Shown here: positions 1 to 64,000 of the stretch, piece by piece | How the letters are laid out: each line of letters begins with the position of its first letter | How positions within the stretch are numbered: the first letter of the stretch is position 1 | Source: Bdellovibrio sp. BCCA | Lineage (GTDB): Bacteria; Bdellovibrionota; Bdellovibrionia; Bdellovibrionales; Bdellovibrionaceae | NCBI RefSeq assembly: GCF_037996825.1 | Contig: NZ_JBBNAC010000001.1 | Location: 3,224,001 to 3,288,000 of the forward strand | Reading direction: 5' to 3' | Length of the DNA: 64,000 nt | Program-made: the position numbers and the translations under genes | The notes under the pieces: model-generated | The model's database searches: none | Seen by the model: only the letters and a program-made list of their open reading frames with translations | Told to the model about the DNA's origin: nothing

Positions 1-2
1 AG

Positions 3-245
3 TTTCGCAACCGCTATGAAAAACTCATGGAAGCCATCCATCGCATCGAAATTTTCTGCGGCTTCTGCTACACGCAGTTCACAGACACCTTCCAAGAAGC
101 CAACGGCCTCTTCCGCGCCGATCGCACGCCGAAATTTTCTTTAAATTCAATGGCGCGTGCCACTCGCGGTGCCGGCTACAGTCGAGGCGAACTAACTTCA
201 ACGCCTCAACCTCCACCACTACCCGCACCGGACACGGAAATTTAA
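3..245 (+). CDS. GH2 family (beta-galactosidase-like) glycosidase, C-terminal fragment
   Basis: An open frame enters from the left edge and ends at TAA 243-245. Bases 60-137 encode GFCYTQFTDTFQEANGL followed by RADRTPKF. This segment resembles the end of the TIM-barrel catalytic domain in glycoside hydrolase family 2 proteins of the beta-galactosidase/beta-glucuronidase type, where a 'GFCYTQ..D..QE.NGL...DR.PK' stretch is usual. The last 35 residues (Pro-rich, ending in LPAPDTEI) do not look like the usual GH2 ending and may be lineage-specific. The stop overlaps the convergent fliA stop by 4 bases. The start and active-site part lie outside the window. The family call rests on one conserved stretch. 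Confidence 0.6.
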   Translation, partial: FRNRYEKLMEAIHRIEIFCGFCYTQFTDTFQEANGLFRADRTPKFSLNSMARATRGAGYSRGELTSTPQPPPLPAPDTEI

Positions 246-1027
246 GCGACTTCGAGTTCGCCAGCGCCAATTGTTGCTGCTAGTTTTGCACGAAGACGTG
301 CGACGGCTTGCGCATGCAATTGGGAAACGCGGGACTCTGTCACTCTTAGAACTTGGCCGATCTCTTTCAGGTTGAGATCTTCATAGTAATAAAGGGAAAG
401 CACCAAACGTTGTCTTTCTGGAAGCTCTTCGATAGCTTGAGCGACAACTTCTTTGATGTTTTTAACATTCAATTGATTGAATGGACTGTTTGTACGGGAA
501 CCTTCCAAAATATCCATGATGGATTTTTTGTCGGTATTGCTAAACGTTGTTGCCTGATCAATCGGAAGAAGACTGACAGGACGCACTTGGTTTACAAGAT
601 CATGGAATTCGTCAATGCTGACATTGAGAGCCTTTGCCACCTCTTCATCAGTTGGAGAGCGACCGAGATCGGCTTCCAATTGCACCATGGTTTTATCAAG
701 AAGTTTGGCTTTGTCGCGGATAGAGCGAGGAACCCAGTCTTGCGCGCGAAGTTCATCGAGAATCGCACCACGAATACGGAATTCCGCATAAGTTTTAAAT
801 TTATTGTCGCGAGTAGAATCGTATTTCTCAATCGCATCCATCAAGCCGATCACGCCGGCAGAAATCAAGTCATCCAACTCGATATTTGAGGGAAGTCTTA
901 CGGCGATCTTTTGCGCAATGAACTTAATCAATGGCGCATATTCTTTAATGAGATCATCTTTTTGATTAGCAGCAAGCTTACGTGGCTCTTCTTTGTACTT
1001 CTTCAACAATGCCGCATTTTTCCCCAT
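242..1027 (-). CDS. fliA: Flagellar sigma factor FliA (sigma-28)
   Basis: RNA polymerase sigma factor for late flagellar and chemotaxis promoters. The 261 residues match the sigma-28 length. Region 2 lies at about residues 30-100 and contains DDLISAGVIGLMDAIEKYD followed by FRIRGAILDELRAQDW, which is typical of FliA rather than sigma-70 or sigma-B. Region 4, with a helix-turn-helix (EIGQVLRVTESRVSQLHAQA), sits near residues 220-245. The start is supported by AGAGGG six bases upstream. It is the last gene of the minus-strand flagellar run, 60 bases after flhG, so it is probably co-transcribed. An anti-sigma factor (FlgM) is not visible here. Confidence 0.96.
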   Translation of the reverse strand: MGKNAALLKKYKEEPRKLAANQKDDLIKEYAPLIKFIAQKIAVRLPSNIELDDLISAGVIGLMDAIEKYDSTRDNKFKTYAEFRIRGAILDELRAQDWVPRSIRDKAKLLDKTMVQLEADLGRSPTDEEVAKALNVSIDEFHDLVNQVRPVSLLPIDQATTFSNTDKKSIMDILEGSRTNSPFNQLNVKNIKEVVAQAIEELPERQRLVLSLYYYEDLNLKEIGQVLRVTESRVSQLHAQAVARLRAKLAATIGAGELEVA

Positions 1028-1087
1028 ATTTTTCCCTCTTAAGAACTATGTTAACAAACAGGTCCGAGTGCTGAAAGTCCAAATCTA

Positions 1088-1918
1088 CTACGCAAATCCA
1101 ACGACCTGGTCCCAGAACATCTGCATTCCGCCTGTCGTCTCGATTTGTTTGGAAGATTTCTCTATCTGGTTAGAAATTTGACGAATGGCTTTCGACGATT
1201 CTGCGCCCACATCTTGTCTCACAATGAGACGTTGCATTTGAATTGCCTTACGTAAAACCACATCGTTCGGAATCGAACCCCAGTAGTCCAGACCTATGTA
1301 GAGAAACTTGTTTACGACATCATTGAAGCGTTGATAAAGCCCCAATCCTTCCTGCTCATCACGCACTTGATTGCACACGATGGAGAAGTGATTCACTTTG
1401 TAGTTCTTATTCAGAACTTTGATCAATGCATAAGCATCCGCAAAACTTGCAGGATCTGGAGTGATCACCACAGACACCGTTTGCGCCGCTGAATTTAAAA
1501 ACAAAACGTTTTCGGCAATACCCGGTGCCGTATCAATGAGCAGGTAATCAAAGCCCAAAGGCAATGCACTCACCGCTTCCACCATCGCTCTTCTTTCAAA
1601 GTGATTCATGTGGTTGAATTCCACAACGCCACTTCCCCCGGGAATTAAAAACACATCTTTAGCAACTTCAACCAAGATGTCTTTCATTTCTTTGCGGCCC
1701 GCTAAAATATCATGAATGTTTCCTTGGGTTTTTACGCCAAAAAGAATATCCACGTTGGCCATGCCCAGGTCACCATCCAGAATCAGAACTTTTTTCCCTC
1801 TTTGTGCCAAAGTCAGAGCGACGTTGGCCACTAGAGTGGTTTTTCCCACACCACCTTTTCCCGAAGTGATGCTGATCGTTCTTGTACGATGCATATCAAA
1901 GGAATTCATATTTCTCAT
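1088..1918 (-). CDS. flhG: MinD-like ATPase FlhG (flagellar number regulator)
   Basis: ParA/MinD-family ATPase of 276 residues that limits flagellar number or position together with FlhF. The deviant Walker A motif SGKGGVGKTT is at residues 19-28, followed by LILDGDLGMANVDILFG, and a switch region LLIDTAPGI lies near residue 130. The C-terminal membrane-targeting helix expected in the family is plausible at the end (SNQIEKSSKQIE). The ATG overlaps the flhF stop by four bases (ATGA), indicating translational coupling. Partner genes flhF, flhA and fliA are adjacent, which settles FlhG over a generic MinD. Confidence 0.94.
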   Translation of the reverse strand: MRNMNSFDMHRTRTISITSGKGGVGKTTLVANVALTLAQRGKKVLILDGDLGMANVDILFGVKTQGNIHDILAGRKEMKDILVEVAKDVFLIPGGSGVVEFNHMNHFERRAMVEAVSALPLGFDYLLIDTAPGIAENVLFLNSAAQTVSVVITPDPASFADAYALIKVLNKNYKVNHFSIVCNQVRDEQEGLGLYQRFNDVVNKFLYIGLDYWGSIPNDVVLRKAIQMQRLIVRQDVGAESSKAIRQISNQIEKSSKQIETTGGMQMFWDQVVGFA

Positions 1919-3363
1919 ACCGCTTCTGATTCCTGTTGTTTAAGTTTTGTAATTTTGAAAATTAAATCCAAAAGACGCTCTTTCGTCGCAAATTCAAAAT
2001 CTTCAGGAACACGTGAACCGATTCCGAAAGAATGAAGTGGTACATCAAAGCGTTTCATAAAGTTGTAGATCGTTCCATGTTGAGTGGATTCATCCAAAGA
2101 AGTGAAGATCACGTCTTTGTAACCCAAAACAGAATAACGACGGCCCAATTCAGTAGCATCACTGTCTTTCGCATTTGTTGAAAGAGTGAGGTGAATATTC
2201 GGATTCAATGCTGAAGGAGGTAACAAGCTCTTCAGCATTTGAATCTCATCATTGCTCTTAAGGCTTAACCCTGTGTAGTCCACAAGCACACAATCTACAT
2301 TGGCAAGATAGCGCATCAAGTTCGTCCAATCATTCTGCGTACGGATCACAGAAAATGGAACGTTTAAGATTTGCGCATAAATCTTCATTTGATCGGCCGC
2401 ACCTACTTTGAAAGTGTCCGTCGTGAAAAGAGCAATCTTCTTGCCTTCACGAACAACCATTTGGCTGGCCATCTTAATCAACGCTGATGTCTTACCGCTT
2501 CCTGCTGGTCCCACAAAACAGTGAATCTTTCCACCTGTTGGGTTGTGAGAGATCTTTGTTGAATCCAAAACGTGGCGGGCTACGAAAGCCTCTACCAAGG
2601 CGCGATTTTTAAGTTTCAACGCCGGCAGAGTTTCTTGAGCACTTGTCAAAATCTCCGCTGCGATTTCAGGAGCCATTCCTGCACTTGTGAGCTTTTCAAA
2701 AACGAAACTTAAATCGTAGTTGATTCCATAGTCTGCACCTGGATGAGATCCCACAAATGTTTGAGGCATGTGTTGAAATTGAGTGATGACCTGTTTCAAA
2801 CTTGCGATTTCATTTTTCAATGCTGCGATTTCAGCCGCTTCTGCTGCTGTAGCAGAAGCTTTTTTAGCAGGTACCACAGGCGCTGACTGCTGTGGCTGTG
2901 CATTTCTTCTCACAGTGCCTTTAAGAATATCTTCTTGCTCTTGGAACGCATTCAAAGCTCTTTGCGCTGCAGAGCGAACTCTTTCTTCCGCCACTTGCTT
3001 TTGCCGAGAAAGTTCCGCTTCATCTTCGATATCGATATAGCGACGTTGCGTAATAGGAGCCGGAGCTTGTGTTTTTTGCACATGCTTTTCTACCATCTTG
3101 TGGATCAACTCTTTTTGTTGACGAGCTGGGCTCTTCAAGAATTTTTCACGATCTTGTTCGCGAAGTCGGGACTCTGCAAACTTTTTCTTTTGCAAAGTTT
3201 CTTCTGAAACAGCCGCCGTGATTTCCACACTTCCCTCACCAACAAGACCGAAACTCTTGTTGTTGTCGCGTGCAGAAAGAATGATGGCATCGGGACCCAG
3301 TTGGGTCTTCACCATCTCAAGGGCTTCTTTCATTGTTCTGGCTTCAAATTTCTTAACCTGCAT
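1915..3363 (-). CDS. flhF: SRP-type GTPase FlhF (flagellar placement)
   Basis: Signal-recognition-particle GTPase that places the flagellum at the pole. The N-terminal segment MQVKKFEARTMKEALEMVK is the usual FlhF start. Residues 60-200 are charged and coiled-coil-like (the basic/activator B region), and the NG domain starts near 215. The P-loop GPAGSGKT is at 285-292, and DTFKVGAADQ follows. The G3 motif reads DYTG at 362-365 where SRP GTPases usually have DTAG, and the G4 motif reads TSLDE instead of TKLDE. These are unusual but not obviously inactivating changes. The gene overlaps flhA upstream by 11 bases and flhG downstream by 4. Confidence 0.94.
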   Translation of the reverse strand: MQVKKFEARTMKEALEMVKTQLGPDAIILSARDNNKSFGLVGEGSVEITAAVSEETLQKKKFAESRLREQDREKFLKSPARQQKELIHKMVEKHVQKTQAPAPITQRRYIDIEDEAELSRQKQVAEERVRSAAQRALNAFQEQEDILKGTVRRNAQPQQSAPVVPAKKASATAAEAAEIAALKNEIASLKQVITQFQHMPQTFVGSHPGADYGINYDLSFVFEKLTSAGMAPEIAAEILTSAQETLPALKLKNRALVEAFVARHVLDSTKISHNPTGGKIHCFVGPAGSGKTSALIKMASQMVVREGKKIALFTTDTFKVGAADQMKIYAQILNVPFSVIRTQNDWTNLMRYLANVDCVLVDYTGLSLKSNDEIQMLKSLLPPSALNPNIHLTLSTNAKDSDATELGRRYSVLGYKDVIFTSLDESTQHGTIYNFMKRFDVPLHSFGIGSRVPEDFEFATKERLLDLIFKITKLKQQESEAV

Positions 3364-5452
3364 GGCTCATCTCCACGAGTGCAACCGATTGGACATCCGC
3401 ATCTGAAGTCAATTCATTGTGCGAAAGCACAACTAGCTGAGGGATAAAACGGGACGTTAATTTATATAAATGACGACGCGAAGTTGGGCTTGTCAGAAGA
3501 ATAGGCTGACTTGCCACTTCAGGGTGGTTTTCCACCGTACGAGCAATCTCGTTGATCAAACGATGAGCCGAAGTCGGATCCATCACCAATTGAACACCTT
3601 GCTCTGTCTGCAATAATGAATTTGCAATCAACTCTTCAATATTCGGATGCAGTGTCATCACTGGAATATTGCCTTGATCCGTCGTGTACTTCGCAGTGAT
3701 ACCGCGAGCGAGAGCACGACGAACTTGTTCAGTGAGAACTTCAATGTCCTTATTGCGAGGAGCTTCATCCGCCAACGTTTCAAAGATCGTCAATAGATCA
3801 CGGATGGATACTTGCTCTTTCAACAAACTTTGGAGAACGCGAACCACGGATCCCAATGACAATAGATCCGGGATAAGTTCTTCGACCACTTTGGGATGAG
3901 ACTTCTTAAAGTTCTCAATAAGAGTCGACGCTTCTTGACGGCCCAGCAACTCATGCGCATGTGAACGCACGATTTCCGTAAGATGTGTTGCCATAACAGT
4001 CGGCAAATCCACGACTGTGTAACCAGCGATCTCGGCGTCTTCTTTGCGTGCTGGAGAAATCCACAGTGCATCCAAACCAAACGCAGGTTCTTTTGTTGGA
4101 ATACCTTCGATACGCTCTGCCACGTTTCCTGGATCCATCGCAAGCAAGGATTCCGGACGAAGAGTTCCACCGCCCACGCGATTTCCTTTGATCAGAACGC
4201 GGTACTCACCCGGAGCCAACTGCAAGTTGTCACGGATGTGAATACTTGGAACCACGATTCCCAAATCCAAAGCAAATTGTTTTCTGATACTGACGATGCG
4301 CTCAAGCAAGTCGCCACTTTGATCCGATTCGACGATATTGATCAGACCGTAACCAACTTCCAACTCCACCATATCCAGCGGCAACATCGTTTCGATATTT
4401 TCTTTTTTGGGAGCTGCCAAAGCCGCGTCGGATTGTTTCTTTTCCGCTTCCGCTTTTTCGAAACGAGCTTTCTTAATAATCCACGCAGTTCCACACAACA
4501 ATCCGCCCATTAACAAGAATGGAATTGTTGGAAGACCCGGTACAAGACCCAGCAAGATCAACACACCGCCGGCAATCATCACCGCACGTGGTTTAACGAA
4601 CAATTGACCTGTAACCTCTTCACCGACGTCTTTGTCAGAGTTTGAAGTACGAGTCACGATGATACCGGCTGCTGTTGAGATCACAAGAGCTGGGATCTGA
4701 GCCAGAAGACCGTCACCGATCGTGAGCATTGTGTAGTATTTTGCGGCAGTACTGACATCAAGGCCTTTTTGAATCACGCCAATCGCCAAACCACCCAAGA
4801 TATTGATCATTGTGATAATAATACCGGCAATAGCGTCACCACGTACGAACTTCGAGGCACCGTCCATCGCTCCGTAAAAGTCCGCTTCGCCTTCGATTTG
4901 CTTACGGCGCTTGCGAGCTTCCGCTTCTGTGATGTGACCAGAGTTTAATTCTGCGTCGATCGACATCTGCTTACCAGGCATCGCATCCAAAGTGAAACGA
5001 GCTGCAACTTCCGCCACGCGGCCCGAACCTTTTGTGATGACCATGAAGTTGATGACCATCAAGATGATGAACATCACAAAACCGATAACGTAGTTTCCAC
5101 CGACAACGAAGTTTGCAAACGAAGCGATTACGTCTCCGGCCGCTTTTTCACCTTCATGTCCGTGAGTCAAAATCAAACGAGTCGTTGCCACGTTCAGTGA
5201 CAAGCGGAACAGTGTCGTCATCAAAAGTAGTGACGGGAAAGATGTGAAATCCAAAGCTCTGTCGGTGTAGATACTCACCAAGAGGATCAAAACACTGATC
5301 GCCAAAGAGAAGGTCAAGGTGATGTCGAGCATAAACGGAGGCAATGGGATGATCATCACCGCCAGAATTGCAAGCAATCCAAACGCAATAAAAAGATCCG
5401 TGTTCTTCGTGATCTTATCGAATCTTTTTAAGAACTGAAACACTTGTTCCAT
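3353..5452 (-). CDS. flhA: Flagellar type III export gate protein FlhA
   Basis: Largest integral membrane component of the flagellar export gate; its cytoplasmic nonamer ring docks chaperone-substrate complexes. The protein has 699 residues. The first ~330 hold about eight hydrophobic helices, with the conserved FHIPEP-family region (LSLNVATTRLIL, GGNYVIGFVMF) and a cytoplasmic loop FTLDAMPGKQMSID. The cytoplasmic domain from about 350 to 699 includes LPSVVRV-like regions ending at VALVEMSHAG. Length and order of parts are full-size. It starts one base into the flhB stop codon (ATG/TAA overlap at 5452). Confidence 0.97.
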   Translation of the reverse strand: MEQVFQFLKRFDKITKNTDLFIAFGLLAILAVMIIPLPPFMLDITLTFSLAISVLILLVSIYTDRALDFTSFPSLLLMTTLFRLSLNVATTRLILTHGHEGEKAAGDVIASFANFVVGGNYVIGFVMFIILMVINFMVITKGSGRVAEVAARFTLDAMPGKQMSIDAELNSGHITEAEARKRRKQIEGEADFYGAMDGASKFVRGDAIAGIIITMINILGGLAIGVIQKGLDVSTAAKYYTMLTIGDGLLAQIPALVISTAAGIIVTRTSNSDKDVGEEVTGQLFVKPRAVMIAGGVLILLGLVPGLPTIPFLLMGGLLCGTAWIIKKARFEKAEAEKKQSDAALAAPKKENIETMLPLDMVELEVGYGLINIVESDQSGDLLERIVSIRKQFALDLGIVVPSIHIRDNLQLAPGEYRVLIKGNRVGGGTLRPESLLAMDPGNVAERIEGIPTKEPAFGLDALWISPARKEDAEIAGYTVVDLPTVMATHLTEIVRSHAHELLGRQEASTLIENFKKSHPKVVEELIPDLLSLGSVVRVLQSLLKEQVSIRDLLTIFETLADEAPRNKDIEVLTEQVRRALARGITAKYTTDQGNIPVMTLHPNIEELIANSLLQTEQGVQLVMDPTSAHRLINEIARTVENHPEVASQPILLTSPTSRRHLYKLTSRFIPQLVVLSHNELTSDADVQSVALVEMSHAG

Positions 5453-6513
5453 TATCTTTTCTTCCTACGCAAACGATAAACATACGAAAGCACTTCCGCC
5501 ACTGCGACGAAAAGCTCCCTAGGAATAACTTGTCCAATTTTCATTGTCTTAAAGATCGTCCGAGCCAGCGGCTTGTTTTCCACGATAGGAATATTGTGTT
5601 CGCGGCCGATCTCTTTGATCTTTTCCGCGACGTGGTCAGCACCCATAGCAATCAACTGTGGTGCCGGTAAATTGTCCGTGTATTTCAAAACAACAGCAAT
5701 GTGTGTGGGATTTGTGATGATCACGTCTGCTTTAGGAACATCCGCCATCATTCTCTTACTCGCCATCTCCCTTTGGATGCGACGAATGCGAGATTTGATC
5801 ATCGGATCACCCTCACGTTGCTTGTGTTCTTCTTTGACCTCTTGTTTGGTCATCATCATTTTCTTTTCAAGATCCCAACGCTGATAGAAGTAATCCGCCA
5901 AAGCGATAATGAGCATCACTGCGCCCACACCGCCTAAAAGCTTCACAACGACAGCACCCAGATACATTAAGATTTGCTCAATTGAGAACGTGAGCATGTA
6001 AGGCACTTGACGAACTTCACCGCGCAACAAGAAATACAAAACGATTCCCACAGCCGCCATTTTTAACAATGACTTCAAAGCTTCAACAACCGCGCGCAAA
6101 CTGAACACGCGTTTGAAACCTTCCACGGGACTTAATTTTTCAAAGTTAGGAGATAGAGCGTCTTCCACTTGCAGGAAGCCCACTTGAAGAATGGAAGAAG
6201 CGGCGCCAATGACGCCAGCCATGCCCATCACAGGAGCCATCAGGATCAAAGCTTTCTCTCCACAGAAACGGAAGGCTTCCGTGAATTTACCTTCACGCAC
6301 TAGCACAACCATGTCATTTCCAAAGGAGTATTGAAAAACTTCGTAGAGATTTTTGAAGAAGAAGCGACCCAACGCATACACGCACCCAGCCGCCGCCAGT
6401 AAAATAACTGCCGACGCGAGTTCCTTTGTATGAGCAACGTTCCCTTTTTTGCGAAACTCTTCCCGTCTCGCATCCGTTGCCTGTTCGGTCTTTTCACCGT
6501 TCTCTTCAGCCAT
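5452..6513 (-). CDS. flhB: Flagellar export gate/switch protein FlhB
   Basis: Export-apparatus membrane protein of 353 residues that switches substrate class from rod/hook to filament. Four hydrophobic segments lie at roughly residues 30-55, 85-110, 145-165 and 185-210. A charged linker (KKMMMTKQEVKEEHKQREGDP) leads to the cytoplasmic domain. The autocleavage motif NPTH is present at residues 268-271, and the surrounding VIITNPTHIAVVLKY is canonical, so self-cleavage is expected. The N-terminus (EENGEKTEQATDARREEFRKKG) is also typical. It follows fliR by 31 bases and is followed by flhA with a one-base overlap. Confidence 0.97.
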   Translation of the reverse strand: MAEENGEKTEQATDARREEFRKKGNVAHTKELASAVILLAAAGCVYALGRFFFKNLYEVFQYSFGNDMVVLVREGKFTEAFRFCGEKALILMAPVMGMAGVIGAASSILQVGFLQVEDALSPNFEKLSPVEGFKRVFSLRAVVEALKSLLKMAAVGIVLYFLLRGEVRQVPYMLTFSIEQILMYLGAVVVKLLGGVGAVMLIIALADYFYQRWDLEKKMMMTKQEVKEEHKQREGDPMIKSRIRRIQREMASKRMMADVPKADVIITNPTHIAVVLKYTDNLPAPQLIAMGADHVAEKIKEIGREHNIPIVENKPLARTIFKTMKIGQVIPRELFVAVAEVLSYVYRLRRKKR

Positions 6514-6544
6514 CTCGTTCCTTCCTAGAACTAAAAAGCTATTG

Positions 6545-7324
6545 TTATAAGTGTTTCATCACAGCAAATAGTTTGCTAGCTGTGATTTCAACTAGACCAT
6601 TCATTTCTATGGCCATCAGTGGAAGACAGAGAAACACCACTGTCATTCCAAGCATGATCGTCACAGGCATACTTGTAACCAGGACGTTGATCTGGGGAAC
6701 TGCTCTTCCCAAAATCCCCATCGCAAGATTCGCAAGCAGAATGGTCACCAACACCGGAGCACACATCTTAATCGCCATTAACATCACGGTCTGACCGTAA
6801 ACGGCCATCTCCGCAAATGGTCCCACATTGAGCGCGAGCGAGCTTACAGGCACAAGCTCGTAACTTTGCGCAATTGCACTGATCAACATGTGATGCCCAT
6901 TGATTGCTAAAAAAACCAGAGTCCCAATTGTCGAATAGAATTGATCGATCGTGTTTCCATGCGATCCCAGCATGGGATTGTACATCTGAGATGCACTCAA
7001 ACCCACGGACATCGACACCAAGTCCCCTGTCATTGTGACTACAAAGAAGAACAAGCGGGTTAAAAATCCCAGCGCCAATCCGACAATCAATTCGCGCACC
7101 GCTAAACCGATGATATCATTAGAAATTAAAGCGTAATCGACATTCCCAACCTTCACCACCGGGAATAATAAAACGCTAAATACGATCGACAGGAGAACCT
7201 TGATAGGCACAGTGATCGTCGGAGAGCCAAAAACCGCTGAAGAAATAACAAAGGCAATCATGCGCAGAAAAATCAGCGCAAAAAGCAGGATCTGAGCCTC
7301 TGTCATTGAACTCCAGTTAATCAC
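6545..7324 (-). CDS. fliR: Flagellar export gate protein FliR
   Basis: Component of the FliP5-FliQ4-FliR1 export channel. It has 259 residues and is almost entirely hydrophobic with about six membrane helices. Recognisable family stretches are SSAVFGSPTITVPIKVLLSIVF near residue 30 and the segment GLSASQMYNPMLGSHGNTID near residue 107. The gene lies 4 bases after fliQ and shares its order with the usual fliPQR-flhBA arrangement. The length is normal for a stand-alone FliR, with no fusion to FlhB. Confidence 0.95.
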   Translation of the reverse strand: MINWSSMTEAQILLFALIFLRMIAFVISSAVFGSPTITVPIKVLLSIVFSVLLFPVVKVGNVDYALISNDIIGLAVRELIVGLALGFLTRLFFFVVTMTGDLVSMSVGLSASQMYNPMLGSHGNTIDQFYSTIGTLVFLAINGHHMLISAIAQSYELVPVSSLALNVGPFAEMAVYGQTVMLMAIKMCAPVLVTILLANLAMGILGRAVPQINVLVTSMPVTIMLGMTVVFLCLPLMAIEMNGLVEITASKLFAVMKHL

Positions 7325-7328
7325 TCGG

Positions 7329-7601
7329 CTATTCCCTCACCATCACGGCAATATTTTCAAAAAGGTTCACTGTATAGGAACTCATCACGTCCATCATCCA
7401 CGGACCTGCAAGCACGAACACCAACGCCACTACGATCATTTTTGGAATGAACGTCAGAGTCGCTTCGTTAATCTGTGTGAGCGCTTGAAAAATACTCACG
7501 GCCAAACCCACAACCAGCGTGCTGATAAGCAACGGCGCCGCCAGCATAGCTGTTGTACGAAGAGCATCTTGTCCAAGTCGAATTACAAGTTCTTCTGTCA
7601 T
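7329..7601 (-). CDS. fliQ: Flagellar export gate protein FliQ
   Basis: A 90-residue protein with two transmembrane helices. Residues 15-40 (TAMLAAPLLISTLVVGLAVSIFQALTQINE) and residues 50-70 (FIPKMIVVALVFVLAGPWMM) match the FliQ pattern, including QALTQINEATLTFIPK. Four copies are thought to assemble around FliP and FliR in the export gate. It sits 9 bases after fliP and 4 bases before fliR. Confidence 0.96.
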   Translation of the reverse strand: MTEELVIRLGQDALRTTAMLAAPLLISTLVVGLAVSIFQALTQINEATLTFIPKMIVVALVFVLAGPWMMDVMSSYTVNLFENIAVMVRE

Positions 7602-7610
7602 CTTTCACCT

Positions 7611-8369
7611 CTACCCGAAACTCTTAACCATCGAACCGATGAGAAGACCCCATCCGTCCACTAAGACAAAGAGCATGATCTTAAAGGGTAACGAAATCAC
7701 AACCGGAGGAAGCATCATCATACCCATCGCCATCAAGACGCTGGCCGCGACGATGTCGATCACAAGGAATGGAAGGAAGATGATAAAACCAATTTGGAAA
7801 GCCGTTTTAAGCTCAGAAACCACGAACGCCGGAACCAAAACCATTGTTGGAACGTCCGCGCGAGTTTTCGGTTTTTCCACCTTAGAAAGTTTCACGAATA
7901 GCGCCAAATCCGAATCGCGAGTTTGATTGAACATGAACTTACGAAGCGGAGCCAAAGTATTTTCAATCGCCGCATCTTGAGAGATCTTTCCTGCAAGATA
8001 AGGCTGAATACCTTTTGTGTTCATTTCGTTGAATGCAGGTTGCATCACGAAGAAAGTTAAAAACAAAGACAAACCCACCAACAATTGATTGGGTGGCATT
8101 TGTTGCACGCCCATTGCCTGTCTTAAAAAAGAAAAGACGATGATGATGCGAGTAAAGCCCGTCATCATAATCAAAATCGCCGGCGCCAGAGTTAGCACCG
8201 TCATGATCAAAATCAATTTAACAGCGTTCACCACTTCATTAGGATTGTCTGTAGTTTTAAAACCCAGATTCACCGTCGGAAGAGTCACTTGAGCAAACGC
8301 GCTGGAACTGATCAAAAGAACCAGAGGCAAAAGAATCAGACTCCACAGAGTCCAGTTAGTCTTTCTCAC
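7611..8369 (-). CDS. fliP: Flagellar export gate protein FliP
   Basis: A 252-residue core subunit of the export channel. Residues 1-26 form a cleavable signal peptide (hydrophobic run, then SSAFAQ), as in most FliP proteins. Helices follow at about 50-75 and 95-115, and a pair near the C-terminus after the periplasmic domain. Family motifs are [25 protein letters not shown] (here spanning about residues 71-95) and [20 protein letters not shown]. The start overlaps the fliO stop by four bases. Confidence 0.96.
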
Positions 8370-9046
8370 TGAAGAGACCTCATTCCTTTAAGGCGTTTAG
8401 AAACGATATCTTTGATTCCGCTAATCGCGAATTCTTCGTCAGCATCCAAGTCTTTTGCTGAACGTTTTTTTGGTGCTGGAGCAGGTTCGGCTTCGTCTTC
8501 GTTATTTTCAAAGTCCGCTTTTGTCGAACCTATGCCGCCTAAAACCTTTCCAAAATTTTGTGGAGACTCTTCTGGCACTTCGTCATCAAGCAATGACAAC
8601 GGTTTGATCATAGAAATGTTGTGATCCGTAATACCGATCAAGATCGATTCGCCAGCCACACGCACAATCGCCAAACTTTTTTTAGGCCCCAAGTAGTGCT
8701 GTTGCAAAACTTTGATTTGCGTTTGGTGTTTCATCGCACGAGGAACTTTGTACTTACGGAGAAAAAAGTAAGCACCCGTTCCCACAAGTCCCAAGATCGA
8801 AAGAGTGAAGAGAATACGGAAAACGCCACTGCCTTCAGACGAAGCCTTTTTATCTTTCTCAAGATTTAAAGGAATTTCGGACTCTTTGCGATTATCCACT
8901 TTTTTCTCTGCTGAAGCGACAGTCGCCTCTTGTGAGGGAGCGGATTCCGTTGCCGCAATTTCAGCGGGGGCCGCTGAAGTTGTAGCTTCTTCCGCCGCGT
9001 GGGCAGAAACTGAAAACACAAAGATTAACGAAAGCAACAAACGCAT
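8366..9046 (-). CDS. fliO: Flagellar biosynthesis protein FliO
   Basis: FliO acts as an assembly factor for the FliP ring. The 226-residue product has a signal peptide (residues 1-17, ending in SAHAAEE), an Ala/Glu-rich periplasmic stretch, one membrane helix near residues 79-96 ([19 protein letters not shown]-like region) and a cytoplasmic FliO domain around 110-160 ([29 protein letters not shown] split across that span). FliO is poorly conserved, so the call relies on this domain, the topology and the position between fliN and fliP. The stop overlaps the fliP start. Confidence 0.88.
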
Positions 9047-9059
9047 CTGAAACCTCTTA

Positions 9060-9434
9060 TTATCTGAGCTGTTCTACACGCTCAGCTGGAGAAATAATAT
9101 CTGTCAAACGCACACCGAATTTCTCGTTGACCACCACGGCTTCACCACGTGCAATCAATTTGTCATTGACGTAAACTTCCATCGGCTCACCGGCCAATTT
9201 ATTCAGCTCAATAACGCTTCCTTGAGTCAGATTCAAAAGCTCACTCACCGGCATTTTTGTGCGCCCCAACTCAACTGAAACTTTAAGCGGGATATCCAAA
9301 ATCAAATTCAAGTTGCGATCATTCTGCGATGGAGCTGCCGCCGCCGCTGCCTTTTTGCCGCCATCCGCAGCCGCCATACCCGCCGCTTCCGCTACGAGCT
9401 GATCCGCCAAGTTGTCCAAAGTATCGTCACCCAT
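9060..9434 (-). CDS. fliN: Flagellar motor switch protein FliN
   Basis: C-ring protein that forms the bottom of the rotor and takes part in switching and export docking. The product has 124 residues. An Ala-rich, flexible N-terminus (residues 1-40) precedes the SpoA domain at about residues 45-124, with ILDIPLKVSVELGRTKMPVS, VIELNKLAGEPMEVYVN and ARGEAVVVNEKFGVRLTDI in the usual order. It lies 8 bases after fliM and 13 bases before fliO. Confidence 0.96.
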   Translation of the reverse strand: MGDDTLDNLADQLVAEAAGMAAADGGKKAAAAAAPSQNDRNLNLILDIPLKVSVELGRTKMPVSELLNLTQGSVIELNKLAGEPMEVYVNDKLIARGEAVVVNEKFGVRLTDIISPAERVEQLR

Positions 9435-9442
9435 TTATCCCC

Positions 9443-10444
9443 CTACTTTTGCACCGGGCGTGTTACTTGGACCGCCACAGTTCCATGATGTATTCCGTAA
9501 TAACCTTTAAACTTTCTCACGCCTTCAACATTGACATCGAATTCACCGGAAGCGTCTTGATCCAAAGGAATCACGTCGCCTACTTTAAGATTCATCATGT
9601 CTTTAAGCTTGATCTCGGTTTCACCAAGATTCACTTTGATCTCCATGTCCGTTTCAAGAAGCTGTTCTTGAATGATGGAAGTCCAAAGTTTTTTATCTGT
9701 CTGGTCAGACTCCACTTGGAAACCAGTGGAAAGTTTTTGTTTGATCGGCTCGATTGTCGCGTAAGGAATCACGATCGAGATCGTGCCTGTCGCATTTTCA
9801 AGCTCGACATCAAAAGTTGACGCGATCACCACGTCTGTCGGAGGAACGATACCCACGAACTGTGGATTCACTTCCGTACGAACAAACGAGCAACCGATTT
9901 TTTCAATCGAAGCCCATGCCATTTCCAGATCGTTGATCGCAAGACCTACGACCTTTTGAACGATAGAAAGTTCAATCGGCGTAAAATCTTTTCCATCGAT
10001 TTTTGTATAAGGACGATCCGCTCCACCAAAGAAGCTGTCCACCAAAGCGTAAGCTAATTTACTTTCGATCACGAACAAAGCGGAACCGCGCAAGTTTCCA
10101 AAACGCAGAACGCTCATGCACGTTGGCATTGGAAGAGTGTTGATGAACTCTCCGAATTTCAAAAATTCCGTCGAAGTCAAAGTGATTGAGGCGATTTTAC
10201 GAAGAGCCGATGACAAAGAAACGCGGAAAGAACGCATGAATTTTTCGTAGATAACTTCCAGTTGTGGAAGGCGACCACGAATAATACGATCCTGACTTGT
10301 CAGATCGTAAGAAACAATTTTGCGTTCATCTACTTTTCCCGTATTTTGGGCTTCGGGCTTGGATGACTCGGACGTCGCAACATCTCCATCAGAGACTGCG
10401 GCTAACAGAGCATCCACTTCACTTTGCGAAAGAACCTGATTCAT
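9443..10444 (-). CDS. fliM: Flagellar motor switch protein FliM
   Basis: C-ring protein that binds phosphorylated CheY and joins FliG to FliN. The product has 333 residues, the normal size. The N-terminal CheY-binding peptide is present (VLSQSEVDALLAAV, residues 4-17). It is followed by a linker, the CheC-like middle domain (about 50-240) and a SpoA domain (about 255-330, LGETEIKLKDMMNLKVGDVI). It is second in the operon, 9 bases after fliL. Confidence 0.97.
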   Translation of the reverse strand: MNQVLSQSEVDALLAAVSDGDVATSESSKPEAQNTGKVDERKIVSYDLTSQDRIIRGRLPQLEVIYEKFMRSFRVSLSSALRKIASITLTSTEFLKFGEFINTLPMPTCMSVLRFGNLRGSALFVIESKLAYALVDSFFGGADRPYTKIDGKDFTPIELSIVQKVVGLAINDLEMAWASIEKIGCSFVRTEVNPQFVGIVPPTDVVIASTFDVELENATGTISIVIPYATIEPIKQKLSTGFQVESDQTDKKLWTSIIQEQLLETDMEIKVNLGETEIKLKDMMNLKVGDVIPLDQDASGEFDVNVEGVRKFKGYYGIHHGTVAVQVTRPVQK

Positions 10445-10453
10445 AGTCCTGCC

Positions 10454-11002
10454 TTAGTTATAGATAAACTCAGTGAAGAACACGTTTGAAATCTTTCCTT
10501 GAACCAGGAAAGAGTTGATCGTGTCTTTGATCGTATTTCTCAAATCGTCTTTACCCTCACGAGTAGAAACGTCTTCATATGTTTTCGAAGAAAGAATAAT
10601 AATAATGATGTCGCGAATTTGCGCTTTACGCTTCTCGATTTCTTCCAGAACATGGTCGCCTTTAACTTCCAGTTCCATATTTACTTTCGCAACTTTGCGG
10701 CCTTTAGACCCCGCCAAATTCACAATGAAGGTTTCAAGAGGCACGACTTTACCCACCACTTCTTTTTCTTCAGTGGCTTCCTTATGTTGTGCTTCCGCTT
10801 CACCTTTGATGACGTGTTCAATCTTCGGTTCCGCTGCTTCCTTTTTGCGTCCTTGATAAAGCATAAAACCTACGCCAGCGACGACGAGCATATTAATGAC
10901 CGCCAAGGCAATGAGTAGTATAGGCTTTTGTCCAGATCCCCCGCTCGGAGCTGACGACGCTTCCGCTGCTGCCGCTTTTTCTTCAGCCACTTCATCCTCC
11001 AT
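10454..11002 (-). CDS. fliL: Flagellar basal body protein FliL
   Basis: FliL associates with the stator ring around the basal body. From ATG 11002 the protein has 182 residues: an acidic/Ala-rich cytoplasmic start (MEDEVAEEKAAAAEASS), one membrane helix near residues 26-48, and a periplasmic FliL domain with FIVNLAGSKGRKVAKVNMELEV and IRDIIIIILSSKTYED. A longer in-frame start exists at 11077, but the extra 25 residues look non-coding and have no ribosome-binding site. The chosen start has AGGA about 20 bases upstream, separated by a hairpin (11010-11024) that could bring it closer. It is the first gene of the operon. Confidence 0.85.
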   Translation of the reverse strand: MEDEVAEEKAAAAEASSAPSGGSGQKPILLIALAVINMLVVAGVGFMLYQGRKKEAAEPKIEHVIKGEAEAQHKEATEEKEVVGKVVPLETFIVNLAGSKGRKVAKVNMELEVKGDHVLEEIEKRKAQIRDIIIIILSSKTYEDVSTREGKDDLRNTIKDTINSFLVQGKISNVFFTEFIYN

Positions 11003-11009
11003 GATGAAT

Positions 11010-11024
11010 GACCACAGAGTGGTC
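11010..11024 (-). promoter_or_regulatory. Small inverted repeat in the fliL leader
   Basis: GACCAC-AGA-GTGGTC, a perfect six-base-arm inverted repeat that ends 7 bases upstream of the fliL ATG. In the minus-strand mRNA it would form a compact hairpin between the AGGA sequence and the start codon. It may affect initiation or be a protein-binding site; its role is not known. Confidence 0.4.
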
Positions 11025-11187
11025 CTATCAAGATTGAAAGCAACACGGATGCCAACAGGACTCTGGTCGAGCGTCATTCATTGCAGTCCAACATATTTGA
11101 TTTCAGGCAATTTTTGCCTCCCCGGAACTTGTTTGCCGGGTAGTAATTCTATGACAGGAGTCAAAGTTTTGGCGTGAAGATTTGACG

Positions 11188-11193
11188 TATAAT
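11188..11193 (+). promoter_or_regulatory. Candidate -10 box for the csbD-like pair
   Basis: A perfect TATAAT lies 24 bases before the ATG of the first CsbD-like gene. No convincing -35 hexamer is present 16-18 bases upstream, so recognition by an alternative sigma factor or with an activator is possible. The gene also has a strong GGAGG ribosome-binding site at 11206-11210. Confidence 0.4.
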
Positions 11194-11216
11194 GAATTTA
11201 AAAAAGGAGGTTCCTT

Positions 11217-11498
11217 ATGAACAAAGATATCTTCCAAGGAAAGATCAAAGAAATTTCTGGAGAACTAAGAAAAAAATGGGGCGCTCTCACAGATGACGAT
11301 ATTCAAAGAACTAAAGGCAACGCAGAGGCCTTAAGTGGTCTAGTTCAACAAAAAGTAGGTCTCTCAAAAGAAGAAGCTTCACGGCAAGTAAACGACTTGA
11401 TGTCGAGCTGGGAAAGAAAGTTTGAAGCCGGCAAAGAAGAAGCCGCAGACAAACTTAACGCTGGTATCGATAAAATGAAAAATAAATTGTCTCATTAA
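11217..11498 (+). CDS. CsbD-like stress protein, copy 1
   Basis: A 93-residue soluble, highly charged protein of the CsbD family (general stress-response proteins of unknown biochemical role). The diagnostic features are FQGKIKEISGELRKKWGALTDDD at residues 5-27 (written here as one family block), a 'KGNAEALSGLVQQKVGLSKEEA' block and a C-terminal amphipathic helix. The ATG is preceded by AAAAAGGAGG. A paralogue follows 33 bases downstream, so this is a tandem duplication within one transcript. Confidence 0.85.
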   Translation: MNKDIFQGKIKEISGELRKKWGALTDDDIQRTKGNAEALSGLVQQKVGLSKEEASRQVNDLMSSWERKFEAGKEEAADKLNAGIDKMKNKLSH

Positions 11499-11531
11499 TT
11501 GGCCGAGCTTCGAGAGAAAAAGGGAGAATTT

Positions 11532-11828
11532 ATGGACAAACAATTCTTAGAAGGAAAATTCAACGAAGTCTCAGGAGCCTTAAAACAAAAATTCAGCAAT
11601 TTAAATTTGAGCGATGAAGAACTAAAAAAAGCCATGTCGAGTCCCGATGAGCTTGTGAACTTAGTTTCACAAAAAACCGGTCTTCCTCCAGAAGAAGCCC
11701 GCCAAAAAGTACATCAGGCCCTCGATACACTTCACATCAGCGATGAACAAGCCAAAGGTTTCATGGCTAAATTCGCTGATAAAGTAGAGAGCAAATACGC
11801 TGAATTTAAAAACAAGCTCACCCACTAA
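11532..11828 (+). CDS. CsbD-like stress protein, copy 2
   Basis: A 98-residue paralogue of the preceding gene: EGKFNEVSGALKQKFSNLN then LSDEELKKAMSSPDELVNLV and KTGLPPEEARQKV line up with the first copy. ATG 11532 is chosen because AGGGAG lies 5 bases upstream; an in-frame TTG at 11499 directly after the first stop lacks a site and would add 11 unrelated residues. It is acidic/basic mixed, has no signal peptide and is presumably cytoplasmic. A bidirectional terminator follows. Confidence 0.82.
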   Translation: MDKQFLEGKFNEVSGALKQKFSNLNLSDEELKKAMSSPDELVNLVSQKTGLPPEEARQKVHQALDTLHISDEQAKGFMAKFADKVESKYAEFKNKLTH

Positions 11829-11834
11829 GCTTAA

Positions 11835-11859
11835 AAGAGGGTCCTTAACGGGCCCTCTT
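11835..11859. terminator. Bidirectional intrinsic terminator
   Basis: Ten-pair stem AAGAGGGTCC / GGGCCCTCTT (one G-U pair) with a TTAAC loop, followed by a T-rich tail on the plus strand and TTTT on the minus strand. It separates the csbD-like pair from the convergent gene at 11862-12185. Confidence 0.8.
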
Positions 11860-11861
11860 CT

Positions 11862-12185
11862 TTATTCTTCACCCGTCATTTCAATTCGCACGACTTTGCA
11901 AGTAGGTTCATTCCCAACTACGACCACACCGTAACTCAAGGAACCACACTCATCCAAGTCTTCCGGTGAACAATGCAATACAGAAACATCGTAAACCGTG
12001 ACCATGCGACCGTACTTAAGTTCTCTAGACACGATATGGGCCGCCGGAGATTCAATCACAGATTCTTCGCGGTCGGTTTGTGCTTGCTCCACCGCCGCGT
12101 GAATCGCCTTGGTTTCACAAACATTTGCAGACGCTAAAGACGCAAACAAAGAAAGACCTGCCACAGCCAAAATTTCTTTTTTCAT
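11862..12185 (-). CDS. Small secreted protein, unknown function
   Basis: A 107-residue protein with a clear signal peptide (MKKEILAVAGLSLFASLASA, cleavage before NVCETK). The mature part is about 87 residues with four Cys (NVCETK, LHCSPEDLDECG, TCKVV), which could form two disulfides in the periplasm. It has no family I recognise. It is monocistronic, with a terminator directly downstream and the divergent protease gene at 12420. Confidence 0.7.
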   Translation of the reverse strand: MKKEILAVAGLSLFASLASANVCETKAIHAAVEQAQTDREESVIESPAAHIVSRELKYGRMVTVYDVSVLHCSPEDLDECGSLSYGVVVVGNEPTCKVVRIEMTGEE

Positions 12186-12272
12186 AAATCACCTCGGTAT
12201 GTTTAAAACAAAAGCTGTATATCGAACTCCACCTTTCGAAGCGATTGCATATAATCAAAGTTATTATTCACC

Positions 12273-12287
12273 CCAAGAATATCTTGG
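12273..12287. repeat. Inverted repeat in divergent intergenic region
   Basis: CCAAGA-ATA-TCTTGG, six-base perfect arms with a three-base centre, in the 234-base gap between the small secreted protein and the protease gene. It could be an operator. No other copy was noticed. Confidence 0.35.
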
Positions 12288-12419
12288 AAACACCGCCCTC
12301 TTTTGTCCCTCTGACGAGATTTCGACAGCTTCAAGGCATTGACCTTCATTTAATTGGACCTGACAGGCTTTAAACGGGTCTTTCTTTTGCTCTTAAAACT
12401 TTGGATAGGGAGAGTTAAC

Positions 12420-13331
12420 ATGAAACTTTTTTCTAATATTGCCGTCCTTGCACTTCCTCTGATTTTGGCAGCTCAAACAAGCTTTGCAAAATGCACGGAC
12501 TGCACAACTTTGGAGTTCGGAAAAAAGGTTCAAGTTCCTCTTCTAAGTCCGCTTCTTCCCTTGGGTTCAAAAGGCAAATTGGAATACATCGCTCACTTGG
12601 GTGTGGATCTTTTTAGAATGCCAACGCAAGAAGAACCCGCGACCATTGCGTTTCTTGCCACCCCTTCTGCGGATCTTATGAGCCGCTATAAAAAACATTT
12701 TGATGAAGGCACACTCGGCATCTTTTTGACTGAAAGAGCGACCTACAATCGCGTTGAACACCCGACCATTCTTTTGATTGAAAGTGCAGACGCCTGGACA
12801 ATCACCCATGAATTCATGCATTACCTTTTTGATCGCGCGCGCCTTTTGGAAGACCCCACTTCAGAGTCTCGCATTGTGAACAACATGACGGATGCTAAAG
12901 AAGATTTCTTCGGAACTTGGGACCGCTACAAAATGTTTGGTGGTTACGCAAACGAAGAACACAAGCAAGCAACCGTTGCGAATTTTGTGGCCTTTGCCGA
13001 TCTTCAACAACAAATTCTCTTGAGCTTTGAAATGGAAGAAATGGCCATCGAAAAGTTTTTGCGCCTAATTTACATTCATCATAAGCCCTTCGGTTTTGAT
13101 CAGAGCAGCTTTGATCGCAGCACTCGTTACATTCGCAGCACGGGTTCCAAAGCTTTGGATTACCTCAATGTGATGTTAAGCTCTTGCGACGATGTGAGAA
13201 ACTCGCTGTTGACTCAGGACCGTGAGCTGCTCGCAAAGCTCAACAAGACGTGTACGCAAGCCCAAGACTATAAAAATACGATTCTGAAAATCGGTAAAGA
13301 CCTTAACATTGAGTTTGAGACTCAACATTAA
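12420..13331 (+). CDS. Secreted HExxH-containing protein, putative zinc metalloprotease
   Basis: A 303-residue exported protein. ATG 12420 is preferred over an upstream in-frame start because GGGAGAG precedes it and it opens a good signal peptide (residues 1-23, ending TSFAKC). The mature protein contains WTITHEFMHYLF, with HEFMH at residues 130-134, a zinc-binding HExxH motif in a helix as in gluzincin/metzincin-type peptidases. No clear third-ligand motif is identifiable, so the clan is uncertain. Two CxxC cysteines (KCTDC) follow the cleavage site. Activity is an inference from one motif. Confidence 0.65.
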   Translation: MKLFSNIAVLALPLILAAQTSFAKCTDCTTLEFGKKVQVPLLSPLLPLGSKGKLEYIAHLGVDLFRMPTQEEPATIAFLATPSADLMSRYKKHFDEGTLGIFLTERATYNRVEHPTILLIESADAWTITHEFMHYLFDRARLLEDPTSESRIVNNMTDAKEDFFGTWDRYKMFGGYANEEHKQATVANFVAFADLQQQILLSFEMEEMAIEKFLRLIYIHHKPFGFDQSSFDRSTRYIRSTGSKALDYLNVMLSSCDDVRNSLLTQDRELLAKLNKTCTQAQDYKNTILKIGKDLNIEFETQH

Positions 13332-13409
13332 GCCTTTGAAAGGCATTCATTAACAATAACTATAATGAATATATGAATTGATTATTATACTTAATAAATC
13401 AATCCGACT

Positions 13410-13433
13410 AGAACCTTCCTTGTGGGAGGTTCT
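13410..13433 (+). promoter_or_regulatory. Hairpin sequestering the isnA ribosome-binding site
   Basis: AGAACCTTCC pairs with GGGAGGTTCT (ten pairs, one G-U) across a TTGT loop. The 3' arm contains the GGGAGG Shine-Dalgarno sequence of the isonitrile synthase gene, whose GTG starts two bases after the stem. No T-tract follows, so it is not a terminator. Its likely effect is to restrain translation until something opens it. Confidence 0.65.
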
Positions 13434-13435
13434 CC

Positions 13436-14368
13436 GTGAGACAAGTTTCCAATCAAATATTAAATCTACTCTTTGAGATTAGAAATCTTAGCCATCCGCT
13501 CACCGCTGCAGATCAAAACCAGGAGGCGCTTCATCGCGAGTTTCAATTAGCAAAAATTGAAGCTTACATGCAGGTCCAAGCGCCCATTCACATGGTGCTT
13601 CCGGCCTTTCCGGCAAAATCCCCCAACCCTCTTAAAACTTTAGGCAGCGAACCGGATCTCGGTGAAGTGTTGGCGCTGCAAAAACTCAACACTCTTTGCG
13701 AACAGATCGCTACAATATATTCTCCCGGAGCCGCCATCACCATCTGTTCTGACGGAAGAGTTTTTAGCGACGTAGTTCTTGTCAGTGACACGGATGTGGA
13801 TCGCTACGGTTATGAGATCAGCGAGATCATCGTAAAGCATGGCTTCAAAAATCTTTCCACCTTTAGTCTTGAAGATGTTTTTGACGGAAAGTCCTACGAT
13901 GAAATGCGCCAGCTGCTCACCAAAGAGTTCGCGGAAGATCTAGAACTTTTGCGCGCCCGCACAAGAACGGAAAGTGACGCTTTGGCTCTTTTTAACGGCA
14001 TTCACCGCTTTATGTTTGAAGATCAACTGGCACTTTTTCCTGAGAGAAGTAAAAATCAATCTCGCGAAAAAGCCAAAGGCCTTGCTTATGAAGTCATTCG
14101 TCGCAGCAACGCCTGGAGCCGCGTGGTCGAAAAATACTTTCCAAACTCATTACGTCTTTCAATTCATCCGCAAAGCCTTCGTTCATCGAAAATCGGCGTG
14201 AGACTCTTGGACTCCAACGATCTTTGGAGAACCCCTTGGCATTCCGTCACGGTGTTTGACGGGAAACAATATTATTTAGCTCCTCGCTCTGAAGCGGAAG
14301 CTTTGGGCGGCGTTCTTAAGTATGCCGAAGACAAATATCCGTTTTACCAACTGCCGGAGGCTTTATGA
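13436..14368 (+). CDS. isnA: Isonitrile (isocyanide) synthase, PvcA/IsnA/DIT1 family
   Basis: Converts the amino group of an amino acid (Tyr or Trp in characterised members) to an isonitrile using ribulose 5-phosphate as carbon donor. The 310 residues carry the family hallmarks: LPAFPAKSPNPLKTLG at 55-70, PDLGEVLAL at 73-81, IYSPGA at 94-99, CSDGRVFSDVV at 104-114, SIHPQS at 242-247 and TPWHSV at 266-271. The GTG start has GGGAGG seven bases upstream, inside a hairpin. The stop overlaps the next ATG by four bases. It is the first gene of a four-gene operon whose members fit a glycosylated vinyl-isonitrile product. The substrate cannot be read from sequence. Confidence 0.93.
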   Translation: MRQVSNQILNLLFEIRNLSHPLTAADQNQEALHREFQLAKIEAYMQVQAPIHMVLPAFPAKSPNPLKTLGSEPDLGEVLALQKLNTLCEQIATIYSPGAAITICSDGRVFSDVVLVSDTDVDRYGYEISEIIVKHGFKNLSTFSLEDVFDGKSYDEMRQLLTKEFAEDLELLRARTRTESDALALFNGIHRFMFEDQLALFPERSKNQSREKAKGLAYEVIRRSNAWSRVVEKYFPNSLRLSIHPQSLRSSKIGVRLLDSNDLWRTPWHSVTVFDGKQYYLAPRSEAEALGGVLKYAEDKYPFYQLPEAL

Positions 14369-15147
14369 GAATAGAAAAACTAAAACCTTTCGGAGTGTGC
14401 CTGCACTTTGATAACACCCGCACACTGGAACAAATAAAAAAAACGGAAATCGAAGCTCTTTTACAAGAGCATAAGCTGATTCTTATAAGAGGTGTTGCTA
14501 AACCCGAACGCGACGATCTGCTTTCATTTTGCGAAAGCTTTCCAAAATCCAAAACTCTGAACTGGAGCTTTGGACCCGTTATGGAGATGAAAGAAAGCGA
14601 AGACCCGCAAAATTATTTATTTTCCCGAGAAGCCGTTCCTTTTCACTGGGACGGAGCCTTTCACTTTGTACCAGATTACTTGGTCTTCTCTTGTGTTCAA
14701 GCCCCGACAAACGGCGCAGGCGGCGAAACCCTTTTCGCGAACACTGAATTGATTTTCCAATCTGCTCCAGAGGAAAGAAAGACACTGTGGGCGCAAGTGG
14801 ATCTTAAATATGAAACAGCAAAGCTGGCTCATTATGGCGGGAGCATTTGTGGACCTCTTCTGCAAACTCATCCCCGAAATGGCAAAAACATTCTTCGTTT
14901 TGCAGAACCCGTGAATACAAAATTAAACCCCGTCACTCTGGATGTGATCGCAAAAGCGGAGCTTAATGCCGATGATCTTGTGAAAGATTTAACGGAAAGA
15001 ATTTACGCCGCTGAATTCTGTTATCGCCATGAATGGCAGGAAGGTGATTTGCTTTTAGCGGACAACCACTCCTTGGTTCATGGCAGAACCGCATTTGAAA
15101 AAAATTGCCCCAGACACTTAAGACGCATTCAACTTATTAAGGAATAA
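14365..15147 (+). CDS. isnB: Fe(II)/2-oxoglutarate oxygenase, PvcB/IsnB type (TauD family)
   Basis: Characterised partners of isonitrile synthases desaturate, or decarboxylate and desaturate, the amino-acid isonitrile to a vinyl isonitrile. The 260 residues form a TauD-like fold. Iron ligands are H94 and D96 (PFHWDGAF) and H239 (ADNHSLVHGRT); the 2OG-binding Arg is probably R250 or R253 (PRHLRRIQL). The NGAGGETLFAN strand is typical. The start overlaps isnA (ATGA) and the stop is 2 bases before the P450 gene, so the products are probably made together. Confidence 0.9.
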   Translation: MRIEKLKPFGVCLHFDNTRTLEQIKKTEIEALLQEHKLILIRGVAKPERDDLLSFCESFPKSKTLNWSFGPVMEMKESEDPQNYLFSREAVPFHWDGAFHFVPDYLVFSCVQAPTNGAGGETLFANTELIFQSAPEERKTLWAQVDLKYETAKLAHYGGSICGPLLQTHPRNGKNILRFAEPVNTKLNPVTLDVIAKAELNADDLVKDLTERIYAAEFCYRHEWQEGDLLLADNHSLVHGRTAFEKNCPRHLRRIQLIKE

Positions 15148-15149
15148 CC

Positions 15150-16346
15150 ATGGATCTTTACAGTCAAAAAATCCAGTCTACTCCCACAGAGTTTGCAAAT
15201 TATCTAAACGGCAAAGGTCCGATTTTTTGGTCGGAACCGGAACAGTTTTGGGTCATCACGGATCACGCTTTGGCTCAAGAAGCGCTAAAAAGCTCCCAAC
15301 TCAGCGCGGATCGCGGCCCCTATTTTATGTCTAAGATGTCGGGCTGTCCTTTCTCAAAGGTTGCCAACTTTTTTGGAGTTGTTTCTAAAATGATGGTGAA
15401 CAGTGATGCTCCCGAGCACACTCGCCGTCGCAAACTCGCAAGTGCCGGTATCAGTGACCACGTGATTGAACACTTTGCACCTCAAGTAAAAAAAGTGGTG
15501 GCAGGTCTTCTTGAGAAACAAACTTCGGGCACGTCCGTCGAATTTGTTTCGGACGTGGCTTTGCCGCTGCCAAACATTATTCTTGCAGATCTTTTTTCGA
15601 TTCCCGCAGAGAAGCGTCCTGATTTCTATCGTTGGGCCAATCACATGACTCAGTTTTTTGGCGGTGGCTCTGAAAACCTTATGATGGATGCTGAAAACGC
15701 AGACCGAGGAGCCCACGAACTTCGTGACTATTTTACGGAACTTATTCACAGTCGCAGGCACAACTCCGCAAACGATTTCATCAGCCATCTTTTGCGAAAT
15801 CAGGGAAACCTGGATGACAGCGAAGTGATTTCTCAGGCCGCAATTATGCTAGTTGCCGGAACGGTCACAACGACGGATCAGATCTGCAACAATCTTTACA
15901 GTCTTATCCAGTCAAATGTTTGGCCTTTGTTAGTCAAAGATCGCTCTTTGCTTGAGAACGCCATTGAAGAAGCCACTCGCTTAGATCCTGCCGTGAACTT
16001 TATTTTCCGTATTGTCAAAGAAGATATGACTCTTGGCGGGAAACAAATCGACGCAGGTCAGTTGATCTTCGTATCCACTCACGCCACGAATCGCGCTGCG
16101 GAGGTCTTTCCTGACGCAAATTCTTTTAACTTAGAACGCGAAAGAAACCCGCACCTTTCTTATGGCTCAGGTATTCATTACTGCTTAGGCGCAAGGCTCG
16201 GGCGTATTCAAATGAAAGAACTTTTCGGACAGATGCTCGAAAGGTATCCACAACTTACTTTGGATTCAACAAAACCGTCCCAGCGCAAACATCAAAGCCT
16301 TGCGTTTTCCGGATTTGAAACTCTTCACCTTCAATTGGGGATTTAA
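15150..16346 (+). CDS. Cytochrome P450
   Basis: Soluble class-I-type bacterial P450 of 398 residues. The ExxR motif is E274-A-T-R277, and the heme-binding loop is YGSGIHYCLGARLG with the axial Cys at 345. The C-helix segment SDAPEHTRRRKL (95 region) is normal. The I-helix reads LVAGTVTTTD (residues 234-243): the usual acidic residue before Thr (AGxE/DT) is Val239, which alters the standard proton-relay pair. Redox partners are not encoded in the operon; a [2Fe-2S] ferredoxin gene lies elsewhere at 36339. A tailoring role on the isonitrile product is inferred from its position between isnB and the glycosyltransferase. Confidence 0.93.
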   Translation: MDLYSQKIQSTPTEFANYLNGKGPIFWSEPEQFWVITDHALAQEALKSSQLSADRGPYFMSKMSGCPFSKVANFFGVVSKMMVNSDAPEHTRRRKLASAGISDHVIEHFAPQVKKVVAGLLEKQTSGTSVEFVSDVALPLPNIILADLFSIPAEKRPDFYRWANHMTQFFGGGSENLMMDAENADRGAHELRDYFTELIHSRRHNSANDFISHLLRNQGNLDDSEVISQAAIMLVAGTVTTTDQICNNLYSLIQSNVWPLLVKDRSLLENAIEEATRLDPAVNFIFRIVKEDMTLGGKQIDAGQLIFVSTHATNRAAEVFPDANSFNLERERNPHLSYGSGIHYCLGARLGRIQMKELFGQMLERYPQLTLDSTKPSQRKHQSLAFSGFETLHLQLGI

Positions 16347-16348
16347 AA

Positions 16349-17518
16349 ATGAAAATTCTATTTTGCCTTTTAGGAGAAACAGGTCACATCAATCCTTACA
16401 TCGGTCCCGCACAAGCACTGATCGCTCAAGGTCACGACGTTTTAGTCACTTCACCCGCGGATCTTTCCGAGAGAATGAAAAAATCGGGCATTCCATTTTC
16501 TAAAGATCTTTTAGCGCCTGAAGGCATGGCCCCGAAAGGAAAAGATCTTGTCGCCATGGTGGAAGATAAAAAGCAACATCGCGCCATGATCGAAGATTTT
16601 TTTCTAAAAGGAATCAGCGCACAAGTCGGACATTTCAAAGAATTTATTAAAAAAGAAAAGCCCACGGCAGTGATCGTCGATCCCATGAATTATCCTGCCG
16701 TGATCGCGGCACACCTTTTAGTTATTCCTTGGATTTCCATTTCAAGTTCTCTCACGTCTGTGATTCCAGACAGCTTAAACAGTGACGTCTTGGAATTGCT
16801 AAGGCTCGTGGCACCTGTTCGCGAAAAAATCTTTCAAGAGTTTTCCTTTTCACCGAAATTCCGCGCCATCGATTGCCTTTCTCCCCTCTTAAATATCACT
16901 TTTGCGACAGAAGAATTTATCGGCGACACACACGACGACGTTACCTTGGTGGGTCCGTCGGTCGCTTTACACGAGCGTGGCGATGAAGTTTCACTAAAAT
17001 CTTTGCCCTCAGACCGACCTATTATTTACGCTTCGTTTGGCAGTCAGGTATATTACTATCCTGAGCTTTTTAAAAAGATTCAAAGCGCTTGTGAAACTTT
17101 GCCTGTGCATCTTGTGATGTCCATTGGTGAACTGGCACACGAAGAAGGTTGGCAGGACCAAGAAGCTGTGAGCCTTTATCCCTATGCTCCCCAATTAGAA
17201 ATTTTAAAGAAAGCCTCGCTCTTTATCACGCACGGTGGAGCAAATTCCGTGATGGAGTCATTAAGAGCTGGAGTTCCTATGCTGATCAATCCACTTTGCA
17301 ACGATCAAGAACATCAAGCTTACTTTGTTGAAAAAAGCGGAGTCGGCAAAAAAATAAATTTAAAAGAGATAAGCGTGGAAGATCTTCGCTCGCATATTCT
17401 GACACTGCTAACAAATCAAAATATCAAAGAAAGAACCCAAGAGGTCTCCCAAAGTTATCAGGTGAACGGCTCAACCAAAGTGGCTGATTTAATCACGTCC
17501 ACTCTGGCAAGTTTATAA
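16349..17518 (+). CDS. UGT-like (GT1) glycosyltransferase
   Basis: Transfers a sugar from a nucleotide donor to a small acceptor. The protein has 389 residues in a GT-B fold: N-terminal acceptor domain with the catalytic-type His13 (GETGHINP), and C-terminal donor domain with APQLEILKKASLFITHGG, HGG at 295-297 and a final EHQAYFVEKSGVG segment. It belongs to the macrolide/flavonoid UGT group (MGT-like). It starts 2 bases after the P450 stop. Glycosyltransferases also accompany isnA/isnB in rhabduscin-type clusters, where the sugar is added to the tyrosine-derived phenol; the same role is inferred here. Confidence 0.9.
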   Translation: MKILFCLLGETGHINPYIGPAQALIAQGHDVLVTSPADLSERMKKSGIPFSKDLLAPEGMAPKGKDLVAMVEDKKQHRAMIEDFFLKGISAQVGHFKEFIKKEKPTAVIVDPMNYPAVIAAHLLVIPWISISSSLTSVIPDSLNSDVLELLRLVAPVREKIFQEFSFSPKFRAIDCLSPLLNITFATEEFIGDTHDDVTLVGPSVALHERGDEVSLKSLPSDRPIIYASFGSQVYYYPELFKKIQSACETLPVHLVMSIGELAHEEGWQDQEAVSLYPYAPQLEILKKASLFITHGGANSVMESLRAGVPMLINPLCNDQEHQAYFVEKSGVGKKINLKEISVEDLRSHILTLLTNQNIKERTQEVSQSYQVNGSTKVADLITSTLASL

Positions 17519-17522
17519 GACT

Positions 17523-18374
17523 TTATTGAGTCTCCGGACGGAGGTGGTTCTGAAGAATCCCTTGGATCTGATGAACGATCTCCGGATTTCCGGCGACGAT
17601 GGAATTTTTGTACGGATGGTATTTTTCCCCGCGGTACGTTTCAATAATGCCGCCGGCTTCTTCGACCAACAAAATTCCCGCAGCGGCATCCCACGGCTGA
17701 ATGTTGCGTTCCCAGTAACCATCAAACACACCGCGCGCCACTTGAGTAAGATCATACGCGGCAGCTCCGGGACGACGAACGCCTCGGCACTTACGCACCA
17801 TCTCGTCGAAAATTTTTAATTGTTCAGCAATCACGTTTTCGTGTTCAGAAACAAATCCTGTTGCGAGCAAAGCTTTTTTCAACTCATTGGTTTTGCTGAT
17901 TTGCAAACGACGGCCATTCACGAAAGCACCTTGCCCGCGAATCGCCGTGTAAGTTTCTTTGAGAATCGGCACATCAATCACTGCCAACTGAATTTGTCCG
18001 TTGATCTCCAATCCAAGGCTGATGCAAAAAATTGGAAAACGATGAATGTAGTTTGTTGTTCCATCCAGAGGATCCAAGATCCAACGCCCTTCGGGGCCTG
18101 CGGGAGCGATCTGGACCTTCGCCCCGGGCGCGTTTTGCGCGGCGAAAGTTTCTTCGCCTAAGAAGCCAATCGTAGGAAAATTTTTCTTAAGATGCTCCGC
18201 AATGACTCGTTCTGATTCTTTATCGGCTTCACTCACAAGACCTGCTTGAAACTTTTCTTCGATGTGCTCTAAGTTACCGAAATAATTGAGAAGGACCTCG
18301 CGCCCTAAGCTCACAGCCTTGATAGCTTGACTTAAGACCTGCTTCCAATCCATTGATTTTACGCCGTTTTCCAT
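17523..18374 (-). CDS. suhB: Inositol-1-monophosphatase family protein (SuhB-like)
   Basis: Mg-dependent sugar-phosphate phosphatase family, 283 residues. Metal-binding motifs are all present: GEET at 73-76, DPLDGTTNYIHRFP at 101-114 and WDAAAGILLVEEAGG near 228. Substrate could be inositol 1-phosphate or another small phosphate ester, and SuhB also has RNA-related roles in some bacteria. It is convergent with the isonitrile operon (4 bases apart), so it is not part of it. An alternative start at Met8 exists; the first ATG has GGGAAAAG upstream. Confidence 0.9.
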   Translation of the reverse strand: MENGVKSMDWKQVLSQAIKAVSLGREVLLNYFGNLEHIEEKFQAGLVSEADKESERVIAEHLKKNFPTIGFLGEETFAAQNAPGAKVQIAPAGPEGRWILDPLDGTTNYIHRFPIFCISLGLEINGQIQLAVIDVPILKETYTAIRGQGAFVNGRRLQISKTNELKKALLATGFVSEHENVIAEQLKIFDEMVRKCRGVRRPGAAAYDLTQVARGVFDGYWERNIQPWDAAAGILLVEEAGGIIETYRGEKYHPYKNSIVAGNPEIVHQIQGILQNHLRPETQ

Positions 18375-18506
18375 GCTTTTCCCTTTTGGCCGGACTCTCT
18401 GATGATTGACCAGTTCCGAGACTTAAAGCTAACATGATTGAAGGGTCAAAGGAAGGACCTTAAACTTAAGCGATCAAGCGAGTTTAAAACTATGAGGATT
18501 GAAAAA

Positions 18507-19304
18507 ATGAGTTCTAAAACCGATTCTGTTGTAAAACTAGCGATAGTTTTCTTTATCTCTTTGCTTTCATTTTCTATCGGAACTTTTGTCGGCAAGAAGT
18601 ACAGTGACAATCAACACCAGCTATCTGCTTTGGAACCACAAAAAACTTCTCATTCAGCAGAGCGCGAAGTCGCTTCTGTAACTCCTGAAAACAAAGTGGG
18701 CGCGATGACGGATGAAGAAATCGCAAAGCTTGCTGAAGAGTTCGTTGCTGACGACGCTGCCCCAGCTGGCGAAACAGCTCAACACGGTGAAGAAGCTAAA
18801 ACCGAAGAAGGCACTCACCATGGCGACGTGGCTGAAACAAAAGCGACAACGACAGAACCTAAAAAAGATATCAAAGACGTTCCAAAACCAAATCCAGCAG
18901 GCAACAAGTCAGCTCCTTTGACTAAAAATGAAGAGCCTCTTTCTGCGGCGAAAAACATCGCTACTGGCAAAACACCAACAACTCATGAAGTAGAAAAGAA
19001 AGAAACGACAAAAGAGGAACGTTTCCCTTCTTCTTTGCCAAAAGACGTTGCTCAGTACGCTGTCGGTAAGTTCACAGTGCAAGTGGCTTCTTATGCTGAC
19101 GAAGGCGAAGCACAAAAAATGGCTTCTGACCTTAAGAACAAAGGTTATAGCGCTTTTTACGTTCCTGCGAATATCAAAGGTAAAACTTGGTACCGCGTCA
19201 GCGTAGGTCAGTTTGCAACTCAAAAAGAAGCGCAAACTTACCGTGGCGAACTTTTGAATAAAGCAAAAGTCGGCTCTGCGATTGTTCAGAAAATCACAGA
19301 GTAA
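18507..19304 (+). CDS. SPOR-domain membrane protein
   Basis: A 265-residue protein: one N-terminal transmembrane helix (residues about 10-32, LAIVFFISLLSFSIGTFVG), a long acidic/low-complexity periplasmic linker with many Glu, Lys, Thr and Pro, then a C-terminal SPOR domain (about residues 185-265, FTVQVASYADEGEAQKMASD to AIVQKITE). SPOR domains bind septal peptidoglycan stripped of stem peptides, so a division- or cell-wall-associated role is likely. ATG 18507 is chosen because GAGGA lies 7 bases upstream and translation then opens just before the membrane helix; longer starts add a basic unrelated stretch. Confidence 0.85.
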   Translation: MSSKTDSVVKLAIVFFISLLSFSIGTFVGKKYSDNQHQLSALEPQKTSHSAEREVASVTPENKVGAMTDEEIAKLAEEFVADDAAPAGETAQHGEEAKTEEGTHHGDVAETKATTTEPKKDIKDVPKPNPAGNKSAPLTKNEEPLSAAKNIATGKTPTTHEVEKKETTKEERFPSSLPKDVAQYAVGKFTVQVASYADEGEAQKMASDLKNKGYSAFYVPANIKGKTWYRVSVGQFATQKEAQTYRGELLNKAKVGSAIVQKITE

Positions 19305-19334
19305 TTGAATCCTCGATTTTAAATTCCTAAAAAC

Positions 19335-19361
19335 CCCACGCCTTAAACGTGGGTTTTTTTA
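19335..19361 (+). terminator. Intrinsic terminator after the SPOR gene
   Basis: CCCACG / CGTGGG stem with a seven-base CCTTAAA loop followed by seven T. It also overlaps the end of the convergent esterase gene. Confidence 0.85.
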
Positions 19362-20360
19362 TTTTCCCTGACGATTCATTCCATGTACGCGCACCGCAAA
19401 GTCCCACGCCGTTTCGCCCTGCATATCTCGATAACCTACTGAAGAATCTCTCAATAAAAACGTATGCATTGTTGTATCAGCTATCCACGTCTTGACGTTT
19501 GTAAATGGAGCCGCAATCGCAGCAATTCCTTGAGGTCCTAATACCAACTCACGATGGGCATCAGGAGAGATATTGCCAAAGACAATGGACATCACAAGAT
19601 CCTTGGTCGACTGTAAAATGCCGACGCTCCAGGTGCTGTATCTTAAGAAAACAGGCCCCATGTGTGGCGCCAAGAATCCATCGTCTTCTTCAAAAGGAAA
19701 ATCAATCTTGCGAAAATTGGCTTTATAATCGTGATTCAAAGCAGGTGTGAACTTAAGCCAAAAATTTTTCCCAAAGTGCAGACCCGGCGAATCCGCAATC
19801 AAAGTCTTATGTGCCGAAGAAGATAAATAAGGCTCTAAGGTGACACCGTGAAGAAACGCTCCTAACGCTCCGGCAGAATAACCCCATACGGTCACGTCCT
19901 TGGCGTTTTTAAAGTTGAGAATATTCTGCTGCTGCAAATATTGAAATGTCAGAACCACATTGTTATAACCGTCGTGATAAAGTAAAACCGAAGCTTGATA
20001 GGAAGCCACGTGTTGGCCGGCATGCACGTCTCCGGTGCAATAAGGTAAAAACAATGCCGTGTGCTGATTCCACGGATTGTTGGCGATGCCGTCATTCGCT
20101 AAAACGGAAGTAGGCGCTTCTTCGAGAGGCTCAAGACTTGTAAGCGGACTTTTCCCGTAACAAGTTCCTTCCGACCAACAAGCACCTCCTCCCATGAATT
20201 CCACGAGTAGTTTGTCAGCGTCTTTTCGATCTAAAAAGACGCTGTAACTCTGTCCATTACCGCAGACCGCGCCGGGTATTGTGATTTTCTGCCAGGTTCG
20301 GGCTTCTGCGAGTGAAATGGAAAAACTGATGAAAAGAAGGATGTATTTAAATGTTTTCAT
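19359..20360 (-). CDS. Secreted pectinacetylesterase/Notum-family esterase
   Basis: A 333-residue alpha/beta hydrolase of the pectinacetylesterase (PAE/Notum) family with a signal peptide (residues 1-20, ending LAEART). Family features are the N-terminal LLVEFMGGGACWSEGTCYG oxyanion region, LFLPYCTGDVHAG, and the nucleophile elbow VWGYSAGALGAFLHG with Ser in GYSAGA. Such enzymes deacylate carbohydrate or protein O-esters; in a predator, prey-polymer deacylation is possible but is only inference. It is monocistronic and ends against the SPOR-gene terminator. Confidence 0.82.
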   Translation of the reverse strand: MKTFKYILLFISFSISLAEARTWQKITIPGAVCGNGQSYSVFLDRKDADKLLVEFMGGGACWSEGTCYGKSPLTSLEPLEEAPTSVLANDGIANNPWNQHTALFLPYCTGDVHAGQHVASYQASVLLYHDGYNNVVLTFQYLQQQNILNFKNAKDVTVWGYSAGALGAFLHGVTLEPYLSSSAHKTLIADSPGLHFGKNFWLKFTPALNHDYKANFRKIDFPFEEDDGFLAPHMGPVFLRYSTWSVGILQSTKDLVMSIVFGNISPDAHRELVLGPQGIAAIAAPFTNVKTWIADTTMHTFLLRDSSVGYRDMQGETAWDFAVRVHGMNRQGK

Positions 20361-20427
20361 GGCCCCAATTTTATCGGAACCACTGTGAGATTAAATATGT
20401 ACTTTGATGACACAAGACAAGAGTCTA

Positions 20428-21036
20428 CTAAAGTGCCAATTGAAATCCTAAACGCAGAACGGCGCTCCACACAGGATTCGGATCAAAATCCGAAGCAAAC
20501 AAAGCGCGACCCTCAAGACCACCGACGAATCCAAAATCTTTGTTAACATTCAATGCGAGTTCTCCGCCAACAGAAACACCCGACATAAATTTCGGATTGC
20601 TTTTATCTGTGCGAGAACTTCCCATCAATGTTGTGACGATTTCTTCTTCGTAAAGACCTACACCACCGCCAGCATAAAGAGTGGAATCCACGCTGCGGTT
20701 TGGATTTGTGCCGTTAAAGAAATGATAGCGGCCCCACACTACTAAGTCCGTGTGAGTTCGGCCGATGGAAGAAGTTGTATTTCCCGTATTTTCTTCAAAG
20801 CGCGCATATTCTGTGAGAACACTGAACTTACGCATCTGCAAAGCCAGAGCGAAGTTTAAGGGCTTGCGATCCACGAGTTCCTGAGAATCACCGCGCTCGA
20901 AACGCATTTCAGGATTTAATAAAAAAACTTTTAAAATATTGGGATCTTCATTCAAAGAGGGCATCTTCGCGCGAGAAACTTGGGCATTTGCAAAACCCGC
21001 AAATGTAAAGACAACAATGAACAGCCAAGCCCTCAT
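20428..21036 (-). CDS. Outer-membrane beta-barrel protein, unknown function
   Basis: A 202-residue exported protein with signal peptide (residues 1-18, FAGFANAQ) and alternating hydrophobic/polar strands ending in a terminal strand WSAVLRLGFQLAL, typical of small outer-membrane barrels. Glycine-rich turns (LYAGGGVGLYEEE, GGELALN, GGLEGRA) support this. No named family is recognised. It overlaps the upstream lipoprotein protease stop by four bases, so the two are co-translated. Confidence 0.65.
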   Translation of the reverse strand: MRAWLFIVVFTFAGFANAQVSRAKMPSLNEDPNILKVFLLNPEMRFERGDSQELVDRKPLNFALALQMRKFSVLTEYARFEENTGNTTSSIGRTHTDLVVWGRYHFFNGTNPNRSVDSTLYAGGGVGLYEEEIVTTLMGSSRTDKSNPKFMSGVSVGGELALNVNKDFGFVGGLEGRALFASDFDPNPVWSAVLRLGFQLAL

Positions 21037-22364
21037 TGCTCCTCACCTTGCGCCGGAGTTTTCTCTACGGCTTGTTTTTCGATTTTGCCGTTTTTACAAG
21101 AGAAAGTTTCAGTCGTCAGCTCTTGAGAATTCGTAAGAACCTGGGCCAAGAATGAACATTCGTTTTCAGTGAGTGTTCCAAAATTCTCGACCAAGGCGTT
21201 CACAAATTTTTCAGAAGTATAATACTCATCACTTAAGACTTTAAAATCTTCTTTGATCTTAGGAAGAGTTTTAACAAGGATCTTCGCTAGGTCTTTACGT
21301 GCTTGCAAAGGTTCTATTTTGCGATCTTTGGCATAGATGTCTGTAAGACGCTTCATGAAACGAGAAAACTGTGTCGCCAAAGAATAGGCAAAACCCACAG
21401 AGTAATCTTTCATTTTTTTGTTATCGCCAGATGAGTAGAACAGTTTAAGAGACCGCAACAAAGACTCACGGCTTGGAAGCGAGTTCACAGAAGTTTCGTC
21501 CGCAACCTTCAAAGAGCGCGTTGATTTTTCACTTGGTAAAGATTGAGCGATGAAGTCAGGATTGCCTGTGTACATCCAGCCCCAGAAGTCCGCTAATCCT
21601 TCGTTCAACCCGCGTGTCATTGCTACGTGGTAGTAAAAATGAAGAGTGTCTTCATCCATTTCACGACCAGGACGAGCGATCGGTAAGATATCTAATCTTT
21701 GACGAGTCGACAGATCTTCGTTCACGTCTGTGATTTTTAAAAACTCATCACGATTGTGAACGCTGCCTTTGTAAGGCGATTCAGGAAGAACCAATTTGTA
21801 AAACAGAGAGTGGAAATGTTCGTGCGCAAGAATTCCACCGTTGATCGCAATCGGAAGACCGTTTTGTGTGTATGGCACAAACAACATCGAATCCGTCACA
21901 CCATCATAAAATGCATTATTACGAACGCCGCCTTTAACTTTCACAGCCACACCAATATCACGCGGCCATTTGTTCACACCACCGGCCCCTAACTCTTCGT
22001 CAAGCTCTGCCAGTTTTTGCATGTGCGCGTACACTGTCACCAATTGCTGGGTGATTTCGTTAGCAGGAATATATTCGCCGTTTTTGTTTTTGATAAAACG
22101 AGCATTCGGAGCATGACCATCCAAGCGATTGTTCACGATACGAGGACTTAAGAAAAACTTCACAAAGCGACCGGCCACAGTTTGCAGATCTTCGATGCCT
22201 TTAAGCTCAATGACGCCCAAAGAGTAACTGCTTTGCGAATTGTTCATTGGCGCCAAAACACGAACGTCGCCACTTTCCTGCGCCGAATTAGGCGAAGGAG
22301 CGCAAGCTCCAAGTGTCGTCGTTATGAGAATTGCCGCTGTGATCCGGCTAAAAACGCGCTTCAC
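21033..22364 (-). CDS. Lipoprotein with HExxH zinc-protease motif
   Basis: A 443-residue surface or periplasmic lipoprotein. The GTG at 22362-22364 is preferred to an ATG 45 bases upstream because AGAGAGGA lies just before it and it immediately opens a lipoprotein signal (TTTLGAC, lipidated Cys21). The active-site helix GGILAHEHFHSLFYK has HEHFH at 181-185, and GLNEGLADFWGW at about 252-263 supplies a Glu-containing second motif in the gluzincin style (HExxH plus NExxAD). The substrate is unknown. Export to prey or outer-surface processing is inferred from the lipid anchor. It is divergent from pcrA. Confidence 0.78.
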   Translation of the reverse strand: MKRVFSRITAAILITTTLGACAPSPNSAQESGDVRVLAPMNNSQSSYSLGVIELKGIEDLQTVAGRFVKFFLSPRIVNNRLDGHAPNARFIKNKNGEYIPANEITQQLVTVYAHMQKLAELDEELGAGGVNKWPRDIGVAVKVKGGVRNNAFYDGVTDSMLFVPYTQNGLPIAINGGILAHEHFHSLFYKLVLPESPYKGSVHNRDEFLKITDVNEDLSTRQRLDILPIARPGREMDEDTLHFYYHVAMTRGLNEGLADFWGWMYTGNPDFIAQSLPSEKSTRSLKVADETSVNSLPSRESLLRSLKLFYSSGDNKKMKDYSVGFAYSLATQFSRFMKRLTDIYAKDRKIEPLQARKDLAKILVKTLPKIKEDFKVLSDEYYTSEKFVNALVENFGTLTENECSFLAQVLTNSQELTTETFSCKNGKIEKQAVEKTPAQGEEQ

Positions 22365-22539
22365 AAAATCCTCTCTAAGCACTATAAACGGAGGGTCCCT
22401 CTCGCTCATTGACTTATTGCGTTATAGTTATAGTGAAAAAGGGCAAAAATCTCAATGAAAACTTGAGGATAGACAAACTTTGTCAGTCTCACTAAAGTTT
22501 CGACACTGAACAAAGCCAACCAGGATCGGACGAGCCCCC

Positions 22540-24834
22540 ATGGATGTACTTGATTTTGTTACCAAAAATCTAAACCCCTCGCAAAAAGACGCGGTGGAGA
22601 CTCTTGAGGGTCCTCTGTTGATTTTGGCGGGCGCGGGCTCTGGGAAGACCCGAGTGCTCACTCACCGCATGGCCAACATCATCGGCCAAGGAGTCGCCGC
22701 TCCGGATGAAATCCTTTGCGTGACCTTTACGAACAAGGCCGCCAAAGAGATGGAGCACCGTATTTACAAGATCATGGCTGACATGGGTGCGCGCATTCAC
22801 TCTCAGCTTTGGATTAACACTTTCCATAGTTTTTGCGTGCGTGTTTTGCGTCAGCACATCACGCTTTTGGACTATAAACCCTTCTTTGGAATCTACGATT
22901 CTTCGGACACTTTAAGCCAAATTAAAAAAGTCATGGTGGCCTTGGACATCAACGACAAGATGTACCCGCCTAAGAATTTCCAAAGCCGTATCAGCCAAGC
23001 TAAAATGTTGGGACTGACTCCGGAAGGTTTAGAGAAAAATTCCCGCCGTTTGATGGATGCAAAAACGGTGGAGGTCTATAAGGCCTACGAAAAAGAGATG
23101 AAGAAAGCCAACAGTTTGGATTTCGATGATCTCTTGATGAAGACTTATGAACTTTTCCGAATGTACCCTGACGTTCTTAAAATGTATCAGGAGAAATTTA
23201 AGTTCATCATGGTGGATGAGTATCAAGACACCAACCACATTCAATACTTGATCGTAAGAATGCTTGCAGACGCTCATCGCAACCTATGTGTTGTCGGCGA
23301 TGAAGATCAGTCGATCTATAGCTGGCGTGGTGCAGATATCAAAAACATTTTGGATTTTGAAAAAGACTTCCGTGAAGCGAAAGTCGTGAAGCTCGAAGAA
23401 AACTATCGCTCTTCAGCAAACATTGTGAATGCTGCAACGGCTGTTATTAAAAACAATACAGAAAGAAAAGATAAAACTCTTTTCACTTCCAATGATGCCG
23501 GTGACTTGATTCACGTTCGTGAAGAGAAAAACGAATACGACGAAGCGCGCTTTGTTGCTAAGACCATTCAGTCGATGATGAACGAGGGCGAAGGCTCTTA
23601 CAACGACTACGCCATTTTTTATCGCACGAATGCGCAATCACGTGTACTCGAAGAACAGCTTCGCACAATGGCGATTCCGTATCGTTTGGTCGGCGGTGTT
23701 CGCTTCTATGAGCGCATGGAAATCAAAGACATGCTTTCGTACATGAAGCTTGCGATCAATCCGGCGGACGATATTGCGCTTAAGCGTATTATCAACGTTC
23801 CTGCACGCGGGATCGGCAAAACGACGATTGAAAAAATCGAAGAGTATGCGGCTCACCATGGCCTGAGCATGTACATTGCCGCGCAAAAGGCTTGCGACGA
23901 ACGCTTATTCAACGCGGGCACAACGGGAAAAATCCGTCGCTTCCTAGAACTGATGGACGAGTTGCAAACAAATGCCACGACTTTCAAGCTTGTTGATTTC
24001 TATCACATCGTTTTAGATCGTTCTGAATATCTAACTGCTCTAAAAAAAGATGAGTCTCCAGAATCACAAGCTCGTATCGAAAACTTAGAAGAACTCGACA
24101 ACGCCATTGCTCAATTTGCAAAAGAGCGCGGTGACGAAGCGACTCTCACAAGTTTCCTTGAAGAGATGGCCTTGGTGAGTGATGTGGATTCTTTAGATCA
24201 AGAGCAAAATTCTGTGACGATGATGACTCTGCATATCTCCAAAGGTTTGGAGTATCCGTATGTCTTCGTTGTGGGTCTTGAAGAAAACTTATTCCCAAGC
24301 GCTCGCAGCCTGGATAACGACGGCGAAGAAGACGTGGAAGAAGAACGCCGTTTGGCGTATGTCGGTATGACTCGCGCTCGTCAGAAGCTGTGGCTCACCT
24401 ACGCCAAGATGCGTCGCGTATGGGGGCAAGAGCAGTTCAATCCTCCATCGCGTTTTATCAAAGAAATTCCGCAAGAGTATATCGACTTTAAAACGGCCGC
24501 TGAGGGACCGCGCTTTGTTTCTCGCTATGGTTCGAGTTCTTACGATGAAGACAGTGCTTTCTCAAGCCCTCGCTGGGGATCAACGGGATCTGATCGCAAT
24601 AAAGCGCGCAGAGAAGCCTTCGATGACAGCCAGGATTTCCCTGACTATGAAAATGAAGGCGCAAACCAGGCCGCTCCATTCGCAAAAGGCATGCGCGTAA
24701 GACATCCCACGTTTGGCGCAGGCACTGTTTACGCAACTGAAGGAACTGGCGAGAACTTCAAAGTCAGCGTTATGTTCACCGACAACACTGTTAAGAAGTT
24801 CGTGGTGAAATACGCACGCTTAGAACGCATTTAA
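22540..24834 (+). CDS. pcrA: ATP-dependent DNA helicase PcrA/UvrD
   Basis: SF1A 3'-5' helicase for repair and replication-fork clearance. The 764 residues include the Q-motif and Walker A (LAGAGSGKTRVLTHR, near residue 30), motif II VDEYQDTN, motif III GDEDQSIYSWRGAD, motif IV-VI with YRLVGGVRFYERMEIKD and VGMTRARQKLWLTYA. The C-terminus has the Tudor-like tail typical of PcrA/UvrD (GMRVRHPTFGAGTVY), which contacts RNA polymerase. It starts 15-20 bases after weak upstream signals and is monocistronic. Confidence 0.95.
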   Translation: MDVLDFVTKNLNPSQKDAVETLEGPLLILAGAGSGKTRVLTHRMANIIGQGVAAPDEILCVTFTNKAAKEMEHRIYKIMADMGARIHSQLWINTFHSFCVRVLRQHITLLDYKPFFGIYDSSDTLSQIKKVMVALDINDKMYPPKNFQSRISQAKMLGLTPEGLEKNSRRLMDAKTVEVYKAYEKEMKKANSLDFDDLLMKTYELFRMYPDVLKMYQEKFKFIMVDEYQDTNHIQYLIVRMLADAHRNLCVVGDEDQSIYSWRGADIKNILDFEKDFREAKVVKLEENYRSSANIVNAATAVIKNNTERKDKTLFTSNDAGDLIHVREEKNEYDEARFVAKTIQSMMNEGEGSYNDYAIFYRTNAQSRVLEEQLRTMAIPYRLVGGVRFYERMEIKDMLSYMKLAINPADDIALKRIINVPARGIGKTTIEKIEEYAAHHGLSMYIAAQKACDERLFNAGTTGKIRRFLELMDELQTNATTFKLVDFYHIVLDRSEYLTALKKDESPESQARIENLEELDNAIAQFAKERGDEATLTSFLEEMALVSDVDSLDQEQNSVTMMTLHISKGLEYPYVFVVGLEENLFPSARSLDNDGEEDVEEERRLAYVGMTRARQKLWLTYAKMRRVWGQEQFNPPSRFIKEIPQEYIDFKTAAEGPRFVSRYGSSSYDEDSAFSSPRWGSTGSDRNKARREAFDDSQDFPDYENEGANQAAPFAKGMRVRHPTFGAGTVYATEGTGENFKVSVMFTDNTVKKFVVKYARLERI

Positions 24835-24921
24835 TATTTTGATATTGAGCACCAAATGTATTTTTGTGTTGCAAAAAAACTGCTTCACGACAAACCTTGT
24901 TCGGCTACCTTAGGAGGTTTT

Positions 24922-25431
24922 GTGAAAAAGTTTATCGTATGTGCATGTTTATTGGCTTCTTCTGTTTCATTTGCCCAAAGACCAGCTGCTACTAGATACG
25001 TAGCTTCTTACGGCAACAAAGCTGCAAGCATCAGTCTTGGTATGACAAGCTCTGCTTTGAATATCGGTGGCAGAATGGAATTCAGCAATGAACAAGGTGC
25101 TTTTGGTGGTTATGTATTCCTTCAAACTGAGAAAAAAGATGCCGCTGTACCACAGGTTTTGACTTTCGGTGGTCACTCTTTGATCAAGCTTGTTGATGCA
25201 TCTAACGTAAATGCATACATCGCTCCAGGCATCGGCATCTCTATGATCAAAATGGAAGGTCAAGATGACGTAACTGCGGTAGGACCAAGCTTCAGATACG
25301 GCGCTCAAATGAAATTGGGCAACGTTGGTGGTGCAATCGGTATCGAGCGCCTAGAAGTATGGAACTGGTTTGACAGCAAATCTGCTGCAAGCGCAGCATT
25401 CACTTCTGCTGTTTACACTTTCAACTTCTAA
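24922..25431 (+). CDS. Small outer-membrane beta-barrel protein
   Basis: A 169-residue exported protein. The GTG start (24922) has a perfect AGGAGG five bases upstream and opens a signal peptide (VKKFIVCACLLASSVSFAQ). The mature part is Gly/Ser-rich with alternating strands (ASISLGMTSSALNIGGRMEF, AYIAPGIGISMIKM) and a C-terminal strand TSAVYTFNF, whose terminal Phe is typical of outer-membrane barrels. Function unknown. A strong terminator follows. Confidence 0.72.
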   Translation: MKKFIVCACLLASSVSFAQRPAATRYVASYGNKAASISLGMTSSALNIGGRMEFSNEQGAFGGYVFLQTEKKDAAVPQVLTFGGHSLIKLVDASNVNAYIAPGIGISMIKMEGQDDVTAVGPSFRYGAQMKLGNVGGAIGIERLEVWNWFDSKSAASAAFTSAVYTFNF

Positions 25432-25456
25432 TTTTTTTAAAGTTGAACTGTCTGAT

Positions 25457-25488
25457 GAAAAAAGCCCGACATAGTTCGGGCTTTTTTC
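25457..25488 (+). terminator. Intrinsic terminator
   Basis: Perfect 13-pair stem GAAAAAAGCCCGA / TCGGGCTTTTTTC with a CATAGT loop, downstream of the outer-membrane protein gene. It would also work in reverse. Confidence 0.9.
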
Positions 25489-25580
25489 ATTTTAAAACAC
25501 CAAAGAACCGGACGTGCTCTTAGTCTTGTTAGAGTCGCGTAAGATTGCCGCCTTACGGGTGAACTTGTTAGTGTTTTTAT

Positions 25581-26048
25581 ATGACTACACTTCAAAGAAT
25601 CATCCTTGCTGCTTTGTTTTTACTTCCTAGTTTTAGCTTCGCCGCTCCTGCGGGTTTTTCTTTTGTGAACGCAAAAGAAATCAAAGAAGATGACGTCACT
25701 TTCACTTATCAATCCAATGACGGAACCTTTGAACTTAAGTGCACACATGTTTTTGATCAGCCTGAGTTGTCCGACTGGGATGTCTGGTGCGGTAAAGGCA
25801 CAAAGATGCTTCGCCAGTTCCGCGTGCACTTCTTAGTTCGTCAGTATCAGAGCAAGGCGGCTGACCGCTCTGCTTTTGAAGTTTTGTATTGGGTGATTGA
25901 TCGCGATCAACATATGTCCAAAGCTTTTTCGTCAACCAGCTCTTGGATTCAGTTTAGAAACTTGTCGAACCTTGAAAAGATGTCTTTCAGTCAAGGCGTA
26001 GAAAACGATTATGCTTATCTGACTGTGGAACTAAAGCCCACGAAATAA
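25581..26048 (+). CDS. Small secreted protein, unknown function
   Basis: A 155-residue protein with signal peptide (MTTLQRIILAALFLLPSFSFA). The mature part is rich in aromatic residues, has two Cys (LKCTHVF, DVWCGKG) that could pair, and shows a mixed beta pattern. No family recognised. It is convergent with flagellin across a shared terminator. Confidence 0.68.
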   Translation: MTTLQRIILAALFLLPSFSFAAPAGFSFVNAKEIKEDDVTFTYQSNDGTFELKCTHVFDQPELSDWDVWCGKGTKMLRQFRVHFLVRQYQSKAADRSAFEVLYWVIDRDQHMSKAFSSTSSWIQFRNLSNLEKMSFSQGVENDYAYLTVELKPTK

Positions 26049-26073
26049 AAAAGAGGATGGTCAAAGACCATCC
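26047..26073 (-). terminator. Intrinsic terminator of the flagellin gene
   Basis: GGATGGTC-AAA-GACCATCC, eight perfect pairs; on the minus strand it is followed by CTC and a run of six T. It lies 14 bases past the flagellin stop and overlaps the end of the convergent secreted-protein gene. Confidence 0.85.
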
Positions 26074-26087
26074 CCTAACGGAAGAAT

Positions 26088-26921
26088 CTAGCCAATCAGT
26101 TTTAAAGCTAATTGATTGGCTTGGTTTGCCTGCGCAAGAACTGAAGTCCCGGCCTGCAATAAAATATTGTTTCGAACCATTTCACTTGAAGCCGCTGCCA
26201 CATCCGTATCACGAATACGACTGTTTGCTGCTGACAAGTTTTCTTGAGTCACACCTAAGTTGTCTGCGGTGGACGTCAAACGGTTTTGTAAGGCACCCAT
26301 GTAAGCTCTTGTCCCGCTCACTGCTGTTTGGGCTGTGTCGAGTTTCGTCAAAGCTTCTTGAGCACCTTCTTTGGAAGAAAAATCAATGCCTTCAAGTCCC
26401 AAGGCATCCAATGTTGCCGCGTTTTTTCCGGCATCAAACGTGATACGATCTGCAAACGGATCGTTACCAATGCCTACTTGAAAATCAAATGCAGGCGCCG
26501 ATCCATCTAAAAGTTTTGTCGTACCCCACGTAGTGGATTTAGCAATCCTCTGCATTTCATCTTTAAGCTGCAAAACTTCTTTATTGAGCATACCGCGCTC
26601 TTTTTCACCGACAGTGTCTGAAGCGGCTTGAATCCCTAACTCACGCAATCGAACAATGATATTTCCAATTTCATTCAATCCACCTTCGGCAGTTTGAATC
26701 ATTGAGATACCATCATTGGCATTTCTTTGCGCTTGGCTTGCAGAACGAATCTGCGCTTTCAATCTTTCAGAAATCGCCAAACCCGCAGCGTCGTCCGCCG
26801 CTTTATTAATACGACTTCCGGAAGCAAGCTTTGCCATCGAATCGTTGATCGCGCGTTGCGATCCTACCAGATTTCGTTGCGCATTGAGTGCCGCGATATT
26901 TGTCGTAACTCTCATTCCCAT
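26088..26921 (-). CDS. fliC: Flagellin
   Basis: Filament subunit of 277 residues, secreted by the flagellar type III apparatus. The N-terminal D0/D1 part (residues 1-140) reads TTNIAALNAQRNL then AKLASGSRINKAADDAAGLAI, and the C-terminal D0/D1 part (about 195-277) contains GALQNRLTSTADNL and IRDTDVAAASSEMVRNNIL. The variable middle is only about 50 residues, making this a short flagellin. The single copy lies 15 kb from the export operon. A FliA-type -10-like TTCGATAG occurs on the minus strand at about 26983-26990, but a matching -35 is poor, so promoter assignment is tentative. Confidence 0.96.
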   Translation of the reverse strand: MGMRVTTNIAALNAQRNLVGSQRAINDSMAKLASGSRINKAADDAAGLAISERLKAQIRSASQAQRNANDGISMIQTAEGGLNEIGNIIVRLRELGIQAASDTVGEKERGMLNKEVLQLKDEMQRIAKSTTWGTTKLLDGSAPAFDFQVGIGNDPFADRITFDAGKNAATLDALGLEGIDFSSKEGAQEALTKLDTAQTAVSGTRAYMGALQNRLTSTADNLGVTQENLSAANSRIRDTDVAAASSEMVRNNILLQAGTSVLAQANQANQLALKLIG

Positions 26922-27077
26922 AACTGTCCCCGTAATAACCTGGCCAACTTTTCGGGAATTGAGGATCGAACTTCACGAGACTATCGAATAAATTTTTCGA
27001 GTGAAATTAAATGGATGCTTGTTTTAAAAGGCGAGTCTTGTGTAAGAGTGATTCATTTCTGTGTCTCAGCGTGAGAA

Positions 27078-28268
27078 CTAAATAGAGAAATTCTTAGAAT
27101 CTTTCAATGAAGCCCATTCTGCTTCATACATCGAAGCATCGGGTTTTCTGATTTTTTCAGGAGCTGGACTGACGTATTCCGCATGCACTCCATCCCAACC
27201 AACATAACGACGCGTGAGACCTTCTTGTCCTACTTGGAAATTTGGCACAAGATAAGTTTTTCCTCCGCCATCGGGAATATCTACAGCCAAATTCGGCATC
27301 GCAAGGCCCGAGAGATGACCCCACAATTCTTTTTGAATCTCCAATGAGTCCTCGACGGACGTGCGCAAGTGATCTGTGCCAAGCGAAGGATCGCACTGGA
27401 ACATGTAATAAGGCTTCACACGCAAGAACAACAGACGACGACTGAGAGCTTGAATGATCGCTGGATGATTGTTGATTCCGTTTAAAAGAACCATTTGATT
27501 CATCACAGGCACACCGTTATCGACAAATCTTTCAAGAGCCTCGACAGCTTCCGCCGTCAACTCACGAGGATGATTAAAGTGCGACATCAAAAACACAGGC
27601 TTGTGCTTTTTCAGAATCTTCACAAGATCATCCGTCACACGCATAGGGCACACCACGGGCATACGTGTTCCGATACGAATGATTTCAACATGCTCAATGC
27701 GACGAAGATCGCCGAGCACGCGATCCAGTTGTGCGTCACTCACAGTGAGTGGATCCCCGCCGGACAAAATCACTTCACGAATACCGGGATGAGAGCGAAT
27801 GTAAGCTAATGCTTGTTCATACTCTTCATTGCGAATGAACGCTTGCTCTTGTCCCGTAAAATGTTTGCGCGTGCAGAAACGGCAATAGACACTGCAAATA
27901 TCCGTAATCAAAAACAACACGCGATCGGAATAGCGATGAATCACGCGAGGTGCGGGATTGTTTTTTCTTTCTCCTAAAGGATCGAGCATTTGTTGCGCAC
28001 CGTCTTCGATTTCAAAACGATGAGGCATCAGAATCTGACGAATGGAATCGCCCGGCTCCCCTGCAAGACTTGCGTAGTACGGTGTCGTACGAATATTAAA
28101 AAGTTCTTTCCCTTCCGCAAACGCCGCCTTTTCATCTTGAGACAACTCAAAATGTTTTTCGAAATCCGTTTGTGATTTAAGAGAATGGCGAAGCTGCCAA
28201 GTCCAATTATTCCAATCAGACTCTGCGATATGTTCTGGCTTAGGGCTTCGAGGGAAATGAAACTTCAC
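27078..28268 (-). CDS. kamA: Lysine 2,3-aminomutase (radical SAM, PLP)
   Basis: Interconverts L-lysine and L-beta-lysine through a radical mechanism. The 396 residues fit KamA (longer than the EF-P modifying EpmB). The [4Fe-4S] motif is C125-SVY-C129-RF-C132, followed by TRKHFTG. The PLP-binding Lys is K337 in DIPDGGGKTYLVPNF. The C-terminal extension after K337 is about 60 residues, as in true aminomutases. Beta-lysine can serve as an osmolyte, catabolic intermediate or precursor; no partner gene is adjacent, so the pathway is unclear. Confidence 0.88.
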   Translation of the reverse strand: MKFHFPRSPKPEHIAESDWNNWTWQLRHSLKSQTDFEKHFELSQDEKAAFAEGKELFNIRTTPYYASLAGEPGDSIRQILMPHRFEIEDGAQQMLDPLGERKNNPAPRVIHRYSDRVLFLITDICSVYCRFCTRKHFTGQEQAFIRNEEYEQALAYIRSHPGIREVILSGGDPLTVSDAQLDRVLGDLRRIEHVEIIRIGTRMPVVCPMRVTDDLVKILKKHKPVFLMSHFNHPRELTAEAVEALERFVDNGVPVMNQMVLLNGINNHPAIIQALSRRLLFLRVKPYYMFQCDPSLGTDHLRTSVEDSLEIQKELWGHLSGLAMPNLAVDIPDGGGKTYLVPNFQVGQEGLTRRYVGWDGVHAEYVSPAPEKIRKPDASMYEAEWASLKDSKNFSI

Positions 28269-28297
28269 GAGCTGGTTATGAATGAAAGATTCCGCTT

Positions 28298-28347
28298 AGG
28301 CAAGGTGCCTTTTTAGTGCCGCAAAGGGGCTCTTTTGCGGGGTTTTT
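28298..28347 (+). other. Two tandem terminator-like hairpins without an upstream plus-strand gene
   Basis: The 318-base gap between kamA and the next gene holds AGGCA-AGG-TGCCT plus TTTTT (28298-28314) and CCGCAAA / TTTGCGG with an eight-base loop plus GG and TTTTT (28319-28347). Both have T-tracts only on the plus strand, yet no plus-strand gene ends nearby. They may end an antisense or small RNA, or block read-through. The rest of the gap shows no other structure; AGGAGG precedes the gene at 28587. Confidence 0.45.
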
Positions 28348-28586
28348 AAAAAGTCCCGATCGACAGCTCTAAGTTATTGAGATCAGGTGTCTTTTCAACC
28401 TTCTCAGAGTGGGACACCAGAAGTTTGACAAGCACACCTTCTCTCGCAGCTCTTCTCAACATGAGAACTCTTAGGCATTTCGATGACTTAACTCCCCTGG
28501 CATGAGTTGGCTTTTTTGGCCCGGCCCTCGCTTTACATCAAGGTAGGAAAAAGGGTCTGGATGTGCCCTAAACAATAGGAGGACTT

Positions 28587-29987
28587 ATGAAAACTTTCAC
28601 TCACCCACATAAGAAATGGGTCATGACAGGAGCACTGCTCGCTGTTCTTGGTTTCAATGTATCTTTTAACAATCACTCTCAAGATGGAATCGCATCAGCA
28701 GAGTTTGCTTCAACAGTCGCTGAAGGCGTTGTTCAAGGCAAAATCTATACTGCTAAAGGCGTTGTTCCTGTGAAGTACATCGATAACGGTGAAGACAAAG
28801 TCCTTGCCATCGTTCCAAAGAAAATGACTGAAGGAAAAGTATGCGAAACTTGCGGTTTCGACTCGATTTCACTTAGTGTTAAAAACAAAGAAGATATCGA
28901 CGCTTTGAATGTTGAACTAATGAAAGCAATGGAAAAGCAACTCAAAGCTGAGAAGCCTGCTGTTGCGACTACTGCTGAATCAACAACAGAAGGACAAGAG
29001 GGAGAAGAGAAAATTAAGAAGAGTCCTCTTGATGGCATTGTAAAAGCTTGCAGCCGCCGTACAGATAAAGATGCAGAACTCACTTGTATTAAAGATAAAT
29101 ATCTCAAAGTGCTTTCGGACAAAAAAGTTTCTAAAGACGTTGAAGCAGGCGAAGCTCTTGATTTCTATAAAACTGAAATCCAAGCTCGTCTTCTTAAACA
29201 GATTTCTGAAGCTCGTAAATCGGCATCTCGAACTCGCAGAGCTTACGTAGGTCAAGATTCGCTATGGCGCTTGGAATCAGATGAATCCTTCGACGACTCT
29301 GAAACAACGATTAAAAATGCCGGTGATGTCATTGCAGATTTGATTCGCGATGTCCCTGGCAAATATGAATCTGTGCGCAGAGCACTTTTGAGTGCACAGT
29401 CTGACATTCTTAAATACGAAGCAGCTCAATACAGAAATGCCTTTACAAGAGAAGTGAACTCAAAAGATCCAAGTGAATATCCATACCTGGTTGCTGAAAG
29501 ACAAGCTGTAGGACAAGAGCTTAACTACATGTACGACGTGATGAATTCAAAAACTCAGAATGCGATCTACGATGCTTACAGCAATGACAATATCTCTATT
29601 GATCTTAGAAATCAGTACGCGAAATATCTTTCTGATTTCAACGCGAGATTAATGGAAGCTGTGACAGGTAAAGGCGATCTTCTCAATGGCATCACGGCAA
29701 CTCCAGCTTTCGACATCAGCGGTCGCTTGGCAAATCCAGGTCGCAACGCAGGAACAGTAGTCGTTCCGACAACTCCAGGTGGTATTTCTTCAAGAACAGG
29801 CGCAACTTTAAATGCGACAGGACAAACGATCTTGGTACCAGTTCAAGTTCCAGCAGGAACAACAACAATGCCACAAATCGGAATTCCAGCGCAAAATAAC
29901 GGAGTGAGTTTTGGGACAATCGGACCTGCATCTGCAGAGTCTCTAAGAATGAGAACCGAAATCCAAAATCGCTTCCCACGTCAATAA
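28587..29987 (+). CDS. Exported protein of unknown function
   Basis: A 466-residue protein with an N-terminal hydrophobic segment (residues about 12-28, VMTGALLAVLGFNVSF) that is a probable signal sequence or anchor. A CETCGFD motif lies around residue 91, and another Cys pair is near 151-166 (KACSRR, LTCIKDK). The central half is helical and charged (LLKQISEARKSASRTRRAY), and the C-terminal ~90 residues are Gly/Pro/Thr-rich and disordered. No family recognised. The start has AGGAGG six bases upstream; a terminator follows. Confidence 0.68.
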   Translation: MKTFTHPHKKWVMTGALLAVLGFNVSFNNHSQDGIASAEFASTVAEGVVQGKIYTAKGVVPVKYIDNGEDKVLAIVPKKMTEGKVCETCGFDSISLSVKNKEDIDALNVELMKAMEKQLKAEKPAVATTAESTTEGQEGEEKIKKSPLDGIVKACSRRTDKDAELTCIKDKYLKVLSDKKVSKDVEAGEALDFYKTEIQARLLKQISEARKSASRTRRAYVGQDSLWRLESDESFDDSETTIKNAGDVIADLIRDVPGKYESVRRALLSAQSDILKYEAAQYRNAFTREVNSKDPSEYPYLVAERQAVGQELNYMYDVMNSKTQNAIYDAYSNDNISIDLRNQYAKYLSDFNARLMEAVTGKGDLLNGITATPAFDISGRLANPGRNAGTVVVPTTPGGISSRTGATLNATGQTILVPVQVPAGTTTMPQIGIPAQNNGVSFGTIGPASAESLRMRTEIQNRFPRQ

Positions 29988-30011
29988 TAAGACGACTGAC
30001 CTCAATCCTCC

Positions 30012-30046
30012 AACGGGTTCACGACGAGCCCGTTTTCCTTTTTTTT
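30012..30046 (+). terminator. Intrinsic terminator
   Basis: AACGGGTTC / GAGCCCGTT (nine pairs, one G-U) with an ACGAC loop, then TTCC and eight T. It ends the transcript of the exported 466-residue protein and overlaps the last codons of the convergent membrane-protein gene. Confidence 0.88.
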
Positions 30047-30345
30047 AAAACCTTTTGTTTTAAAACACCAACAACCGACATCAAAACGCCACCGCCGATG
30101 CCGCCGCTGGCGATGGCTGCAATAAGAGCACTCATATTGAGTGTGCCCGCCTGACTTGTGAGTGGAATCGAGTCAGCTCCGTCTCCGCCTAACATTCCCA
30201 AAACGATAGCACCTGCAGCCCCTCCCAAAAGACCCACAAAAGAGTTTCCTGTTGCTCCTAGACTGAATTTTTTAAATGAAGAGCCCGCGACATTTCCACC
30301 GATAACTCCGCTGATGATTGGAATAAGTATGGCCGCCCAATTCAC
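30019..30345 (-). CDS. Small Gly-rich membrane protein, unknown function
   Basis: A 108-residue protein with three hydrophobic stretches rich in Gly and Ala (IPIISGVIGGNVAGS, LLGGAAGAIVLGMLGG, IAAIASGGIGGGVLMSVVGVL) and a basic tail (KQKVLKKRKTGSS). The glycine-zipper pattern suggests an inner-membrane helical hairpin. The basic tail is encoded by the convergent terminator sequence. It lies 11 bases after the 30357-30734 gene and is probably co-transcribed with it. Function unknown. Confidence 0.6.
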   Translation of the reverse strand: MNWAAILIPIISGVIGGNVAGSSFKKFSLGATGNSFVGLLGGAAGAIVLGMLGGDGADSIPLTSQAGTLNMSALIAAIASGGIGGGVLMSVVGVLKQKVLKKRKTGSS

Positions 30346-30356
30346 GATCTTCCCTC

Positions 30357-30734
30357 CTAGCGCATAAAAATGCGAATCTGCACAGGCTCACCGGGCTGTA
30401 GTGTTGTTACGTACATTCTGACGGCGATGATTTTTGATTTTTCAAAGGTGTCGGTGACTTCGGCATTCAAACTGTAATCACCTTCAAGGTGCCAAACCGG
30501 TAAAGACATTCTTTCGTCTGTGACGACTTCAGCTCTTTGTATTCTTACGCCCGTACTCTGAACCAAGACCCGCACTTCTGAAAAATCTTGTCGATTGTTA
30601 GTTACGCCGATATTTCGATAAGTAGGTTGTTCGGCAGACACTGTGGCAAAGGCCACTTCTTTCCAAGGTACGTCGGCTTGAGCTGAAAGGCCGGTCATCA
30701 GAACGGTTGAGAGAATTAAAAAAATCTTTTTCAT
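30357..30734 (-). CDS. Small secreted protein, unknown function
   Basis: A 125-residue protein from ATG 30734, which is preceded by GGGAGGAG, with signal peptide MKKIFLILSTVLMTGLSAQA. An upstream in-frame start would add 48 Gly/Pro-rich residues with no signal sequence and is rejected. The mature ~105 residues have beta character and no Cys. No family is recognised. The Gly-rich membrane protein gene follows 11 bases later. Confidence 0.68.
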   Translation of the reverse strand: MKKIFLILSTVLMTGLSAQADVPWKEVAFATVSAEQPTYRNIGVTNNRQDFSEVRVLVQSTGVRIQRAEVVTDERMSLPVWHLEGDYSLNAEVTDTFEKSKIIAVRMYVTTLQPGEPVQIRIFMR

Positions 30735-30825
30735 AACTCCTCCCAAATCAAATGATATAAGGCCCGGAGTTATTGTCCATAGAGATGTAGCAAGTGTGCC
30801 CTTTTGCAAAAGACAGACAGCAAAT

Positions 30826-30858
30826 AAAAAAAATCCCGGGGGACTTTCGCCCCCCGGG
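30826..30858 (-). terminator. Intrinsic terminator of the porin-like gene
   Basis: CCCGGGGG / CCCCCGGG, eight G-C pairs with an eight-base loop; on the minus strand it is followed by A and a run of eight T. It lies 73 bases beyond the 30931 stop. Confidence 0.85.
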
Positions 30859-30930
30859 CCCTGCTCACCACCAAACAAAATGTAATCAAGTAGTCATCAA
30901 GCTGTCGTACAAGTTGCAATCACGTCGTAA

Positions 30931-32319
30931 TCAAAAGCTGATGGCGGCTTTAGATGCAAATCCAAATGTGAAACCGTTCCCCAACCCGTCGTTGCCATTT
31001 TTCCAAGCCTCGCCAGGGAAGAGAAGACCGACCTGATTCACCCACTGAATTCTTTCACTCGGCTTGTAAATCACTTCGATATCCCATTCTAGGCCCAGAT
31101 CTTTTGCAGAATCAACAGAGTTTTTTACTGTATTCAATAATTGTCCGTAAACGAGTGTGTTGCGAACATCTACACGATCATTCCATGCATAACCAACTGA
31201 CGGAGCGATGTACATCGCATTGCTGATGGATTCATCATCCGCAGAATTTCCAACATTCAAAGTTGTCGTGTTTTTGTAAACGTCTGTGTTCAAGAAATCT
31301 CTTTGCCCCAAACGATGATTGAAAAGAAGCATTCCCGCATCATAGTTACGGTTGAACGCATAACCACCGAAGTCCGTTGAAGATGGATCATCACCTGTTG
31401 CCATGCCCAGTTTCAATTTCCAGTCCCATTTTGACTCTGCACGAGGGATGTAAAGCTCGGCTGCGATACCGTAGCCATTCACGCTGACATCTTGAGTTCC
31501 CTTTGTCACACCTGTTTCACCAGATTGGAAACCGGCTTCAAGTTTGAATCCGAAAGAATCAAAACCACGACCCAAAACAAAGTTTGTTCTTTGCATGTTC
31601 AGACTTGAGTTCACGCCATCACCGCCAAAAGCAGCGATTTGATTTGCATCGTAACCCAAAACTTCTTTCACACCTTTGACGTTTTCTTGGTAAACGCCGA
31701 TCAAAGATTTATTTTCTTCACTTTCATATTGAAGTTGGAAACCTTGAGTTGTGATTGTGCCACCTTGACCGAACCCACTGGATTGTTTGCGAGAAAGAAC
31801 CGGCATGATGAACCAGTCACCGATCACAACTTTGTACGCCACCATATCGCGAGTGTCATACCAGTGATCAAATGCGCCCTTACCCGCGCTGTAAGTCATG
31901 CCCAAACCGAATTCAAAGGGAGCGCGACCTACAATCAAAGCGCCGTACTCTTGATTTACGTTCAAGTACAACTGGCTGACTTTGATATCTGTAGAACCCT
32001 GGTTTTCAGCGTTGCCCGGATTGGTATTTGTATTCATGCCCCAGATTTCACCGACTTGAGAGTTCGGATAAGCGCTGCTGTTTAGCACATCAAAGCGAGA
32101 GATGATATTCACCCCATCAGCCGCGATGATTTTTGGACTCAAGTAAAGGTAGTTCAAACCATAAGCTTTTCTTTGCGTGGGTGTTGCCAAAGAAGGACGA
32201 TCCACTTCGGTCCATTCAAAGCGGTAACCACCATTCCAATCCAAACTCATGGCATTGGCAGTTGTGGACAAAAGAGCCACAGAAAGACCTAAAGCTTTCA
32301 AAAGATTTTTTTTCAGCAT
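30931..32319 (-). CDS. Porin-like outer-membrane protein
   Basis: A 462-residue exported protein: signal peptide MLKKNLLKALGLSVALLSTTANA, then a long series of amphipathic strands with Tyr/Trp/Asn-rich turns (GGYRFEWTEVDRP, RAPFEFGLGMTYSAGKGAFDHW) and a terminal strand FGFASKAAISF. This is typical of a large (16- to 18-stranded) outer-membrane channel. ATG 32319 has AAGGA seven bases upstream; the ATG two codons earlier is too close to that site. The substrate is unknown. The gene lies 10 bases after the GroES-like gene. Confidence 0.75.
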   Translation of the reverse strand: MLKKNLLKALGLSVALLSTTANAMSLDWNGGYRFEWTEVDRPSLATPTQRKAYGLNYLYLSPKIIAADGVNIISRFDVLNSSAYPNSQVGEIWGMNTNTNPGNAENQGSTDIKVSQLYLNVNQEYGALIVGRAPFEFGLGMTYSAGKGAFDHWYDTRDMVAYKVVIGDWFIMPVLSRKQSSGFGQGGTITTQGFQLQYESEENKSLIGVYQENVKGVKEVLGYDANQIAAFGGDGVNSSLNMQRTNFVLGRGFDSFGFKLEAGFQSGETGVTKGTQDVSVNGYGIAAELYIPRAESKWDWKLKLGMATGDDPSSTDFGGYAFNRNYDAGMLLFNHRLGQRDFLNTDVYKNTTTLNVGNSADDESISNAMYIAPSVGYAWNDRVDVRNTLVYGQLLNTVKNSVDSAKDLGLEWDIEVIYKPSERIQWVNQVGLLFPGEAWKNGNDGLGNGFTFGFASKAAISF

Positions 32320-32329
32320 TTTCATTCCT

Positions 32330-32926
32330 TTATTTTGCAACGACACCCATCACATCCCCTTCACGAAGGATGATCAGGTCTTCATTTTGAATTTTAATTT
32401 TTGAACCCGCGTATTCAGAGAAAACAACGCGGTCGCCGACTTGAACGTCCATAGGACGAACGTGGCCTTTTTTGCCCATATGACCGCGGCCGACAGCCAC
32501 GACATATCCTTCCAGATTTCCCGAAGTGTCCGCGACCGTATCAGGAATGTACAAACCACCTGGAGTCATTTTTTCCGCACCAGATACTTGCACCAAAATA
32601 CGATCATCCAACGGAGTTACAAAACCACTGAGATCCAATTTTTTCGCAGGAACCGCCGCTTTCATCAAATGAGATGCCGCAGGTTTTGCCGCCGTCATTT
32701 TTTTCGCTGGAGCTTTTTTCGACACTGCTTTTTTTACGGCAGACTTCTTAGTCACAGTTTTTTTAACTGCCGTTTTCTTCGCAGACGCTTTTTTAGCAAC
32801 GGCCTTTTTTGCTTTCGCAGGTGCCGCGGATTTTTTTGTTACTTTTTTAGGAGTTTTTTTTGAGACGGTCTTTTTAGCGACCTTTTTCACATTGGCTTTT
32901 TTAGCAGAAGCTTTCTTCTTAGCCAC
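32330..32926 (-). CDS. GroES-domain protein with histone-H1-like Lys/Ala-rich N-terminal tail
   Basis: A 198-residue fusion. Residues 1-96 are almost only Lys, Ala, Val, Ser and Thr in repeated KKxxAKK/VKK patterns, like bacterial histone-H1-type DNA-binding tails. Residues 103-197 form a GroES/Cpn10 domain: TPLDDRILVQ, a mobile-loop-like GGLYIPDT (127 region), VGRGHMG, VQVGDRVVFSEYAGSKI and DLIILREGDVMGVV. The tail is an addition to the normal ~95-residue co-chaperonin. GTG 32926 is used because AAAGGA lies six bases upstream; ATG 32941 is an alternative. No groEL is adjacent, so it is unlikely to be the housekeeping groES. Confidence 0.85.
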   Translation of the reverse strand: MAKKKASAKKANVKKVAKKTVSKKTPKKVTKKSAAPAKAKKAVAKKASAKKTAVKKTVTKKSAVKKAVSKKAPAKKMTAAKPAASHLMKAAVPAKKLDLSGFVTPLDDRILVQVSGAEKMTPGGLYIPDTVADTSGNLEGYVVAVGRGHMGKKGHVRPMDVQVGDRVVFSEYAGSKIKIQNEDLIILREGDVMGVVAK

Positions 32927-33009
32927 AACCAATCCTTTCATCCAAACAAGCTTTGAAAAATAAAAGCAGCTTATTTGCTTCAGAGAGAGTTTCGTACTAC
33001 TCTTTATGT

Positions 33010-35328
33010 ATGTTGCGACCACGATTAAAGACCATTTTAATTGCTTTTACAATCCTTGTGACGCTTGTAATCATCTGCGGGCTTGGGATTGCCGGATATT
33101 CTTACTTCGCTCTTGAAAAAGAACTCACTGCCAAGTTGGAATCTAAAAAGTTCATCGTTCCGACGGAATTCTACGCAGCTCCGCCAACTTTTTATTCTCA
33201 TAGCGTGATCAAAATCAGTGATATCGAAAAGCAACTTCTGCGTCAGAACTATCGACGCCGCGACTACGACCAACGACTTTTACCCGGTGATTATTTTATA
33301 GCCAATCGCGAACAGTGCGCGTCCCGTTTGCAAGTGGGACTCAATGAAAATCAAGACGGATGTATCGGTTGGGTGACGATGGAAACTCCGACCCGCGATG
33401 TGGATAGCTCCATCCAGGTTGTCGTTGTTCAAAAAGATCAGCTTGTTTCACAAATTTTTAAAGGCGCACCGTTTGTTGAAGTTCCCGAAGCCCTCGCCGA
33501 AGCACCTCTTCTTGCACAATATATCGGCAACGAACCTTTGATGCAGAAAACGGTGACTTTAAGTGATGTTCCTCCGATGTGCTCAAACGCCATCATGTCC
33601 ATCGAAGATGCTCAGTTTTTAGAACACGGTGGAGTCAGCATCAAAGGGATCTTCCGGGCCCTGGTAAAAAACATCACAACGGGTAGAAAAGCTCAAGGTG
33701 GCAGCACCATCACTCAACAGCTCGTAAAAAACTATTTCTTAACGAGCGAAAGAACTTTGAAACGCAAGTTCAACGAATTCATTATGTCGATTCTTTTGGA
33801 GTCCCGTTTCAGCAAAGACGAAATCCTTGAAACCTATCTGAACGTTATTTACATGGGACAAAACGGCGCCTTTCAAGTGCGCGGTTACGGTTCAGCAGCC
33901 CGCTACTATTTCGGAAAAGAGTTGATGGACCTGAACTTGAGCGAATGCTCTTTGCTTGCAGCCATTGTCAACAGCCCCGGACTTTTCAACCCGTTTAAAA
34001 AACCAGTGAATGCAGAAAGACGCCGCCACTTGGTTTTGGAAAAAATGAAAGAGTTTGAGTACATCACGCAAGCTCAAGCGGAAGAAGCCGACAAAACACC
34101 ACTCCCTAGTGAACCTCGCACTTTGGCGTCGGAAACAGCGCCTTATTATCTCGATGCCGTTCGCAAGCAGTTGCAAAGTCAGGGATTAAATCCAGATGGA
34201 TTAAAAATTTATACGGCTCTTGATTTGGAAGCCCAGGAAGTCGCCCAAGAATCTTTACGAAATCATTTGGATCAACTTGAGAAAAATAATAAATACATCA
34301 GCGGCCTCAAAGCAAAAGGCAATAGCCTTGAAGGCAGTATTCTCGTAGGCAACAACAAAACAGGCCTCGTGAGTGTTGTGGTCGGCGGTCGCAACTACCG
34401 AATGACACAGTTCAATCGCGCCATTGATGGACACCGCCAAATTGGTTCAATCATGAAACCGTTCGTTTATCTTACGGCGCTTATCAATGACACCGACGAA
34501 GGCGCGCCTTATACGCCGATCACACTTTTGAACGATGAAAAGTTCACTTACAAATACGAGGGCCAAGCGTGGTCACCGGATAACTACGGAAAAAAATATT
34601 TCGGCACAGTTCCCATGTTCTATGCTTTGAAAAATTCTCTCAATGCCGCGACGGCATCTTTGGGAATTAAAGTCGGTTTAGGAAATGTCATTGATATTAC
34701 TCACGCGGCAGGTGTGACTTCGGAACTTAAATCCTTTCCCGCTATGACCTTAGGAGCTTTTGAAATGTACCCGCGCGAAGTTTTGCAAAGCTATATGACT
34801 TTCGCAAACATGGGGAAGAAACAAAACATGTCTTTCATTCGCAGAGCCTTGAATTCCGATGGACAGGAAGTTTTCATTCACCAACCTTCTCCTGAACAAG
34901 CCGTTGATGCGGCGGCCACGGCAAGCCTTGTGAGCATGATGAAACAAACTGTCCTTTCCGGAACAGCTCGCTCCATCACATTGAATGGATTTTTTAATCC
35001 CGCCGCCGGAAAAACCGGAACCACCAGTGATAACAGAGACGCTTGGTTCTCTGGATTCACACCTTATCTTACGACCGTGGTGTGGGTTGGTTATGACAAC
35101 AATCTTCCGCATAAATTGACCGGTTCCAATGGCGCTGTTCCTGTATGGACTCAGTTCATGAAAAAAATTGGAATCCGTTTCCCTGCCGATGATTTTGCAT
35201 GGCCGGAAAACACGAAAAAAGTTTTGCTCGATCAAAAAACTTTGGAAGGACTGAACGCGTTTAGAGAAAACGATCCAAGTCAGGTTGAACTGATCTTTGA
35301 CGAAGCCAAAGTTCCCAGTGGATTTTAA
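33010..35328 (+). CDS. Bifunctional class A penicillin-binding protein (PBP1)
   Basis: Synthesises and cross-links peptidoglycan from the inner membrane. The 772 residues from ATG 33010 begin with a basic stretch and one membrane helix (about 8-35). The GT51 glycosyltransferase domain (about 170-350) has catalytic Glu199 in SIEDAQFLEHGG and GGSTITQQLVKNYF. The transpeptidase domain carries the nucleophile S480-I-M-K483, S543-L-N545 and K668-T-G-T671. The segment before the GT domain (YRRRDYDQRLLPGDYF) resembles PBP1B rather than PBP1A. It is divergent from the GroES-fusion gene and overlaps the MBL gene end by four bases. Confidence 0.95.
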   Translation: MLRPRLKTILIAFTILVTLVIICGLGIAGYSYFALEKELTAKLESKKFIVPTEFYAAPPTFYSHSVIKISDIEKQLLRQNYRRRDYDQRLLPGDYFIANREQCASRLQVGLNENQDGCIGWVTMETPTRDVDSSIQVVVVQKDQLVSQIFKGAPFVEVPEALAEAPLLAQYIGNEPLMQKTVTLSDVPPMCSNAIMSIEDAQFLEHGGVSIKGIFRALVKNITTGRKAQGGSTITQQLVKNYFLTSERTLKRKFNEFIMSILLESRFSKDEILETYLNVIYMGQNGAFQVRGYGSAARYYFGKELMDLNLSECSLLAAIVNSPGLFNPFKKPVNAERRRHLVLEKMKEFEYITQAQAEEADKTPLPSEPRTLASETAPYYLDAVRKQLQSQGLNPDGLKIYTALDLEAQEVAQESLRNHLDQLEKNNKYISGLKAKGNSLEGSILVGNNKTGLVSVVVGGRNYRMTQFNRAIDGHRQIGSIMKPFVYLTALINDTDEGAPYTPITLLNDEKFTYKYEGQAWSPDNYGKKYFGTVPMFYALKNSLNAATASLGIKVGLGNVIDITHAAGVTSELKSFPAMTLGAFEMYPREVLQSYMTFANMGKKQNMSFIRRALNSDGQEVFIHQPSPEQAVDAAATASLVSMMKQTVLSGTARSITLNGFFNPAAGKTGTTSDNRDAWFSGFTPYLTTVVWVGYDNNLPHKLTGSNGAVPVWTQFMKKIGIRFPADDFAWPENTKKVLLDQKTLEGLNAFRENDPSQVELIFDEAKVPSGF

Positions 35329-36296
35329 AGTTTAATTTCAAGGCCTTCGTGGGCAAAGTCCCACGCAACGGCCGACTGCTGGCCGCTGTTCTGTATCTCG
35401 CGAGACTCATAGTATTCGCGAGTCTGCCGTTTAAGCTCTAACACATGTTCAATACGCGCCCCTGGATCGTGATGAGCAAAAAGAATTTTCTTAATACCTT
35501 CACGAAGGGCGATATCTAATCCGACTTGGGCAGCACTGTGACCCCAGTTCGCCTTTTCAGCCAACTCCGGCAAGGTGTATTGCGCATCGAAATACATCAA
35601 ATCAATGTTTTGATAAAGGGGAAGGTCCTCGCCCAGCTCTTCGCGAGTGATGCGAGTTCCTTCGGTATCTACGCAGTGTGAATATGTTTTTCCACCAGAT
35701 TCCACCTTAAGACCCCAACAAGGATCTGGATGATCTAATTTGTACGGCGTGATTGTAAAATCATCGAGCTGATAAGGCTTTCGTGGCTCAAGGACATGGA
35801 AAACAATTTTCGCTTTCAACGCCTCAAACGGAACCGGGAAATACGGACGACAAAAAATACCGCGAATCAGTTTTTCCAATTCAGGTTGCACGGCGTAGTA
35901 ATGAACTTCACAACCGGGGATAAAATGCGGAGTAAAAAAAGGTAAACCGATAACATGGTCCCAATGAAAATGAGTCATGAAAATATGAAACGGGCCTTTC
36001 GATCTGCCAGTTGTGCCCGTCATAATTTTTTCACTGAGATTGCGAATGCCGCTGCCGCCGTCAATGATCAATTGAGATTTCTGACTTTGGACTTCCACAC
36101 ACGTTGTCGCTGCACCATAACCACCTAAAAGTGGCGTTTCAATATTTTGGATGTACCTAGAGACTTGCGATGGATCACGATAACCCATAGCAAAAAAATT
36201 CCTTAACACTCCTTCGATGTGATAAGTCCAATCAGTAGGTGGTGGAGCAGATGGTAACGATCCCCGGACGCCCCAAAATTTAATCGTCAGCGACAT
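35325..36296 (-). CDS. Metallo-beta-lactamase-fold hydrolase
   Basis: Zinc hydrolase of 323 residues. The MBL signature is THFHWDHVIGLPFF; further ligands are likely in HPDPCWG, DTEG and the final HHDPG. The N-terminus (LTIKFWGVRGSLPS) and the GGYGAATTCVEV strand resemble the RNase Z/PhnP-like subgroup that includes cyclic-nucleotide phosphodiesterases and signalling hydrolases. The substrate is not identifiable. ATG 36296 fits the domain start; a longer start at 36335 would add 13 residues. It is co-oriented with the ferredoxin gene. Confidence 0.85.
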   Translation of the reverse strand: MSLTIKFWGVRGSLPSAPPPTDWTYHIEGVLRNFFAMGYRDPSQVSRYIQNIETPLLGGYGAATTCVEVQSQKSQLIIDGGSGIRNLSEKIMTGTTGRSKGPFHIFMTHFHWDHVIGLPFFTPHFIPGCEVHYYAVQPELEKLIRGIFCRPYFPVPFEALKAKIVFHVLEPRKPYQLDDFTITPYKLDHPDPCWGLKVESGGKTYSHCVDTEGTRITREELGEDLPLYQNIDLMYFDAQYTLPELAEKANWGHSAAQVGLDIALREGIKKILFAHHDPGARIEHVLELKRQTREYYESREIQNSGQQSAVAWDFAHEGLEIKL

Positions 36297-36338
36297 GGAA
36301 ACAGAATGACCTGTTTGTAAACACGAATCAAACACATA

Positions 36339-36599
36339 TTATTTGGTCGGGCCTTTGTCGTAGTTCACAACAACATACTCGGACCATGGTAGTGCCTGGC
36401 ATGTGCGAACGACTCGCGTATCGGGTTTGTCTTCACTTGTTTTGCCTTCTTCGATCACAGCTTCACAAGTCCCACAACTTCCCTCTAAACAAGAGTACGG
36501 TGGATTTATTTGAGCAATCAAAGCCATGTCGAGCAAAGTTCTGCCCGATTCTCCCGGAACTTCGATCTCTTTTCCATCGATGATAAATTTGATTTTCAT
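36339..36599 (-). CDS. Plant-type [2Fe-2S] ferredoxin
   Basis: An 86-residue electron carrier. Cluster ligands follow the ferredoxin pattern C-x4-C-x2-C (SCLEGSCGTCEAV) with a fourth Cys in RTCQALPW. ATG 36599 gives exactly the domain (MKIKFIIDGKEIEVPG); longer in-frame starts add an unrelated 44 residues and would put two palindromes inside coding sequence. It could serve a P450 or an oxygenase elsewhere; the physical neighbour is the MBL hydrolase 42 bases downstream. Confidence 0.88.
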   Translation of the reverse strand: MKIKFIIDGKEIEVPGESGRTLLDMALIAQINPPYSCLEGSCGTCEAVIEEGKTSEDKPDTRVVRTCQALPWSEYVVVNYDKGPTK

Positions 36600-36617
36600 G
36601 TAAATATCACAGCACCC

Positions 36618-36633
36618 TGTCCCGGTCGGGACA
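36618..36633. promoter_or_regulatory. Palindromic operator-like site before the ferredoxin gene
   Basis: TGTCCCG-GT-CGGGACA, perfect seven-base arms, 18 bases upstream of the ferredoxin ATG. A second perfect palindrome, TTACCGGTAA, lies at 36659-36668. Position and symmetry suggest a dimeric repressor or activator of the ferredoxin or of the divergent gene at 36825. The regulator is unknown. Confidence 0.5.
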
Positions 36634-36824
36634 ATAACTTTCTGGAGCTCAATGGCAATTACCGGTAACTCTCCATCCATAATAAATACAGGGTTGTAAA
36701 AGAGATCGATATCTGACTTAATGTGCGCCACCTATGAACTATGAACGTATCGGATTTGAAGGGTATTAAATCCGGTATTGAGCTTGCACTTTCATGGGAC
36801 GCTTAAATCCAAGAGGGAGAGCTT

Positions 36825-38798
36825 ATGATGCTCAAAAAACAACTTCTGGGCCTGGCCATGGCTTCAGGTCTTTCGTTCCTTGCCACTTCTTCAGCACAAG
36901 CTGGTTGGGAGGTTCTTAAACCCGCTAATGTCTGGGAGCGAATTCAAAAAGAGGTCGCTAAACAAGAAATCGGCGCGGGCATCAACCTTGTCAATGCAGA
37001 TATTCTTGATGGTCTTTCTACTTCTTTACGTTATCGTATTGAATCAGAACCTTCTTACGTTGATGGCTATTACACGCGTATTGATAAATACACTTTGAAA
37101 TTCGCTTTAAATCCGGGTGATTTCATTGACGATCTCGACACTCCGGTAGGTATTAACTTAGAGAAAAATTCAGAGATCATTTTCGCTCGTCAATTCAAGA
37201 GCCAAAAAGCTTCCTTGGTGGCTCTTCCTTACACACCAAGAAATCTTCCGTTCACAGCAAAAAAAGCGATTGAAAGACTTGAACCTGGTGACTTCGTCGC
37301 ATTCCAAGGCCGCATGGCTTTTGTTCTTTCGCTGAGCCATGATCTTTTGAAAGGTGATTTCACAGCAGGGGCTTCCACTCACGCTTATATGTCGGGCGAA
37401 TTCATGGTGCATTTATTCCGTATGGATGACAATAAAATGCGCGTGAAGCTGATCGCTGTTCGCGGCAAAGGTGTCGGCGCCAACGCCGGTGTCGATTTAT
37501 CTGAAGATCTTGAAATTTTTGGCATCAGCCTTCTCGACAATAAAATTGAAAGATGGTTGAGCCTGACTCCCCTCGATGCAGGCACGGGTTTAGGTAAGAA
37601 CGATGTCATCATGCTTGATTACGTCTTTAATTTGAATGATCCGGAAGCGGCACAAGCTTACGACACGTTGATGCTTCACAAAGTTCAATTGAAAGACATC
37701 AAAGTGGCAAACCCTACCGTGTCTCGCAAAGATTTGACTCAAGAACTTTTGACGGACTTAACGGATATTGAAAAAATCGCTCTTCAAGATGGTCTTCTTC
37801 CTCCACAAGACCGCCGTATCGACCGCGTATTTAAAGGATCTTCCGAAGGTGTCAATAAAGACGCCCGCATTAAGTTCGGTTTGAATCTTTGGAAATTCGA
37901 AGCTGGAAAAGCTTATGGCGAAAACAAAGTTCTTAGCTACGACAAACAAGATAAAGAACAATACTTCTTACTAGACACTCTTTCTCGTTACAAAAAAACG
38001 AAAATCTTGTTCGGTCTTTTCGGCGAAGAAACTTTGATGACTTCGAATCTTCTTTTCACTGCAGATCAAAACTGGAACCCGGGTCGTTTCGTGACTTTGA
38101 CTTCCAGTGCAGAAATGAAAATGAAAGATGTTTCCGGCCGTGACTTAGACGAAATTCAACGTCTGGTTCGAGAAACCATTGGCGAAAAACAATACAGCAA
38201 TATCAACTGGAACTCTTGGGAGTCTTCTCCTGGCAAAAAAGTAAATGGCTACTTCAAACAAGAAGTGTTCTTCAATCCTGAAGCATTGAAAACGTTGCCT
38301 TACATGGGTGAAGAAGCTTTGGCTGCGCGCTTTAAGCAATACATCGAGCTTAAAGGCCGCCCCCGCTCTCGTCCATTTGTAGGCGGCAATTCTCCAAAAG
38401 ATTATATTTTTAATTGGGTGTCTGCATTCACAGGCGATATCCGTCGTGTGGCAAGCCATCTTACGGTGGTCATTGATGCGAAAAAATCTGTGCAAGAGCG
38501 CTTCGATGCTTTCGAGGATCTTCAACAGATTCCAATCTGGAAAGAGAGAGGCATTGGTTTCTTGATGTCATTTATTTCTGAAGATCAACGCCCGAACCTT
38601 TTGCGTTATGAAATGGTTCTTTCGGCAAAAGGCATTGAGCCTGTGGTTTATAGCTACGGTCAATTCAGTGAAGAAAAACTCTACCGTTCATTGATGTACA
38701 TCCAAAACATCATCCACAACAGATCCTTCGATCTACGCCTTTATACGGACACGAACGGAGAGTTCCGCACTACAGCGGCTCCTGCTCCACTTCCGTAA
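36825..38798 (+). CDS. Large exported protein of unknown function
   Basis: A 657-residue protein with a signal peptide (residues about 1-26, ATSSAQAGWEV). The rest is a mixed alpha/beta sequence without transmembrane segments, obvious repeats or catalytic motifs. It has moderately conserved-looking blocks (FVAFQGRMAFVLSLS, NPGRFVTLTSSAEMKMKDVSG). It is not recognised as any named family. It is monocistronic: GGGAGAG precedes the ATG, and a strong bidirectional terminator follows. Confidence 0.75.
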   Translation: MMLKKQLLGLAMASGLSFLATSSAQAGWEVLKPANVWERIQKEVAKQEIGAGINLVNADILDGLSTSLRYRIESEPSYVDGYYTRIDKYTLKFALNPGDFIDDLDTPVGINLEKNSEIIFARQFKSQKASLVALPYTPRNLPFTAKKAIERLEPGDFVAFQGRMAFVLSLSHDLLKGDFTAGASTHAYMSGEFMVHLFRMDDNKMRVKLIAVRGKGVGANAGVDLSEDLEIFGISLLDNKIERWLSLTPLDAGTGLGKNDVIMLDYVFNLNDPEAAQAYDTLMLHKVQLKDIKVANPTVSRKDLTQELLTDLTDIEKIALQDGLLPPQDRRIDRVFKGSSEGVNKDARIKFGLNLWKFEAGKAYGENKVLSYDKQDKEQYFLLDTLSRYKKTKILFGLFGEETLMTSNLLFTADQNWNPGRFVTLTSSAEMKMKDVSGRDLDEIQRLVRETIGEKQYSNINWNSWESSPGKKVNGYFKQEVFFNPEALKTLPYMGEEALAARFKQYIELKGRPRSRPFVGGNSPKDYIFNWVSAFTGDIRRVASHLTVVIDAKKSVQERFDAFEDLQQIPIWKERGIGFLMSFISEDQRPNLLRYEMVLSAKGIEPVVYSYGQFSEEKLYRSLMYIQNIIHNRSFDLRLYTDTNGEFRTTAAPAPLP

Positions 38799-38818
38799 AA
38801 AAGATAAAATGCAGAATG

Positions 38819-38849
38819 AAAAAAGCCCGATCAAATATCGGGCTTTTTT
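38819..38849. terminator. Bidirectional intrinsic terminator
   Basis: AAAAAGCCCGAT / ATCGGGCTTTTT stem with a CAAAT-type loop and T/A tracts on both sides. It serves the convergent 36825-38798 and 38853-42569 genes. Confidence 0.9.
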
Positions 38850-38852
38850 GCT

Positions 38853-41800
38853 TTAAAGAGGATCTATGAAAAGATCCAAAGTCTGACTGCCGTAAGCATC
38901 GCTAGTGAAGAATACGTGAGTGTTTGAGGCGGCCCGACCCGCCCACGCACCTGTATTCCCTGAAATCCCTGGGGTATGATTTTTAATTCCCGTCCCATCA
39001 GCGTTAACTGAATAAAGAGTTAAAATACCGTCTCGTTCATTGTCAGCACGATAAAAAATCCGGTTAAGGCCAGGGAAAACCGTAAAATCGTAAATGTCGG
39101 CATTCGCATTCAAAGTGACTAGCTTTCTTTTTTGCGTTCCATCCCATTTCACCGCAAACAAATCCCATTTTCCCAAAGTCTCAATAAGACCTGAATAAAC
39201 GATGGTCCTATCCGCATCATCCATAATTTGAACAGCCGTTCCGTTATTGGCATTAACCTGGCCTCCGGCATAAGGAGTCGCACTGATTTTTCTCAAATCA
39301 GTTCCATCGTAATTCATACTATAGAGTTCATAAACTTCCGGAGACGATTCGCTTAACGTGATAACTCGTTTATTTGCGCCTTCAACAAGACTGAAATAAG
39401 TTGAAGTATGAGAAGTCACAGGCAGTGAGGAGTTCAAAGAGTACAAGGTCTGCGTCGCGATATTAAATGACTTCATCGCTGTTTTTCCGTCAGTATACCA
39501 GTCACCAGTGAGCAGAACGTAGGCTGAATCAGGCGTGAAATCACATCCCGAAGCTCCTTGTGTTGAGTTCACCCCGTTTGTAATAAGATAATTTGTCGCG
39601 GGAGTTACGGCATTCGCGACCCTCGCATCAAGTCTGCCTGTCGCCGCCATTGTACCCCAATAACAAATCCACTGTGAATCGGAAGAAATTTTAAAGCCCG
39701 CAAGATCAAAGCTTCCGCCAATAGGAGCATTAACCGCAACCGGGGCACCACCCGCTGTTGAAATTTTATCGATCTCAACTTTTTCATCGACACGATAATC
39801 CCAGCGAAGAGCGACAAAGCTTCCATCCAATGCCACATCCCAACTTTGAATATTCACGGCATGTGCATAAGCCGGAGAAAGTTTGGTATTGCCCGTCCCA
39901 TCGGCATTTACAACGTAAACGTCTATCACCGAGTCCGTAGTAAGATCACCCAAATACACGATTTGATTCGTGGCTTCGATATATTTAAATGCTGTGACAT
40001 TGCCGCCGACGGCATTGATTGTGCCACTTACCTTCACTGGCGATCCACCTGATGTGTTTACGACGTAAAGCTCTTCTTGTCCTGCTACATCCTGATCAGA
40101 GATATAAACAACCTTGCTGCCGTCAGCAGAAATTATCCAACTGCGCATCACTCCGCCACCTGCAGGATAATCTTTTGTCACTCGTCGTACATTTGAACCA
40201 TCGGCTTCCGCAACGTACAAATGCATCTGAGAATCTACAACGGGGTTAGAGCGGAATAAAATTTTCGATTTGTTTTCAGAGGCCTGAACAGTTCCGACGT
40301 CCCCAGATAAGACCGTCGGTAAGGATAAGTACTGTGGAGCACTTGGTGTCAAGCTTAACGAAGCCACGTGAAGCTCGTTAACGAAGTCAATATTCACGTC
40401 GGCTAACATCGCGGCTGTGTTGCGTGACCAGTCTAAGACATAACTCTGAGAAGTAAAGAGCACGTCATTCTGAGGGCTCGCTATCGGAGGATTTAGTCTT
40501 CTTGAAGAGCTACCGTCTGTCGCCGCTAAATACATGTCATATTTTCCATCAATCTCCAAATCAGCAACAAACACCACCCGGTCGCCTGAGGGGCTCACGG
40601 AAATCAAAGGATAATCACGAACAATAGATGACGGAGATATAGAATTCAATTTTATCGGAGCTTCAGATCCATCTATCTTAACACTGTACAAATCATATTT
40701 CATATCGGCGGCCGAAGCCGGGCTTACACCTGAAAAGTCCGCCGGAAAAATAATTTTCTGATTGTTAGTTATGATGAGGCTGTTTTCTCTAAAGGTTTGA
40801 TACAAACCGTTGCGTACGACTGCGGCATTCGTCAATTTCAAGCGATTCGAACCATTCGTATTCACGACGTAAAGATCTACGATACTAGCCGATGTAGCCA
40901 TGCCAAAGGCAAGTTTGGATGAATCAGGCGCCCATGAATAGCTGAATACATCTGTATTTGCATTCGGGCAGGCGGGAGAAACTTCTAGTTCACTGCGCGT
41001 CTCCAGATCATAAATCTCCATCGCGTAGCAACCTACGGTCGTGCGATCAACGCGATAGGCGACATAACGACCGTTCGGACTAAAAAGGCCGGCTTCAATG
41101 AATCCTGTTGTTGAGGGAGCGAAGCTAATATGTTCGCCGGTTTCCAAAGAGACCACCGAACTTCCAGCATTGGAACCAGACACAAAACTTTGATTATCGC
41201 GGAAAAGCACCCACTTGCTGTTGCTGCTAACCGTATAACCGGGCAGCACAGTTTTTCCAGAGGACATGGCTGGTCCCAGACGGCGCAATCCCGTGCCGTC
41301 AACTTTCACGGCAAAAAGGGAAATGGCCTCATCCGATTCTTTATCAGCGCGAAAAACAACCTGTGTTCCGTCAGGACTGATGATGAAATCACGAACGTCA
41401 CCACCGTCCACCATAGAGCCATTCAATTTTATTTTTACACCGGTTTGAACATTGATGGCATAAAGATTAAATTCATTGTCTTTCGCTTCAATATCACCAA
41501 TCGCAATCACAGTATCCTGATTTGGAGTCAAAGCGTAAGTAGTTACACCGCCCACGGGATTTTCCGGGCTTGGTCCAAACAAGACAATATCGCCCGTTCC
41601 ATCAGTTTTGACGGAATGCAATTCTCTGAGCTGTACACGCGCCACAGAGGAGCGTGTATACAAAGCGCGAGCATATTTTTCGACACTAATAATAGGTCTT
41701 GCGACATCCAAAGCCCACTGACCAGAAATAGGATTTAAACGAGTTAAACCGGTGCCGTTGAAGTTCACAATACCCAGATCGACGAGGTCATCATTGCGCA

Positions 41801-42569
41801 ACGGCGCCGCCAGTAAAATCCGCCCCGTATTTCCATACTGCGTGATCAAGCGTACCGAAGCGACGCCCGTTGCCGTAATATCAGGACTGATCTTATGCCA
41901 CTGAGGATAAGCGATGTTCACAGACTGAGTTGTCGAAATATTCCCAGCCTGATCAAAATGCTGAACATAAAAATCAATGGAGTTTGCCGTTTCCGCTGAA
42001 AGATTCAACCGAATCTCCCATCTATGAGACGCTGAACAAACAGCGAAATACTCTTGCGCTAAAGACGTTCCTACTTTCACAACGTTAAAAGGATCCGAAC
42101 AAGTTCCTGCAATAGGATAGTTCGATCTTAGGGAAGACGCCGAGTAGTTCGTTGCGCCATCCGGAGGATCAATTGTCACAGTCGGCGGAGTTAAATCGAC
42201 GAGGACGTGTTTTTGATCTAATGAGGTTTTCTTCGCTTCGGTTTCATCTTGGCTGGCTCTGATTGTAATTTTGCCGTCTTGGATACCGTCCAAATCTAAA
42301 GACACTGAAAATGTTTTGTCCGCTTTACATTCAGTTGAAAAAGTACCGAAAGTGCTGACCTGAATCTCAACAGGTTTTTCAGTGTGTTCGCAGGAACCTT
42401 TAACAGCATAGGAACGAAAGTTTGAAGATGAGATTGTCGCATTGTCGGTATCAAAGCTTAAAAAAAGTTGGTTTTGGCTATTGAAATCTGCAAGATTGGC
42501 GTCCAAAGAACAACCCATTCCCGCAAACAGACAAAATGCAATGACGTACCATATTCCCAGCTTCTGCAT
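38853..42569 (-). CDS. Giant beta-propeller (TolB/PD40-like) surface lipoprotein
   Basis: A 1238-residue lipoprotein: signal peptide with lipobox FAGMGC, then SLDANLADFN. Residues about 40-230 contain two Ig-like/bacterial surface domains (DLTPPTVTIDPPDGATNYSAS). From about 240 to the end there are many TolB-type repeats of the form 'D..ELYVVN.DGT...RLT' with 'S.DG..V.F.S' strands (for example DIYVVNADGTG, KYDMYLAATDGSS, DLFAVKWDGTQ), enough for several propellers. TolB itself is shorter and not a lipoprotein, so this is a surface scaffold or adhesin-like protein by inference. It is monocistronic. Confidence 0.8.
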   Translation of the reverse strand: MQKLGIWYVIAFCLFAGMGCSLDANLADFNSQNQLFLSFDTDNATISSSNFRSYAVKGSCEHTEKPVEIQVSTFGTFSTECKADKTFSVSLDLDGIQDGKITIRASQDETEAKKTSLDQKHVLVDLTPPTVTIDPPDGATNYSASSLRSNYPIAGTCSDPFNVVKVGTSLAQEYFAVCSASHRWEIRLNLSAETANSIDFYVQHFDQAGNISTTQSVNIAYPQWHKISPDITATGVASVRLITQYGNTGRILLAAPLRNDDLVDLGIVNFNGTGLTRLNPISGQWALDVARPIISVEKYARALYTRSSVARVQLRELHSVKTDGTGDIVLFGPSPENPVGGVTTYALTPNQDTVIAIGDIEAKDNEFNLYAINVQTGVKIKLNGSMVDGGDVRDFIISPDGTQVVFRADKESDEAISLFAVKVDGTGLRRLGPAMSSGKTVLPGYTVSSNSKWVLFRDNQSFVSGSNAGSSVVSLETGEHISFAPSTTGFIEAGLFSPNGRYVAYRVDRTTVGCYAMEIYDLETRSELEVSPACPNANTDVFSYSWAPDSSKLAFGMATSASIVDLYVVNTNGSNRLKLTNAAVVRNGLYQTFRENSLIITNNQKIIFPADFSGVSPASAADMKYDLYSVKIDGSEAPIKLNSISPSSIVRDYPLISVSPSGDRVVFVADLEIDGKYDMYLAATDGSSSRRLNPPIASPQNDVLFTSQSYVLDWSRNTAAMLADVNIDFVNELHVASLSLTPSAPQYLSLPTVLSGDVGTVQASENKSKILFRSNPVVDSQMHLYVAEADGSNVRRVTKDYPAGGGVMRSWIISADGSKVVYISDQDVAGQEELYVVNTSGGSPVKVSGTINAVGGNVTAFKYIEATNQIVYLGDLTTDSVIDVYVVNADGTGNTKLSPAYAHAVNIQSWDVALDGSFVALRWDYRVDEKVEIDKISTAGGAPVAVNAPIGGSFDLAGFKISSDSQWICYWGTMAATGRLDARVANAVTPATNYLITNGVNSTQGASGCDFTPDSAYVLLTGDWYTDGKTAMKSFNIATQTLYSLNSSLPVTSHTSTYFSLVEGANKRVITLSESSPEVYELYSMNYDGTDLRKISATPYAGGQVNANNGTAVQIMDDADRTIVYSGLIETLGKWDLFAVKWDGTQKRKLVTLNANADIYDFTVFPGLNRIFYRADNERDGILTLYSVNADGTGIKNHTPGISGNTGAWAGRAASNTHVFFTSDAYGSQTLDLFIDPL

Positions 42570-42670
42570 AATGATCTTTTCGGTTTTTTAAACTGATCTG
42601 TTAAGCGTGGGAACGCCCATGGGAACAAAAATAAGAGCTTCTTATCGAGAGCTTCTCTTCTTGAGACGGC

Positions 42671-43417
42671 TTAAAAGTTAGAATACGTGTTGATCTCTAC
42701 ATCATCCGAACTAATCTCGATAAAATGCGGTTCGATCAACCAAGACCCACTGTTAAAATATCGCCCGTTTGGCAGAGCTAAAACGCCCGCATGATGGGTG
42801 TGCCCAAAAATAATGGAATCAAATCCACGAGCGCACACCTCTTCTGCCGCAATAACGAAGTCAGGATGTTCTCCGGGCAAGGTCTGCACTTCGCTAGGAC
42901 CTCTAAAAAAACGTCTGATTTTTGATTTTACTTCTTCAAACTTGATCCACAGTTTGTAAGCTCTGGGACTCACCATGAGCGCGAATCCTCCCAGCCACGT
43001 CATAAACTCATAAAGATCCGGGCTTTTCACAAAAAAAGGATCATAAAGATGGCCATGCTCAATGCGAATTCTTTGATTGCCACATTGGACATTCAAAAAC
43101 GGGGCAAGAATCAGGGGCCCCCAGTCTTCTAAAAAATTTTCTAGCAAAATATCATGATTCCCAACGATGTAAAAAACCCGATTTCCCGCTTTGGAAATCG
43201 CTTTCACCGCTCGAAAAACTTCCGGGACGTCTTCTGCTAATTTACGAAACGACACTTGAGCAATTTCAAGTCCATCACCATTAATGCAAACATCGTATTT
43301 GTTTTCAGCCGCCCAATACAAAAACTCAATCAAACGCTTTTTTGTACTGGAGAATGGATTACCCAAATGCAGGTCCGAAATGACCACCATTTTTTCCGTC
43401 GAGACATCAATGATCAT
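42671..43417 (-). CDS. LpxH-like metallophosphoesterase
   Basis: A 248-residue calcineurin-like phosphoesterase. The metal-binding motifs are in order: ISDLHLGNP (start), NGDGLEIAQ, YIVGNHDILL, IEHGHLYDP and FGHTHHAG. This set is typical of UDP-2,3-diacylglucosamine hydrolases (lipid A synthesis) and related enzymes. Extra residues around the middle (MVSPRAYKLWIKFEEVKSKIRRFF) suggest a membrane-associated variant. The specific substrate is not certain. It overlaps the upstream cNMP-binding gene by four bases, so the two are coupled. Confidence 0.82.
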   Translation of the reverse strand: MIIDVSTEKMVVISDLHLGNPFSSTKKRLIEFLYWAAENKYDVCINGDGLEIAQVSFRKLAEDVPEVFRAVKAISKAGNRVFYIVGNHDILLENFLEDWGPLILAPFLNVQCGNQRIRIEHGHLYDPFFVKSPDLYEFMTWLGGFALMVSPRAYKLWIKFEEVKSKIRRFFRGPSEVQTLPGEHPDFVIAAEEVCARGFDSIIFGHTHHAGVLALPNGRYFNSGSWLIEPHFIEISSDDVEINTYSNF

Positions 43418-43860
43418 AAAGAGGACTCAACGACTTCTTGCAGATTATTTTTAGAAAGTTGTTCAGCGGCAATCAAGGCTACTAGTTTGTCATTGGTCTG
43501 GCGAATGCGACCGCTTAATTGTTTCATCAGTTCAAATGCAAACGTCGGATCCCGACGGATTTTTAATAAAAAACTACCAGGGTCCAAGACCAACAAAGTG
43601 GTATCGCCCACAGAGCGAGCGGATGCGGAACGAGGTAAAGACTCTAACAGCGACATTTCGCCAACCATGCTTCCCCGTTCCACTTTTCCAAGAATCACCG
43701 TGCTACCTTCGACTTTTTTATAAACTTCGACAGTGCCACACTGGACAATGTACATCTCGCGGCTCAAATCTCCTTCACGGAATAAAATTTCTCCATCCGT
43801 GAGTTTAAGAACCTGTTGATCTGTAAATCTTTTGCCGCGAGAAGAACTTGAATTGAACAT
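43414..43860 (-). CDS. Cyclic-nucleotide-binding (CRP-like) regulatory domain protein
   Basis: A 148-residue stand-alone cNMP-binding domain: LTDGEILFREGDLSREMYIVQ, GEMSLLESLPRSASARS (phosphate-binding cassette with the conserved R) and VLDPGSFLLKI. There is no C-terminal helix-turn-helix; instead a helical tail follows (QTNDKLVALIAAEQLSKNN). It therefore probably acts by protein contact, perhaps on its co-translated phosphoesterase partner. ATG 43860 is used; an upstream TTG would add six residues. Confidence 0.82.
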   Translation of the reverse strand: MFNSSSSRGKRFTDQQVLKLTDGEILFREGDLSREMYIVQCGTVEVYKKVEGSTVILGKVERGSMVGEMSLLESLPRSASARSVGDTTLLVLDPGSFLLKIRRDPTFAFELMKQLSGRIRQTNDKLVALIAAEQLSKNNLQEVVESSL

Positions 43861-43946
43861 AGATCCATAGGCTATCAAATTATTTTTACCAAGCCACCGA
43901 GATCCAATGCTCTAGCCGTAGGACCAGACAATTCTGGGCCTCGGTT

Positions 43947-44600
43947 TTATAACGGATTGATTAATTGCGGATACTTTGAAAGTTGATCACCATCAATCCG
44001 GACTGCGACCCCATGATTGATTTCTTGGTCAACAAAGGAACCATCGGCTTTACGAACCACGGCTTGCAGAGCGTACTCAAACTGCAAAGTCGTAAAAAGA
44101 GTTCTTTTCTGAATCGACTTTAGAAAGAATGTTCTTCCTTTGCTCGTAAGAACAATAGCACAGGACTGCTCTTGCCCGATCAAGCCGCCACGGTGATTGC
44201 ACTCATTTTCGCCAATCAACTCCGCCAAGACTCCTGTGAGCGATAGCTTCGATTCGATAAAAGGCACCCCGCTAAATTCCGCTTTAGGATCTTTTTTAAG
44301 AATTTCTGCTTTTGCCAATTCCAACTCTTCTCGGGTGTAGGCGGGAACCAATGTCATCGAAATCACGCCAATTTTATTGATTAGATTTTTTCTAAATTCT
44401 CCGTAAGAAAAATAGGGAACTCCTTCCGAGTTCGTTGCAATCATCACAACATTCGGAGCGACATAATACCGGTGAGGATCTTGATGATCCGGATATATTG
44501 TCATCACGCCACTGTTGGCGACGTTTTCATTCACCACTGGAATAGCCCAAGCGCTTGAAACCGCCAACGTAATAAAAAACAATGTCATAATATTTTTCAT
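43947..44600 (-). CDS. Exported protein, paralogue of the 45709-46722 product
   Basis: A 217-residue protein with signal peptide MKNIMTLFFITLAVSSAWA. The mature start, GVMTIYPDHQDPHRYYVAPN then EGVPYFSYGEF, lines up with the larger product at 45709-46722 (GILTLYRDHANLNKVYFFPN, SGVPLFNFVYW). A shared HRGG / QHGG and a (V/A)LTS-x-G segment follow later. Function unknown; periplasmic location is inferred. It is the last gene of a four-gene operon and starts one base after the lipoprotein gene. Confidence 0.72.
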   Translation of the reverse strand: MKNIMTLFFITLAVSSAWAIPVVNENVANSGVMTIYPDHQDPHRYYVAPNVVMIATNSEGVPYFSYGEFRKNLINKIGVISMTLVPAYTREELELAKAEILKKDPKAEFSGVPFIESKLSLTGVLAELIGENECNHRGGLIGQEQSCAIVLTSKGRTFFLKSIQKRTLFTTLQFEYALQAVVRKADGSFVDQEINHGVAVRIDGDQLSKYPQLINPL

Positions 44601-44601
44601 T

Positions 44602-44904
44602 CTATTTTTCCTTTACCACACAGATATCACTGCATGCGATATGAAAACTCCTATCTAAAACAGCTGCGGCATCCTGAGGTGAACACTGTGAGGCAAAAGT
44701 CTCCATCGCCAAAATCAAAGTATTCACATAAAATGTTGCCGAAGTTCCAGAATACATACGCCCCAAAAGCTTCACCTGATCACAAGCTAGATTGTCCACT
44801 TGTGGATGAGGTATCGGTACACTTACAGGCGGCGTTCCGGATGATTTCCCTCCACCGCCGCAAGCTGAAACGAACAAGGGAAATAGCCATATGAGTTTTT
44901 TCAT
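44602..44904 (-). CDS. Small lipoprotein
   Basis: A 100-residue lipoprotein with lipobox FVSAC (Cys15) followed by a Gly/Ser/Pro linker (GGGGKSSGTPPVSVPIPHPQ). Further Cys residues (LACDQV, SQCSPQD, IACSDICVV) could form two disulfides. It is the third gene of the operon, 9 bases after the 44914 gene. Family unknown. Confidence 0.68.
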   Translation of the reverse strand: MKKLIWLFPLFVSACGGGGKSSGTPPVSVPIPHPQVDNLACDQVKLLGRMYSGTSATFYVNTLILAMETFASQCSPQDAAAVLDRSFHIACSDICVVKEK

Positions 44905-44913
44905 ATAAAATTC

Positions 44914-45690
44914 CTAGTTAATTTGAACTTTCAAAATCGGAACTAAGTTAAATTTAATATCGTGATTCTGTCTGTCTAGATGAAGACCTTTGACCACAAC
45001 AGGCTCTAAGCGAGATTTTATTGGCAAGTTCAAGACATCTCTAAAAGACTTCACAGAACTTGCTTCTGTTTCAAAACATTTCTGCAATAGATCCTTTTTG
45101 TAAGAGATAAATGTCTGATCATAACGCATCGTGGACGGCTGTTTCATTCGCGAAAGATTCAAAATCAAATCTTCTATACGATTCACCCTAAGTTCTGAGC
45201 AGTTCACCGAGTCTTCAAATTTTTCCATCTCTGTGCTTGAGCTGTAGTTAGCTTGCACGGGAATTTCCAAATTTAAGAAGTCGTTTCTCTTCGCCAGAGT
45301 TTTCAACTTCGCCACTTGGTCTTTCTTAAGACTGATTTGCAAATTCATGTAAGGCCCGGCTTGCCCCTGTCGCAACACCGTTTCTTCGGAAATACCAACA
45401 GAAGGAATTTCTACTTTCAACGGCGCGCCTGTCACTTGCGCTGTCAGTAGATTGAGTTTGTAACCTGGATAAGTCGCCTTCACCCTGTCCATCTCTTGAC
45501 GAGCTAAATCGCCGTCGTAAGCCAAAGACACACTTAAAATTCCACCATCACTTTCAAGATCCATCACATTCATCTCTAAATAAGGAGTAAGTGAGTAGTA
45601 AACGGTTCTTTCGTATTCATTCACTTCGTGGATCGCAGCCGAAGCCCACGATCCCACCAGTGTCAGCAATAAAGCAAAATATTTTTTCAC
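44914..45690 (-). CDS. Exported protein of unknown function
   Basis: A 258-residue protein with signal peptide MKKYFALLLTLVGSWASA. The mature part begins IHEVNEYERTVYYSLTPYLEMN and resembles its two operon neighbours in pattern (an N-terminal Y-x-P segment, then long strands and ATYPGYKLNLL). Two Cys (VNCSELR, LLQKCFETE) may pair. Second gene of the operon, 18 bases after the first. Function unknown; an assembly with its neighbours is inferred from the operon layout. Confidence 0.7.
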   Translation of the reverse strand: MKKYFALLLTLVGSWASAAIHEVNEYERTVYYSLTPYLEMNVMDLESDGGILSVSLAYDGDLARQEMDRVKATYPGYKLNLLTAQVTGAPLKVEIPSVGISEETVLRQGQAGPYMNLQISLKKDQVAKLKTLAKRNDFLNLEIPVQANYSSSTEMEKFEDSVNCSELRVNRIEDLILNLSRMKQPSTMRYDQTFISYKKDLLQKCFETEASSVKSFRDVLNLPIKSRLEPVVVKGLHLDRQNHDIKFNLVPILKVQIN

Positions 45691-45708
45691 AGGATTTTCC
45701 TTTTTTAT

Positions 45709-46722
45709 TTAATCTGCGGAGATCACAAGACGGTCGCGATATTTATCAAGATCTTTGATGACAACGGCTGTACAGAAATCACGCTCCTCTAGGTCTGTGC
45801 GTTTCCAGTTCCATGTTTCTGTTTGTAACTCTTCTTTACGAACGGAGCCTCCACCAAAGTGGAATAAACGATTGCTAGGAGCTGTTGCTGTCACCGGTGT
45901 CGCTGCCAATTCTGGAACAAACATGCGTGCTGTGATCGTCTCTGAAATCTTTTGAAGATATTCCCATTCTTTTGCATCGCCACCATTCATTGTGATTTCA
46001 ATGGCTCTTTCCGCATGAAGCTTTTCTACAACCGACTGAATGCTCCAACTAAACCAACCCCAACCACCTGAATGAGACGCCTGGAAATATTCGTATACGC
46101 GTTTCATGTTCACTCTGATAGAAGCATCCATGTTAGGACCGAAACCTTGCACCTTGTAGCAGTAGTCCATTTTCAACAACGCACTTCCTGCTGATTTCGT
46201 CAGAAGAGCTTTGAAGGCTTTTGCGCCGACGCTGGTTAACACCGAATTCACACCGATTTCATCTTCCGCACGTCCACCGTGCTGAGCAAAATTGAACTCT
46301 TTAAATAAATCACTTAACGGCTGCGCTCCCGCCGCAGTCGTTTGTAAACCAATCGTCGAAGATTTAATTGGTAAAACAGCCACTTCCACTTCTGGATGCT
46401 CCTTCATGTAAGTATCAAGGGCCGCTTTTTGATCCGTGTCAGACGCAAGATGAGTCGTCATGGTCATATACGCTCCACCTGACGCTGGATTTTCCAATCC
46501 CCAGTACACGAAGTTGAAAAGTGGAACACCACTGTTGTCTGCCGAAAAGCGTGTGGAATTTGGAAAGAAATAAACTTTGTTTAGATTCGCGTGATCGCGA
46601 TACAAAGTTAAAATTCCGTTTTTAATCGTTCCCGCTGTTTCCCCAAACAACGGAACCGCCAAAACAGGTTTGCTTAAAAGGGACGTTAATAAAAACCCCA
46701 AAAGCAGTGCTTTATTTTTCAT
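45709..46722 (-). CDS. Exported protein, founder of a small paralogous family
   Basis: A 337-residue protein with signal peptide (MKNKALLLGFLLTSLLSKPVLA). It shares its N-terminal and middle motifs with the 43947-44600 product. The C-terminal part has WNWKRTDLEERDFCTAVVIKDLDKYRDRLVISAD. An HFGGGS segment near residue 288 is Gly-rich. It is the first gene of the four-gene operon, divergent from the radical SAM/SPASM gene 247 bases away. No named family recognised. Confidence 0.72.
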   Translation of the reverse strand: MKNKALLLGFLLTSLLSKPVLAVPLFGETAGTIKNGILTLYRDHANLNKVYFFPNSTRFSADNSGVPLFNFVYWGLENPASGGAYMTMTTHLASDTDQKAALDTYMKEHPEVEVAVLPIKSSTIGLQTTAAGAQPLSDLFKEFNFAQHGGRAEDEIGVNSVLTSVGAKAFKALLTKSAGSALLKMDYCYKVQGFGPNMDASIRVNMKRVYEYFQASHSGGWGWFSWSIQSVVEKLHAERAIEITMNGGDAKEWEYLQKISETITARMFVPELAATPVTATAPSNRLFHFGGGSVRKEELQTETWNWKRTDLEERDFCTAVVIKDLDKYRDRLVISAD

Positions 46723-46875
46723 GAATGCCTCCAGTTATTGCCCGCAATTTCACGGGCAATGGAAGGTTCCTGCAAAGGTACAAAGCCGTACGGGCCCTCA
46801 TAAAAGCGATCTGGCCAGCAGCGGTGTCCGATGTCCGAACCTCCCCAGCCAATTGACACTCATGAAATAGTTTCC

Positions 46876-46909
46876 TTTTGCCCCCAAGAGCTTGTTTTTC
46901 AGGGCAAAA
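46876..46909. promoter_or_regulatory. Inverted repeat in the divergent rSAM/secreted-operon promoter region
   Basis: TTTTGCCC ... GGGCAAAA, eight-base perfect arms 18 bases apart, with an inner CAAG-AG-CTTG. It lies midway between the divergent four-gene operon and the SPASM gene and could be an operator for either or both. The rest of the 247-base gap has no gene. Confidence 0.4.
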
Positions 46910-46969
46910 ATACACCACTCCCTCATCGCATAAATTATTGATTTTACTTGTTTTTATAAGATCATTCGG

Positions 46970-48292
46970 GTGTCTCAATATGGAACGCTTATTGCAGTTC
47001 CCCTTAGCGGTATGGAACAACGACGTTACAAAGACATTGTGGCCTTCAAATGGAACCAAGGAGCTCCCCTGGCTTTCCATGCCCGTAATTTGGAAGTCGC
47101 TGAAATTTCTGAAGAGACTTGGAACGACATGCAAGAGACTTTGAAGTCTTCCGAGGCCACTGAAGAACTCACTTTGTGGGAGCAAGAAAACAGCCCTGAA
47201 GTGAAATCCGGAAAGCTTCAACCCGGCATCCGCAGCCTCACGATCAACGTCACACAAATCTGCAATCTGAAGTGCACTTACTGTGCGGCAGGTGGCGACG
47301 GAACTTACGGAGCTGCGCAAACAAAGATCAACGTCGAAAAAACTCTTCCGCAATTGAAATTCTTTATTGAACGTCTTCCTGAAGGCAGCCGTTTTAAAAT
47401 CACATTCTTAGGCGGCGAGCCTCTTCTTTATCCAGACGGCATTCAAGAGATCGGTAGTTATGTTCGTTTGATGACAGCTGGAAAAAATATCCAGGCTGGT
47501 TTTTCGATTGTGACGAACGGAACTTTGATCAACGAAAAAACTTTGAATATTCTAAAGAGTCTTAAGGCCAATGTGACAGTAAGCTTAGATGGTCCCGCAG
47601 AGATCAACGACAAGGCTCGTCCTACAAAAGATGGCTCTAGCAGCACATCATTGGTTGTTGAAGGTCTTCGTCAGCTTGTTGATAACAGACACTCTTTGGG
47701 TCTTTTGACGGTGCATGGCGTTTTCAATCGCGAGAATTTAGATCTTGTGAGCGCTTACAATTTCTATCGCACGCTGAAAGTCGATCGCTATGAGTTCACA
47801 TACTCTGTGGAAGAAAATGACGACGCCAGCAACAAGGCATTCGTTGAGCAGATGAATTCGATTGCAGCGTTGGCTTACGCCTCCGGCGGCGAACCTGAAC
47901 TTCGCAAAATTGGAGTTTTTGATCAGCACTTTTCTGCTTTGGACAACCAGCAACAAACTGAAAACTACTGCGGAGCTGGAAAGTCATTTCTGATGGTGGA
48001 CGCGAGAAACAATCTTTTCACGTGCCCTTGGGAAGTTGGAAATAAAGAAGAACAAGTGGGTCAAGGGACTCAACTCAATGAGGAGCGTTTGGCTCAATAC
48101 CAAGCTCCCCTTATTGAACAGAACAACTGCCAAAGCTGCTGGGCGCGTTTCCTTTGCGGCGGAGGCTGTATGTTCATTCACAAGCAAAGCACGGGAAACA
48201 AGCACCAGAAAGACGGTCAGTTTTGTTTTCGCACGCGCGGCTTGATTGCTACGGCATTGTTATATTATAAAATGAGCAGGGTTTCCTGCTAA
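46970..48292 (+). CDS. Radical SAM/SPASM peptide-modifying enzyme
   Basis: A 440-residue enzyme. The radical-SAM cluster motif is C98-NLK-C102-TY-C105; GGEP follows (FLGGEPLLYP). The C-terminal SPASM domain binds two auxiliary [4Fe-4S] clusters with C334, C352 and the exact C387-x2-C390-x5-C396-x3-C400 spacing, then C419. Residues 1-90 are extra and could bind a leader peptide. Such enzymes make thioether, C-C or ether cross-links in ribosomal peptides or mature quinohemoproteins. A 39-codon gene starts 9 bases later and is the obvious substrate candidate. The GTG start has only a weak ribosome-binding site; ATG 47012 is an alternative. Confidence 0.9.
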   Translation: MSQYGTLIAVPLSGMEQRRYKDIVAFKWNQGAPLAFHARNLEVAEISEETWNDMQETLKSSEATEELTLWEQENSPEVKSGKLQPGIRSLTINVTQICNLKCTYCAAGGDGTYGAAQTKINVEKTLPQLKFFIERLPEGSRFKITFLGGEPLLYPDGIQEIGSYVRLMTAGKNIQAGFSIVTNGTLINEKTLNILKSLKANVTVSLDGPAEINDKARPTKDGSSSTSLVVEGLRQLVDNRHSLGLLTVHGVFNRENLDLVSAYNFYRTLKVDRYEFTYSVEENDDASNKAFVEQMNSIAALAYASGGEPELRKIGVFDQHFSALDNQQQTENYCGAGKSFLMVDARNNLFTCPWEVGNKEEQVGQGTQLNEERLAQYQAPLIEQNNCQSCWARFLCGGGCMFIHKQSTGNKHQKDGQFCFRTRGLIATALLYYKMSRVSC

Positions 48293-48301
48293 GAGGATGT
48301 T

Positions 48302-48421
48302 ATGAAAAAGCAAACACATATTAAAAAGATTAAACCTCTGAAGCCCACCGCAACTCCGTCGACACAGATGATTGGGCCAGGTACTGGTGGAAACGGCGAA
48401 GGCTGTATCCCAGTTCGATAG
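48302..48421 (+). CDS. Candidate RiPP precursor peptide (39 residues)
   Basis: An ATG-to-TAG gene too short for routine gene calling, with AAGAGGA five bases before the ATG. The product begins with a Lys-rich leader-like stretch (MKKQTHIKKIKPLKP), continues PTATPSTQ, and ends MIGPGTGGNGEGCIPVR. The Gly-rich core has one Cys at residue 35 (GEGC) flanked by Thr, Asn, Glu, Ile and Arg that could be partners for a thioether or other cross-link. It lies immediately after the SPASM enzyme and 30 bases before the histidine kinase gene. There is no export gene next to it. The RiPP role is an inference. Confidence 0.75.
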   Translation: MKKQTHIKKIKPLKPTATPSTQMIGPGTGGNGEGCIPVR

Positions 48422-48451
48422 TAATTATTAATTTTAACGAAAAACGAGATT

Positions 48452-50332
48452 ATGACTCTTCCTCCCTCGCCTGAAGAGACATCCTCCTCCCAAAAACGAG
48501 GAGACTATAAAGCGCTTGCGTTGCGAATTGCCTTCGCACTGGGGATCTCTTTTTTCATTGCGCAAACCAATCTCGATTATCTTGAGTCTTTCCTCTACGA
48601 CTTAAGAGTTCGCACTAAAGTTCTGAATCAAACATCCGGCAACATCGAATTGATTTATATCACTCCACAAACTGTTCAATTGTTTAAAGGTTTTCCGACC
48701 GCGAAAGAACAAGCTTCTCTTTTACGCGGCCTTGTTGCCGAAGGTGCAAAGGCTGTCGTCTATGATTTTAACGTCAGCGAGACACCAGGCAGTGTTGATG
48801 AGAAGAATGATTGGGAGTCCAGCATCGTCGAAAACGCCAATGTTTTCGTTGCAGGCCGCTCAACAGCTTTAAAGGGAGAAGAAAAACAGCTTTCTCTTCC
48901 GGACCCTCTTGAAAAAGTCACTTTAGCGCCAGCTCCGAAAACAACGGACTTGGTGAACTTCGCCAAAGACGGTGTGACTCGTCGAATGATTTTAACGTAT
49001 CAAGGTCGTTCGTTATTGCCCGTGCAATTGGCGAGTCTTTTTAATCCTGAAATCAAGGACGTCGATAAAGTTCGCGGTCACTTTGATTTTTACGGAACCG
49101 ATCAGGCTTATATTGATTTCCACAGAGCTAAAACTTATCCATCCACTTCTTTTGAAGACGTCTTAAATGGCCGTATCGATGCTTCTCGCTTTAAAAATAA
49201 AATCGTTCTTATCGGAACCGATTTAGGTCTGGATGAAGGCGAATACATCATGAGTCCGTACAGTCGCGAAGTGACGGCGATGACTCGCATTGAACTTCAA
49301 GCCAATACGATCGACACCTTGATTCGCAATTCCGGTCCTGTGAAATCTCACAAGGCCATTAATTGGATCTTTATTCTTCTTGCTTCGATCTTAACGACTC
49401 ATGTTGTTTTAACGATGAAGCCCACTCGCGGATTGATGATTCTCGGTGGAACCTTGGCGGGATTTATCGTTGTTTGTATTCTTGCTTACTGGGTTGCAGG
49501 TTTGTGGCTTCCCATGGCAGCACCTCTTTTGACGATTTTCCTCTGCTATTATTTCTTTATTCCTTATCGTTTGATTGTCGAGAACCGTCGGAGCTGGGAA
49601 TACTACCAAAAGAATAAACTTCTAAGCCAAGTTGAAGAGCTTAAGACGAATTTCATTTCGATGATGTCGCATGATCTGAAAACGCCGATTGCACGTATTC
49701 AAGGAATGACGGACATGATCCTGTCTGACAATGTTCAGTTGAGTGCGCAACAGCGTGAAGCCGTGGATACGATCAAGCATTCTTCGGATGATCTTTTAAA
49801 GTTTATCAATGCAATTTTAAATTACGGTAAGATCGAGAGCCAGGGTGTTCAGCTTCATTTGCAAAGCAAGGACATCAACAATCTTCTTCAGGAAGTGATT
49901 CGAAAGCACGAGTTCCTGGCGAAAGTTAAGCGCATTCAAATCGTCTCTGAATTGGAACCCATGTTCCCAGTGCCTGTGGATGCGGACCTTATGAAGCAAG
50001 TCTTCTCGAATCTTGTTGAAAACGCCATCAAGTACAGTCCGGAAGACACGAAAATCATGGTGTCGAGCGAAGAAACTTCCACGAAGGTCGTTGTTCAGGT
50101 GGCCGATCAGGGCCCTGGCATCCCTTCTGATGAACTTCAGAATATCTTTATGAAGTTTTTCCGCTCTAAGAACGCCAAAAGCTCGCCTATTAAGGGTTCG
50201 GGCTTGGGATTGTATTTGGCCAAATATTTTACTGAACTTCACCGGGGACGTATTTTTGTAGAATCTTCCCATGGTAATGGATCGACTTTTACGGTAGAAC
50301 TACCAATCGAGCAAGGGGGTACACATGCTTAA
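48452..50332 (+). CDS. CHASE2-domain sensor histidine kinase
   Basis: A 626-residue membrane kinase. A first membrane helix (about residues 20-38) is followed by an extracytoplasmic CHASE2 domain (about 45-295, with LYDLRVRTKV, VVYDFNVSE and FKNKIVLIGTDLG). Membrane helices at about 300-375 lead into the cytoplasm. The HisKA domain has the phospho-acceptor H407 in MMSHDLKTPIARIQG, and the HATPase has NLVENAIKYSPED, VADQGPGIP and GSGLGLYLA. The stop overlaps the response regulator start by eight bases. Co-transcription with the upstream SPASM/peptide genes is likely (30-base gap). Confidence 0.9.
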   Translation: MTLPPSPEETSSSQKRGDYKALALRIAFALGISFFIAQTNLDYLESFLYDLRVRTKVLNQTSGNIELIYITPQTVQLFKGFPTAKEQASLLRGLVAEGAKAVVYDFNVSETPGSVDEKNDWESSIVENANVFVAGRSTALKGEEKQLSLPDPLEKVTLAPAPKTTDLVNFAKDGVTRRMILTYQGRSLLPVQLASLFNPEIKDVDKVRGHFDFYGTDQAYIDFHRAKTYPSTSFEDVLNGRIDASRFKNKIVLIGTDLGLDEGEYIMSPYSREVTAMTRIELQANTIDTLIRNSGPVKSHKAINWIFILLASILTTHVVLTMKPTRGLMILGGTLAGFIVVCILAYWVAGLWLPMAAPLLTIFLCYYFFIPYRLIVENRRSWEYYQKNKLLSQVEELKTNFISMMSHDLKTPIARIQGMTDMILSDNVQLSAQQREAVDTIKHSSDDLLKFINAILNYGKIESQGVQLHLQSKDINNLLQEVIRKHEFLAKVKRIQIVSELEPMFPVPVDADLMKQVFSNLVENAIKYSPEDTKIMVSSEETSTKVVVQVADQGPGIPSDELQNIFMKFFRSKNAKSSPIKGSGLGLYLAKYFTELHRGRIFVESSHGNGSTFTVELPIEQGGTHA

Positions 50333-51848
50333 GGTTTTGGTTGTTGATGACGATCAGGGCTTAAGATTGTCCGTCAAATCGGCACTCGCAGTCACACAAC
50401 GTTTCGAAGTTGATGAAGCTTTCGATGGCGTCAACGCTATGGAGAAAGTGAAAGGCAGCGAGAAAAAATATGATGTCGTTATTCTTGACGTCGACATGCC
50501 TCGCATGAATGGGCTTGAAGCTCTTCGCCAAATCAAAGAATTCGATCCAGGTATTATCGTTATCATCATGACCGCACACGCGACATTGAACGATGCGATT
50601 CAAGCTGTGAAAGACGGCGCTTACAACTACCTCCAAAAGCCTGTCAGCAGCGAAGACCTTTTGCAGTTGATCGATAAAGCCGTCAATGCTCATAACTTGA
50701 TTTCTAATATCGCGGCCTCTGCGCCGGTGATGGTGGAAGCCGGTCGTAAGATCATCGGTCACACTTCGCAAATGCAAAAGGTGTTTAATATCATTCACCG
50801 CCTTGCTAAAGTTGAAACGCCTGTTTTGATCCGTGGCGCTTCTGGTACGGGTAAAGAACTTGTTGCTAAAGCGATTCACTACAACTCGGCTCGCAAAGAT
50901 GAAAAATTCGTAGCTATCAACTGCTCTGCAATTCCTGAAAACTTGTTTGAGTCTGAACTTTTCGGTCACGAAAAAGGTTCTTTCACAGGTGCAGACCAAC
51001 GCAAGATTGGTAAATTCCAGTTTGCGGAAGGCGGAACTCTTTTCTTGGATGAAGTGGGCGATATGCCTCAGCTTATGCAAGTAAAGATCCTTCGCGTTCT
51101 TCAGGAGAAAGTATTCACTCCTGTGGGTTCTAACCGCGAATTCCCGACGAATGTTCGCATCATTGCGGCGACAAATCGTCCTCTAGAAGACATGATCAAA
51201 GCGGGATCTTTCCGCGAAGACCTTTTCTATCGTTTGAACGTTGTACCTATCTTCTTGCCAGCATTGGCTGAGCGCAAAGACGATATGGAACACATGGTGA
51301 ATATCTTTATTAAGAAGTTCAACCAAGCTCATGGCAAACGCATCAATGGCATCGCTCCAGATGCGATGGCTGTTTTGAAAAAGCACACTTGGCCAGGTAA
51401 CATCCGTGAACTTGAAAACGTGATTGAACATGCTTTCGTTCTTGAGATGACAAACATCATCACGATCGCTTCACTTCCTGAATCTCTTTTGATCGCAACA
51501 GGCGTGAATTTGATCGATATGCCTGTGATGGATACGGCGGCGAACGTGGCTTCTCAAGGTTTGGGATCTGCGCTTCAAGCTCATGCAAGTTTGGGTGACG
51601 AAGAAGATGCGGACCTGGGTTCGGATTCTGATGACTTGGACGGAGAAGAAATGGTTCCGTTCTCTGGCAACGAGAGTCTTGATTTCAATGCACAGAAAGA
51701 AGCTTTTGAGAAAGAGTTTATCATCAAAGCTTTAAAGACGTTCTGCGGTCGTATTAATCAAACGGCCCTTCACGCGAATATTCCGAAGAAAACGCTTCTT
51801 CGTAAGATTGAGAAGTACGGAATCAATGCGAAGGACTACGTAAACTAG
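50325..51848 (+). CDS. NtrC-family sigma54-dependent response regulator
   Basis: A 507-residue activator. The receiver domain (residues 1-115) has D8-D9-D10-type acidic residues, phospho-acceptor D55 (ILDVDMPRMNG) and K105. The AAA+ domain has Walker A GASGTGKE at 171-178, the sigma54-contact loop as GSFTGA at 218-223, and Walker B LFLDE. The C-terminal ~30 residues form a Fis-type helix-turn-helix (INQTALHANIPKKTLLRKIEKYG). A Asp/Glu-rich linker lies around 420-455. It is the partner of the overlapping CHASE2 kinase and would activate sigma54 promoters; targets are unknown. A terminator follows. Confidence 0.93.
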   Translation: MLKVLVVDDDQGLRLSVKSALAVTQRFEVDEAFDGVNAMEKVKGSEKKYDVVILDVDMPRMNGLEALRQIKEFDPGIIVIIMTAHATLNDAIQAVKDGAYNYLQKPVSSEDLLQLIDKAVNAHNLISNIAASAPVMVEAGRKIIGHTSQMQKVFNIIHRLAKVETPVLIRGASGTGKELVAKAIHYNSARKDEKFVAINCSAIPENLFESELFGHEKGSFTGADQRKIGKFQFAEGGTLFLDEVGDMPQLMQVKILRVLQEKVFTPVGSNREFPTNVRIIAATNRPLEDMIKAGSFREDLFYRLNVVPIFLPALAERKDDMEHMVNIFIKKFNQAHGKRINGIAPDAMAVLKKHTWPGNIRELENVIEHAFVLEMTNIITIASLPESLLIATGVNLIDMPVMDTAANVASQGLGSALQAHASLGDEEDADLGSDSDDLDGEEMVPFSGNESLDFNAQKEAFEKEFIIKALKTFCGRINQTALHANIPKKTLLRKIEKYGINAKDYVN

Positions 51849-51875
51849 ATTCTTGCAAAAAGATAAAACAATAAT

Positions 51876-51912
51876 ACCCACAGCTTTCACGAGTTGTGGG
51901 TTTTTTGTTTTT
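51876..51912 (+). terminator. Intrinsic terminator of the kinase/regulator operon
   Basis: ACCCACA / TGTGGGT stem with a long loop followed by a T-rich tail. It also overlaps the end of the convergent gene at 51911. Confidence 0.85.
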
Positions 51913-52297
51913 AGGGCTTTAGCTGACTTAATGCTTCGTTGAGATTTGCGTGCATCATCACGAATTCAGGATCTTCGCTAATGTGGTGTTGGTAGCGATG
52001 GTAGATTTTGGAGTTCACTTCGGACTTATGCAGAACAAAATCGATTTGATCCTTGATGCAAGTTAGATCCGTTTCAACAATCTGTTCTGACTCGTCTACG
52101 AAGGCGTCGATCTCTGCGATCAACGCTGAGAATGGTTGAAGCCATGCAAAGTTTTTGTCGTGAGTAAGAATTTGCAAGAAATCAAAAGGAGAAATCCGGC
52201 GCTCGAAATACTTTTCTGCAGCGACGCGCTCTAATTCCAAAAAGCGTCGGTGAAGATTTTTGAGGTTGCGGCTGGCGTTCTGTATTTTGTCTTTCAT
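51911..52297 (-). CDS. Small helical cytosolic protein, unknown function
   Basis: A 128-residue protein from ATG 52297, preceded by GGGAG five bases upstream (MKDKIQNASRNLK). It is predicted to be all helical, with charged heptad-like stretches (LHRRFLELERVAAEKYFERRIS and FSALIAEIDAFVDESEQIVE). It lacks a signal peptide and Cys pairs. Longer in-frame starts add 47 residues without a site and were rejected. No family recognised. It is divergent from the GNAT gene. Confidence 0.6.
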   Translation of the reverse strand: MKDKIQNASRNLKNLHRRFLELERVAAEKYFERRISPFDFLQILTHDKNFAWLQPFSALIAEIDAFVDESEQIVETDLTCIKDQIDFVLHKSEVNSKIYHRYQHHISEDPEFVMMHANLNEALSQLKP

Positions 52298-52415
52298 AAC
52301 ACTCCCAGGAGATTTCATTTTAGGAAACACGGCCACGGCCGTCACTTCAAAAATAGAATGTGGCAAATGAATACACTTTATGTCATTGTTATTAAACAAG
52401 TGTTGTGAGGTGTCT

Positions 52416-52970
52416 ATGGCTCTCTTTCCATCTTCCACTGTGACTCTTAAAAATGGCCAAGAGGTTTTGCTTCGTCATGCGAAAATCGGTGATGCCGAGA
52501 AGCTTTTAAAAGCAGTCACAAATATCTTTTCGACATCGCCCTATATCTTGAGTACGCCTGAATCATTAAAAACCAAGACCGTGCAAACTCAGGAAAAATG
52601 GATCCAAGACGCCAACGAGGATCCGCGCAACGCCCTTGTGATCGCTGAGCATAAAGGACATATCGTGGGCATCGCGGATTTCCGCTCGTTCAAGGACACC
52701 AAACGTTTTCATCGCGCCAGCTTTGGAATGTCGGTGCATCAAGATTTTCGCGGACTTGGTTTGGGTGAAGCCGTTCTTCAAAAGTTAATCGAGGTCTGCA
52801 GATCGGTTGAGGGTCTTACTCTTTTGGAACTTAATGTGATGGAACCCAACATCAGCGCTCATAAACTTTATCTGAAAACAGGATTTAAAGAAGTCGGTCG
52901 CTACCCGGGTGCTTATCGCTTGGCAGACGGAACTTATACGACAGACATCATGATGACTAAACACCTTTAA
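52416..52970 (+). CDS. GNAT-family N-acetyltransferase
   Basis: A 184-residue acetyltransferase. The acetyl-CoA-binding segment is FGMSVHQDFRGLGLGEAVLQKLIE (the V-x-x-x-x-R/Q-G-x-G/A motif), followed by LELNVMEPNISAHKLYLKTGF, the usual alpha4 region, and GRYPGAYRLADG. ATG 52416 has GTGAGG upstream. The acceptor may be an amino acid, peptide, antibiotic or protein N-terminus; this is not readable. The stop overlaps the convergent lipoprotein gene by four bases. Confidence 0.88.
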   Translation: MALFPSSTVTLKNGQEVLLRHAKIGDAEKLLKAVTNIFSTSPYILSTPESLKTKTVQTQEKWIQDANEDPRNALVIAEHKGHIVGIADFRSFKDTKRFHRASFGMSVHQDFRGLGLGEAVLQKLIEVCRSVEGLTLLELNVMEPNISAHKLYLKTGFKEVGRYPGAYRLADGTYTTDIMMTKHL

Positions 52971-55411
52971 AATAAATTGTAAACGGGAAACGGAACATAC
53001 TTCATGGTCGCGGGGGACGGATTACTCAATCCCAAGTTACCAAAAATATTCGAGCCGAAACATTTCACTGCTCCAGACTGAATTCCGCAGGTCGCATAAT
53101 AAGTTCCGCCCTGGATACTAAACTCTTCATAGTAATCCCAGTTCGTTGCTTGTGTCGACAATGATCCGTTGTAGACGTAGGCCAGAGTTCCGGAACTAAA
53201 AAAGATTTTAGAGTATTCCGCGAGGATGAGATTGCTCGCAACCAAAGATTCAGTTCCTGACAAAACCACTGGTGCTCCAAAGCCATTGCCCCAGCATACG
53301 ATTCCCCCGGAGGCTTTCGCGGCACAACTGAACGAGTAACCTGAGCTAATTGCGATGGCATCTGTCGGAGAATTGTCTATGAGACGTGCTACTGAAGTGC
53401 TTCCTCCGACACTTCCTAATTGATTGCTTGTCGAGAAGCCCCAACAATACACTTGTCCATCTTTAATCCCACACGCGTGTTCATACCCAACCGAAACTGC
53501 GGTGACTCCAGATTCCATACCTTGCACGGCCTGTGGATTCAGCTGACAGTCTCCAACACACGAACTTGCTCCTAAGACTGTTGGATTGTTCCAACCCCAA
53601 CAATAAGCAGCTCCGTTTGATACTGCACAGAAATGATAAGCTCCATCCAGGTCAGTTGCTTGTGTTAGATCCGGACTGAGAGGAGTAAACAAAGTTTGTG
53701 AATACGTACTTCCGGAACACAGAACCTGAGAGTTGCGGATAATACAGGATCTTCCAGAGCCAATGTTTTTTGCACGTGTCACCCCAGAGAAGAATATTTT
53801 TTTGGCCATATTGATGGGCTCAAGATCTCCGGAACCACATTCTCCCAAAGAGTTATCACCCCAACAACTTAACGATCCGTCCGCGTGAACGGCCAATCCG
53901 ACTTGGCCCATCGTCAAACGCTCGACATTTTGAAGACCTGGAATTGTTGCTGGAGATGCGGTAGGAACCTTGCCACTGGCGCCACCGATTCCGAGAAGCC
54001 CGTAAATATTTTTTCCCCAACACTTCACGTTGCCGTCGGTAAGAGCGCACATAGTGCTAGTGTAACCAGCAACATCATAAGAAGAAATTGAGCTTAAGCC
54101 GTAACTCTGTTGAGAAGCGACTAAAGGCAAGGACGCCGCCCAACAATAGAGTCCGGAGTTGTCATCTTTAGCAATACAGAAATTGCTTGAGTTGAGTATT
54201 GATCTTAAATTTGAAACTCCGCCAGAGATTCCTGTCACTTGTGTAGGAACAGCGCCGATGCTACCGCCCCAACAATACACTTTATTATCTGAAGTCAGCC
54301 CGCAGAAGGAATTGATGGATGACGCTTCGATATCTATCAATCCCGCAACCATATTTTCAGTCAGTACTGCGGAAGAAGAGGACATCACACCCGTTTTGGC
54401 CAAGGCACCTGAAGAATTGCTCCCCCAACAATAGACAGCTCCGACGGAGTTCAACGCGCACGCAGCTTCACGTGCTACAGCAACATCAATAAAAGTTCCG
54501 CTGAGTCCTACAACATCTGTTGGTGGAAGCAGCGAACCTGTTCCTCCACCGTCTCCCACCAAACCGCCGTAAGCGTCATATCCCCAACATTTGACTCCGC
54601 CGAGGATAACGGCACAACCGCTCGTCCCTTCTCCAATAGAGATTTTTTCTGCGCCTGATGCAATCAAGAGGCTTGGAGAATTTAATGATCCGCCTGGAGT
54701 GTAACTTCCCCAACACCATACTTGCCCACCTGTTTTGATGGCGCAGCTGTAGCCCCAAGTCATATCGAAATCGAGAACATCCGAAGACATTTGAAGTGGC
54801 GTTACAGGAGTTGTTACTCCGTCGTACATTGAATAGGTCACACCGTCGCCAAGCTGTTTGCCGTAACCGCCCTCACCCCAACAACGAAGCGAGTTGTTGG
54901 AAAGTCGCGCGCAGAATATCATCGGACCCGCTTTTAAATCCACGGCGGTCACCGTGGAATCTGCGGCCCCTTGAATTTGCAATGTCTTGGATTTGTTTTC
55001 ACCTTGGAAAAGATATTTCAACATCAGTTCGTCTTCGAAGCTTGCCGGAGCAGAGGCCGCAAACTCAATGACTAAGGTGCACGACTGCAAAGGATTGAGT
55101 TGCTCACTGCAAGTGCCACCAATTCCAGGAAAAATTCCACCGGCAAAGTAGAAAGGAGAGTTTAAAGACCACGTTTGAATTTCAGAAATGATCTCGGTAC
55201 TACGGTTGAACACTGTGACTGTTCTGGATATGGGAGTTCCGACAGCTCCTTCTCCAAATTCAAGTTTTACGACGTTGAATTGCAGGGGCTCACCACTGGA
55301 TTCAAGCAAAGGCAACTCTTCACTTATTAGTGAAGCATCCAGAGAACATCCCACAAGGAAAACAAAAAAAGTCCCAATAAGAGATTGTTTCCAAAACGTT
55401 CCGAAGATCAT
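52967..55411 (-). CDS. RCC1-repeat surface lipoprotein
   Basis: An 814-residue lipoprotein: signal with lipobox LVGC, then SLDASLIS. Residues about 40-145 form an immunoglobulin-like domain of the ASPM-SPD-2-Hydin type (VFNRSTEIISEIQTW, CTLVIEFAASAPASFED). The rest is a string of RCC1-like repeats of the form 'CA...G.V.CWG.N..G.LG' (for example CALNSVGAVYCWGSN, CGIKDGQVYCWGFS), about a dozen blades. The Cys in each repeat (CWG, C in front) is unusually regular, so disulfide ladders are possible. Function inferred as a surface or adhesive scaffold. Confidence 0.85.
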   Translation of the reverse strand: MIFGTFWKQSLIGTFFVFLVGCSLDASLISEELPLLESSGEPLQFNVVKLEFGEGAVGTPISRTVTVFNRSTEIISEIQTWSLNSPFYFAGGIFPGIGGTCSEQLNPLQSCTLVIEFAASAPASFEDELMLKYLFQGENKSKTLQIQGAADSTVTAVDLKAGPMIFCARLSNNSLRCWGEGGYGKQLGDGVTYSMYDGVTTPVTPLQMSSDVLDFDMTWGYSCAIKTGGQVWCWGSYTPGGSLNSPSLLIASGAEKISIGEGTSGCAVILGGVKCWGYDAYGGLVGDGGGTGSLLPPTDVVGLSGTFIDVAVAREAACALNSVGAVYCWGSNSSGALAKTGVMSSSSAVLTENMVAGLIDIEASSINSFCGLTSDNKVYCWGGSIGAVPTQVTGISGGVSNLRSILNSSNFCIAKDDNSGLYCWAASLPLVASQQSYGLSSISSYDVAGYTSTMCALTDGNVKCWGKNIYGLLGIGGASGKVPTASPATIPGLQNVERLTMGQVGLAVHADGSLSCWGDNSLGECGSGDLEPINMAKKIFFSGVTRAKNIGSGRSCIIRNSQVLCSGSTYSQTLFTPLSPDLTQATDLDGAYHFCAVSNGAAYCWGWNNPTVLGASSCVGDCQLNPQAVQGMESGVTAVSVGYEHACGIKDGQVYCWGFSTSNQLGSVGGSTSVARLIDNSPTDAIAISSGYSFSCAAKASGGIVCWGNGFGAPVVLSGTESLVASNLILAEYSKIFFSSGTLAYVYNGSLSTQATNWDYYEEFSIQGGTYYATCGIQSGAVKCFGSNIFGNLGLSNPSPATMKYVPFPVYNLF

Positions 55412-55796
55412 GAGTATTTATTCGGTTGAGTTTCGGGATATCTTGAATGGGAGAGCATGCCTTCTCAAATCCATTGCGCAAAATTTTTTTGTCCGCCTAT
55501 CTTTAAAGACTCTTAGAGATCGAAAGAGGGATATTCCTAATTTGAGATCCTCATTGAAAAACCACAGGGATAAAAAATTCTTATGCAAAAAGAGCCATCG
55601 AAAAAATCAAGAAAAACTCTTTCTCTTTTTTTCAATTTCTGCGACGCCTCTAGTTTTGTAATACGCTAAAAGGCCCGCCATATAGTTGTGCACATTTTTT
55701 GAGCAGTAAATTGTTTGGATTTGGTGAAGAGTGCTCGTTGACTCGTTGCCATTGAATCTGTAGTTTCAGTCCCCTCACGTCTGGAGATTCTGTTTA
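55412..55796. other. Intergenic region (385 bases)
   Basis: No convincing gene. It is A/T-rich with many T-tracts. A candidate promoter TTGACT (55738-55743), 17-base spacer and TAGTTT precedes the 55797 gene by about 30 bases; its -10 element is poor. Nothing else structured was seen. Confidence 0.4.
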
Positions 55797-56357
55797 ATGA
55801 CCATGAACCCGTTGCCGCCACAGGCTTACACGAAAGATACTTTGCTCAAGGCCTACCAGTGGCTGATGGTGCAAAACTCTTCGATCAAAGAGATGGCAAC
55901 AACTCCGGATATTCTTGTGAGCTTGTATCTGAAGGCCACTCGTGATGGCGATAGTGTTCTAGAAAGACCGAGCATTCAAAACTTCAAAAATGAGCTGAAA
56001 AGCTTGGCTGGAATTATGGGGGAATTGGACAATCGCCCTCAACAACAAGCGCCGATTGTTTCAGCTCCTGTGCATCACCACCATGTTGCTCCTGCGGCTG
56101 CGGTCGTCCACCAGGCCACTCCGGTTACGGCAGTGGTCGCTCCTCCGGTGACGGCACCGACACAGACTCAAGTGTCTTATACAGAAAAGACCGTGACAGC
56201 GACGACTCGCAACCCGGATGTTTCCGAGCTTTTGGATTCGTGCAGTCAGGGCATGATTCGCGAAGTCAAAGAAGAGTTCAACCTCAGTTCGGACCTGGAA
56301 GCTCTTCGTATGCTTATTAAAATCGGCTACAGTCGTTCCAAAGGCCTTCTGAAATAG
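55797..56357 (+). CDS. Cytosolic protein with His/Pro-rich linker, unknown function
   Basis: A 186-residue protein in three parts. Residues 1-80 are helical (PQAYTKDTLLKAYQWLMV). A linker from about 80-130 is rich in Pro, Ala, Val, Thr and Gln and contains HHHH (PVHHHHVAPAAAVVHQ). A C-terminal segment (about 140-186, DVSELLDSCSQGMIREVKEEF) is helical and ends SRSKGLLK. It has no signal peptide. The C-terminal part could be a short DNA-binding or oligomerisation module. The ATG at 55797 is followed by another at 55803. No family recognised. Confidence 0.68.
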   Translation: MTMNPLPPQAYTKDTLLKAYQWLMVQNSSIKEMATTPDILVSLYLKATRDGDSVLERPSIQNFKNELKSLAGIMGELDNRPQQQAPIVSAPVHHHHVAPAAAVVHQATPVTAVVAPPVTAPTQTQVSYTEKTVTATTRNPDVSELLDSCSQGMIREVKEEFNLSSDLEALRMLIKIGYSRSKGLLK

Positions 56358-56423
56358 CATTCCCTAGCGGTATCTGCCGGAAATCACTTAATTTAGCAAA
56401 AAAAGTAGTCTATACTCGCGGTC

Positions 56424-56930
56424 ATGAAGAAAAAATACATCTGGCTTGTCCTTATTTCCGGCATCCTTGTCGCCCTTGATCAAGTTGTGAAAATTTACGT
56501 TCACACGCATTTCCACTTGGGCGAATCCGTGAGTGTGATTCCGAATTTCTTTAATCTTACTTATGTACGAAACTTCGGCGCGGCTTTCGGATTTTTGGCG
56601 GAAAGCCATCCTTCCTTCCGTGAGTTGTTTTTCCTTTCAATGCCGCCAATTGCGTTGGTGATTATTCTAGGAATTTTGCGTGGAGTGAAAGACACGGACA
56701 CAAAACAGATCATCGCTCTTGCGAGTATCTTTGGTGGCGCGATTGGAAACTACATTGATCGTTTGCGCTTTCGCTATGTGATCGACTTTTTGGATTTCCA
56801 CCTTTACAACCGTTGGAGCTGGCCAGCCTTCAACATCGCCGACATGGCGATTGTCGGCGGAGTGGGACTCTTGCTTCTTTTGATGTTCATCGAAAACAAA
56901 AAGAAAGAAAAAGCAGAAGGCGCCAAGTAG
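56424..56930 (+). CDS. lspA: Lipoprotein signal peptidase LspA (signal peptidase II)
   Basis: Cleaves the signal peptide of diacylglyceryl-prolipoproteins in the inner membrane. The 168 residues have four hydrophobic helices. Active-site region: NFGAAFGFLAE (51 region), GGAIGNYIDRLRFRYVIDFLDFH (103-126) and FNIAD with D140; the catalytic Asp pair is D140 and one Asp in IDFLD. This is full length. Partner gene lgt is at the right end. Many lipobox proteins in this window are clients. Confidence 0.97.
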   Translation: MKKKYIWLVLISGILVALDQVVKIYVHTHFHLGESVSVIPNFFNLTYVRNFGAAFGFLAESHPSFRELFFLSMPPIALVIILGILRGVKDTDTKQIIALASIFGGAIGNYIDRLRFRYVIDFLDFHLYNRWSWPAFNIADMAIVGGVGLLLLLMFIENKKKEKAEGAK

Positions 56931-56942
56931 GCGCCTTTTTTA
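56917..56942 (+). terminator. Intrinsic terminator overlapping the lspA stop
   Basis: AAGGCGCC-AAGTA-GGCGCCTT, eight perfect pairs, then TTTT; the lspA TAG lies partly in the loop. It also borders the convergent response regulator gene. Confidence 0.85.
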
Positions 56943-57467
56943 TTTATTCGGAATGTTTTTGCGAAGTTTTCTTTGCAGGCTTTGGCGATGAAGGCCGAGC
57001 TTCTTCGCTGCTTGAGTGATGTTGCCGTCAGAGCTTTGCAGAATATAATCGATATATTCACGCTCCATGCGTGCTAAAGAAATTTCCTGATCGGGAACTT
57101 CTTCGCCCACGGTTTGATCCGTGAAGGCTTTTAGAATCATGTCGGGAGTTACTGGCTTTGAAATAAAATTGTGTGCGCCTAGTTGCATCGCCTTTACTGC
57201 TGAAGCGACGCTGCCAAAGCCACTCATCATCACGACTTTGATTTGCGGATTTTTGACTTTCAGTTCGCGTAAAAAATCCAAACTGTTTTCAGAGCCCACA
57301 CGCAGATCTAAAAGAGCCCAGTCGAAACTTTGCAAAGCATTGAGTGTTGGCGTTTGTGCAAAGGCTGTGACTTGCAGACCGCGTTCTTGCAGTTCTTCGG
57401 TGAGAACTTCGCGCAATCCCTGGTCGTCTTCGACGAGTAAAAGTTTTTTTCCTTTGAAGTCCATCAT
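56940..57467 (-). CDS. RegA/ActR/PrrA-type response regulator
   Basis: A 175-residue regulator: receiver domain (acidic VEDD near residue 13, phospho-acceptor D54 in ALLDLR, K near 104 in SKPVTP) plus a short Fis-type helix-turn-helix C-terminus (DGNITQAAKKLGLHRQSLQRKLRK), the hallmark of the RegA family. RegA homologues act as global redox regulators. It overlaps the kinase stop (ATGATG/TGA) and is the partner of the kinase at 57464-58684. Confidence 0.9.
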   Translation of the reverse strand: MMDFKGKKLLLVEDDQGLREVLTEELQERGLQVTAFAQTPTLNALQSFDWALLDLRVGSENSLDFLRELKVKNPQIKVVMMSGFGSVASAVKAMQLGAHNFISKPVTPDMILKAFTDQTVGEEVPDQEISLARMEREYIDYILQSSDGNITQAAKKLGLHRQSLQRKLRKNIPNK

Positions 57468-58684
57468 AATTCCTCCACCGGCAGACAGATTTGCGCTGTT
57501 GCCCCTCGGCCTGAAGTATTATTGAAGATTTTAAATTCGCCACCCGCACCTTGCGCCATCATCGAAGCTGAGTAAAGTCCAAGGCCATTGCCGTCAGCTT
57601 TGCTTGTTACGAAAGGCTCCCCTAAGCGCGAAAGAATTTCTTTGGAAAGACCCTCTCCGCGATCTGTGACCTCTAAAACAATCCACGAGTCTTGTTTAAA
57701 AAGGCGCACGTAAATCGTAGAACCTTCTGGTGACGCTTCATAGGCATTATTGAGAAGATCAAAAAAAGTTTGTGAAAAAGCGAGAACCTGTAAACGGCAG
57801 GGTAAGGTTTCCGTCGTAAAATGTTTTTCAACGGACACTGGTTCGTTTTCTTTTTCCCATACTTTTAAAAGATCTGCGGTGAGAAGCTCTACTTGGACTT
57901 TTTGCAGTTCTGATTGGGACGAGCGCGAGAACACCGAAGCCATGTGCTGAAACACACGTACACATTCGTCTAAAGAACTTTGCGCTTTTTCAAATTCTTC
58001 TTTGGCAGGTGAATCTTCATTCGTGAGTTTTCTAAGACCGCGCTCCATGCGAAGTTTTAAGGAGTTCATGGGTGTCGCCAACTGATGGGAAAACCCCGCC
58101 GTCAACGCACCTAAGGCTTTCAAACGATCAGCTTGGTGTTGGCGATCTTGTAAAAGACGGATGCGCTGTTCGTTTTTATGGAGAAGTCCTGAGAAGTAGT
58201 GACTCACAAACCAGGAGGCTGTGACCAAAACCCATTGCGAAAGAAAACTTAATAACATTTCGGAAGTGTCAGCTCCTACCGTGACTTTGGCGTCGAGATA
58301 AGTTTCAAATTGCAAAAGACCTAAGAGAGCTAAAACAGTCAGACCAAAAAGATACGAAGATTTTTGTTTTAAAAGCATCCCGCCTAAAAAAGCGTGAATG
58401 CATAAAATGCTGATAAAAGGATTGTTCGCCGATCCACTCACAAAAAGCAAACCGACGGCAGCCAGTAGATCCACCCACAGATTCACGAGAACGTGTTTTT
58501 GTCTTGCCGATTCCTCACGAGGCCAAATCCCTTGAGCTAACACATTGAAAGTGGCAAGCAGCGCAAGAACAGCGATGAAGTACGGCACATCACGTGTTTG
58601 CAAAAAGCCCCATTTTAGAAGCGGCAAAGTTCCTAGAATCAAACAGGCAATGGCAATCCAACGAAAACGAATTAATCCTGGCAT
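57464..58684 (-). CDS. RegB/PrrB-like redox-sensor histidine kinase
   Basis: A 406-residue membrane kinase from ATG 58684. Six membrane helices lie in residues 1-165. GSANNPF at 84-90 matches the RegB quinone-binding heptapeptide GGxxNPF (Ser replaces the second Gly). H-box H200 (GFSHQLATPMNSLKL) is followed by an N-box (FFDLLNNAYEASPEG) and a G-box (GNGLGLYSASMM). A longer in-frame start would cover the operator-like palindromes at 58734-58778 and is rejected. Redox sensing is inferred from the family. It is divergent from the zinc-transport operon. Confidence 0.85.
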   Translation of the reverse strand: MPGLIRFRWIAIACLILGTLPLLKWGFLQTRDVPYFIAVLALLATFNVLAQGIWPREESARQKHVLVNLWVDLLAAVGLLFVSGSANNPFISILCIHAFLGGMLLKQKSSYLFGLTVLALLGLLQFETYLDAKVTVGADTSEMLLSFLSQWVLVTASWFVSHYFSGLLHKNEQRIRLLQDRQHQADRLKALGALTAGFSHQLATPMNSLKLRMERGLRKLTNEDSPAKEEFEKAQSSLDECVRVFQHMASVFSRSSQSELQKVQVELLTADLLKVWEKENEPVSVEKHFTTETLPCRLQVLAFSQTFFDLLNNAYEASPEGSTIYVRLFKQDSWIVLEVTDRGEGLSKEILSRLGEPFVTSKADGNGLGLYSASMMAQGAGGEFKIFNNTSGRGATAQICLPVEEL

Positions 58685-58733
58685 GCGCTCTTCATAGCTC
58701 GGAGAGCCTTTTGCCGCAACAAGTCTCTCTCTT

Positions 58734-58778
58734 ATGCAACCATTCGTTGCATTTTTTAAATGCAAATTACTTGCAATT
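58734..58778. promoter_or_regulatory. Tandem Fur/Zur-like palindromes before the metal-uptake operon
   Basis: Box 1 at 58734-58752 is ATGCAAC-CATTC-GTTGCAT (perfect seven-base arms). Box 2 at 58761-58775 is TGCAAATTACTTGCA, a 7-1-7 palindrome with six of seven pairs. Centres are 25 bases apart and both share TGCAA/TTGCA half-sites, the 7-1-7 style of Fur-family (for example Zur) operators. They sit in the gap between the kinase and the outer-membrane protein gene; zinc regulation is inferred from the downstream transporter. Confidence 0.6.
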
Positions 58779-58824
58779 AAAAAATGGGGCTGATAGAAGC
58801 GAACTATTGGAGGAGTGTTCACGA

Positions 58825-59892
58825 ATGAAAACGATGAAGGTTCTAGTATCTCTGTTAATTCTGGCAGGAGCTTATCAGGCTCACGCACAAAATATTCTGC
58901 AAAACATCCAGACGTCAGCGGCTATCGATATCACCGCCCCTTTTGATTTTGAGCACTCAGAAGAAAACAAGCTCGATATTCGTTCAGCGGAGTTGTTGTT
59001 CTTTGGTCCTCTTGATCCGACGTTTGATGCCACTTTAAATTTCGCGGCTCACAATGAAGACGGTGAATTCAAAGCGGAAGTTCACGAAGCTTATTTAAGT
59101 TCCAGCAAATTGATTCCGTCGTCTCGTTTTAAAATCGGAAAATTCTTTTTAGGCGTCGGCCGTTTGAATCAGTTTCATCAACATGATTGGGCTTTTATTT
59201 CTGCCCCGCGTGTTCAAGCAGAGTTTTTAGGTGACGAAGGTGTTGCCGATTCCGGAGCTGAATTTTCAACGCTGCTTCCGATGGACTCTTATTGGGATAT
59301 TACAGTGGGTGTGACGAATGGTTACTCTTTTGGTGAACACTCAGAAACTCCGGCAGAAAAACCGCGCGTGCCGACTCATTATATTCATCCTGTAAACTTT
59401 ATTGATTTCGGCGACAGCGGCGCGCTTCAATGGGGCGCAAATTATTTAGGAAGAACTGATGCGCACGGAGTGCAAACTCAACTTTATGGTTTAGATTTCG
59501 TCTTTAAAAAAATGGAAGGCAAGATTCTCAATTTTCTTTTGCAATCTGAAATCTGGTATCGCAATCAGAGCGCCTCAGGCCTGGCGACTTCAGAGGACCT
59601 TGGAGCTTATGTTTATCCACAGTTCTCTTTAACAGAGCAGCTCTTTGCAGGTCTTCGCATTGATTTATTCACGGAACTTGCTAGAAAATCGGAAGCGGAT
59701 GGATCTAAACAGGACAATTTCAACTATGGTTTGGTTCCGACACTGACTTACAAACACAGTGAGTTCACTTTGTTCCGCGTGGCTTATGGCTATGATGTGC
59801 AAACGTATCAAGGCGAATCCGATACTGTTCATCAGAAAATTGAATTGCAACTTGTTTCTATCCTGGGCGCGCATCCTGCGCACTCTTTCTAG
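58825..59892 (+). CDS. Outer-membrane protein linked to metal uptake
   Basis: A 355-residue exported protein from ATG 58825, which has GGAGGAG eight bases upstream, with signal peptide MKTMKVLVSLLILAGAYQAHA. The mature part has porin-like amphipathic strands (FKAEVHEAYLSSSKL, RFKIGKFFLGVGRLNQFHQHDW) and a TonB-independent barrel look; it has no plug domain. The final strand ends LVSILGAHPAHSF, ending in Phe. It is the first gene of the operon with the zinc-type ABC transporter 9 bases downstream, so it may admit zinc through the outer membrane. Role inferred from context. Confidence 0.75.
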   Translation: MKTMKVLVSLLILAGAYQAHAQNILQNIQTSAAIDITAPFDFEHSEENKLDIRSAELLFFGPLDPTFDATLNFAAHNEDGEFKAEVHEAYLSSSKLIPSSRFKIGKFFLGVGRLNQFHQHDWAFISAPRVQAEFLGDEGVADSGAEFSTLLPMDSYWDITVGVTNGYSFGEHSETPAEKPRVPTHYIHPVNFIDFGDSGALQWGANYLGRTDAHGVQTQLYGLDFVFKKMEGKILNFLLQSEIWYRNQSASGLATSEDLGAYVYPQFSLTEQLFAGLRIDLFTELARKSEADGSKQDNFNYGLVPTLTYKHSEFTLFRVAYGYDVQTYQGESDTVHQKIELQLVSILGAHPAHSF

Positions 59893-59901
59893 AGGTGATG
59901 T

Positions 59902-60783
59902 ATGAGTAAATTTATTTTTTCAGTGCTTTTTTTAGTTTCTGTTTCCGCTTTCGCAAAAATCAAGGTTGTGGCAACACAACCGGATATCGCTGAGGTAGTT
60001 CAAGCCATTGGTGGCGATCAAGTGGAAGTTCAAACTCTTTTGAAAGGATCGGAAGATCCTCACTATGCGGAAGCTCGCCCTGATTTTATTTTAAAAGTGA
60101 ATCGCGCTGACGTGGTTTGCTCCGTGGGCCTTGATTTGGAAATCGGTTGGTTGCCAAAAGTTTTAAGCAAATCGGGAAATGAAAAAGTTCAAGAAGGCGG
60201 ACCTGGATTCTGCGCTCTTGGAAAAAGTGTGAAGGCTTTAGAGGTTCCAACAGGTGTGATTGATCGCTCTTTGGGTGATGTGCACCCTCATGGAAATCCT
60301 CACTTCGTTTTATCTCCAGAAAAATTGGCTGAAGGTGGCGCAGAAGTGGTGCGCGTGTTGTCGCAAGTACTCCCTGCTAAAAGCTCTGAGTTTGAGAAAA
60401 ATTATGATGCATTCAAAAAGAAGATGACAGAACTTCACGCTCGTTTGGCTAAGACGGTCAAGAAAGTCAAAGTGATGGAGTACCATAAAGAATTCACTTA
60501 CTTCTTTAATGCTTACGGTTTGGAGTCCCTCGGTTCTTTAGAGGAAAAGCCGGGAATGCCGCCATCAGCGGCGCGCATTGCTCAAGTGGCTAAGATGGCA
60601 AAGGACAACAAAGTTGCGGTGCTGTTCGCAACCCCGTCAGCTCCCCATAAAACTTTGGAACGCTTTCATGAGCTTTCGGGAGTTCCCGTGGTAACTGTTC
60701 CTTCTTACGTTCAGAGCAGTGGCAGCACAGATGCAAAGAACATTGAAGCTTTGCAAAACTTGTTAGTAAAATCCATTCCATGA
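59902..60783 (+). CDS. znuA: Metal ABC transporter substrate-binding protein (ZnuA-like)
   Basis: Periplasmic binding protein (cluster A-I) for Zn or Mn. The 293 residues have signal peptide MSKFIFSVLFLVSVSAFA. Metal ligands expected: His in EDPHYAEARPDF (SEDPHY), then the HPHGNPHFVLSP motif near residue 132, and HKEFTYFF and ATPSAPHKTLE later; a full His-rich loop as in E. coli ZnuA is not seen. The stop overlaps the ATPase start by four bases. Zn versus Mn cannot be decided from sequence alone; Zn is favoured by the Zur-like boxes. Confidence 0.88.
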   Translation: MSKFIFSVLFLVSVSAFAKIKVVATQPDIAEVVQAIGGDQVEVQTLLKGSEDPHYAEARPDFILKVNRADVVCSVGLDLEIGWLPKVLSKSGNEKVQEGGPGFCALGKSVKALEVPTGVIDRSLGDVHPHGNPHFVLSPEKLAEGGAEVVRVLSQVLPAKSSEFEKNYDAFKKKMTELHARLAKTVKKVKVMEYHKEFTYFFNAYGLESLGSLEEKPGMPPSAARIAQVAKMAKDNKVAVLFATPSAPHKTLERFHELSGVPVVTVPSYVQSSGSTDAKNIEALQNLLVKSIP

Positions 60784-61352
60784 GTCAGATTCTTGAAGTT
60801 CAAAACTTAAGAGCCAAAAGCCGTGAAGGAAAATATCTTTCTCCTGCGGTGAGTTTTGAACTTCTTGCCGGAGAAGTGCTTTTCTTGCGCGGTGAAAATG
60901 GCGCGGGAAAAAGCACTTTGCTGAAAACTCTTTTGGGCCTTCACAAATATTACGAAGGCCAATTTCATTTTCTTATTCCTGATTCGGATATTCAATATTT
61001 GCCTCAACTTGGAAACCTGCATTTTCATTTGCCGCTGACTTTAAAAGACATGCTGTCTTCTTCTGAAGACATTCCTGCCTCTTTGATTAAAGGCATTGAT
61101 CTGGATAAAAAATGGAATACGGCGAGCGGCGGAGAACGTCAGAAGATTTTGCTGGCGGCTACACTTGGTAAGAAACCACGTTTGCTTGTACTGGATGAGC
61201 CTTTTAATCACGTTGATAAAGAATCCATCCAAGTTTTGGAAGAAGCTTTAGCTCAATTTTTAAAAGAGCACCCGGAAAGTTCTTTAGTTTTAGTTTCTCA
61301 TCGCGCCTTTATCCAAGATTGGGCCAAAGTTCGTTTTCTGGAGATCCGATGA
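60780..61352 (+). CDS. znuC: Metal ABC transporter ATPase (ZnuC-like)
   Basis: A 190-residue ATPase, shorter than the usual ~230-250. Walker A is ENGAGKSTLLKTLLG, signature is ASGGERQKILLAA, Walker B LLVLDEPFNHVD and H-loop VSHRAF. The missing C-terminal part is the extra regulatory end found in longer ZnuC proteins. It overlaps both neighbours (4 bases each), so znuA-znuC-znuB are translationally coupled. Confidence 0.9.
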   Translation: MSQILEVQNLRAKSREGKYLSPAVSFELLAGEVLFLRGENGAGKSTLLKTLLGLHKYYEGQFHFLIPDSDIQYLPQLGNLHFHLPLTLKDMLSSSEDIPASLIKGIDLDKKWNTASGGERQKILLAATLGKKPRLLVLDEPFNHVDKESIQVLEEALAQFLKEHPESSLVLVSHRAFIQDWAKVRFLEIR

Positions 61353-62164
61353 TGAGTTCATTCTTGGAGCTTTTACAGATTTATCGTTGGTCTTTACCTG
61401 CAAGTGTTTTGATGGCGAGTGTCCTTGCGATGATTGGTTCGCAATGGACGGCTCGTGAAAAAAGCGCGCAGATTTTTGTTTTGGGCCAAGGTTCTTCTTT
61501 GGGAATTGTTTTGGGCCTGGCGATCAATATTTGGCTTGGCACTGATTATCATGGTCTGAATCTTTTGATTGGTCTTTCTTTGGGATGGCTGACACTTTTG
61601 TTGTCGGATCTTTTGATTGAAACCAGAGCCGACCGCAATCATATTTATCTGACACTTTTTGTTTTCTTCTTATCACTCACCTATCTTTTGACCTCTTTAA
61701 CTCCGGCGCTGGAATCCCATATGGCGTCCTCCTATTTCGGCGATGTGGCAGTGATGAGTGATAGCGGCGCACAGGCGTGTCTTATCATGGGGTTTCTTTT
61801 TGGCGGATTCGTGCTTTCTAACTGGAGAACTCTGTCGATGATTTCTTATCAGTTGGTGAATCACAGCTGGATTCATCGCAGTGGAAAAAATCGTCTTTTT
61901 GATATCGGGACATTGTTGCTTACAACGATGGCCATTCAAAGCATGGGTTATCTTTTTACGATCGGTTCACTCTTTATCGCCACGAGCTTTGCCGCTCACC
62001 GCAGTAAAAATCTGCGATCTTATACGAAGCGAATTCTGGTGATTTCCTTTGTAGGAAGCCTTTTGGGGTTTGTCGTGTCCTTGTTATCCACGACGTTACC
62101 CACAGTGCCTTGTGTTCTGATTGGACAGATGTTGATTGGAATTTTAACTTACACGAAGAAATAG
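61349..62164 (+). CDS. znuB: Metal ABC transporter permease (ZnuB-like)
   Basis: A 271-residue inner-membrane permease with about eight hydrophobic helices (LPASVLMASVLAMIGSQW, GLSLGWLTLLLSDLLI, LFTIGSLFIATSFAAH). The ABC-3 family pattern fits ZnuB/MntB-type permeases. ATG 61349 overlaps the znuC stop and has GGAG upstream; a start 30 bases earlier lies inside znuC and was rejected. Its 3' end overlaps the convergent regulator gene by 16 bases. Confidence 0.88.
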   Translation: MMSSFLELLQIYRWSLPASVLMASVLAMIGSQWTAREKSAQIFVLGQGSSLGIVLGLAINIWLGTDYHGLNLLIGLSLGWLTLLLSDLLIETRADRNHIYLTLFVFFLSLTYLLTSLTPALESHMASSYFGDVAVMSDSGAQACLIMGFLFGGFVLSNWRTLSMISYQLVNHSWIHRSGKNRLFDIGTLLLTTMAIQSMGYLFTIGSLFIATSFAAHRSKNLRSYTKRILVISFVGSLLGFVVSLLSTTLPTVPCVLIGQMLIGILTYTKK

Positions 62165-63579
62165 TGGAAAGAAGGTTGCGCTTCTTTCTTTTGTCCATCG
62201 ACGTTAAAAAGACAGATCACTTCGGTGCGCACGCCTTTTTTAACGTTAAAGACAGTTAAATCTGCATTTTCAATAATCTGATGAAGTCCGCGACCAGCGC
62301 CGCCCTTATTGGAGTTCATGCTGCCCGCTTGACCGCTGTAACAACTGATCAAGTAATCCACGATGATATTCTTAGTTAAAGAACCAAATGGATCTTTAAC
62401 AGAGACTGCGAGCAACACTCCGTCACTGGCGTAACGAAGCTGAGATTGTTGATGCGTATCAAGCTGAATTTCTTCTTTACGAGAAATGTGATTGAAGATG
62501 GACTTCCCTTGAGAATCCACGGGCGCATCATAAATCGCGTTCATCAGCATTTCTTCAACGACGGTGTTCACACGATCTAAAACCGTGCTGCGAATTCCCA
62601 TCTTTTTGAAATAGGTATAAAGCTCTTCGCGCAATTCCTCACGCTGAGCCGAATGAGAAACTGTTTTGTTTTGAACTTCGACTCCCCAGGTGAGGTATTT
62701 CTCAATACCGAAGAGGTCTTTATTCAGAAGTTTGCTTAAGGCTGTTAAAACATAACGAATGGTTGCGTTTTTATCTTCGGCGTCACGCGAGATAATGTGA
62801 TCGACAAAGCGGTTGCGCTCAAGAATTTGCAAGTTTCCTTGCACGTCTTTGCTTGTTAAAAGAACCGCATAGGGAGACAGCTTATTGTCCTGCACAGACT
62901 TAAGCACATCGACACAAGCTTCTTCGCAAAGAACGATATCGTATTGATTTTCTTTTAAAAAGGCCTGGCCCATTTCGGAGTCATTGGCGATATCGAGTTG
63001 AACGCCCGTACCACCTAAAGCCATGCGAATGGGAAGCTGTTGTTTTTTATCGGGCTCAACAAGAAGGACTTTTCCGCCGCCGCTTTTTTCAATGGCGCTT
63101 TGGGCTTCATGCAATTCACGATTGAGGATTTCGAAAAGACGGGCCTTTTCATTCGTGCGCATCAGTCTTTCTGTCAAAATGAAACAGTAGATCTGAAATA
63201 GCAGAGCTTGAAAACGATCTTTGTCTTTAGGATGAACGTGAGCGAAATCTTCAGAGCGAATAACAAAACATTCAACCGGTGTTAAAGCCTTCACAGTTGT
63301 GGACGTGAGGTTGGAGGTGATAACACTCATTTCTCCAAACACTTCACCCGGCGTTTCAAGAGTTGCAATCACCTCACCGGCAAGTGAGACCTCGACTTTT
63401 CCGGAGCGCAAGAAAAACAAAGAGCTGTTCTTTTTTCCTTCCTGAAGAATAAAGCTCTCAGCAGGAAATGATTCCGTGTGAATCATCGCAGATGCTTGTA
63501 GAAGCAAGTCTTCACTGAAAGACTTGAAAAAAGAAAACGCTTTAATTTCCTTGGCGATTTCAACCGGATGCAACTTCAT
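62149..63579 (-). CDS. cNMP-binding, pseudo-receiver and histidine-kinase-like ATPase protein
   Basis: A 476-residue three-part regulator. Residues 1-140 are a cyclic-nucleotide-binding domain (FILQEGKKNSSLFFLRSGK, GEVFGEMSVI). Residues 169-285 look like a response-regulator receiver, but the phospho-acceptor position holds Glu219 (IVLCEE) instead of Asp, and the acidic pocket is VEPD. Residues 330-460 are a GHKL ATPase (VVEEMLMNAIYD N-box, GGAGRGL glycine motif), of the RsbW/serine-kinase-like type, with no H-box. Glu may mimic phosphorylation. It is probably an anti-sigma or switch-like kinase responding to cNMP; the partner is unknown. Confidence 0.8.
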   Translation of the reverse strand: MKLHPVEIAKEIKAFSFFKSFSEDLLLQASAMIHTESFPAESFILQEGKKNSSLFFLRSGKVEVSLAGEVIATLETPGEVFGEMSVITSNLTSTTVKALTPVECFVIRSEDFAHVHPKDKDRFQALLFQIYCFILTERLMRTNEKARLFEILNRELHEAQSAIEKSGGGKVLLVEPDKKQQLPIRMALGGTGVQLDIANDSEMGQAFLKENQYDIVLCEEACVDVLKSVQDNKLSPYAVLLTSKDVQGNLQILERNRFVDHIISRDAEDKNATIRYVLTALSKLLNKDLFGIEKYLTWGVEVQNKTVSHSAQREELREELYTYFKKMGIRSTVLDRVNTVVEEMLMNAIYDAPVDSQGKSIFNHISRKEEIQLDTHQQSQLRYASDGVLLAVSVKDPFGSLTKNIIVDYLISCYSGQAGSMNSNKGGAGRGLHQIIENADLTVFNVKKGVRTEVICLFNVDGQKKEAQPSFHYFFV

Positions 63580-63681
63580 ATAGTTTCAATTATGTAATTA
63601 GTTGTAAGGCCTTGACCAGAATCGTCTTGAATATTTTGGGGAATAAAAGAAAATTAAGTCTATCGTCGGTATGGAGGTTCT

Positions 63682-64000
63682 TTGTACCCGGTTATCCGTG
63701 TTTCTCCATTTTTGGAAATCCCCACTTACTATTTAGTTTTAAGTGTGACGATTTCGTTGGGACTTATTTGGCTTGTCCGCAGAGCAAAGCGCTTTCAACT
63801 TTCAACGAAGGTAGCTCTGGACCTAAGTCTTATTGTTATGGTGACGGGATTCATCGGCGGTCGGTTGTTTCATGTTTTCTACGAAGACTTTGAATACTAC
63901 CGCGAAAATCTTTGGCGCATTTTGCATTTCTGGAATGGCGGCTTTGTTTTTTACGGCGGAGCTTTGTTGGCTGGCGTCTTTGCGCTGATGTACTTGTGTT
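63682..64000 (+). CDS. lgt: Prolipoprotein diacylglyceryl transferase Lgt, N-terminal part
   Basis: Adds diacylglycerol to the lipobox Cys of prolipoproteins. The gene runs off the window after about 106 codons. TTG at 63682 has GGAGG 4-5 bases upstream; the nearby ATG at 63671 is out of frame. The recognisable Lgt parts are VTGFIGGRLFHVFYE (around residues 53-67) and FWNGGFVFYGGALLAG (near 85-100). Three hydrophobic helices are visible. Together with lspA it completes lipoprotein processing in this region. Confidence 0.88.
   Translation, partial: MYPVIRVSPFLEIPTYYLVLSVTISLGLIWLVRRAKRFQLSTKVALDLSLIVMVTGFIGGRLFHVFYEDFEYYRENLWRILHFWNGGFVFYGGALLAGVFALMYLC

What the first reader, a model, noticed from the sequence alone, without database searches (positions are those of the whole stretch)
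13410..17518. Isonitrile natural-product operon: isnA-isnB-P450-glycosyltransferase
Four tightly spaced plus-strand genes encode an isonitrile synthase (CSDGRVFSD, PAFPAKSPNP), a PvcB/IsnB-like Fe/2OG oxygenase (H94/D96/H239), a P450 and a UGT glycosyltransferase. Established: in Xenorhabdus/Photorhabdus isnA, isnB and a glycosyltransferase make rhabduscin, a phenoloxidase inhibitor, and byelyankacin is a related glycoside. The P450 here is an addition to that set. Inference: the product is a glycosylated, oxidised aryl vinyl isonitrile with a role in copper-enzyme inhibition, metal binding or prey interaction. Isonitriles bind Cu and heme, which would fit a predator attacking prey respiratory enzymes.
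Basis: partly seen in the sequence, partly recalled or inferred. Interest (0 to 1): 0.85.

Follow-up and report, generated by a model that had tools for sequence, protein, structure and literature searches.

The report
P450-coupled isonitrile operon in Bdellovibrio
A predatory bacterium carries a four-gene operon that very probably makes a sugar-decorated isonitrile (a reactive, metal-binding small molecule), and it belongs to an undescribed branch of such pathways, found across its phylum, in which a cytochrome P450 follows the two standard enzymes.

Summary
Four intact plus-strand genes (13436-17518) encode a PvcA/IsnA-family isonitrile synthase, an IsnB/PvcB-type Fe/2OG enzyme, a heme-ligating P450 and an MGT/UGT glycosyltransferase. 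A 4-base overlap and two 2-base gaps make one operon very likely. Genome kdesi has the same four genes in the same order at another site; a third Bdellovibrio has the flanking genes adjacent with nothing between. Bdellovibrionota hold two distinct isonitrile cluster types. In type II (22 clusters, including genomes that look like HD100 and Tiberius) isnAB is followed by an FAD monooxygenase, and its IsnA sits with PvcA and the solved IsnA. In type I (13 clusters, including this window) isnAB is followed by a P450. Type I IsnA is a separate, strongly supported clade, its IsnB fits neither published product signature, and its P450 lacks the usual I-helix acid. So this is not simply rhabduscin plus a P450; substrate and product are open. 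A hairpin masks the isnA ribosome-binding site and recurs with a different sequence in kdesi. A role in predation is untested, and the patchy distribution argues against a core one.

The parts
13410..13433 (+). RNA hairpin AGAACCTTCC-TTGT-GGGAGGTTCT; the 3' arm contains the isnA Shine-Dalgarno sequence (GGGAGG, 13424-13429)
   Evidence: Folds at about -15 kcal/mol. Exposing the SD costs 15.1 kcal/mol; none of 202 control gene leaders reaches this. kdesi has a different-sequence hairpin in the same place, cost 15.9
13436..14368 (+). isnA, isonitrile synthase (PvcA/IsnA/DIT1 family), 310 aa, GTG start
   Evidence: PF05141 3e-78; PDB 3e59 PvcA 2e-64; invariant motifs LPAFP-KS, SDGR-F, RLSIHP, W-TPWH shared with both cluster types; P450-type clade
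14365..15147 (+). isnB, Fe(II)/2-oxoglutarate desaturase of the IsnB/PvcB group, with a third signature: A98-F99-H100 and Ala in the RFAEP motif (PIsnB position 188)
   Evidence: TauD 1e-38; PDB 3eat and 7tcl; AF2 model pLDDT 92, top fold hits 7tcl, 3eat, 4ylm; signature columns
15150..16346 (+). cytochrome P450, 398 aa; heme Cys345; I-helix AGTVTT without the usual acid
   Evidence: PF00067; closest solved sequence CYP109E1; conserved adjacency to isnAB in 13 clusters; motif alignment
16349..17518 (+). glycosyltransferase, GT1/MGT (YjiC-like), 389 aa
   Evidence: UDPGT 1e-20; TIGR01426 1.5e-45 (below its subfamily cutoff); PDB YjiC 8e-31; 55% identical to the fourth gene in kdesi
13377..13402 (.). 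imperfect dyad TTGATTATTA-TACT-TAATAAATCAA upstream of the hairpin, a possible operator or promoter region (not tested)
   Evidence: sequence
12354..13331 (+). left boundary gene: orphan, probably secreted, peptidase-like protein (HEFMH motif); not part of the operon
   Evidence: no Pfam hit; adjoins IMPase directly in G017, with no isn genes between
17523..18374 (-). right boundary gene: inositol monophosphatase family, convergent; not part of the operon
   Evidence: PF00459 5e-65; present in 24 of 24 Bdellovibrio genomes

Best explanation
The four genes form one operon for a glycosylated, P450-oxidised aryl isonitrile. Inferred steps: IsnA joins the amino nitrogen of an aromatic amino acid (Tyr or Trp) to a carbon from ribulose-5-phosphate to give the isonitrile acid. 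IsnB then removes a side-chain hydrogen with Fe(IV)-oxo and installs the C=C bond; whether CO2 is lost is open. The P450 oxidises the aryl or vinyl isonitrile (hydroxylation, epoxidation or coupling). The GT puts a sugar on an oxygen, possibly the one set by the P450, which stabilises, solubilises or helps export the product. The operon is the Bdellovibrio form of a P450-coupled isonitrile lineage that is widespread in Bdellovibrionota and distinct from the FAD-coupled lineage. The most likely use is metal or heme-copper interference towards competitors or prey, or metal handling. Translation of isnA is probably restrained by the hairpin over its ribosome-binding site. Shown: gene content, order, homology, conservation, lineage split, signatures. 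Inferred: substrate, product, biological role.
For: Family assignments and the IsnB fold. Same four genes, same order, in kdesi at 64/60/64/55% identity. isnA-isnB-P450 adjacency in 13 clusters of the phylum, although P450 genes are rare in the genus (10 of 24 genomes). IsnA P450-type clade 100/99, with matching P450 groupings (window+kdesi)+G275, L060+L062, L053+L056, L054+L055. IsnB signature A-F-[H/Y/L] plus A188 in all type I clusters versus M-[Y/F]-R plus mostly N in type II. Purifying selection: dN/dS about 0.06-0.15 in two close pairs; dS saturated with dN 0.30-0.42 between window and kdesi. Hairpin over the isnA SD. GTs of the same superfamily also flank two distant isnA loci, G069 and G167.
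Against: No transcript, enzyme or metabolite data. The GT is in the same operon as the P450 only in window and kdesi, so it is a lineage add-on. Monoglycoside isonitriles such as rhabduscin need no P450. No transporter or resistance gene lies in the operon. Patchy distribution (42 of 368 genomes) speaks against an essential role in predation. Cyanobacterial Trp-type synthases could not be placed in the tree.
Confidence: 0.75

Rival explanations
1. Rhabduscin/byelyankacin-type pathway: a tyrosine vinyl isonitrile glycoside, with the P450 a minor decorating enzyme. It would act as an inhibitor of copper enzymes such as phenoloxidases.
For: isnA-isnB plus a GT is the rhabduscin gene set (PMC6386379); IsnB is close to P.IsnB by sequence and fold.
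Against: IsnA lies outside the side of the tree that holds PvcA and the solved IsnA. IsnB has A-F-H and A where vinyl-isonitrile enzymes have K/R and N/H (criteria of PMC9467999); changing M-Y-K to A-F-A in PIsnB abolished the ligand-induced stabilisation. The P450, not the GT, is the conserved third gene.
Confidence: 0.25
2. The P450 couples two isonitrile units oxidatively, as proposed for XanG in xanthocillin and as Dit2 does in dityrosine, and the GT glycosylates the dimer.
For: P450s partner isocyanide synthases in fungal xan and dit clusters (PMC5974471; PMC10153163). A Streptomyces plasmid has a P450 beside an isocyanide synthase. Fold neighbours include a phenol-coupling P450, DmlH 8w6z. 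The missing I-helix acid suggests non-canonical oxidation.
Against: The closest solved P450s are CYP109-type hydroxylases and the fold match is not specific. The fungal P450s were not compared by sequence here.
Confidence: 0.15
3. The P450 is a non-catalytic activator of the glycosyltransferase, as in DesVII/DesVIII pairs.
For: The P450 has a weak hit to TIGR04515 (P450-derived GT activator) and the GT to TIGR04516.
Against: Scores are far below cutoffs (131 against 343; 63 against 440). The heme cysteine is intact. The P450 occurs without any GT in most type I clusters.
Confidence: 0.03
4. Paerucumarin-like pathway giving an isocyanocoumarin through an isocyanoacrylate.
For: PvcA and PvcB are the best solved homologues by sequence.
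Against: No PvcC/PvcD-type flavin enzymes in the operon; IsnB lacks the PvcB-type L and C residues.
Confidence: 0.05

Closest known systems
Rhabduscin cluster isnA-isnB-GT (Xenorhabdus, Photorhabdus)
   Same: Isonitrile synthase, Fe/2OG desaturase and glycosyltransferase in a compact cluster
   Different: No P450 there; here IsnA lies in another deep clade than the solved IsnA and IsnB lacks the PIsnB-type residues K107/N188
pvcABCD (paerucumarin, Pseudomonas aeruginosa)
   Same: PvcA and PvcB homologues; LysR regulator PtxR adjacent there (PMC3639982), and a LysR gene directly upstream of isnA in kdesi
   Different: P450 and GT instead of PvcC/PvcD; IsnB lacks PvcB-type L and C residues; no LysR beside the window operon
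FAD-type isonitrile clusters of Bdellovibrionota (type II here)
   Same: Same phylum, isnA-isnB core, LysR often adjacent
   Different: FAD monooxygenase (the HD100-like copy matches NF005531/PRK07190) instead of P450; separate IsnA branch; IsnB of M-Y-R/N type
Fungal xan and dit clusters (XanB-XanG, Dit1-Dit2)
   Same: Isocyanide synthase partnered with a P450
   Different: Eukaryotic P450s proposed to dimerise; synthase and dioxygenase are fused in XanB; not compared by sequence here
Hymenobacter plasmid isnA-isnB clusters (pHsw1 and DG01 plasmid)
   Same: IsnA sister to the P450-type clade; IsnB also has the A-F and A signature (L021)
   Different: IsnA ORF with about 230 extra residues, IsnB about 590 aa, FAD-dependent oxidoreductase instead of P450

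Membership tests
Isonitrile synthase family (PF05141, DIT1/PvcA) | Whole-protein score above the Pfam cutoff | tested here: met
   263.5 bits against cutoff 26.4
Isonitrile synthase family (PF05141, DIT1/PvcA) | Makes an isonitrile from an aromatic amino acid and ribulose-5-phosphate | not testable with these tools
   needs enzyme assay
PvcA equivalog (NCBIfam NF045653, L-tyrosine isonitrile synthase) | Score above the equivalog cutoff of 600 | tested here: not met
   232.6 bits; the FAD-type HD100-like protein also fails, 268.5
Vinyl-isonitrile (PIsnB-type) desaturase | K or R at PIsnB position 107 and N or H at 188 | tested here: not met
   His and Ala in the window; all type I clusters lack both residues; criteria from PMC9467999
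Isocyanoacrylate (PvcB-type) desaturase | L at position 107 and C at 188 | tested here: not met
   His and Ala in the window
Fe/2OG oxygenase of the IsnB/PvcB group | Fe ligands H-x-D...H, carboxylate-anchoring Arg, best fold match to IsnB/PvcB | tested here: met
   H94, D96, H239 and Arg at PIsnB position 265; 7tcl and 3eat are the top fold hits
Rhabduscin-type cluster | isnA-isnB-GT, with synthase related to the rhabduscin IsnA | tested here: not met
   GT present, but IsnA falls in a different deep clade from PvcA and the solved IsnA 9dhm, used here as proxy, and IsnB residues differ
Catalytic cytochrome P450 | Heme-ligand Cys motif, ExxR, I-helix AGx(D/E)T(T/S) | tested here: inconclusive
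   Cys345 and E274-x-x-R277 present; I-helix Thr present but the acid is V239, and V/A/I in all 13
P450-derived GT activator (TIGR04515, DesVIII-like) | Score above cutoff 343; paired GT above TIGR04516 cutoff 440 | tested here: not met
   131 and 63 bits

The most novel reading that the evidence does not exclude
Bdellovibrionota hold a third class of IsnB chemistry: a P450-coupled isonitrile lineage with a reshaped aryl pocket that acts on a different aromatic substrate (for example Trp) or gives a different desaturation, so that the P450 supplies the oxygen that a GT or acyltransferase then decorates. Expression is held back by an RNA hairpin over the isnA ribosome-binding site that keeps its structure while its sequence changes.
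Probability: 0.35. Interest if true: 0.72.

Novelty: new variant of a known kind. Interest (0 to 1): 0.55.

Why it matters
Isonitriles bind heme iron and copper, and some kill Gram-negative bacteria. A P450-coupled isonitrile lineage in a phylum known for predators would be a new source of such compounds and would give predatory bacteria a chemical weapon or metal tool that appears undescribed. The comparison also gives a sequence handle (A-F-H/Y plus A188) for predicting a third IsnB class. If two contig lengths do identify HD100 and Tiberius, the model predator itself carries the FAD-type cluster, so a role in predation can be tested by simple gene deletion.

Tried and rejected
Known RNA family for the leader hairpin: Rfam gave no credible hit. 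P450 as GT activator: scores far below cutoffs, heme Cys intact. LysR beside the window operon: none; the nearest homologue of the kdesi LysR in the genome is 39% identical and at 913 kb, so not assigned. Recent foreign origin from base composition: GC of the operon region (0.44-0.46) equals its surroundings, so no sign. PF05141 control search: no hit in 14 well-known genomes. Literature: no paper in the held library links Bdellovibrio to isonitrile biosynthesis. The P450 tree accidentally held three non-P450 neighbour proteins and is used only for groupings inside type I.
Full report
What is there. The window lies on a 3.80-Mb contig of a Bdellovibrio-genus genome. Genes at 13436-14368, 14365-15147, 15150-16346 and 16349-17518 are intact, co-directional and overlap or nearly touch. 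Pfam, NCBIfam and PDB searches identify an isonitrile synthase (PF05141, 3e-78; PvcA 3e59, 2e-64), an Fe/2OG oxygenase closest to PvcB and P.IsnB, a P450 and an MGT/YjiC-like glycosyltransferase. An AlphaFold model of IsnB (pLDDT 92) has P.IsnB 7tcl and PvcB 3eat/4ylm as its first three fold matches. The P450 model matches ordinary class I bacterial P450s, CYP109E1 first.

One unit, gained or lost as a unit. Genome kdesi (recorded as B. bacteriovorus) has the same four genes in the same order, with 4-bp overlaps at all three junctions, at 64, 60, 64 and 55% protein identity. Synonymous sites are saturated between the two while dN is only 0.30-0.42, and closer pairs of related clusters give dN/dS of about 0.06-0.15, so the genes are under purifying selection. 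In the window the operon lies between a peptidase-like gene and an inositol monophosphatase gene. In genome G017 these two genes adjoin directly (about 20 bp apart, same relative orientation) with no isn genes. Other relatives have other genes at this spot, and in kdesi the operon sits elsewhere, with a LysR gene directly upstream. Base composition shows no recent foreign origin.

Two lineages in the phylum. isnA occurs in 42 of 368 Bdellovibrionota genomes and 10 of 66 in the family. Neighbourhoods fall into two types: isnA-isnB-P450 (type I, 13 with the window) and isnA-isnB-FAD monooxygenase (type II, 22); the rest are cut by contig ends or unclear. Type I tailoring genes after the P450 differ: GT in window and kdesi; a flavin amine-oxidase-like gene in G275; a small protein in several f12 genomes and G238, a weak GNAT match in one case; an MFS gene in G156. 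Two loci (G069, G167) have an MGT-like GT behind a divergent LysR. In the IsnA tree the P450-type sequences form one clade (100/99) with window+kdesi+G275 nested (99/90); Hymenobacter is its sister. PvcA and the solved IsnA 9dhm are on the other side, with type II (99/93). P450 groupings inside type I match the IsnA groupings, as do the identity ranks of IsnB. Since only 10 of 24 Bdellovibrio genomes have any P450, the adjacency is not chance.

Signatures. Kim et al. (PMC9467999) forecast IsnB products from two positions: K/R107 with N/H188 for vinyl isonitriles, L107 with C188 for isocyanoacrylates. All 22 type II IsnBs have R at 107, and N (17), C (4) or S (1) at 188. Every type I IsnB has A-F at 105-106, then H, Y or (once) L, and A at 188. 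This is a third pattern. In PIsnB, replacing M105-Y106-K107 by A-F-A removed the stabilisation by ligand, so the aryl pocket of type I is probably shaped for something else. A larger ring such as indole is my inference, not a result. The authors also report that single changes at the two positions did not switch the product, so the signature is a marker, not a mechanism. The type I P450s all have V, A or I where most P450s have the I-helix acid, with the threonine and heme cysteine kept; this hints at an altered proton relay but does not name a reaction.

Leader hairpin. The 24 bases 13410-13433 form a ten-pair hairpin whose 3' arm is the isnA Shine-Dalgarno. kdesi has a different hairpin in the same place. 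The cost to expose the SD is 15.1 and 15.9 kcal/mol; none of 202 control leaders from the same loci reaches this. Across isnA leaders of the phylum the tendency is weaker but present (Mann-Whitney p 0.005 by SD cost, 0.017 by hairpin energy). The controls are mechanical ORFs and start choice was automatic, so the phylum-wide claim is moderate; the claim for window and kdesi is stronger, though the dinucleotide-shuffle z-score of the window segment alone is only -2.0. Different sequence with the same pairing favours an RNA role over a protein operator. Rfam has no match.

How it most likely works. IsnA makes an aromatic isonitrile acid, IsnB desaturates it, the P450 oxidises it and the GT adds a sugar. 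In rhabduscin the GT can use the tyrosine phenol and needs no P450; a conserved P450 ahead of varied tailoring genes suggests that the P450 makes the group that is decorated. P450s that dimerise tyrosine isonitriles in fungi are a serious rival (PMC5974471; PMC10153163). Targets known for isonitriles are copper (chalkophores, phenoloxidase), heme and some active-site cysteines (PMC11290450; PMC6386379); which applies here is unknown. Patchy occurrence argues for an accessory use.

Limits. Cyanobacterial Trp-isonitrile enzymes and the rhabduscin enzymes of Xenorhabdus could not be fetched (9dhm stands as a proxy), and other phyla were searched only through plasmids and one narrow genome scan. 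HD100 and Tiberius are named from contig lengths (3,782,950 and 3,988,594 bp) that I recall, not from records.

Noticed in passing
L016 (G003:C1:1375480-1376400) and L018 (G009:C1:1516417-1517253): Genomes whose lengths match those I recall for B. bacteriovorus HD100 and Tiberius carry an FAD-type isnA-isnB cluster with a divergent LysR gene, so the model predator may make an isonitrile too.
   Followed up: partly
window 11077-17523: The interval between a flagellar gene block and the inositol monophosphatase gene is a variable spot: relatives carry different genes there, and G017 has the two boundary genes of the operon side by side.
   Followed up: partly
L011 7902-7922: Between LysR and isnA in kdesi lies a palindrome ATAGGT-TTTT-ACCTAT, a candidate operator absent from the window.
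   Followed up: no
L013-L018, L064, L066, L078 isnA leaders: Many FAD-type leaders share an AT-rich motif like GTCATTTTATTTAT or ATTATATTTAT upstream of the hairpin, a possible common promoter or regulator site.
   Followed up: no
window 11217-11828: Two tandem small genes, the first CsbD-like and the second similar to it, next to the flagellar block.
   Followed up: no
G000 contig C2: The genome has a second contig of about 209 kb (4,013,063 minus 3,804,024), possibly a large plasmid, which I would find unusual for Bdellovibrio.
   Followed up: no
window 19359-20360: Pectinacetylesterase/Notum-like hydrolase gene in a predator genome, conserved in several relatives beside the SPOR-domain gene.
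   Followed up: no
L020 and L021: Hymenobacter plasmids carry isnA-isnB-FAD oxidoreductase clusters whose IsnA has about 230 extra residues; the IsnB of L021 has the same A-F/A signature as the P450 type.
   Followed up: partly

Follow-up and report, generated by a model that had tools for sequence, protein, structure and literature searches.

The gene groES2 of Bdellovibrio sp. BCCA (genome size 4.01 Mb) encodes a Cpn10 (GroES) domain that is preceded by a lysine-rich tail resembling histone H1, and evolutionary evidence indicates that this tail is coding sequence. Within the limits of our searches, tailed GroES2 proteins were seen only in the order Bdellovibrionales. The window, i.e., the whole stretch of 64,000 nucleotides that was analysed, had been read before from its letters alone, and a fusion of an H1-like tail with a GroES domain had been proposed. 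The open reading frame is real, but it lies on the minus strand (Table 1), which the sequence-only reading had not stated; the plus-strand reading of the same interval contains stops and no gene. The gene itself is already known as Bd3349 of HD100, for which Lambert et al. (2012) presented expression data (PMC3464611). In contrast, no description of the tailed GroES2 protein as such was found in the literature.

Table 1. Positions of groES2, its parts and the genes discussed in the text (plain positions refer to the window)
Feature	Position	Strand	Remarks
groES2 (orthologue of HD100 Bd3349)	32330..32926	-	GTG start at 32926, TAA at 32332-32330; 198 aa
H1/Hc2-like lysine-rich N-terminal tail, residues 1-102	32621..32926	-	KKxxx pentamers; net charge +35
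Cpn10 (GroES) domain, residues 103-198	32333..32620	-	mobile-loop motif GG-LYI = residues 123-127
Shine-Dalgarno (SD) motif AAGGA	32933..32937	-	6 nt 5' of the groES2 GTG; kept across the genus
Outer-membrane protein gene (weak Alginate_exp match)	30931..32325	-	starts 4 nt after the groES2 stop
Penicillin-binding protein gene (transglycosylase + transpeptidase)	33010..35328	+	divergent; conserved upstream neighbour in the genus
groES1	C1:104615-104890		tail-less; just before groEL
groEL	C1:105012-106514		single groEL in the genome
SWIB-domain protein with N-terminal H1-like lysine tail	C1:1243044-1243430; L166:1528-1917	+ (C1)	Pfam SWIB 5.3e-30

The lysine-rich tail as coding sequence

The coding tests were performed with 47 orthologues with an intact N-terminus, including the gene in the window. 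In the six closest pairs, pS of the tail (0.15–0.36) was far higher than pN (0.02–0.07), and in frame-blind alignments of the tails 66 of 68 gaps were multiples of three; the pairs share ancestry, and thus these counts are not independent of one another. Not a single stop codon was present in the tail frame in 5225 codons of the 47 orthologues, whereas the other five frames contain 47–397 stops each. An SD motif is located 5′ of the upstream start in 45 of the 47 genes. In other genera, this start is overlapped by 8–14 nt by an upstream DUF507 gene, which gives independent support for the start that was chosen. The invariance of Met1-Ala2 in the alignment is no such evidence, because the starts of the orthologues had been picked with an Ala next to them. 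The excess of pS over pN, the gaps in threes, the lack of stops, the SD motifs, and the scarcity of internal ATGs (see below) are the reasons for regarding the tail as coding, and the earlier view of it as real protein sequence passed these tests.

This result is at variance with the published annotation. Lambert et al. worked on the same gene in the same genus, also a second groES away from groEL. They judged the start of the 224-aa annotation of Bd3349 to be repetitive and moved it to a Met, which gave a protein of 117 aa (PMC3464611). According to this re-annotation, groES2 would encode a GroES of the ordinary kind with about 117 aa, and the tail would be an untranslated repeat. Three genus-mates (L033, L034, and L048) do have an in-frame ATG from which exactly 117 aa would be translated, in two of them together with a weak SD motif, but the other 21 genus members do not. 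Furthermore, in 28 of the 47 orthologues the stretch from residue 20 to the Cpn10 domain is devoid of ATG codons, and therefore the internal start that was published cannot apply in general. The coding signature of the tail, the conservation of the upstream SD motif and start, and the retention of the tail in more than ten genera also argue against it. An internal start leading to an ordinary GroES is thus highly improbable, and the re-annotation of 2012 is very probably wrong. The specific notion that the tail is an untranslated low-complexity repeat is rejected on the basis of the coding tests, the upstream SD motif, and the missing internal ATGs. What was a mis-annotated repeat in the earlier study appears here as a coding region and as the shared feature of a clade. 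A full-text literature search on Bd3349 revealed no further paper that treats the gene; in the one study found the tail was set aside, and primers and model were derived from the 117-aa form.

Residues 1–102 contain 35% lysine, 24% alanine, and 1% Asp/Glu and have a net charge of +35. Lysines were spaced five residues apart in 24 cases, versus 11.8 expected from shuffled sequences (z 5.5; for the genus z about 19.1). The H1-like Lys/Ala repeats that had been noticed at residues 1–96 were thus borne out, with residue 102 as the end and a lysine every five residues as the pattern. For residues 1–90, AlphaFold predicted no secondary structure (pLDDT about 50–56). All 47 GroES2 proteins have a tail, with lengths of 67–194 residues, a lysine fraction of 0.24–0.46, and net charges of +18 to +94. 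Judged from these values, the tail is under compositional constraint, and its sequence is conserved mainly in composition. As all 46 other orthologues with an intact N-terminus also have the tail, the fusion that had been read from one gene is well beyond chance.

The Pfam model HC2 (PF07382) matched residues 2–96 with E=1.8e-5 and 25.4 bits, under its curated cut-off of 40. Lysine-rich pentamers and a length variation that keeps the frame are common to GroES2 and to Hc2 of Chlamydia and BpH1 of Bordetella (PF07382; PMC2848022), but the latter are stand-alone proteins, and the GroES2 tail does not reach the cut-off of their model. Hc2 binds DNA and RNA (PMC2848022). A search of the genome with the GroES2 tail alone retrieved one other place, a SWIB protein of 129 aa. 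Its N-terminal tail begins MAKAKKATTKKAAAKKAAPKK and comprises about 50 residues. Of 59 relatives, 57 have the SWIB protein, and all 20 loci that were read encode the tail. In Waddlia, a SWIB protein binds throughout the genome (PMC6426960), and the tailed SWIB protein lends support, by association only, to a nucleic-acid role of such tails in this lineage.

The Cpn10 domain and the distribution of tailed GroES2

The Cpn10 domain that had been recognized at residues 103–197 was found by the domain search far above the profile threshold. Residues 103–196 matched Pfam Cpn10 (PF00166) with E=1.1e-26 and 93.1 bits (cut-off 21.1) over profile positions 2–93 of 93, and this part of the protein also matched GroES/Hsp10 chains in the PDB. 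The AlphaFold model of residues 102–197 was aligned with solved GroES structures with Z values of 10–14, e.g., 3nx6 (Z 13.8, rmsd 1.1 over 75) and 1aon_O (Z 10.6, rmsd 2.7 over 95), and according to this model it has the beta-barrel fold of GroES. The NCBIfam models for the co-chaperone GroES gave a best score of 95 bits, below the NF001530 cut-off of 136, and all listed models stayed below their cut-offs. Therefore, GroES2 belongs to the Cpn10 family but is not a canonical GroES by the NCBI models.

The GroEL-contact tripeptide of the mobile loop (LYI, LFI, III, or LII) directly follows GG in 43 of the 47 GroES2 proteins and follows an inserted residue in 3 more; the corresponding tripeptides of GroES1 are LFI, III, and LYI. 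Because it has been kept in nearly all members, a repurposed Cpn10 fold, which had been considered as an alternative, is less likely. In the six closest pairs, pN of the Cpn10 core was 0–0.009 versus a pS of 0.15–0.29, and by this measure the core is under strong purifying selection. Taken together, GroES2 resembles canonical GroES/Cpn10 proteins, e.g., GroES1, in fold, in the mobile-loop tripeptide, and in domain length, whereas it differs in the N-terminal tail of 67–194 aa, in its place outside the groESL operon, and in the second half of the mobile loop, which is TSGN in GroES2 versus the EKP type.

A tree of the Cpn10 domain was calculated from 98 rows and 96 columns. All 47 tailed GroES2 proteins were on one side of a single branch (support 99/92, 100% of the bootstrap trees), in a tree that has few columns and several long branches. 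The GroES2 branches were longer than those of GroES1. The groES2/Bd3349 orthologue group forms this single clade and also has the neighbourhood of the genus, with the outer-membrane protein gene downstream and the penicillin-binding protein gene upstream. Among the matches listed, two Cpn10 genes occur in all 24 genus members and in most of the family, a single one occurs in several genomes from other parts of the order that are nearly complete, and where other Bdellovibrionota have a second copy, it lacks the tail or is a fragment. As groES2 is missing from several members of the order whose genomes are nearly complete, the gene is not essential in the lineage. One member of the order (G039, 99% complete) had no Cpn10 match.

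A scan of named genomes for tailed GroES used patterns derived from the clade, which could miss tailed proteins whose Cpn10 domain is divergent, and yielded 80 loci. Lysine tails were present in 28 of them, and 27 of these are titled as or match Bdellovibrionota/Bdellovibrionales. The other 52 loci, from Nitrospirota, Myxococcota, Acidobacteriota, and others, and including ordinary groES genes of Bdellovibrionota, had no lysine tail. One tailed locus (L106, CALQIT020000002.1) is from a metagenome bin titled Streptomyces griseus; it is a groES2 of the Bdellovibrionales type, and the title is probably wrong. With regard to a phage origin, no relative was confirmed among viral contigs (one weak pattern).

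Possible functions of GroES2

In HD100, groES2 (bd3349) is off early in predation and on at 2–4 h, i.e., during filament septation and prey lysis, and its repression goes through Bd0743 (PMC3464611). The chromosome of Bdellovibrio recompacts before septation, and the responsible proteins are largely unknown (PMC11318664). We estimate the probability at roughly 0.5 that GroES2 is an alternative GroEL lid that is made late and has tails that bind nucleic acid, i.e., the nucleoid, in the manner of PhaF and AlgP. Nucleoid association with recruitment of folding activity to DNA or RNA, as proposed in the sequence-only reading, is the best-supported interpretation, and we infer it from the following picture. 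The Cpn10 domain would form the usual ring, either alone or mixed with GroES1, and the conserved motif and the fold suggest that this ring caps the single GroEL via the kept mobile loop. Seven subunits with disordered tails of about +35 each would give the lid about 245 positive charges. The tails would bind DNA, and probably RNA, non-specifically, which would hold GroES2 and the capped GroEL on the nucleoid, and thus the tail may tie a folding machine to DNA or RNA. Synthesis of GroES2 would fall into the late stage of predation, in which filaments undergo septation and the daughter chromosomes recompact (PMC3464611, PMC11318664); the likely purpose of GroES2 would be folding activity at the nucleoid, or partitioning of the chaperonin with the nucleoid, during this late burst.

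Binding of nucleic acid by the tail is suggested by its composition and periodicity, and this role gains support because the pentamer pattern is Hc2-like and the tail type is shared with the SWIB protein. PhaF and AlgP of Pseudomonas (PMC9239181) also consist of a module and a disordered H1-like repeat of Lys, Ala, and Pro, and for these two proteins DNA binding by the repeat and the placement of a cellular body relative to the nucleoid have been described. Such lysine-repeat tails bind DNA. The tail of PhaF presumably anchors granules at the nucleoid, and AlgP requires its tail for the spacing of granules (PMC9239181). However, PhaF and AlgP have C-terminal KPAA repeats and a granule-binding domain as the module, whereas GroES2 has N-terminal KKxxx repeats and a chaperonin lid. 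A nucleic-acid-linked chaperonin had been expected to be new. This does not hold in general, because GroEL1 of Mycobacterium tuberculosis, also a chaperonin component, has been reported to be nucleoid-associated (Basu 2009, as cited in PMC5904260). It is, however, a 60-kDa subunit with a His-rich C-terminus, and for GroES2 the nucleoid location is deduced. A co-chaperonin with a histone-like tail is not described in that review (PMC5904260). Arguments against a lid on the nucleoid are that neither GroES nor Bd3349 is mentioned in the main text of a nucleoid proteome paper, that the tail is conserved mainly in its composition, and that groES2 is missing from several genomes of the order.

The tail could also serve other functions. 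GroES2 might primarily be a nucleoid-compaction protein, whose Cpn10 ring is only a scaffold that brings seven H1-like tails together, with folding being secondary or lost. The tails would bridge or condense DNA (or silence RNA) upon entry into the attack phase, like Hc1 and Hc2 in the elementary bodies of Chlamydia. The Hc2-like pentamers, the SWIB protein with an H1 tail in the same genome, the timing, which fits the recompaction before septation (PMC3464611, PMC11318664), and the long GroES2 branches are in line with compaction. However, the Cpn10 core is under the strong purifying selection reported above and has kept the GroEL-contact tripeptide, for which a mere scaffold would have no use, and we regard compaction as an unlikely main function. 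It is likewise doubtful that the tail acts on folding itself or on another polyanion, e.g., via the charge of the cage, via acidic or RNA-bound clients such as ribosomes and nascent chains, or via polyphosphate. Polycations bind promiscuously and can have targets besides DNA, namely polyphosphate, RNA, membranes, and acidic proteins, and Lambert et al. suggested that late-stage proteins are served by a modified chaperonin complex (PMC3464611). In addition, groES2 is coupled to an outer-membrane protein gene, and elsewhere to DUF507, and not to chromatin genes; these neighbours do not point toward chromatin. On the other hand, nucleic acid is suggested as the target by the pentamer pattern and by the tail type that GroES2 shares with the SWIB protein.

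To return to the nucleic-acid-binding lid, a wider scenario is more tentative: Bdellovibrionales would own nucleic-acid-tethered heptameric lids that dock GroEL on the nucleoid, or compact the nucleoid, at the transition from filament to attack phase, and one GroEL would serve two compartments with two lids. Provided that the tail is genuine, as the evolutionary data indicate, GroES2 represents a lid with a tail that was seen in this survey only in Bdellovibrionales, it would allow a direct test of lid-swapping as a route of a chaperonin to the nucleoid, and it is a candidate among the proteins that remodel the extremely compact chromosome of Bdellovibrio.

Genomic context of groES2

The gene groES2 is not located beside groEL; it is the second Cpn10 gene of the genome, at a distance of 3.15 Mb, and the groES found beside groEL is groES1. 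A second groEL that could be the partner of groES2 is not present in the genome. No CIRCE/HrcA operator was detected near groES1 or groES2 at up to 3 mismatches, and a sigma-70 scan gave 2 promoter-like sites versus 1.2 expected. The divergent penicillin-binding protein gene is context and stands outside the groES2 system.

The AAGGA motif of the outer-membrane protein gene overlaps the groES2 stop codon, and the two genes have retained this order throughout the genus and also in several genera beyond it. Because of the 4-nt spacing, the overlap of SD motif and stop codon, and the conserved order, the two genes are probably co-translated. The tight coupling of the outer-membrane protein to groES2 across genera makes it a possible functional partner.

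In Bdellovibrio itself, DUF507 is missing from the place upstream of groES2, and a search of this genome, run without a positive control, gave no match to DUF507. The order DUF507–groES2–outer-membrane protein gene was observed in many genera outside Bdellovibrio (L036, L052, L064, L068, L074–L079, and others).

Follow-up and report, generated by a model that had tools for sequence, protein, structure and literature searches.

The question raised by this locus is what a radical SAM/SPASM enzyme, followed by a gene for a 39-residue peptide, is doing in a Bdellovibrio-type predator, and whether the two genes belong to a known kind of RiPP pathway. The window, to which all coordinates below refer, is a stretch of 64,000 nt from Bdellovibrio sp. 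BCCA (GCF_037996825.1, NZ_JBBNAC010000001.1, positions 3,224,001-3,288,000 of the forward strand). An initial annotation of positions 46970-48421 had described a minimal RiPP locus of two genes; both open reading frames were found where it placed them. The two genes and the conserved segments of the peptide are the following.

47012..48292, + strand: radical SAM/SPASM peptide maturase, 426 aa (Pfam, NCBIfam, AlphaFold model, CteB fold match).
48302..48421, + strand: precursor peptide gene, 39 aa, MKKQTHIKKIKPLKPTATPSTQMIGPGTGGNGEGCIPVR (homologue behind the enzyme in 79/79 loci; purifying selection).
48317..48337, + strand: codons of the leader motif HIKKIKP (KH[IV]KK-type motif in nearly all relatives; putative RRE-binding segment).
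48404..48415, + strand: codons of the C-terminal C-I-P-V (position counts over 80 peptides; Cys invariant).

The cysteine spacing reported for the enzyme, counted from GTG 46970, was confirmed (CxxxCxxC, C98/C102/C105; C-x2-C-x5-C-x3-C, C387/C390/C396/C400). The start itself has been moved: it is most likely ATG 47012, since conservation of the protein begins there and the sigma-54 promoter described below overlaps the 5' part of the ORF read from the upstream start. Counted from ATG 47012, CxxxCxxC is formed by C84/88/91 and the seven-cysteine SPASM pattern by C373/376/382/386 with C320, C338, and C405; these ten cysteines are invariant in 21 homologues, and three Fe-S clusters are predicted from them. 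An RRE-like domain occupies about residues 1-60. Another radical SAM domain lies in the window at 27465-27908 on the - strand (PF04055, 52.6 bits); the genome holds 13 altogether.

Pfam Radical_SAM matches the enzyme at 62.6 bits. The best NCBIfam models are those of PapB, nif11, SCIFF, and QhpD-type maturases, every one below its cut-off: PapB (NF047865), the top-scoring model, 181 bits over the rSAM-SPASM region, cut-off 340; SCIFF (TIGR03974), 142.6 bits, equivalog cut-off 425; QhpD (TIGR03906), 128.9 bits, cut-off 453. As none of the NCBIfam cut-offs is reached, membership in any known maturase family was rejected. The nearest solved structure by sequence is the SCIFF maturase CteB (E 8e-32). 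The AlphaFold model of the enzyme (pLDDT 87.8) matches CteB (5wgg) at Z 34.5, with model residues 7-423 aligned to CteB 2-450, RRE domain included; this exceeds the matches (Z 29.5 and below) to enzymes whose alignment leaves out the N-terminal domain. The N-terminal domain of CteB is its RRE, where the CteA leader is bound (PMC8326336), and by this alignment the modelled enzyme has an RRE-like domain of its own, with putative leader binding. The Bdellovibrionales proteins group as a single clade (99% SH-aLRT) in a tree that also holds other SPASM enzymes.

Whether the small gene is real was decided by its occurrence and by its selection. The enzyme gene and the region downstream of it were gathered across the genus and its family, with two more families of the order added. 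Under a strict rule (KH[IV]KK-like leader, then C(x)P near the ORF end), such an ORF lies behind the enzyme in 73/79 distinct loci, against one for the reverse strand and an expectation of 0.8 from shuffles. With a looser rule and two cases recognized by eye (L145, ...PGSGCRPLGEV; L167, ...GGGCVPVSG), the peptide or an equivalent was found in all 79 distinct readable loci. The median dN/dS of the gene is 0.14 (ten close relatives, 40 pairs), which indicates purifying selection. A chance small ORF was rejected because of the 79/79 occurrence, the controls of about one, and the dN/dS. None of the readable loci lacks the conserved downstream peptide, and no stops or frameshifts were met in the peptide frame of relatives; the precursor-like gene beside a RiPP-type SPASM maturase is genuine and selected, as the initial annotation had proposed. 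A conserved, selected small precursor gene beside a modifying enzyme is one of the marks of a RiPP locus, and the enzyme very probably modifies the adjacent peptide.

The peptide ATG (48302) follows the enzyme stop (48292) after nine bases, and the ribosome-binding site AAGAGGA stands upstream of the ATG, both as previously described. The longest reading of the peptide frame starts before the enzyme stop codon in 36/77 cases, which suggests translational coupling of the two genes where that early start is used. Searches of NCBIfam and Pfam with the 39-aa peptide matched no family, and with 8 relative peptides matched nothing but one chance-level Pfam hit; a known precursor family in NCBIfam or Pfam was accordingly rejected. 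The coding pattern of HIKKIKP occurs once in this genome, and no orphan precursor copies were found in 24 genomes of the genus by the exact HIKK[IV]KP coding pattern. At one locus (L029), two tandem precursors stand behind one enzyme, 16 and 134 bases after its stop, with different cores (...GLSCIPIG and ...GLACIPSGLPNSSSN).

What the peptides hold in common was read from position counts over 80 peptides of 27-87 aa. One cysteine is the sole invariant residue of the core, as expected of a thioether donor; 77/80 peptides have one Cys and three have two. Proline stands at +2 from Cys (C-x-P) in 73/80; small residues dominate position -1 (Gly 47, Ala 9, Ser 8); at +3, Val, Ile, Thr, or Leu prevail, and Gly, Pro, and aromatic residues never occur; position +4 is Gly, Arg, Lys, or Ser in most peptides and Asp in one, and the PapB-type CX3D donor-acceptor motif is not a feature of these precursors. 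Conservation over the 80 peptides singled out no partner residue as crosslink acceptor. The Cys is 3-12 residues from the peptide end in all 80, with exactly 4 residues after it in 36, and the distance from leader motif to Cys ranges from 16 to 67, a variable spacing that would fit docking of the leader at one site and reaction near the C-terminus. The motif GxGxxGEGC, singled out in the initial annotation, is kept among some close relatives only; the order-wide constants are KH[IV]KK and C-x-P. One clade (L163, L166, L168, L170, L172, L176) ends in C-P-E[RIL] instead of C-x-P, and the L173 peptide ends in CEIVYT, without Pro; these are natural variants for probing the substrate needs of the enzyme.

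The two genes are not a minimal locus, as had been supposed, and are instead the front half of a four-gene operon that continues with a CHASE2 kinase and a sigma-54 activator. Its further parts are the following.

46863..46916, + strand: candidate enhancer (upstream activating) region, imperfect inverted repeat TGAAATAGTTTCCTTTTGCCCCC ... GGGCAAAAATACACC (conserved in close relatives).
46981..46996, + strand: sigma-54 (-24/-12) promoter TGGAACGCTTATTGCA (score 14 of 15).
48452..50332, + strand: membrane sensor histidine kinase, 626 aa, CHASE2 (34-311), HisKA, and HATPase_c (Pfam).
50325..51848, + strand: NtrC-family sigma-54-dependent response regulator, 507 aa; receiver, AAA+ with GSFTGA, Fis-type HTH (Pfam).
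51876..51901, + strand: intrinsic terminator, 11-bp stem then TTTTTGTTTT, operon end (terminator scan).

The kinase is a CHASE2 kinase by Pfam, with all domains above cut-off (CHASE2 88 bits, HisKA 61, HATPase_c 96). The activator gene overlaps the kinase gene by 8 bases; its product has the domains of the NtrC family (Response_reg 103 bits, Sigma54_activat 240, Fis-type HTH 23.5), and the GAFTGA-type loop is present in its translation as GSFTGA. Among 67 enzyme loci from separate genomes, the kinase adjoins the peptide in 66, the sole exception being a contig with only 31 bases left beyond the enzyme. The activator is present at 60 of the 67, and most of the other seven are contig ends; at L215 the kinase is present and the activator was not found within the region covered. 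L143, which is one locus with L056, does have an activator, upstream on the opposite strand. A scan of the coding strand from enzyme stop to kinase start gave no terminator-like site. Genes beyond the operon are not conserved and are unrelated on both sides. In the window, the flanking ORFs 38853-42569 and 52967-55411 (both - strand) encode long, putative lipoprotein-like repeat proteins that resemble, by eye, beta-propeller and RCC1 proteins; neither neighbourhood is conserved.

The promoter is the only perfect TGGNAC-N5-TTGCA in the window (TGGAACGCTTATTGCA). Its score of 14 of 15 was reached by 0/100 shuffles, both in the window and in the HD100-like locus (of a genome that we take to be Bdellovibrio bacteriovorus HD100), and sites scoring at least 12.5 stand upstream of the enzyme in 51/74 loci, against 1.7 expected. 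The inverted repeat (TTTCCTTTTGCCC...GGGCAAAAATACACC) lies about 150 to 95 bases before the enzyme start and is kept at equal distance in close relatives, while its flanks are not conserved. We infer that the activator would bind this candidate enhancer and drive its own operon. The first box of the repeat has one match genome-wide at up to 3 mismatches, for which reason no further regulon targets are predicted and a wider regulon from this box was rejected; a search for a symmetric version of the repeat with fixed spacer gave no match.

The enzyme is present in 60/66 genomes of the family, in single copy each. The six absences are contig ends (G017, G042), three genomes <70% complete, and G038, where it looks like a true loss. 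Across the order it occurs in 81/141 genomes, and practically nowhere else in the phylum; the kinase occurs in 121/141. In about 30 genomes of the order (loci L179-L212), the kinase-activator pair stands without enzyme or peptide, and 14/32 enzyme-less loci have a sigma-54 site of their own before the kinase, against 0.7 expected; the targets of this order-wide pair look worth finding. The kinase tree follows taxonomy, and enzyme presence needs 5-8 changes on it, which we read as a probable ancestral four-gene operon with repeated loss of its first two genes. The kinase-activator pair is older than the peptide and survives without it.

Outside the order, one genome carries a distant version (L221; G301 C81:1-5177): an enzyme relative at 26% identity, a peptide KHVKK...ACSWMSDG, a 208-aa ORF that is nucleotidyltransferase-like by eye, and a CHASE2 protein, in this order. 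It is supportive of the association of enzyme, peptide, and CHASE2 but not firm, because it comes from one assembly, 87% complete. A search with the L221 enzyme gave no further distant versions at E <= 1e-40, and the neighbourhoods of other SPASM enzymes, checked for HIKK-like peptides and CHASE2 genes, gave only SCIFF leaders and no CHASE2 match.

The enzyme-peptide pair is found, by genome comparison, in nearly all Bdellovibrio-type predators and inside a sensor-regulator operon, a place which suggests that the peptide, once modified, may be a signal that is internal or self-made. The reading we prefer, to which we give about even chances, is that of a signalling operon, driven by sigma-54 and regulating itself, that includes a RiPP whose modified peptide feeds back via the CHASE2 kinase. 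The KHIKK leader would likely dock on the RRE of the enzyme, as in CteB/CteA. With moderate likelihood, the enzyme, with SAM and three Fe-S clusters, would then oxidatively link the conserved Cys to a nearby residue, and the crosslink would lie, again with moderate likelihood, inside the C-terminal C-x-P-x segment or immediately before it; a thioether, as in SCIFF and ranthipeptides, would be most likely. The modified peptide, whole or trimmed, may possibly modulate the adjacent CHASE2 kinase, which is the least certain step. The kinase would phosphorylate the activator, which would switch on the sigma-54 promoter of its own operon; such a positive feedback loop is likely. The peptide would in this way serve as a self-made signal, or as a reporter of internal state, for a core regulator of these predators.

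The sequence establishes which parts are present and in which order, the selection acting on the peptide, and the class of the promoter; leader docking on the RRE and radical chemistry at the conserved Cys are predictions well supported by homology. Given the enzyme family, a thioether or other Cys crosslink in the product is plausible, and that a thioether would join Cys to a beta or gamma carbon we infer only from the relationship to CteB, PapB, and QhpD.

The main rival makes the peptide an end product (a secreted effector, an antimicrobial, or something metallophore-like), with kinase and activator merely controlling its synthesis and the peptide not acting on the kinase. RiPP clusters often carry their own regulators, and control of the operon by sigma-54 would suit an output no less than an input. 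Enzyme divergence tracks the CHASE2 domain no more than the kinase domain or the activator, which also agrees with an end product; because CHASE2 shows no such excess, there is no co-evolution signal for direct binding, and enzyme-CHASE2 co-evolution was rejected as evidence of it. The survival of the kinase-activator pair without the peptide in about 30 genomes likewise suits this rival and implies that the peptide is not the sole input of the pair, which has another input or output. Set against this, no exporter, peptidase, or immunity gene was found in or beside the operon in any lineage; no leader peptidase is linked, and the one Peptidase_C39 domain of the genome is far from the operon. 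The near-universal single copy in the family is unlike the patchy occurrence typical of weapon clusters, and together with the lack of an adjacent exporter or immunity gene it fits a housekeeping signal better than a weapon. Moreover, the peptide is placed with the regulator rather than the regulator with a changing cluster. On balance we regard an end product as unlikely.

In a second rival, nothing is secreted: the Fe-S enzyme, sensitive to oxygen and SAM, would signal redox or metabolic state through the extent of peptide modification, and the peptide, modified or not, would gate kinase or activator on the cytoplasmic side. The lack of export genes agrees with this, as do the three Fe-S clusters predicted from invariant cysteines; the lysine-rich leader and short core suit a cytoplasmic ligand, and the widely varying segment between leader and Cys fits a tethered C-terminal contact. 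However, CHASE2 is by family definition an extracytoplasmic sensor domain, and Pfam gives the kinase no conserved cytoplasmic sensor domain. An intracellular sensor module of this kind appears quite improbable. A cofactor source, in which the C-terminal Cys-x-Pro residues are rearranged by the enzyme and later excised, as in mycofactocin or PQQ, would agree with a Cys near the C-terminus in 80/80 peptides, a core otherwise free to vary, and the near-universal single-copy distribution, but is very hard to credit with no further biosynthetic enzymes in the operon and with residues around the Cys that vary beyond what a fixed cofactor would allow.

Returning to the self-regulated signalling operon, a bolder form of it can be put forward only tentatively: an order-wide, vertically inherited, RiPP-gated two-component switch in which the peptide would be ligand or state reporter of the CHASE2 kinase and close the sigma-54 loop, with a new single-cysteine C-terminal crosslink, and which could bear on density sensing or on the transition between attack and growth. 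RiPPs that belong to the core genes of an entire bacterial order are few. The product, if made, would widen the SCIFF/ranthipeptide group beyond six-cysteine and CX3D substrates; if the peptide acts on the kinase, it would be a genetically tractable, self-made signal for predators. The presence of the putative operon in the apparent HD100 makes the idea directly testable there. The operon genes were not identified in papers naming Bd3391-Bd3396 or in the attack/growth transcriptome paper (HD100), and no description was found in the literature searched on Bdellovibrio with radical SAM/RiPP, SPASM, ranthipeptide, or CHASE2.

Among known systems, NtrC-type systems with autoregulated sigma-54 operons likewise combine kinase, sigma-54 activator, and sigma-54 promoter in one operon; here, however, the sensor is CHASE2 and the first two genes are a RiPP maturase and its peptide. 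QhpD, the quinohemoprotein amine dehydrogenase maturase, belongs to the same enzyme branch and forms Cys-to-Asp/Glu thioethers, but its substrate is a protein subunit and not a short peptide, and no qhp genes occur at this locus. NxxcA, which is regulated by Rgg/SHP, is alike in principle. It is a single-thioether ranthipeptide of Streptococcus with one cysteine and one predicted crosslink (PMC8326336); the peptides described here differ in having no conserved Asn three residues before the Cys, where Gly mostly stands, and in leader, phylum, and regulation. PapB (NF047865) is a ranthipeptide maturase whose product freyrasin has six Cys-Asp pairs (PMC8326336), unlike the one Cys without conserved Asp partner found here.

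SCIFF (CteB/CteA, Tte1186; TIGR03974; ranthipeptides) comes closest. Its enzyme is the nearest by sequence and fold, RRE and SPASM included, its small precursor is adjacent to the enzyme, and it is near-universal in its host clade. The initial annotation had seen no match to SCIFF, which holds for the core, where the six cysteines in about 45 residues of SCIFF face a single cysteine and a C-terminal C-x-P. It does not hold for the leader: SCIFF precursors beside SCIFF maturases in the loci collected here begin MKHVKTL, LKHIKII, KKHIRTL, and MKHIKTL, so that the KH[IV][KR] start is common to both, as judged by eye and at a length too short for statistical homology. That the enzyme is closest to the SCIFF maturase CteB weakens the earlier statement further. 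The precursor stands behind the enzyme here, and not before it as in SCIFF, and the fixed neighbours are a kinase and a sigma-54 activator. SCIFF ranthipeptides have been reported in clostridial quorum sensing (Chen 2020, as cited in PMC8326336), which gives a precedent for a signalling role. The pathway works like that of a SCIFF-type ranthipeptide but falls outside SCIFF on its core and on the model cut-off, and the peptide is best read as a single-cysteine relative of the SCIFF/ranthipeptides.
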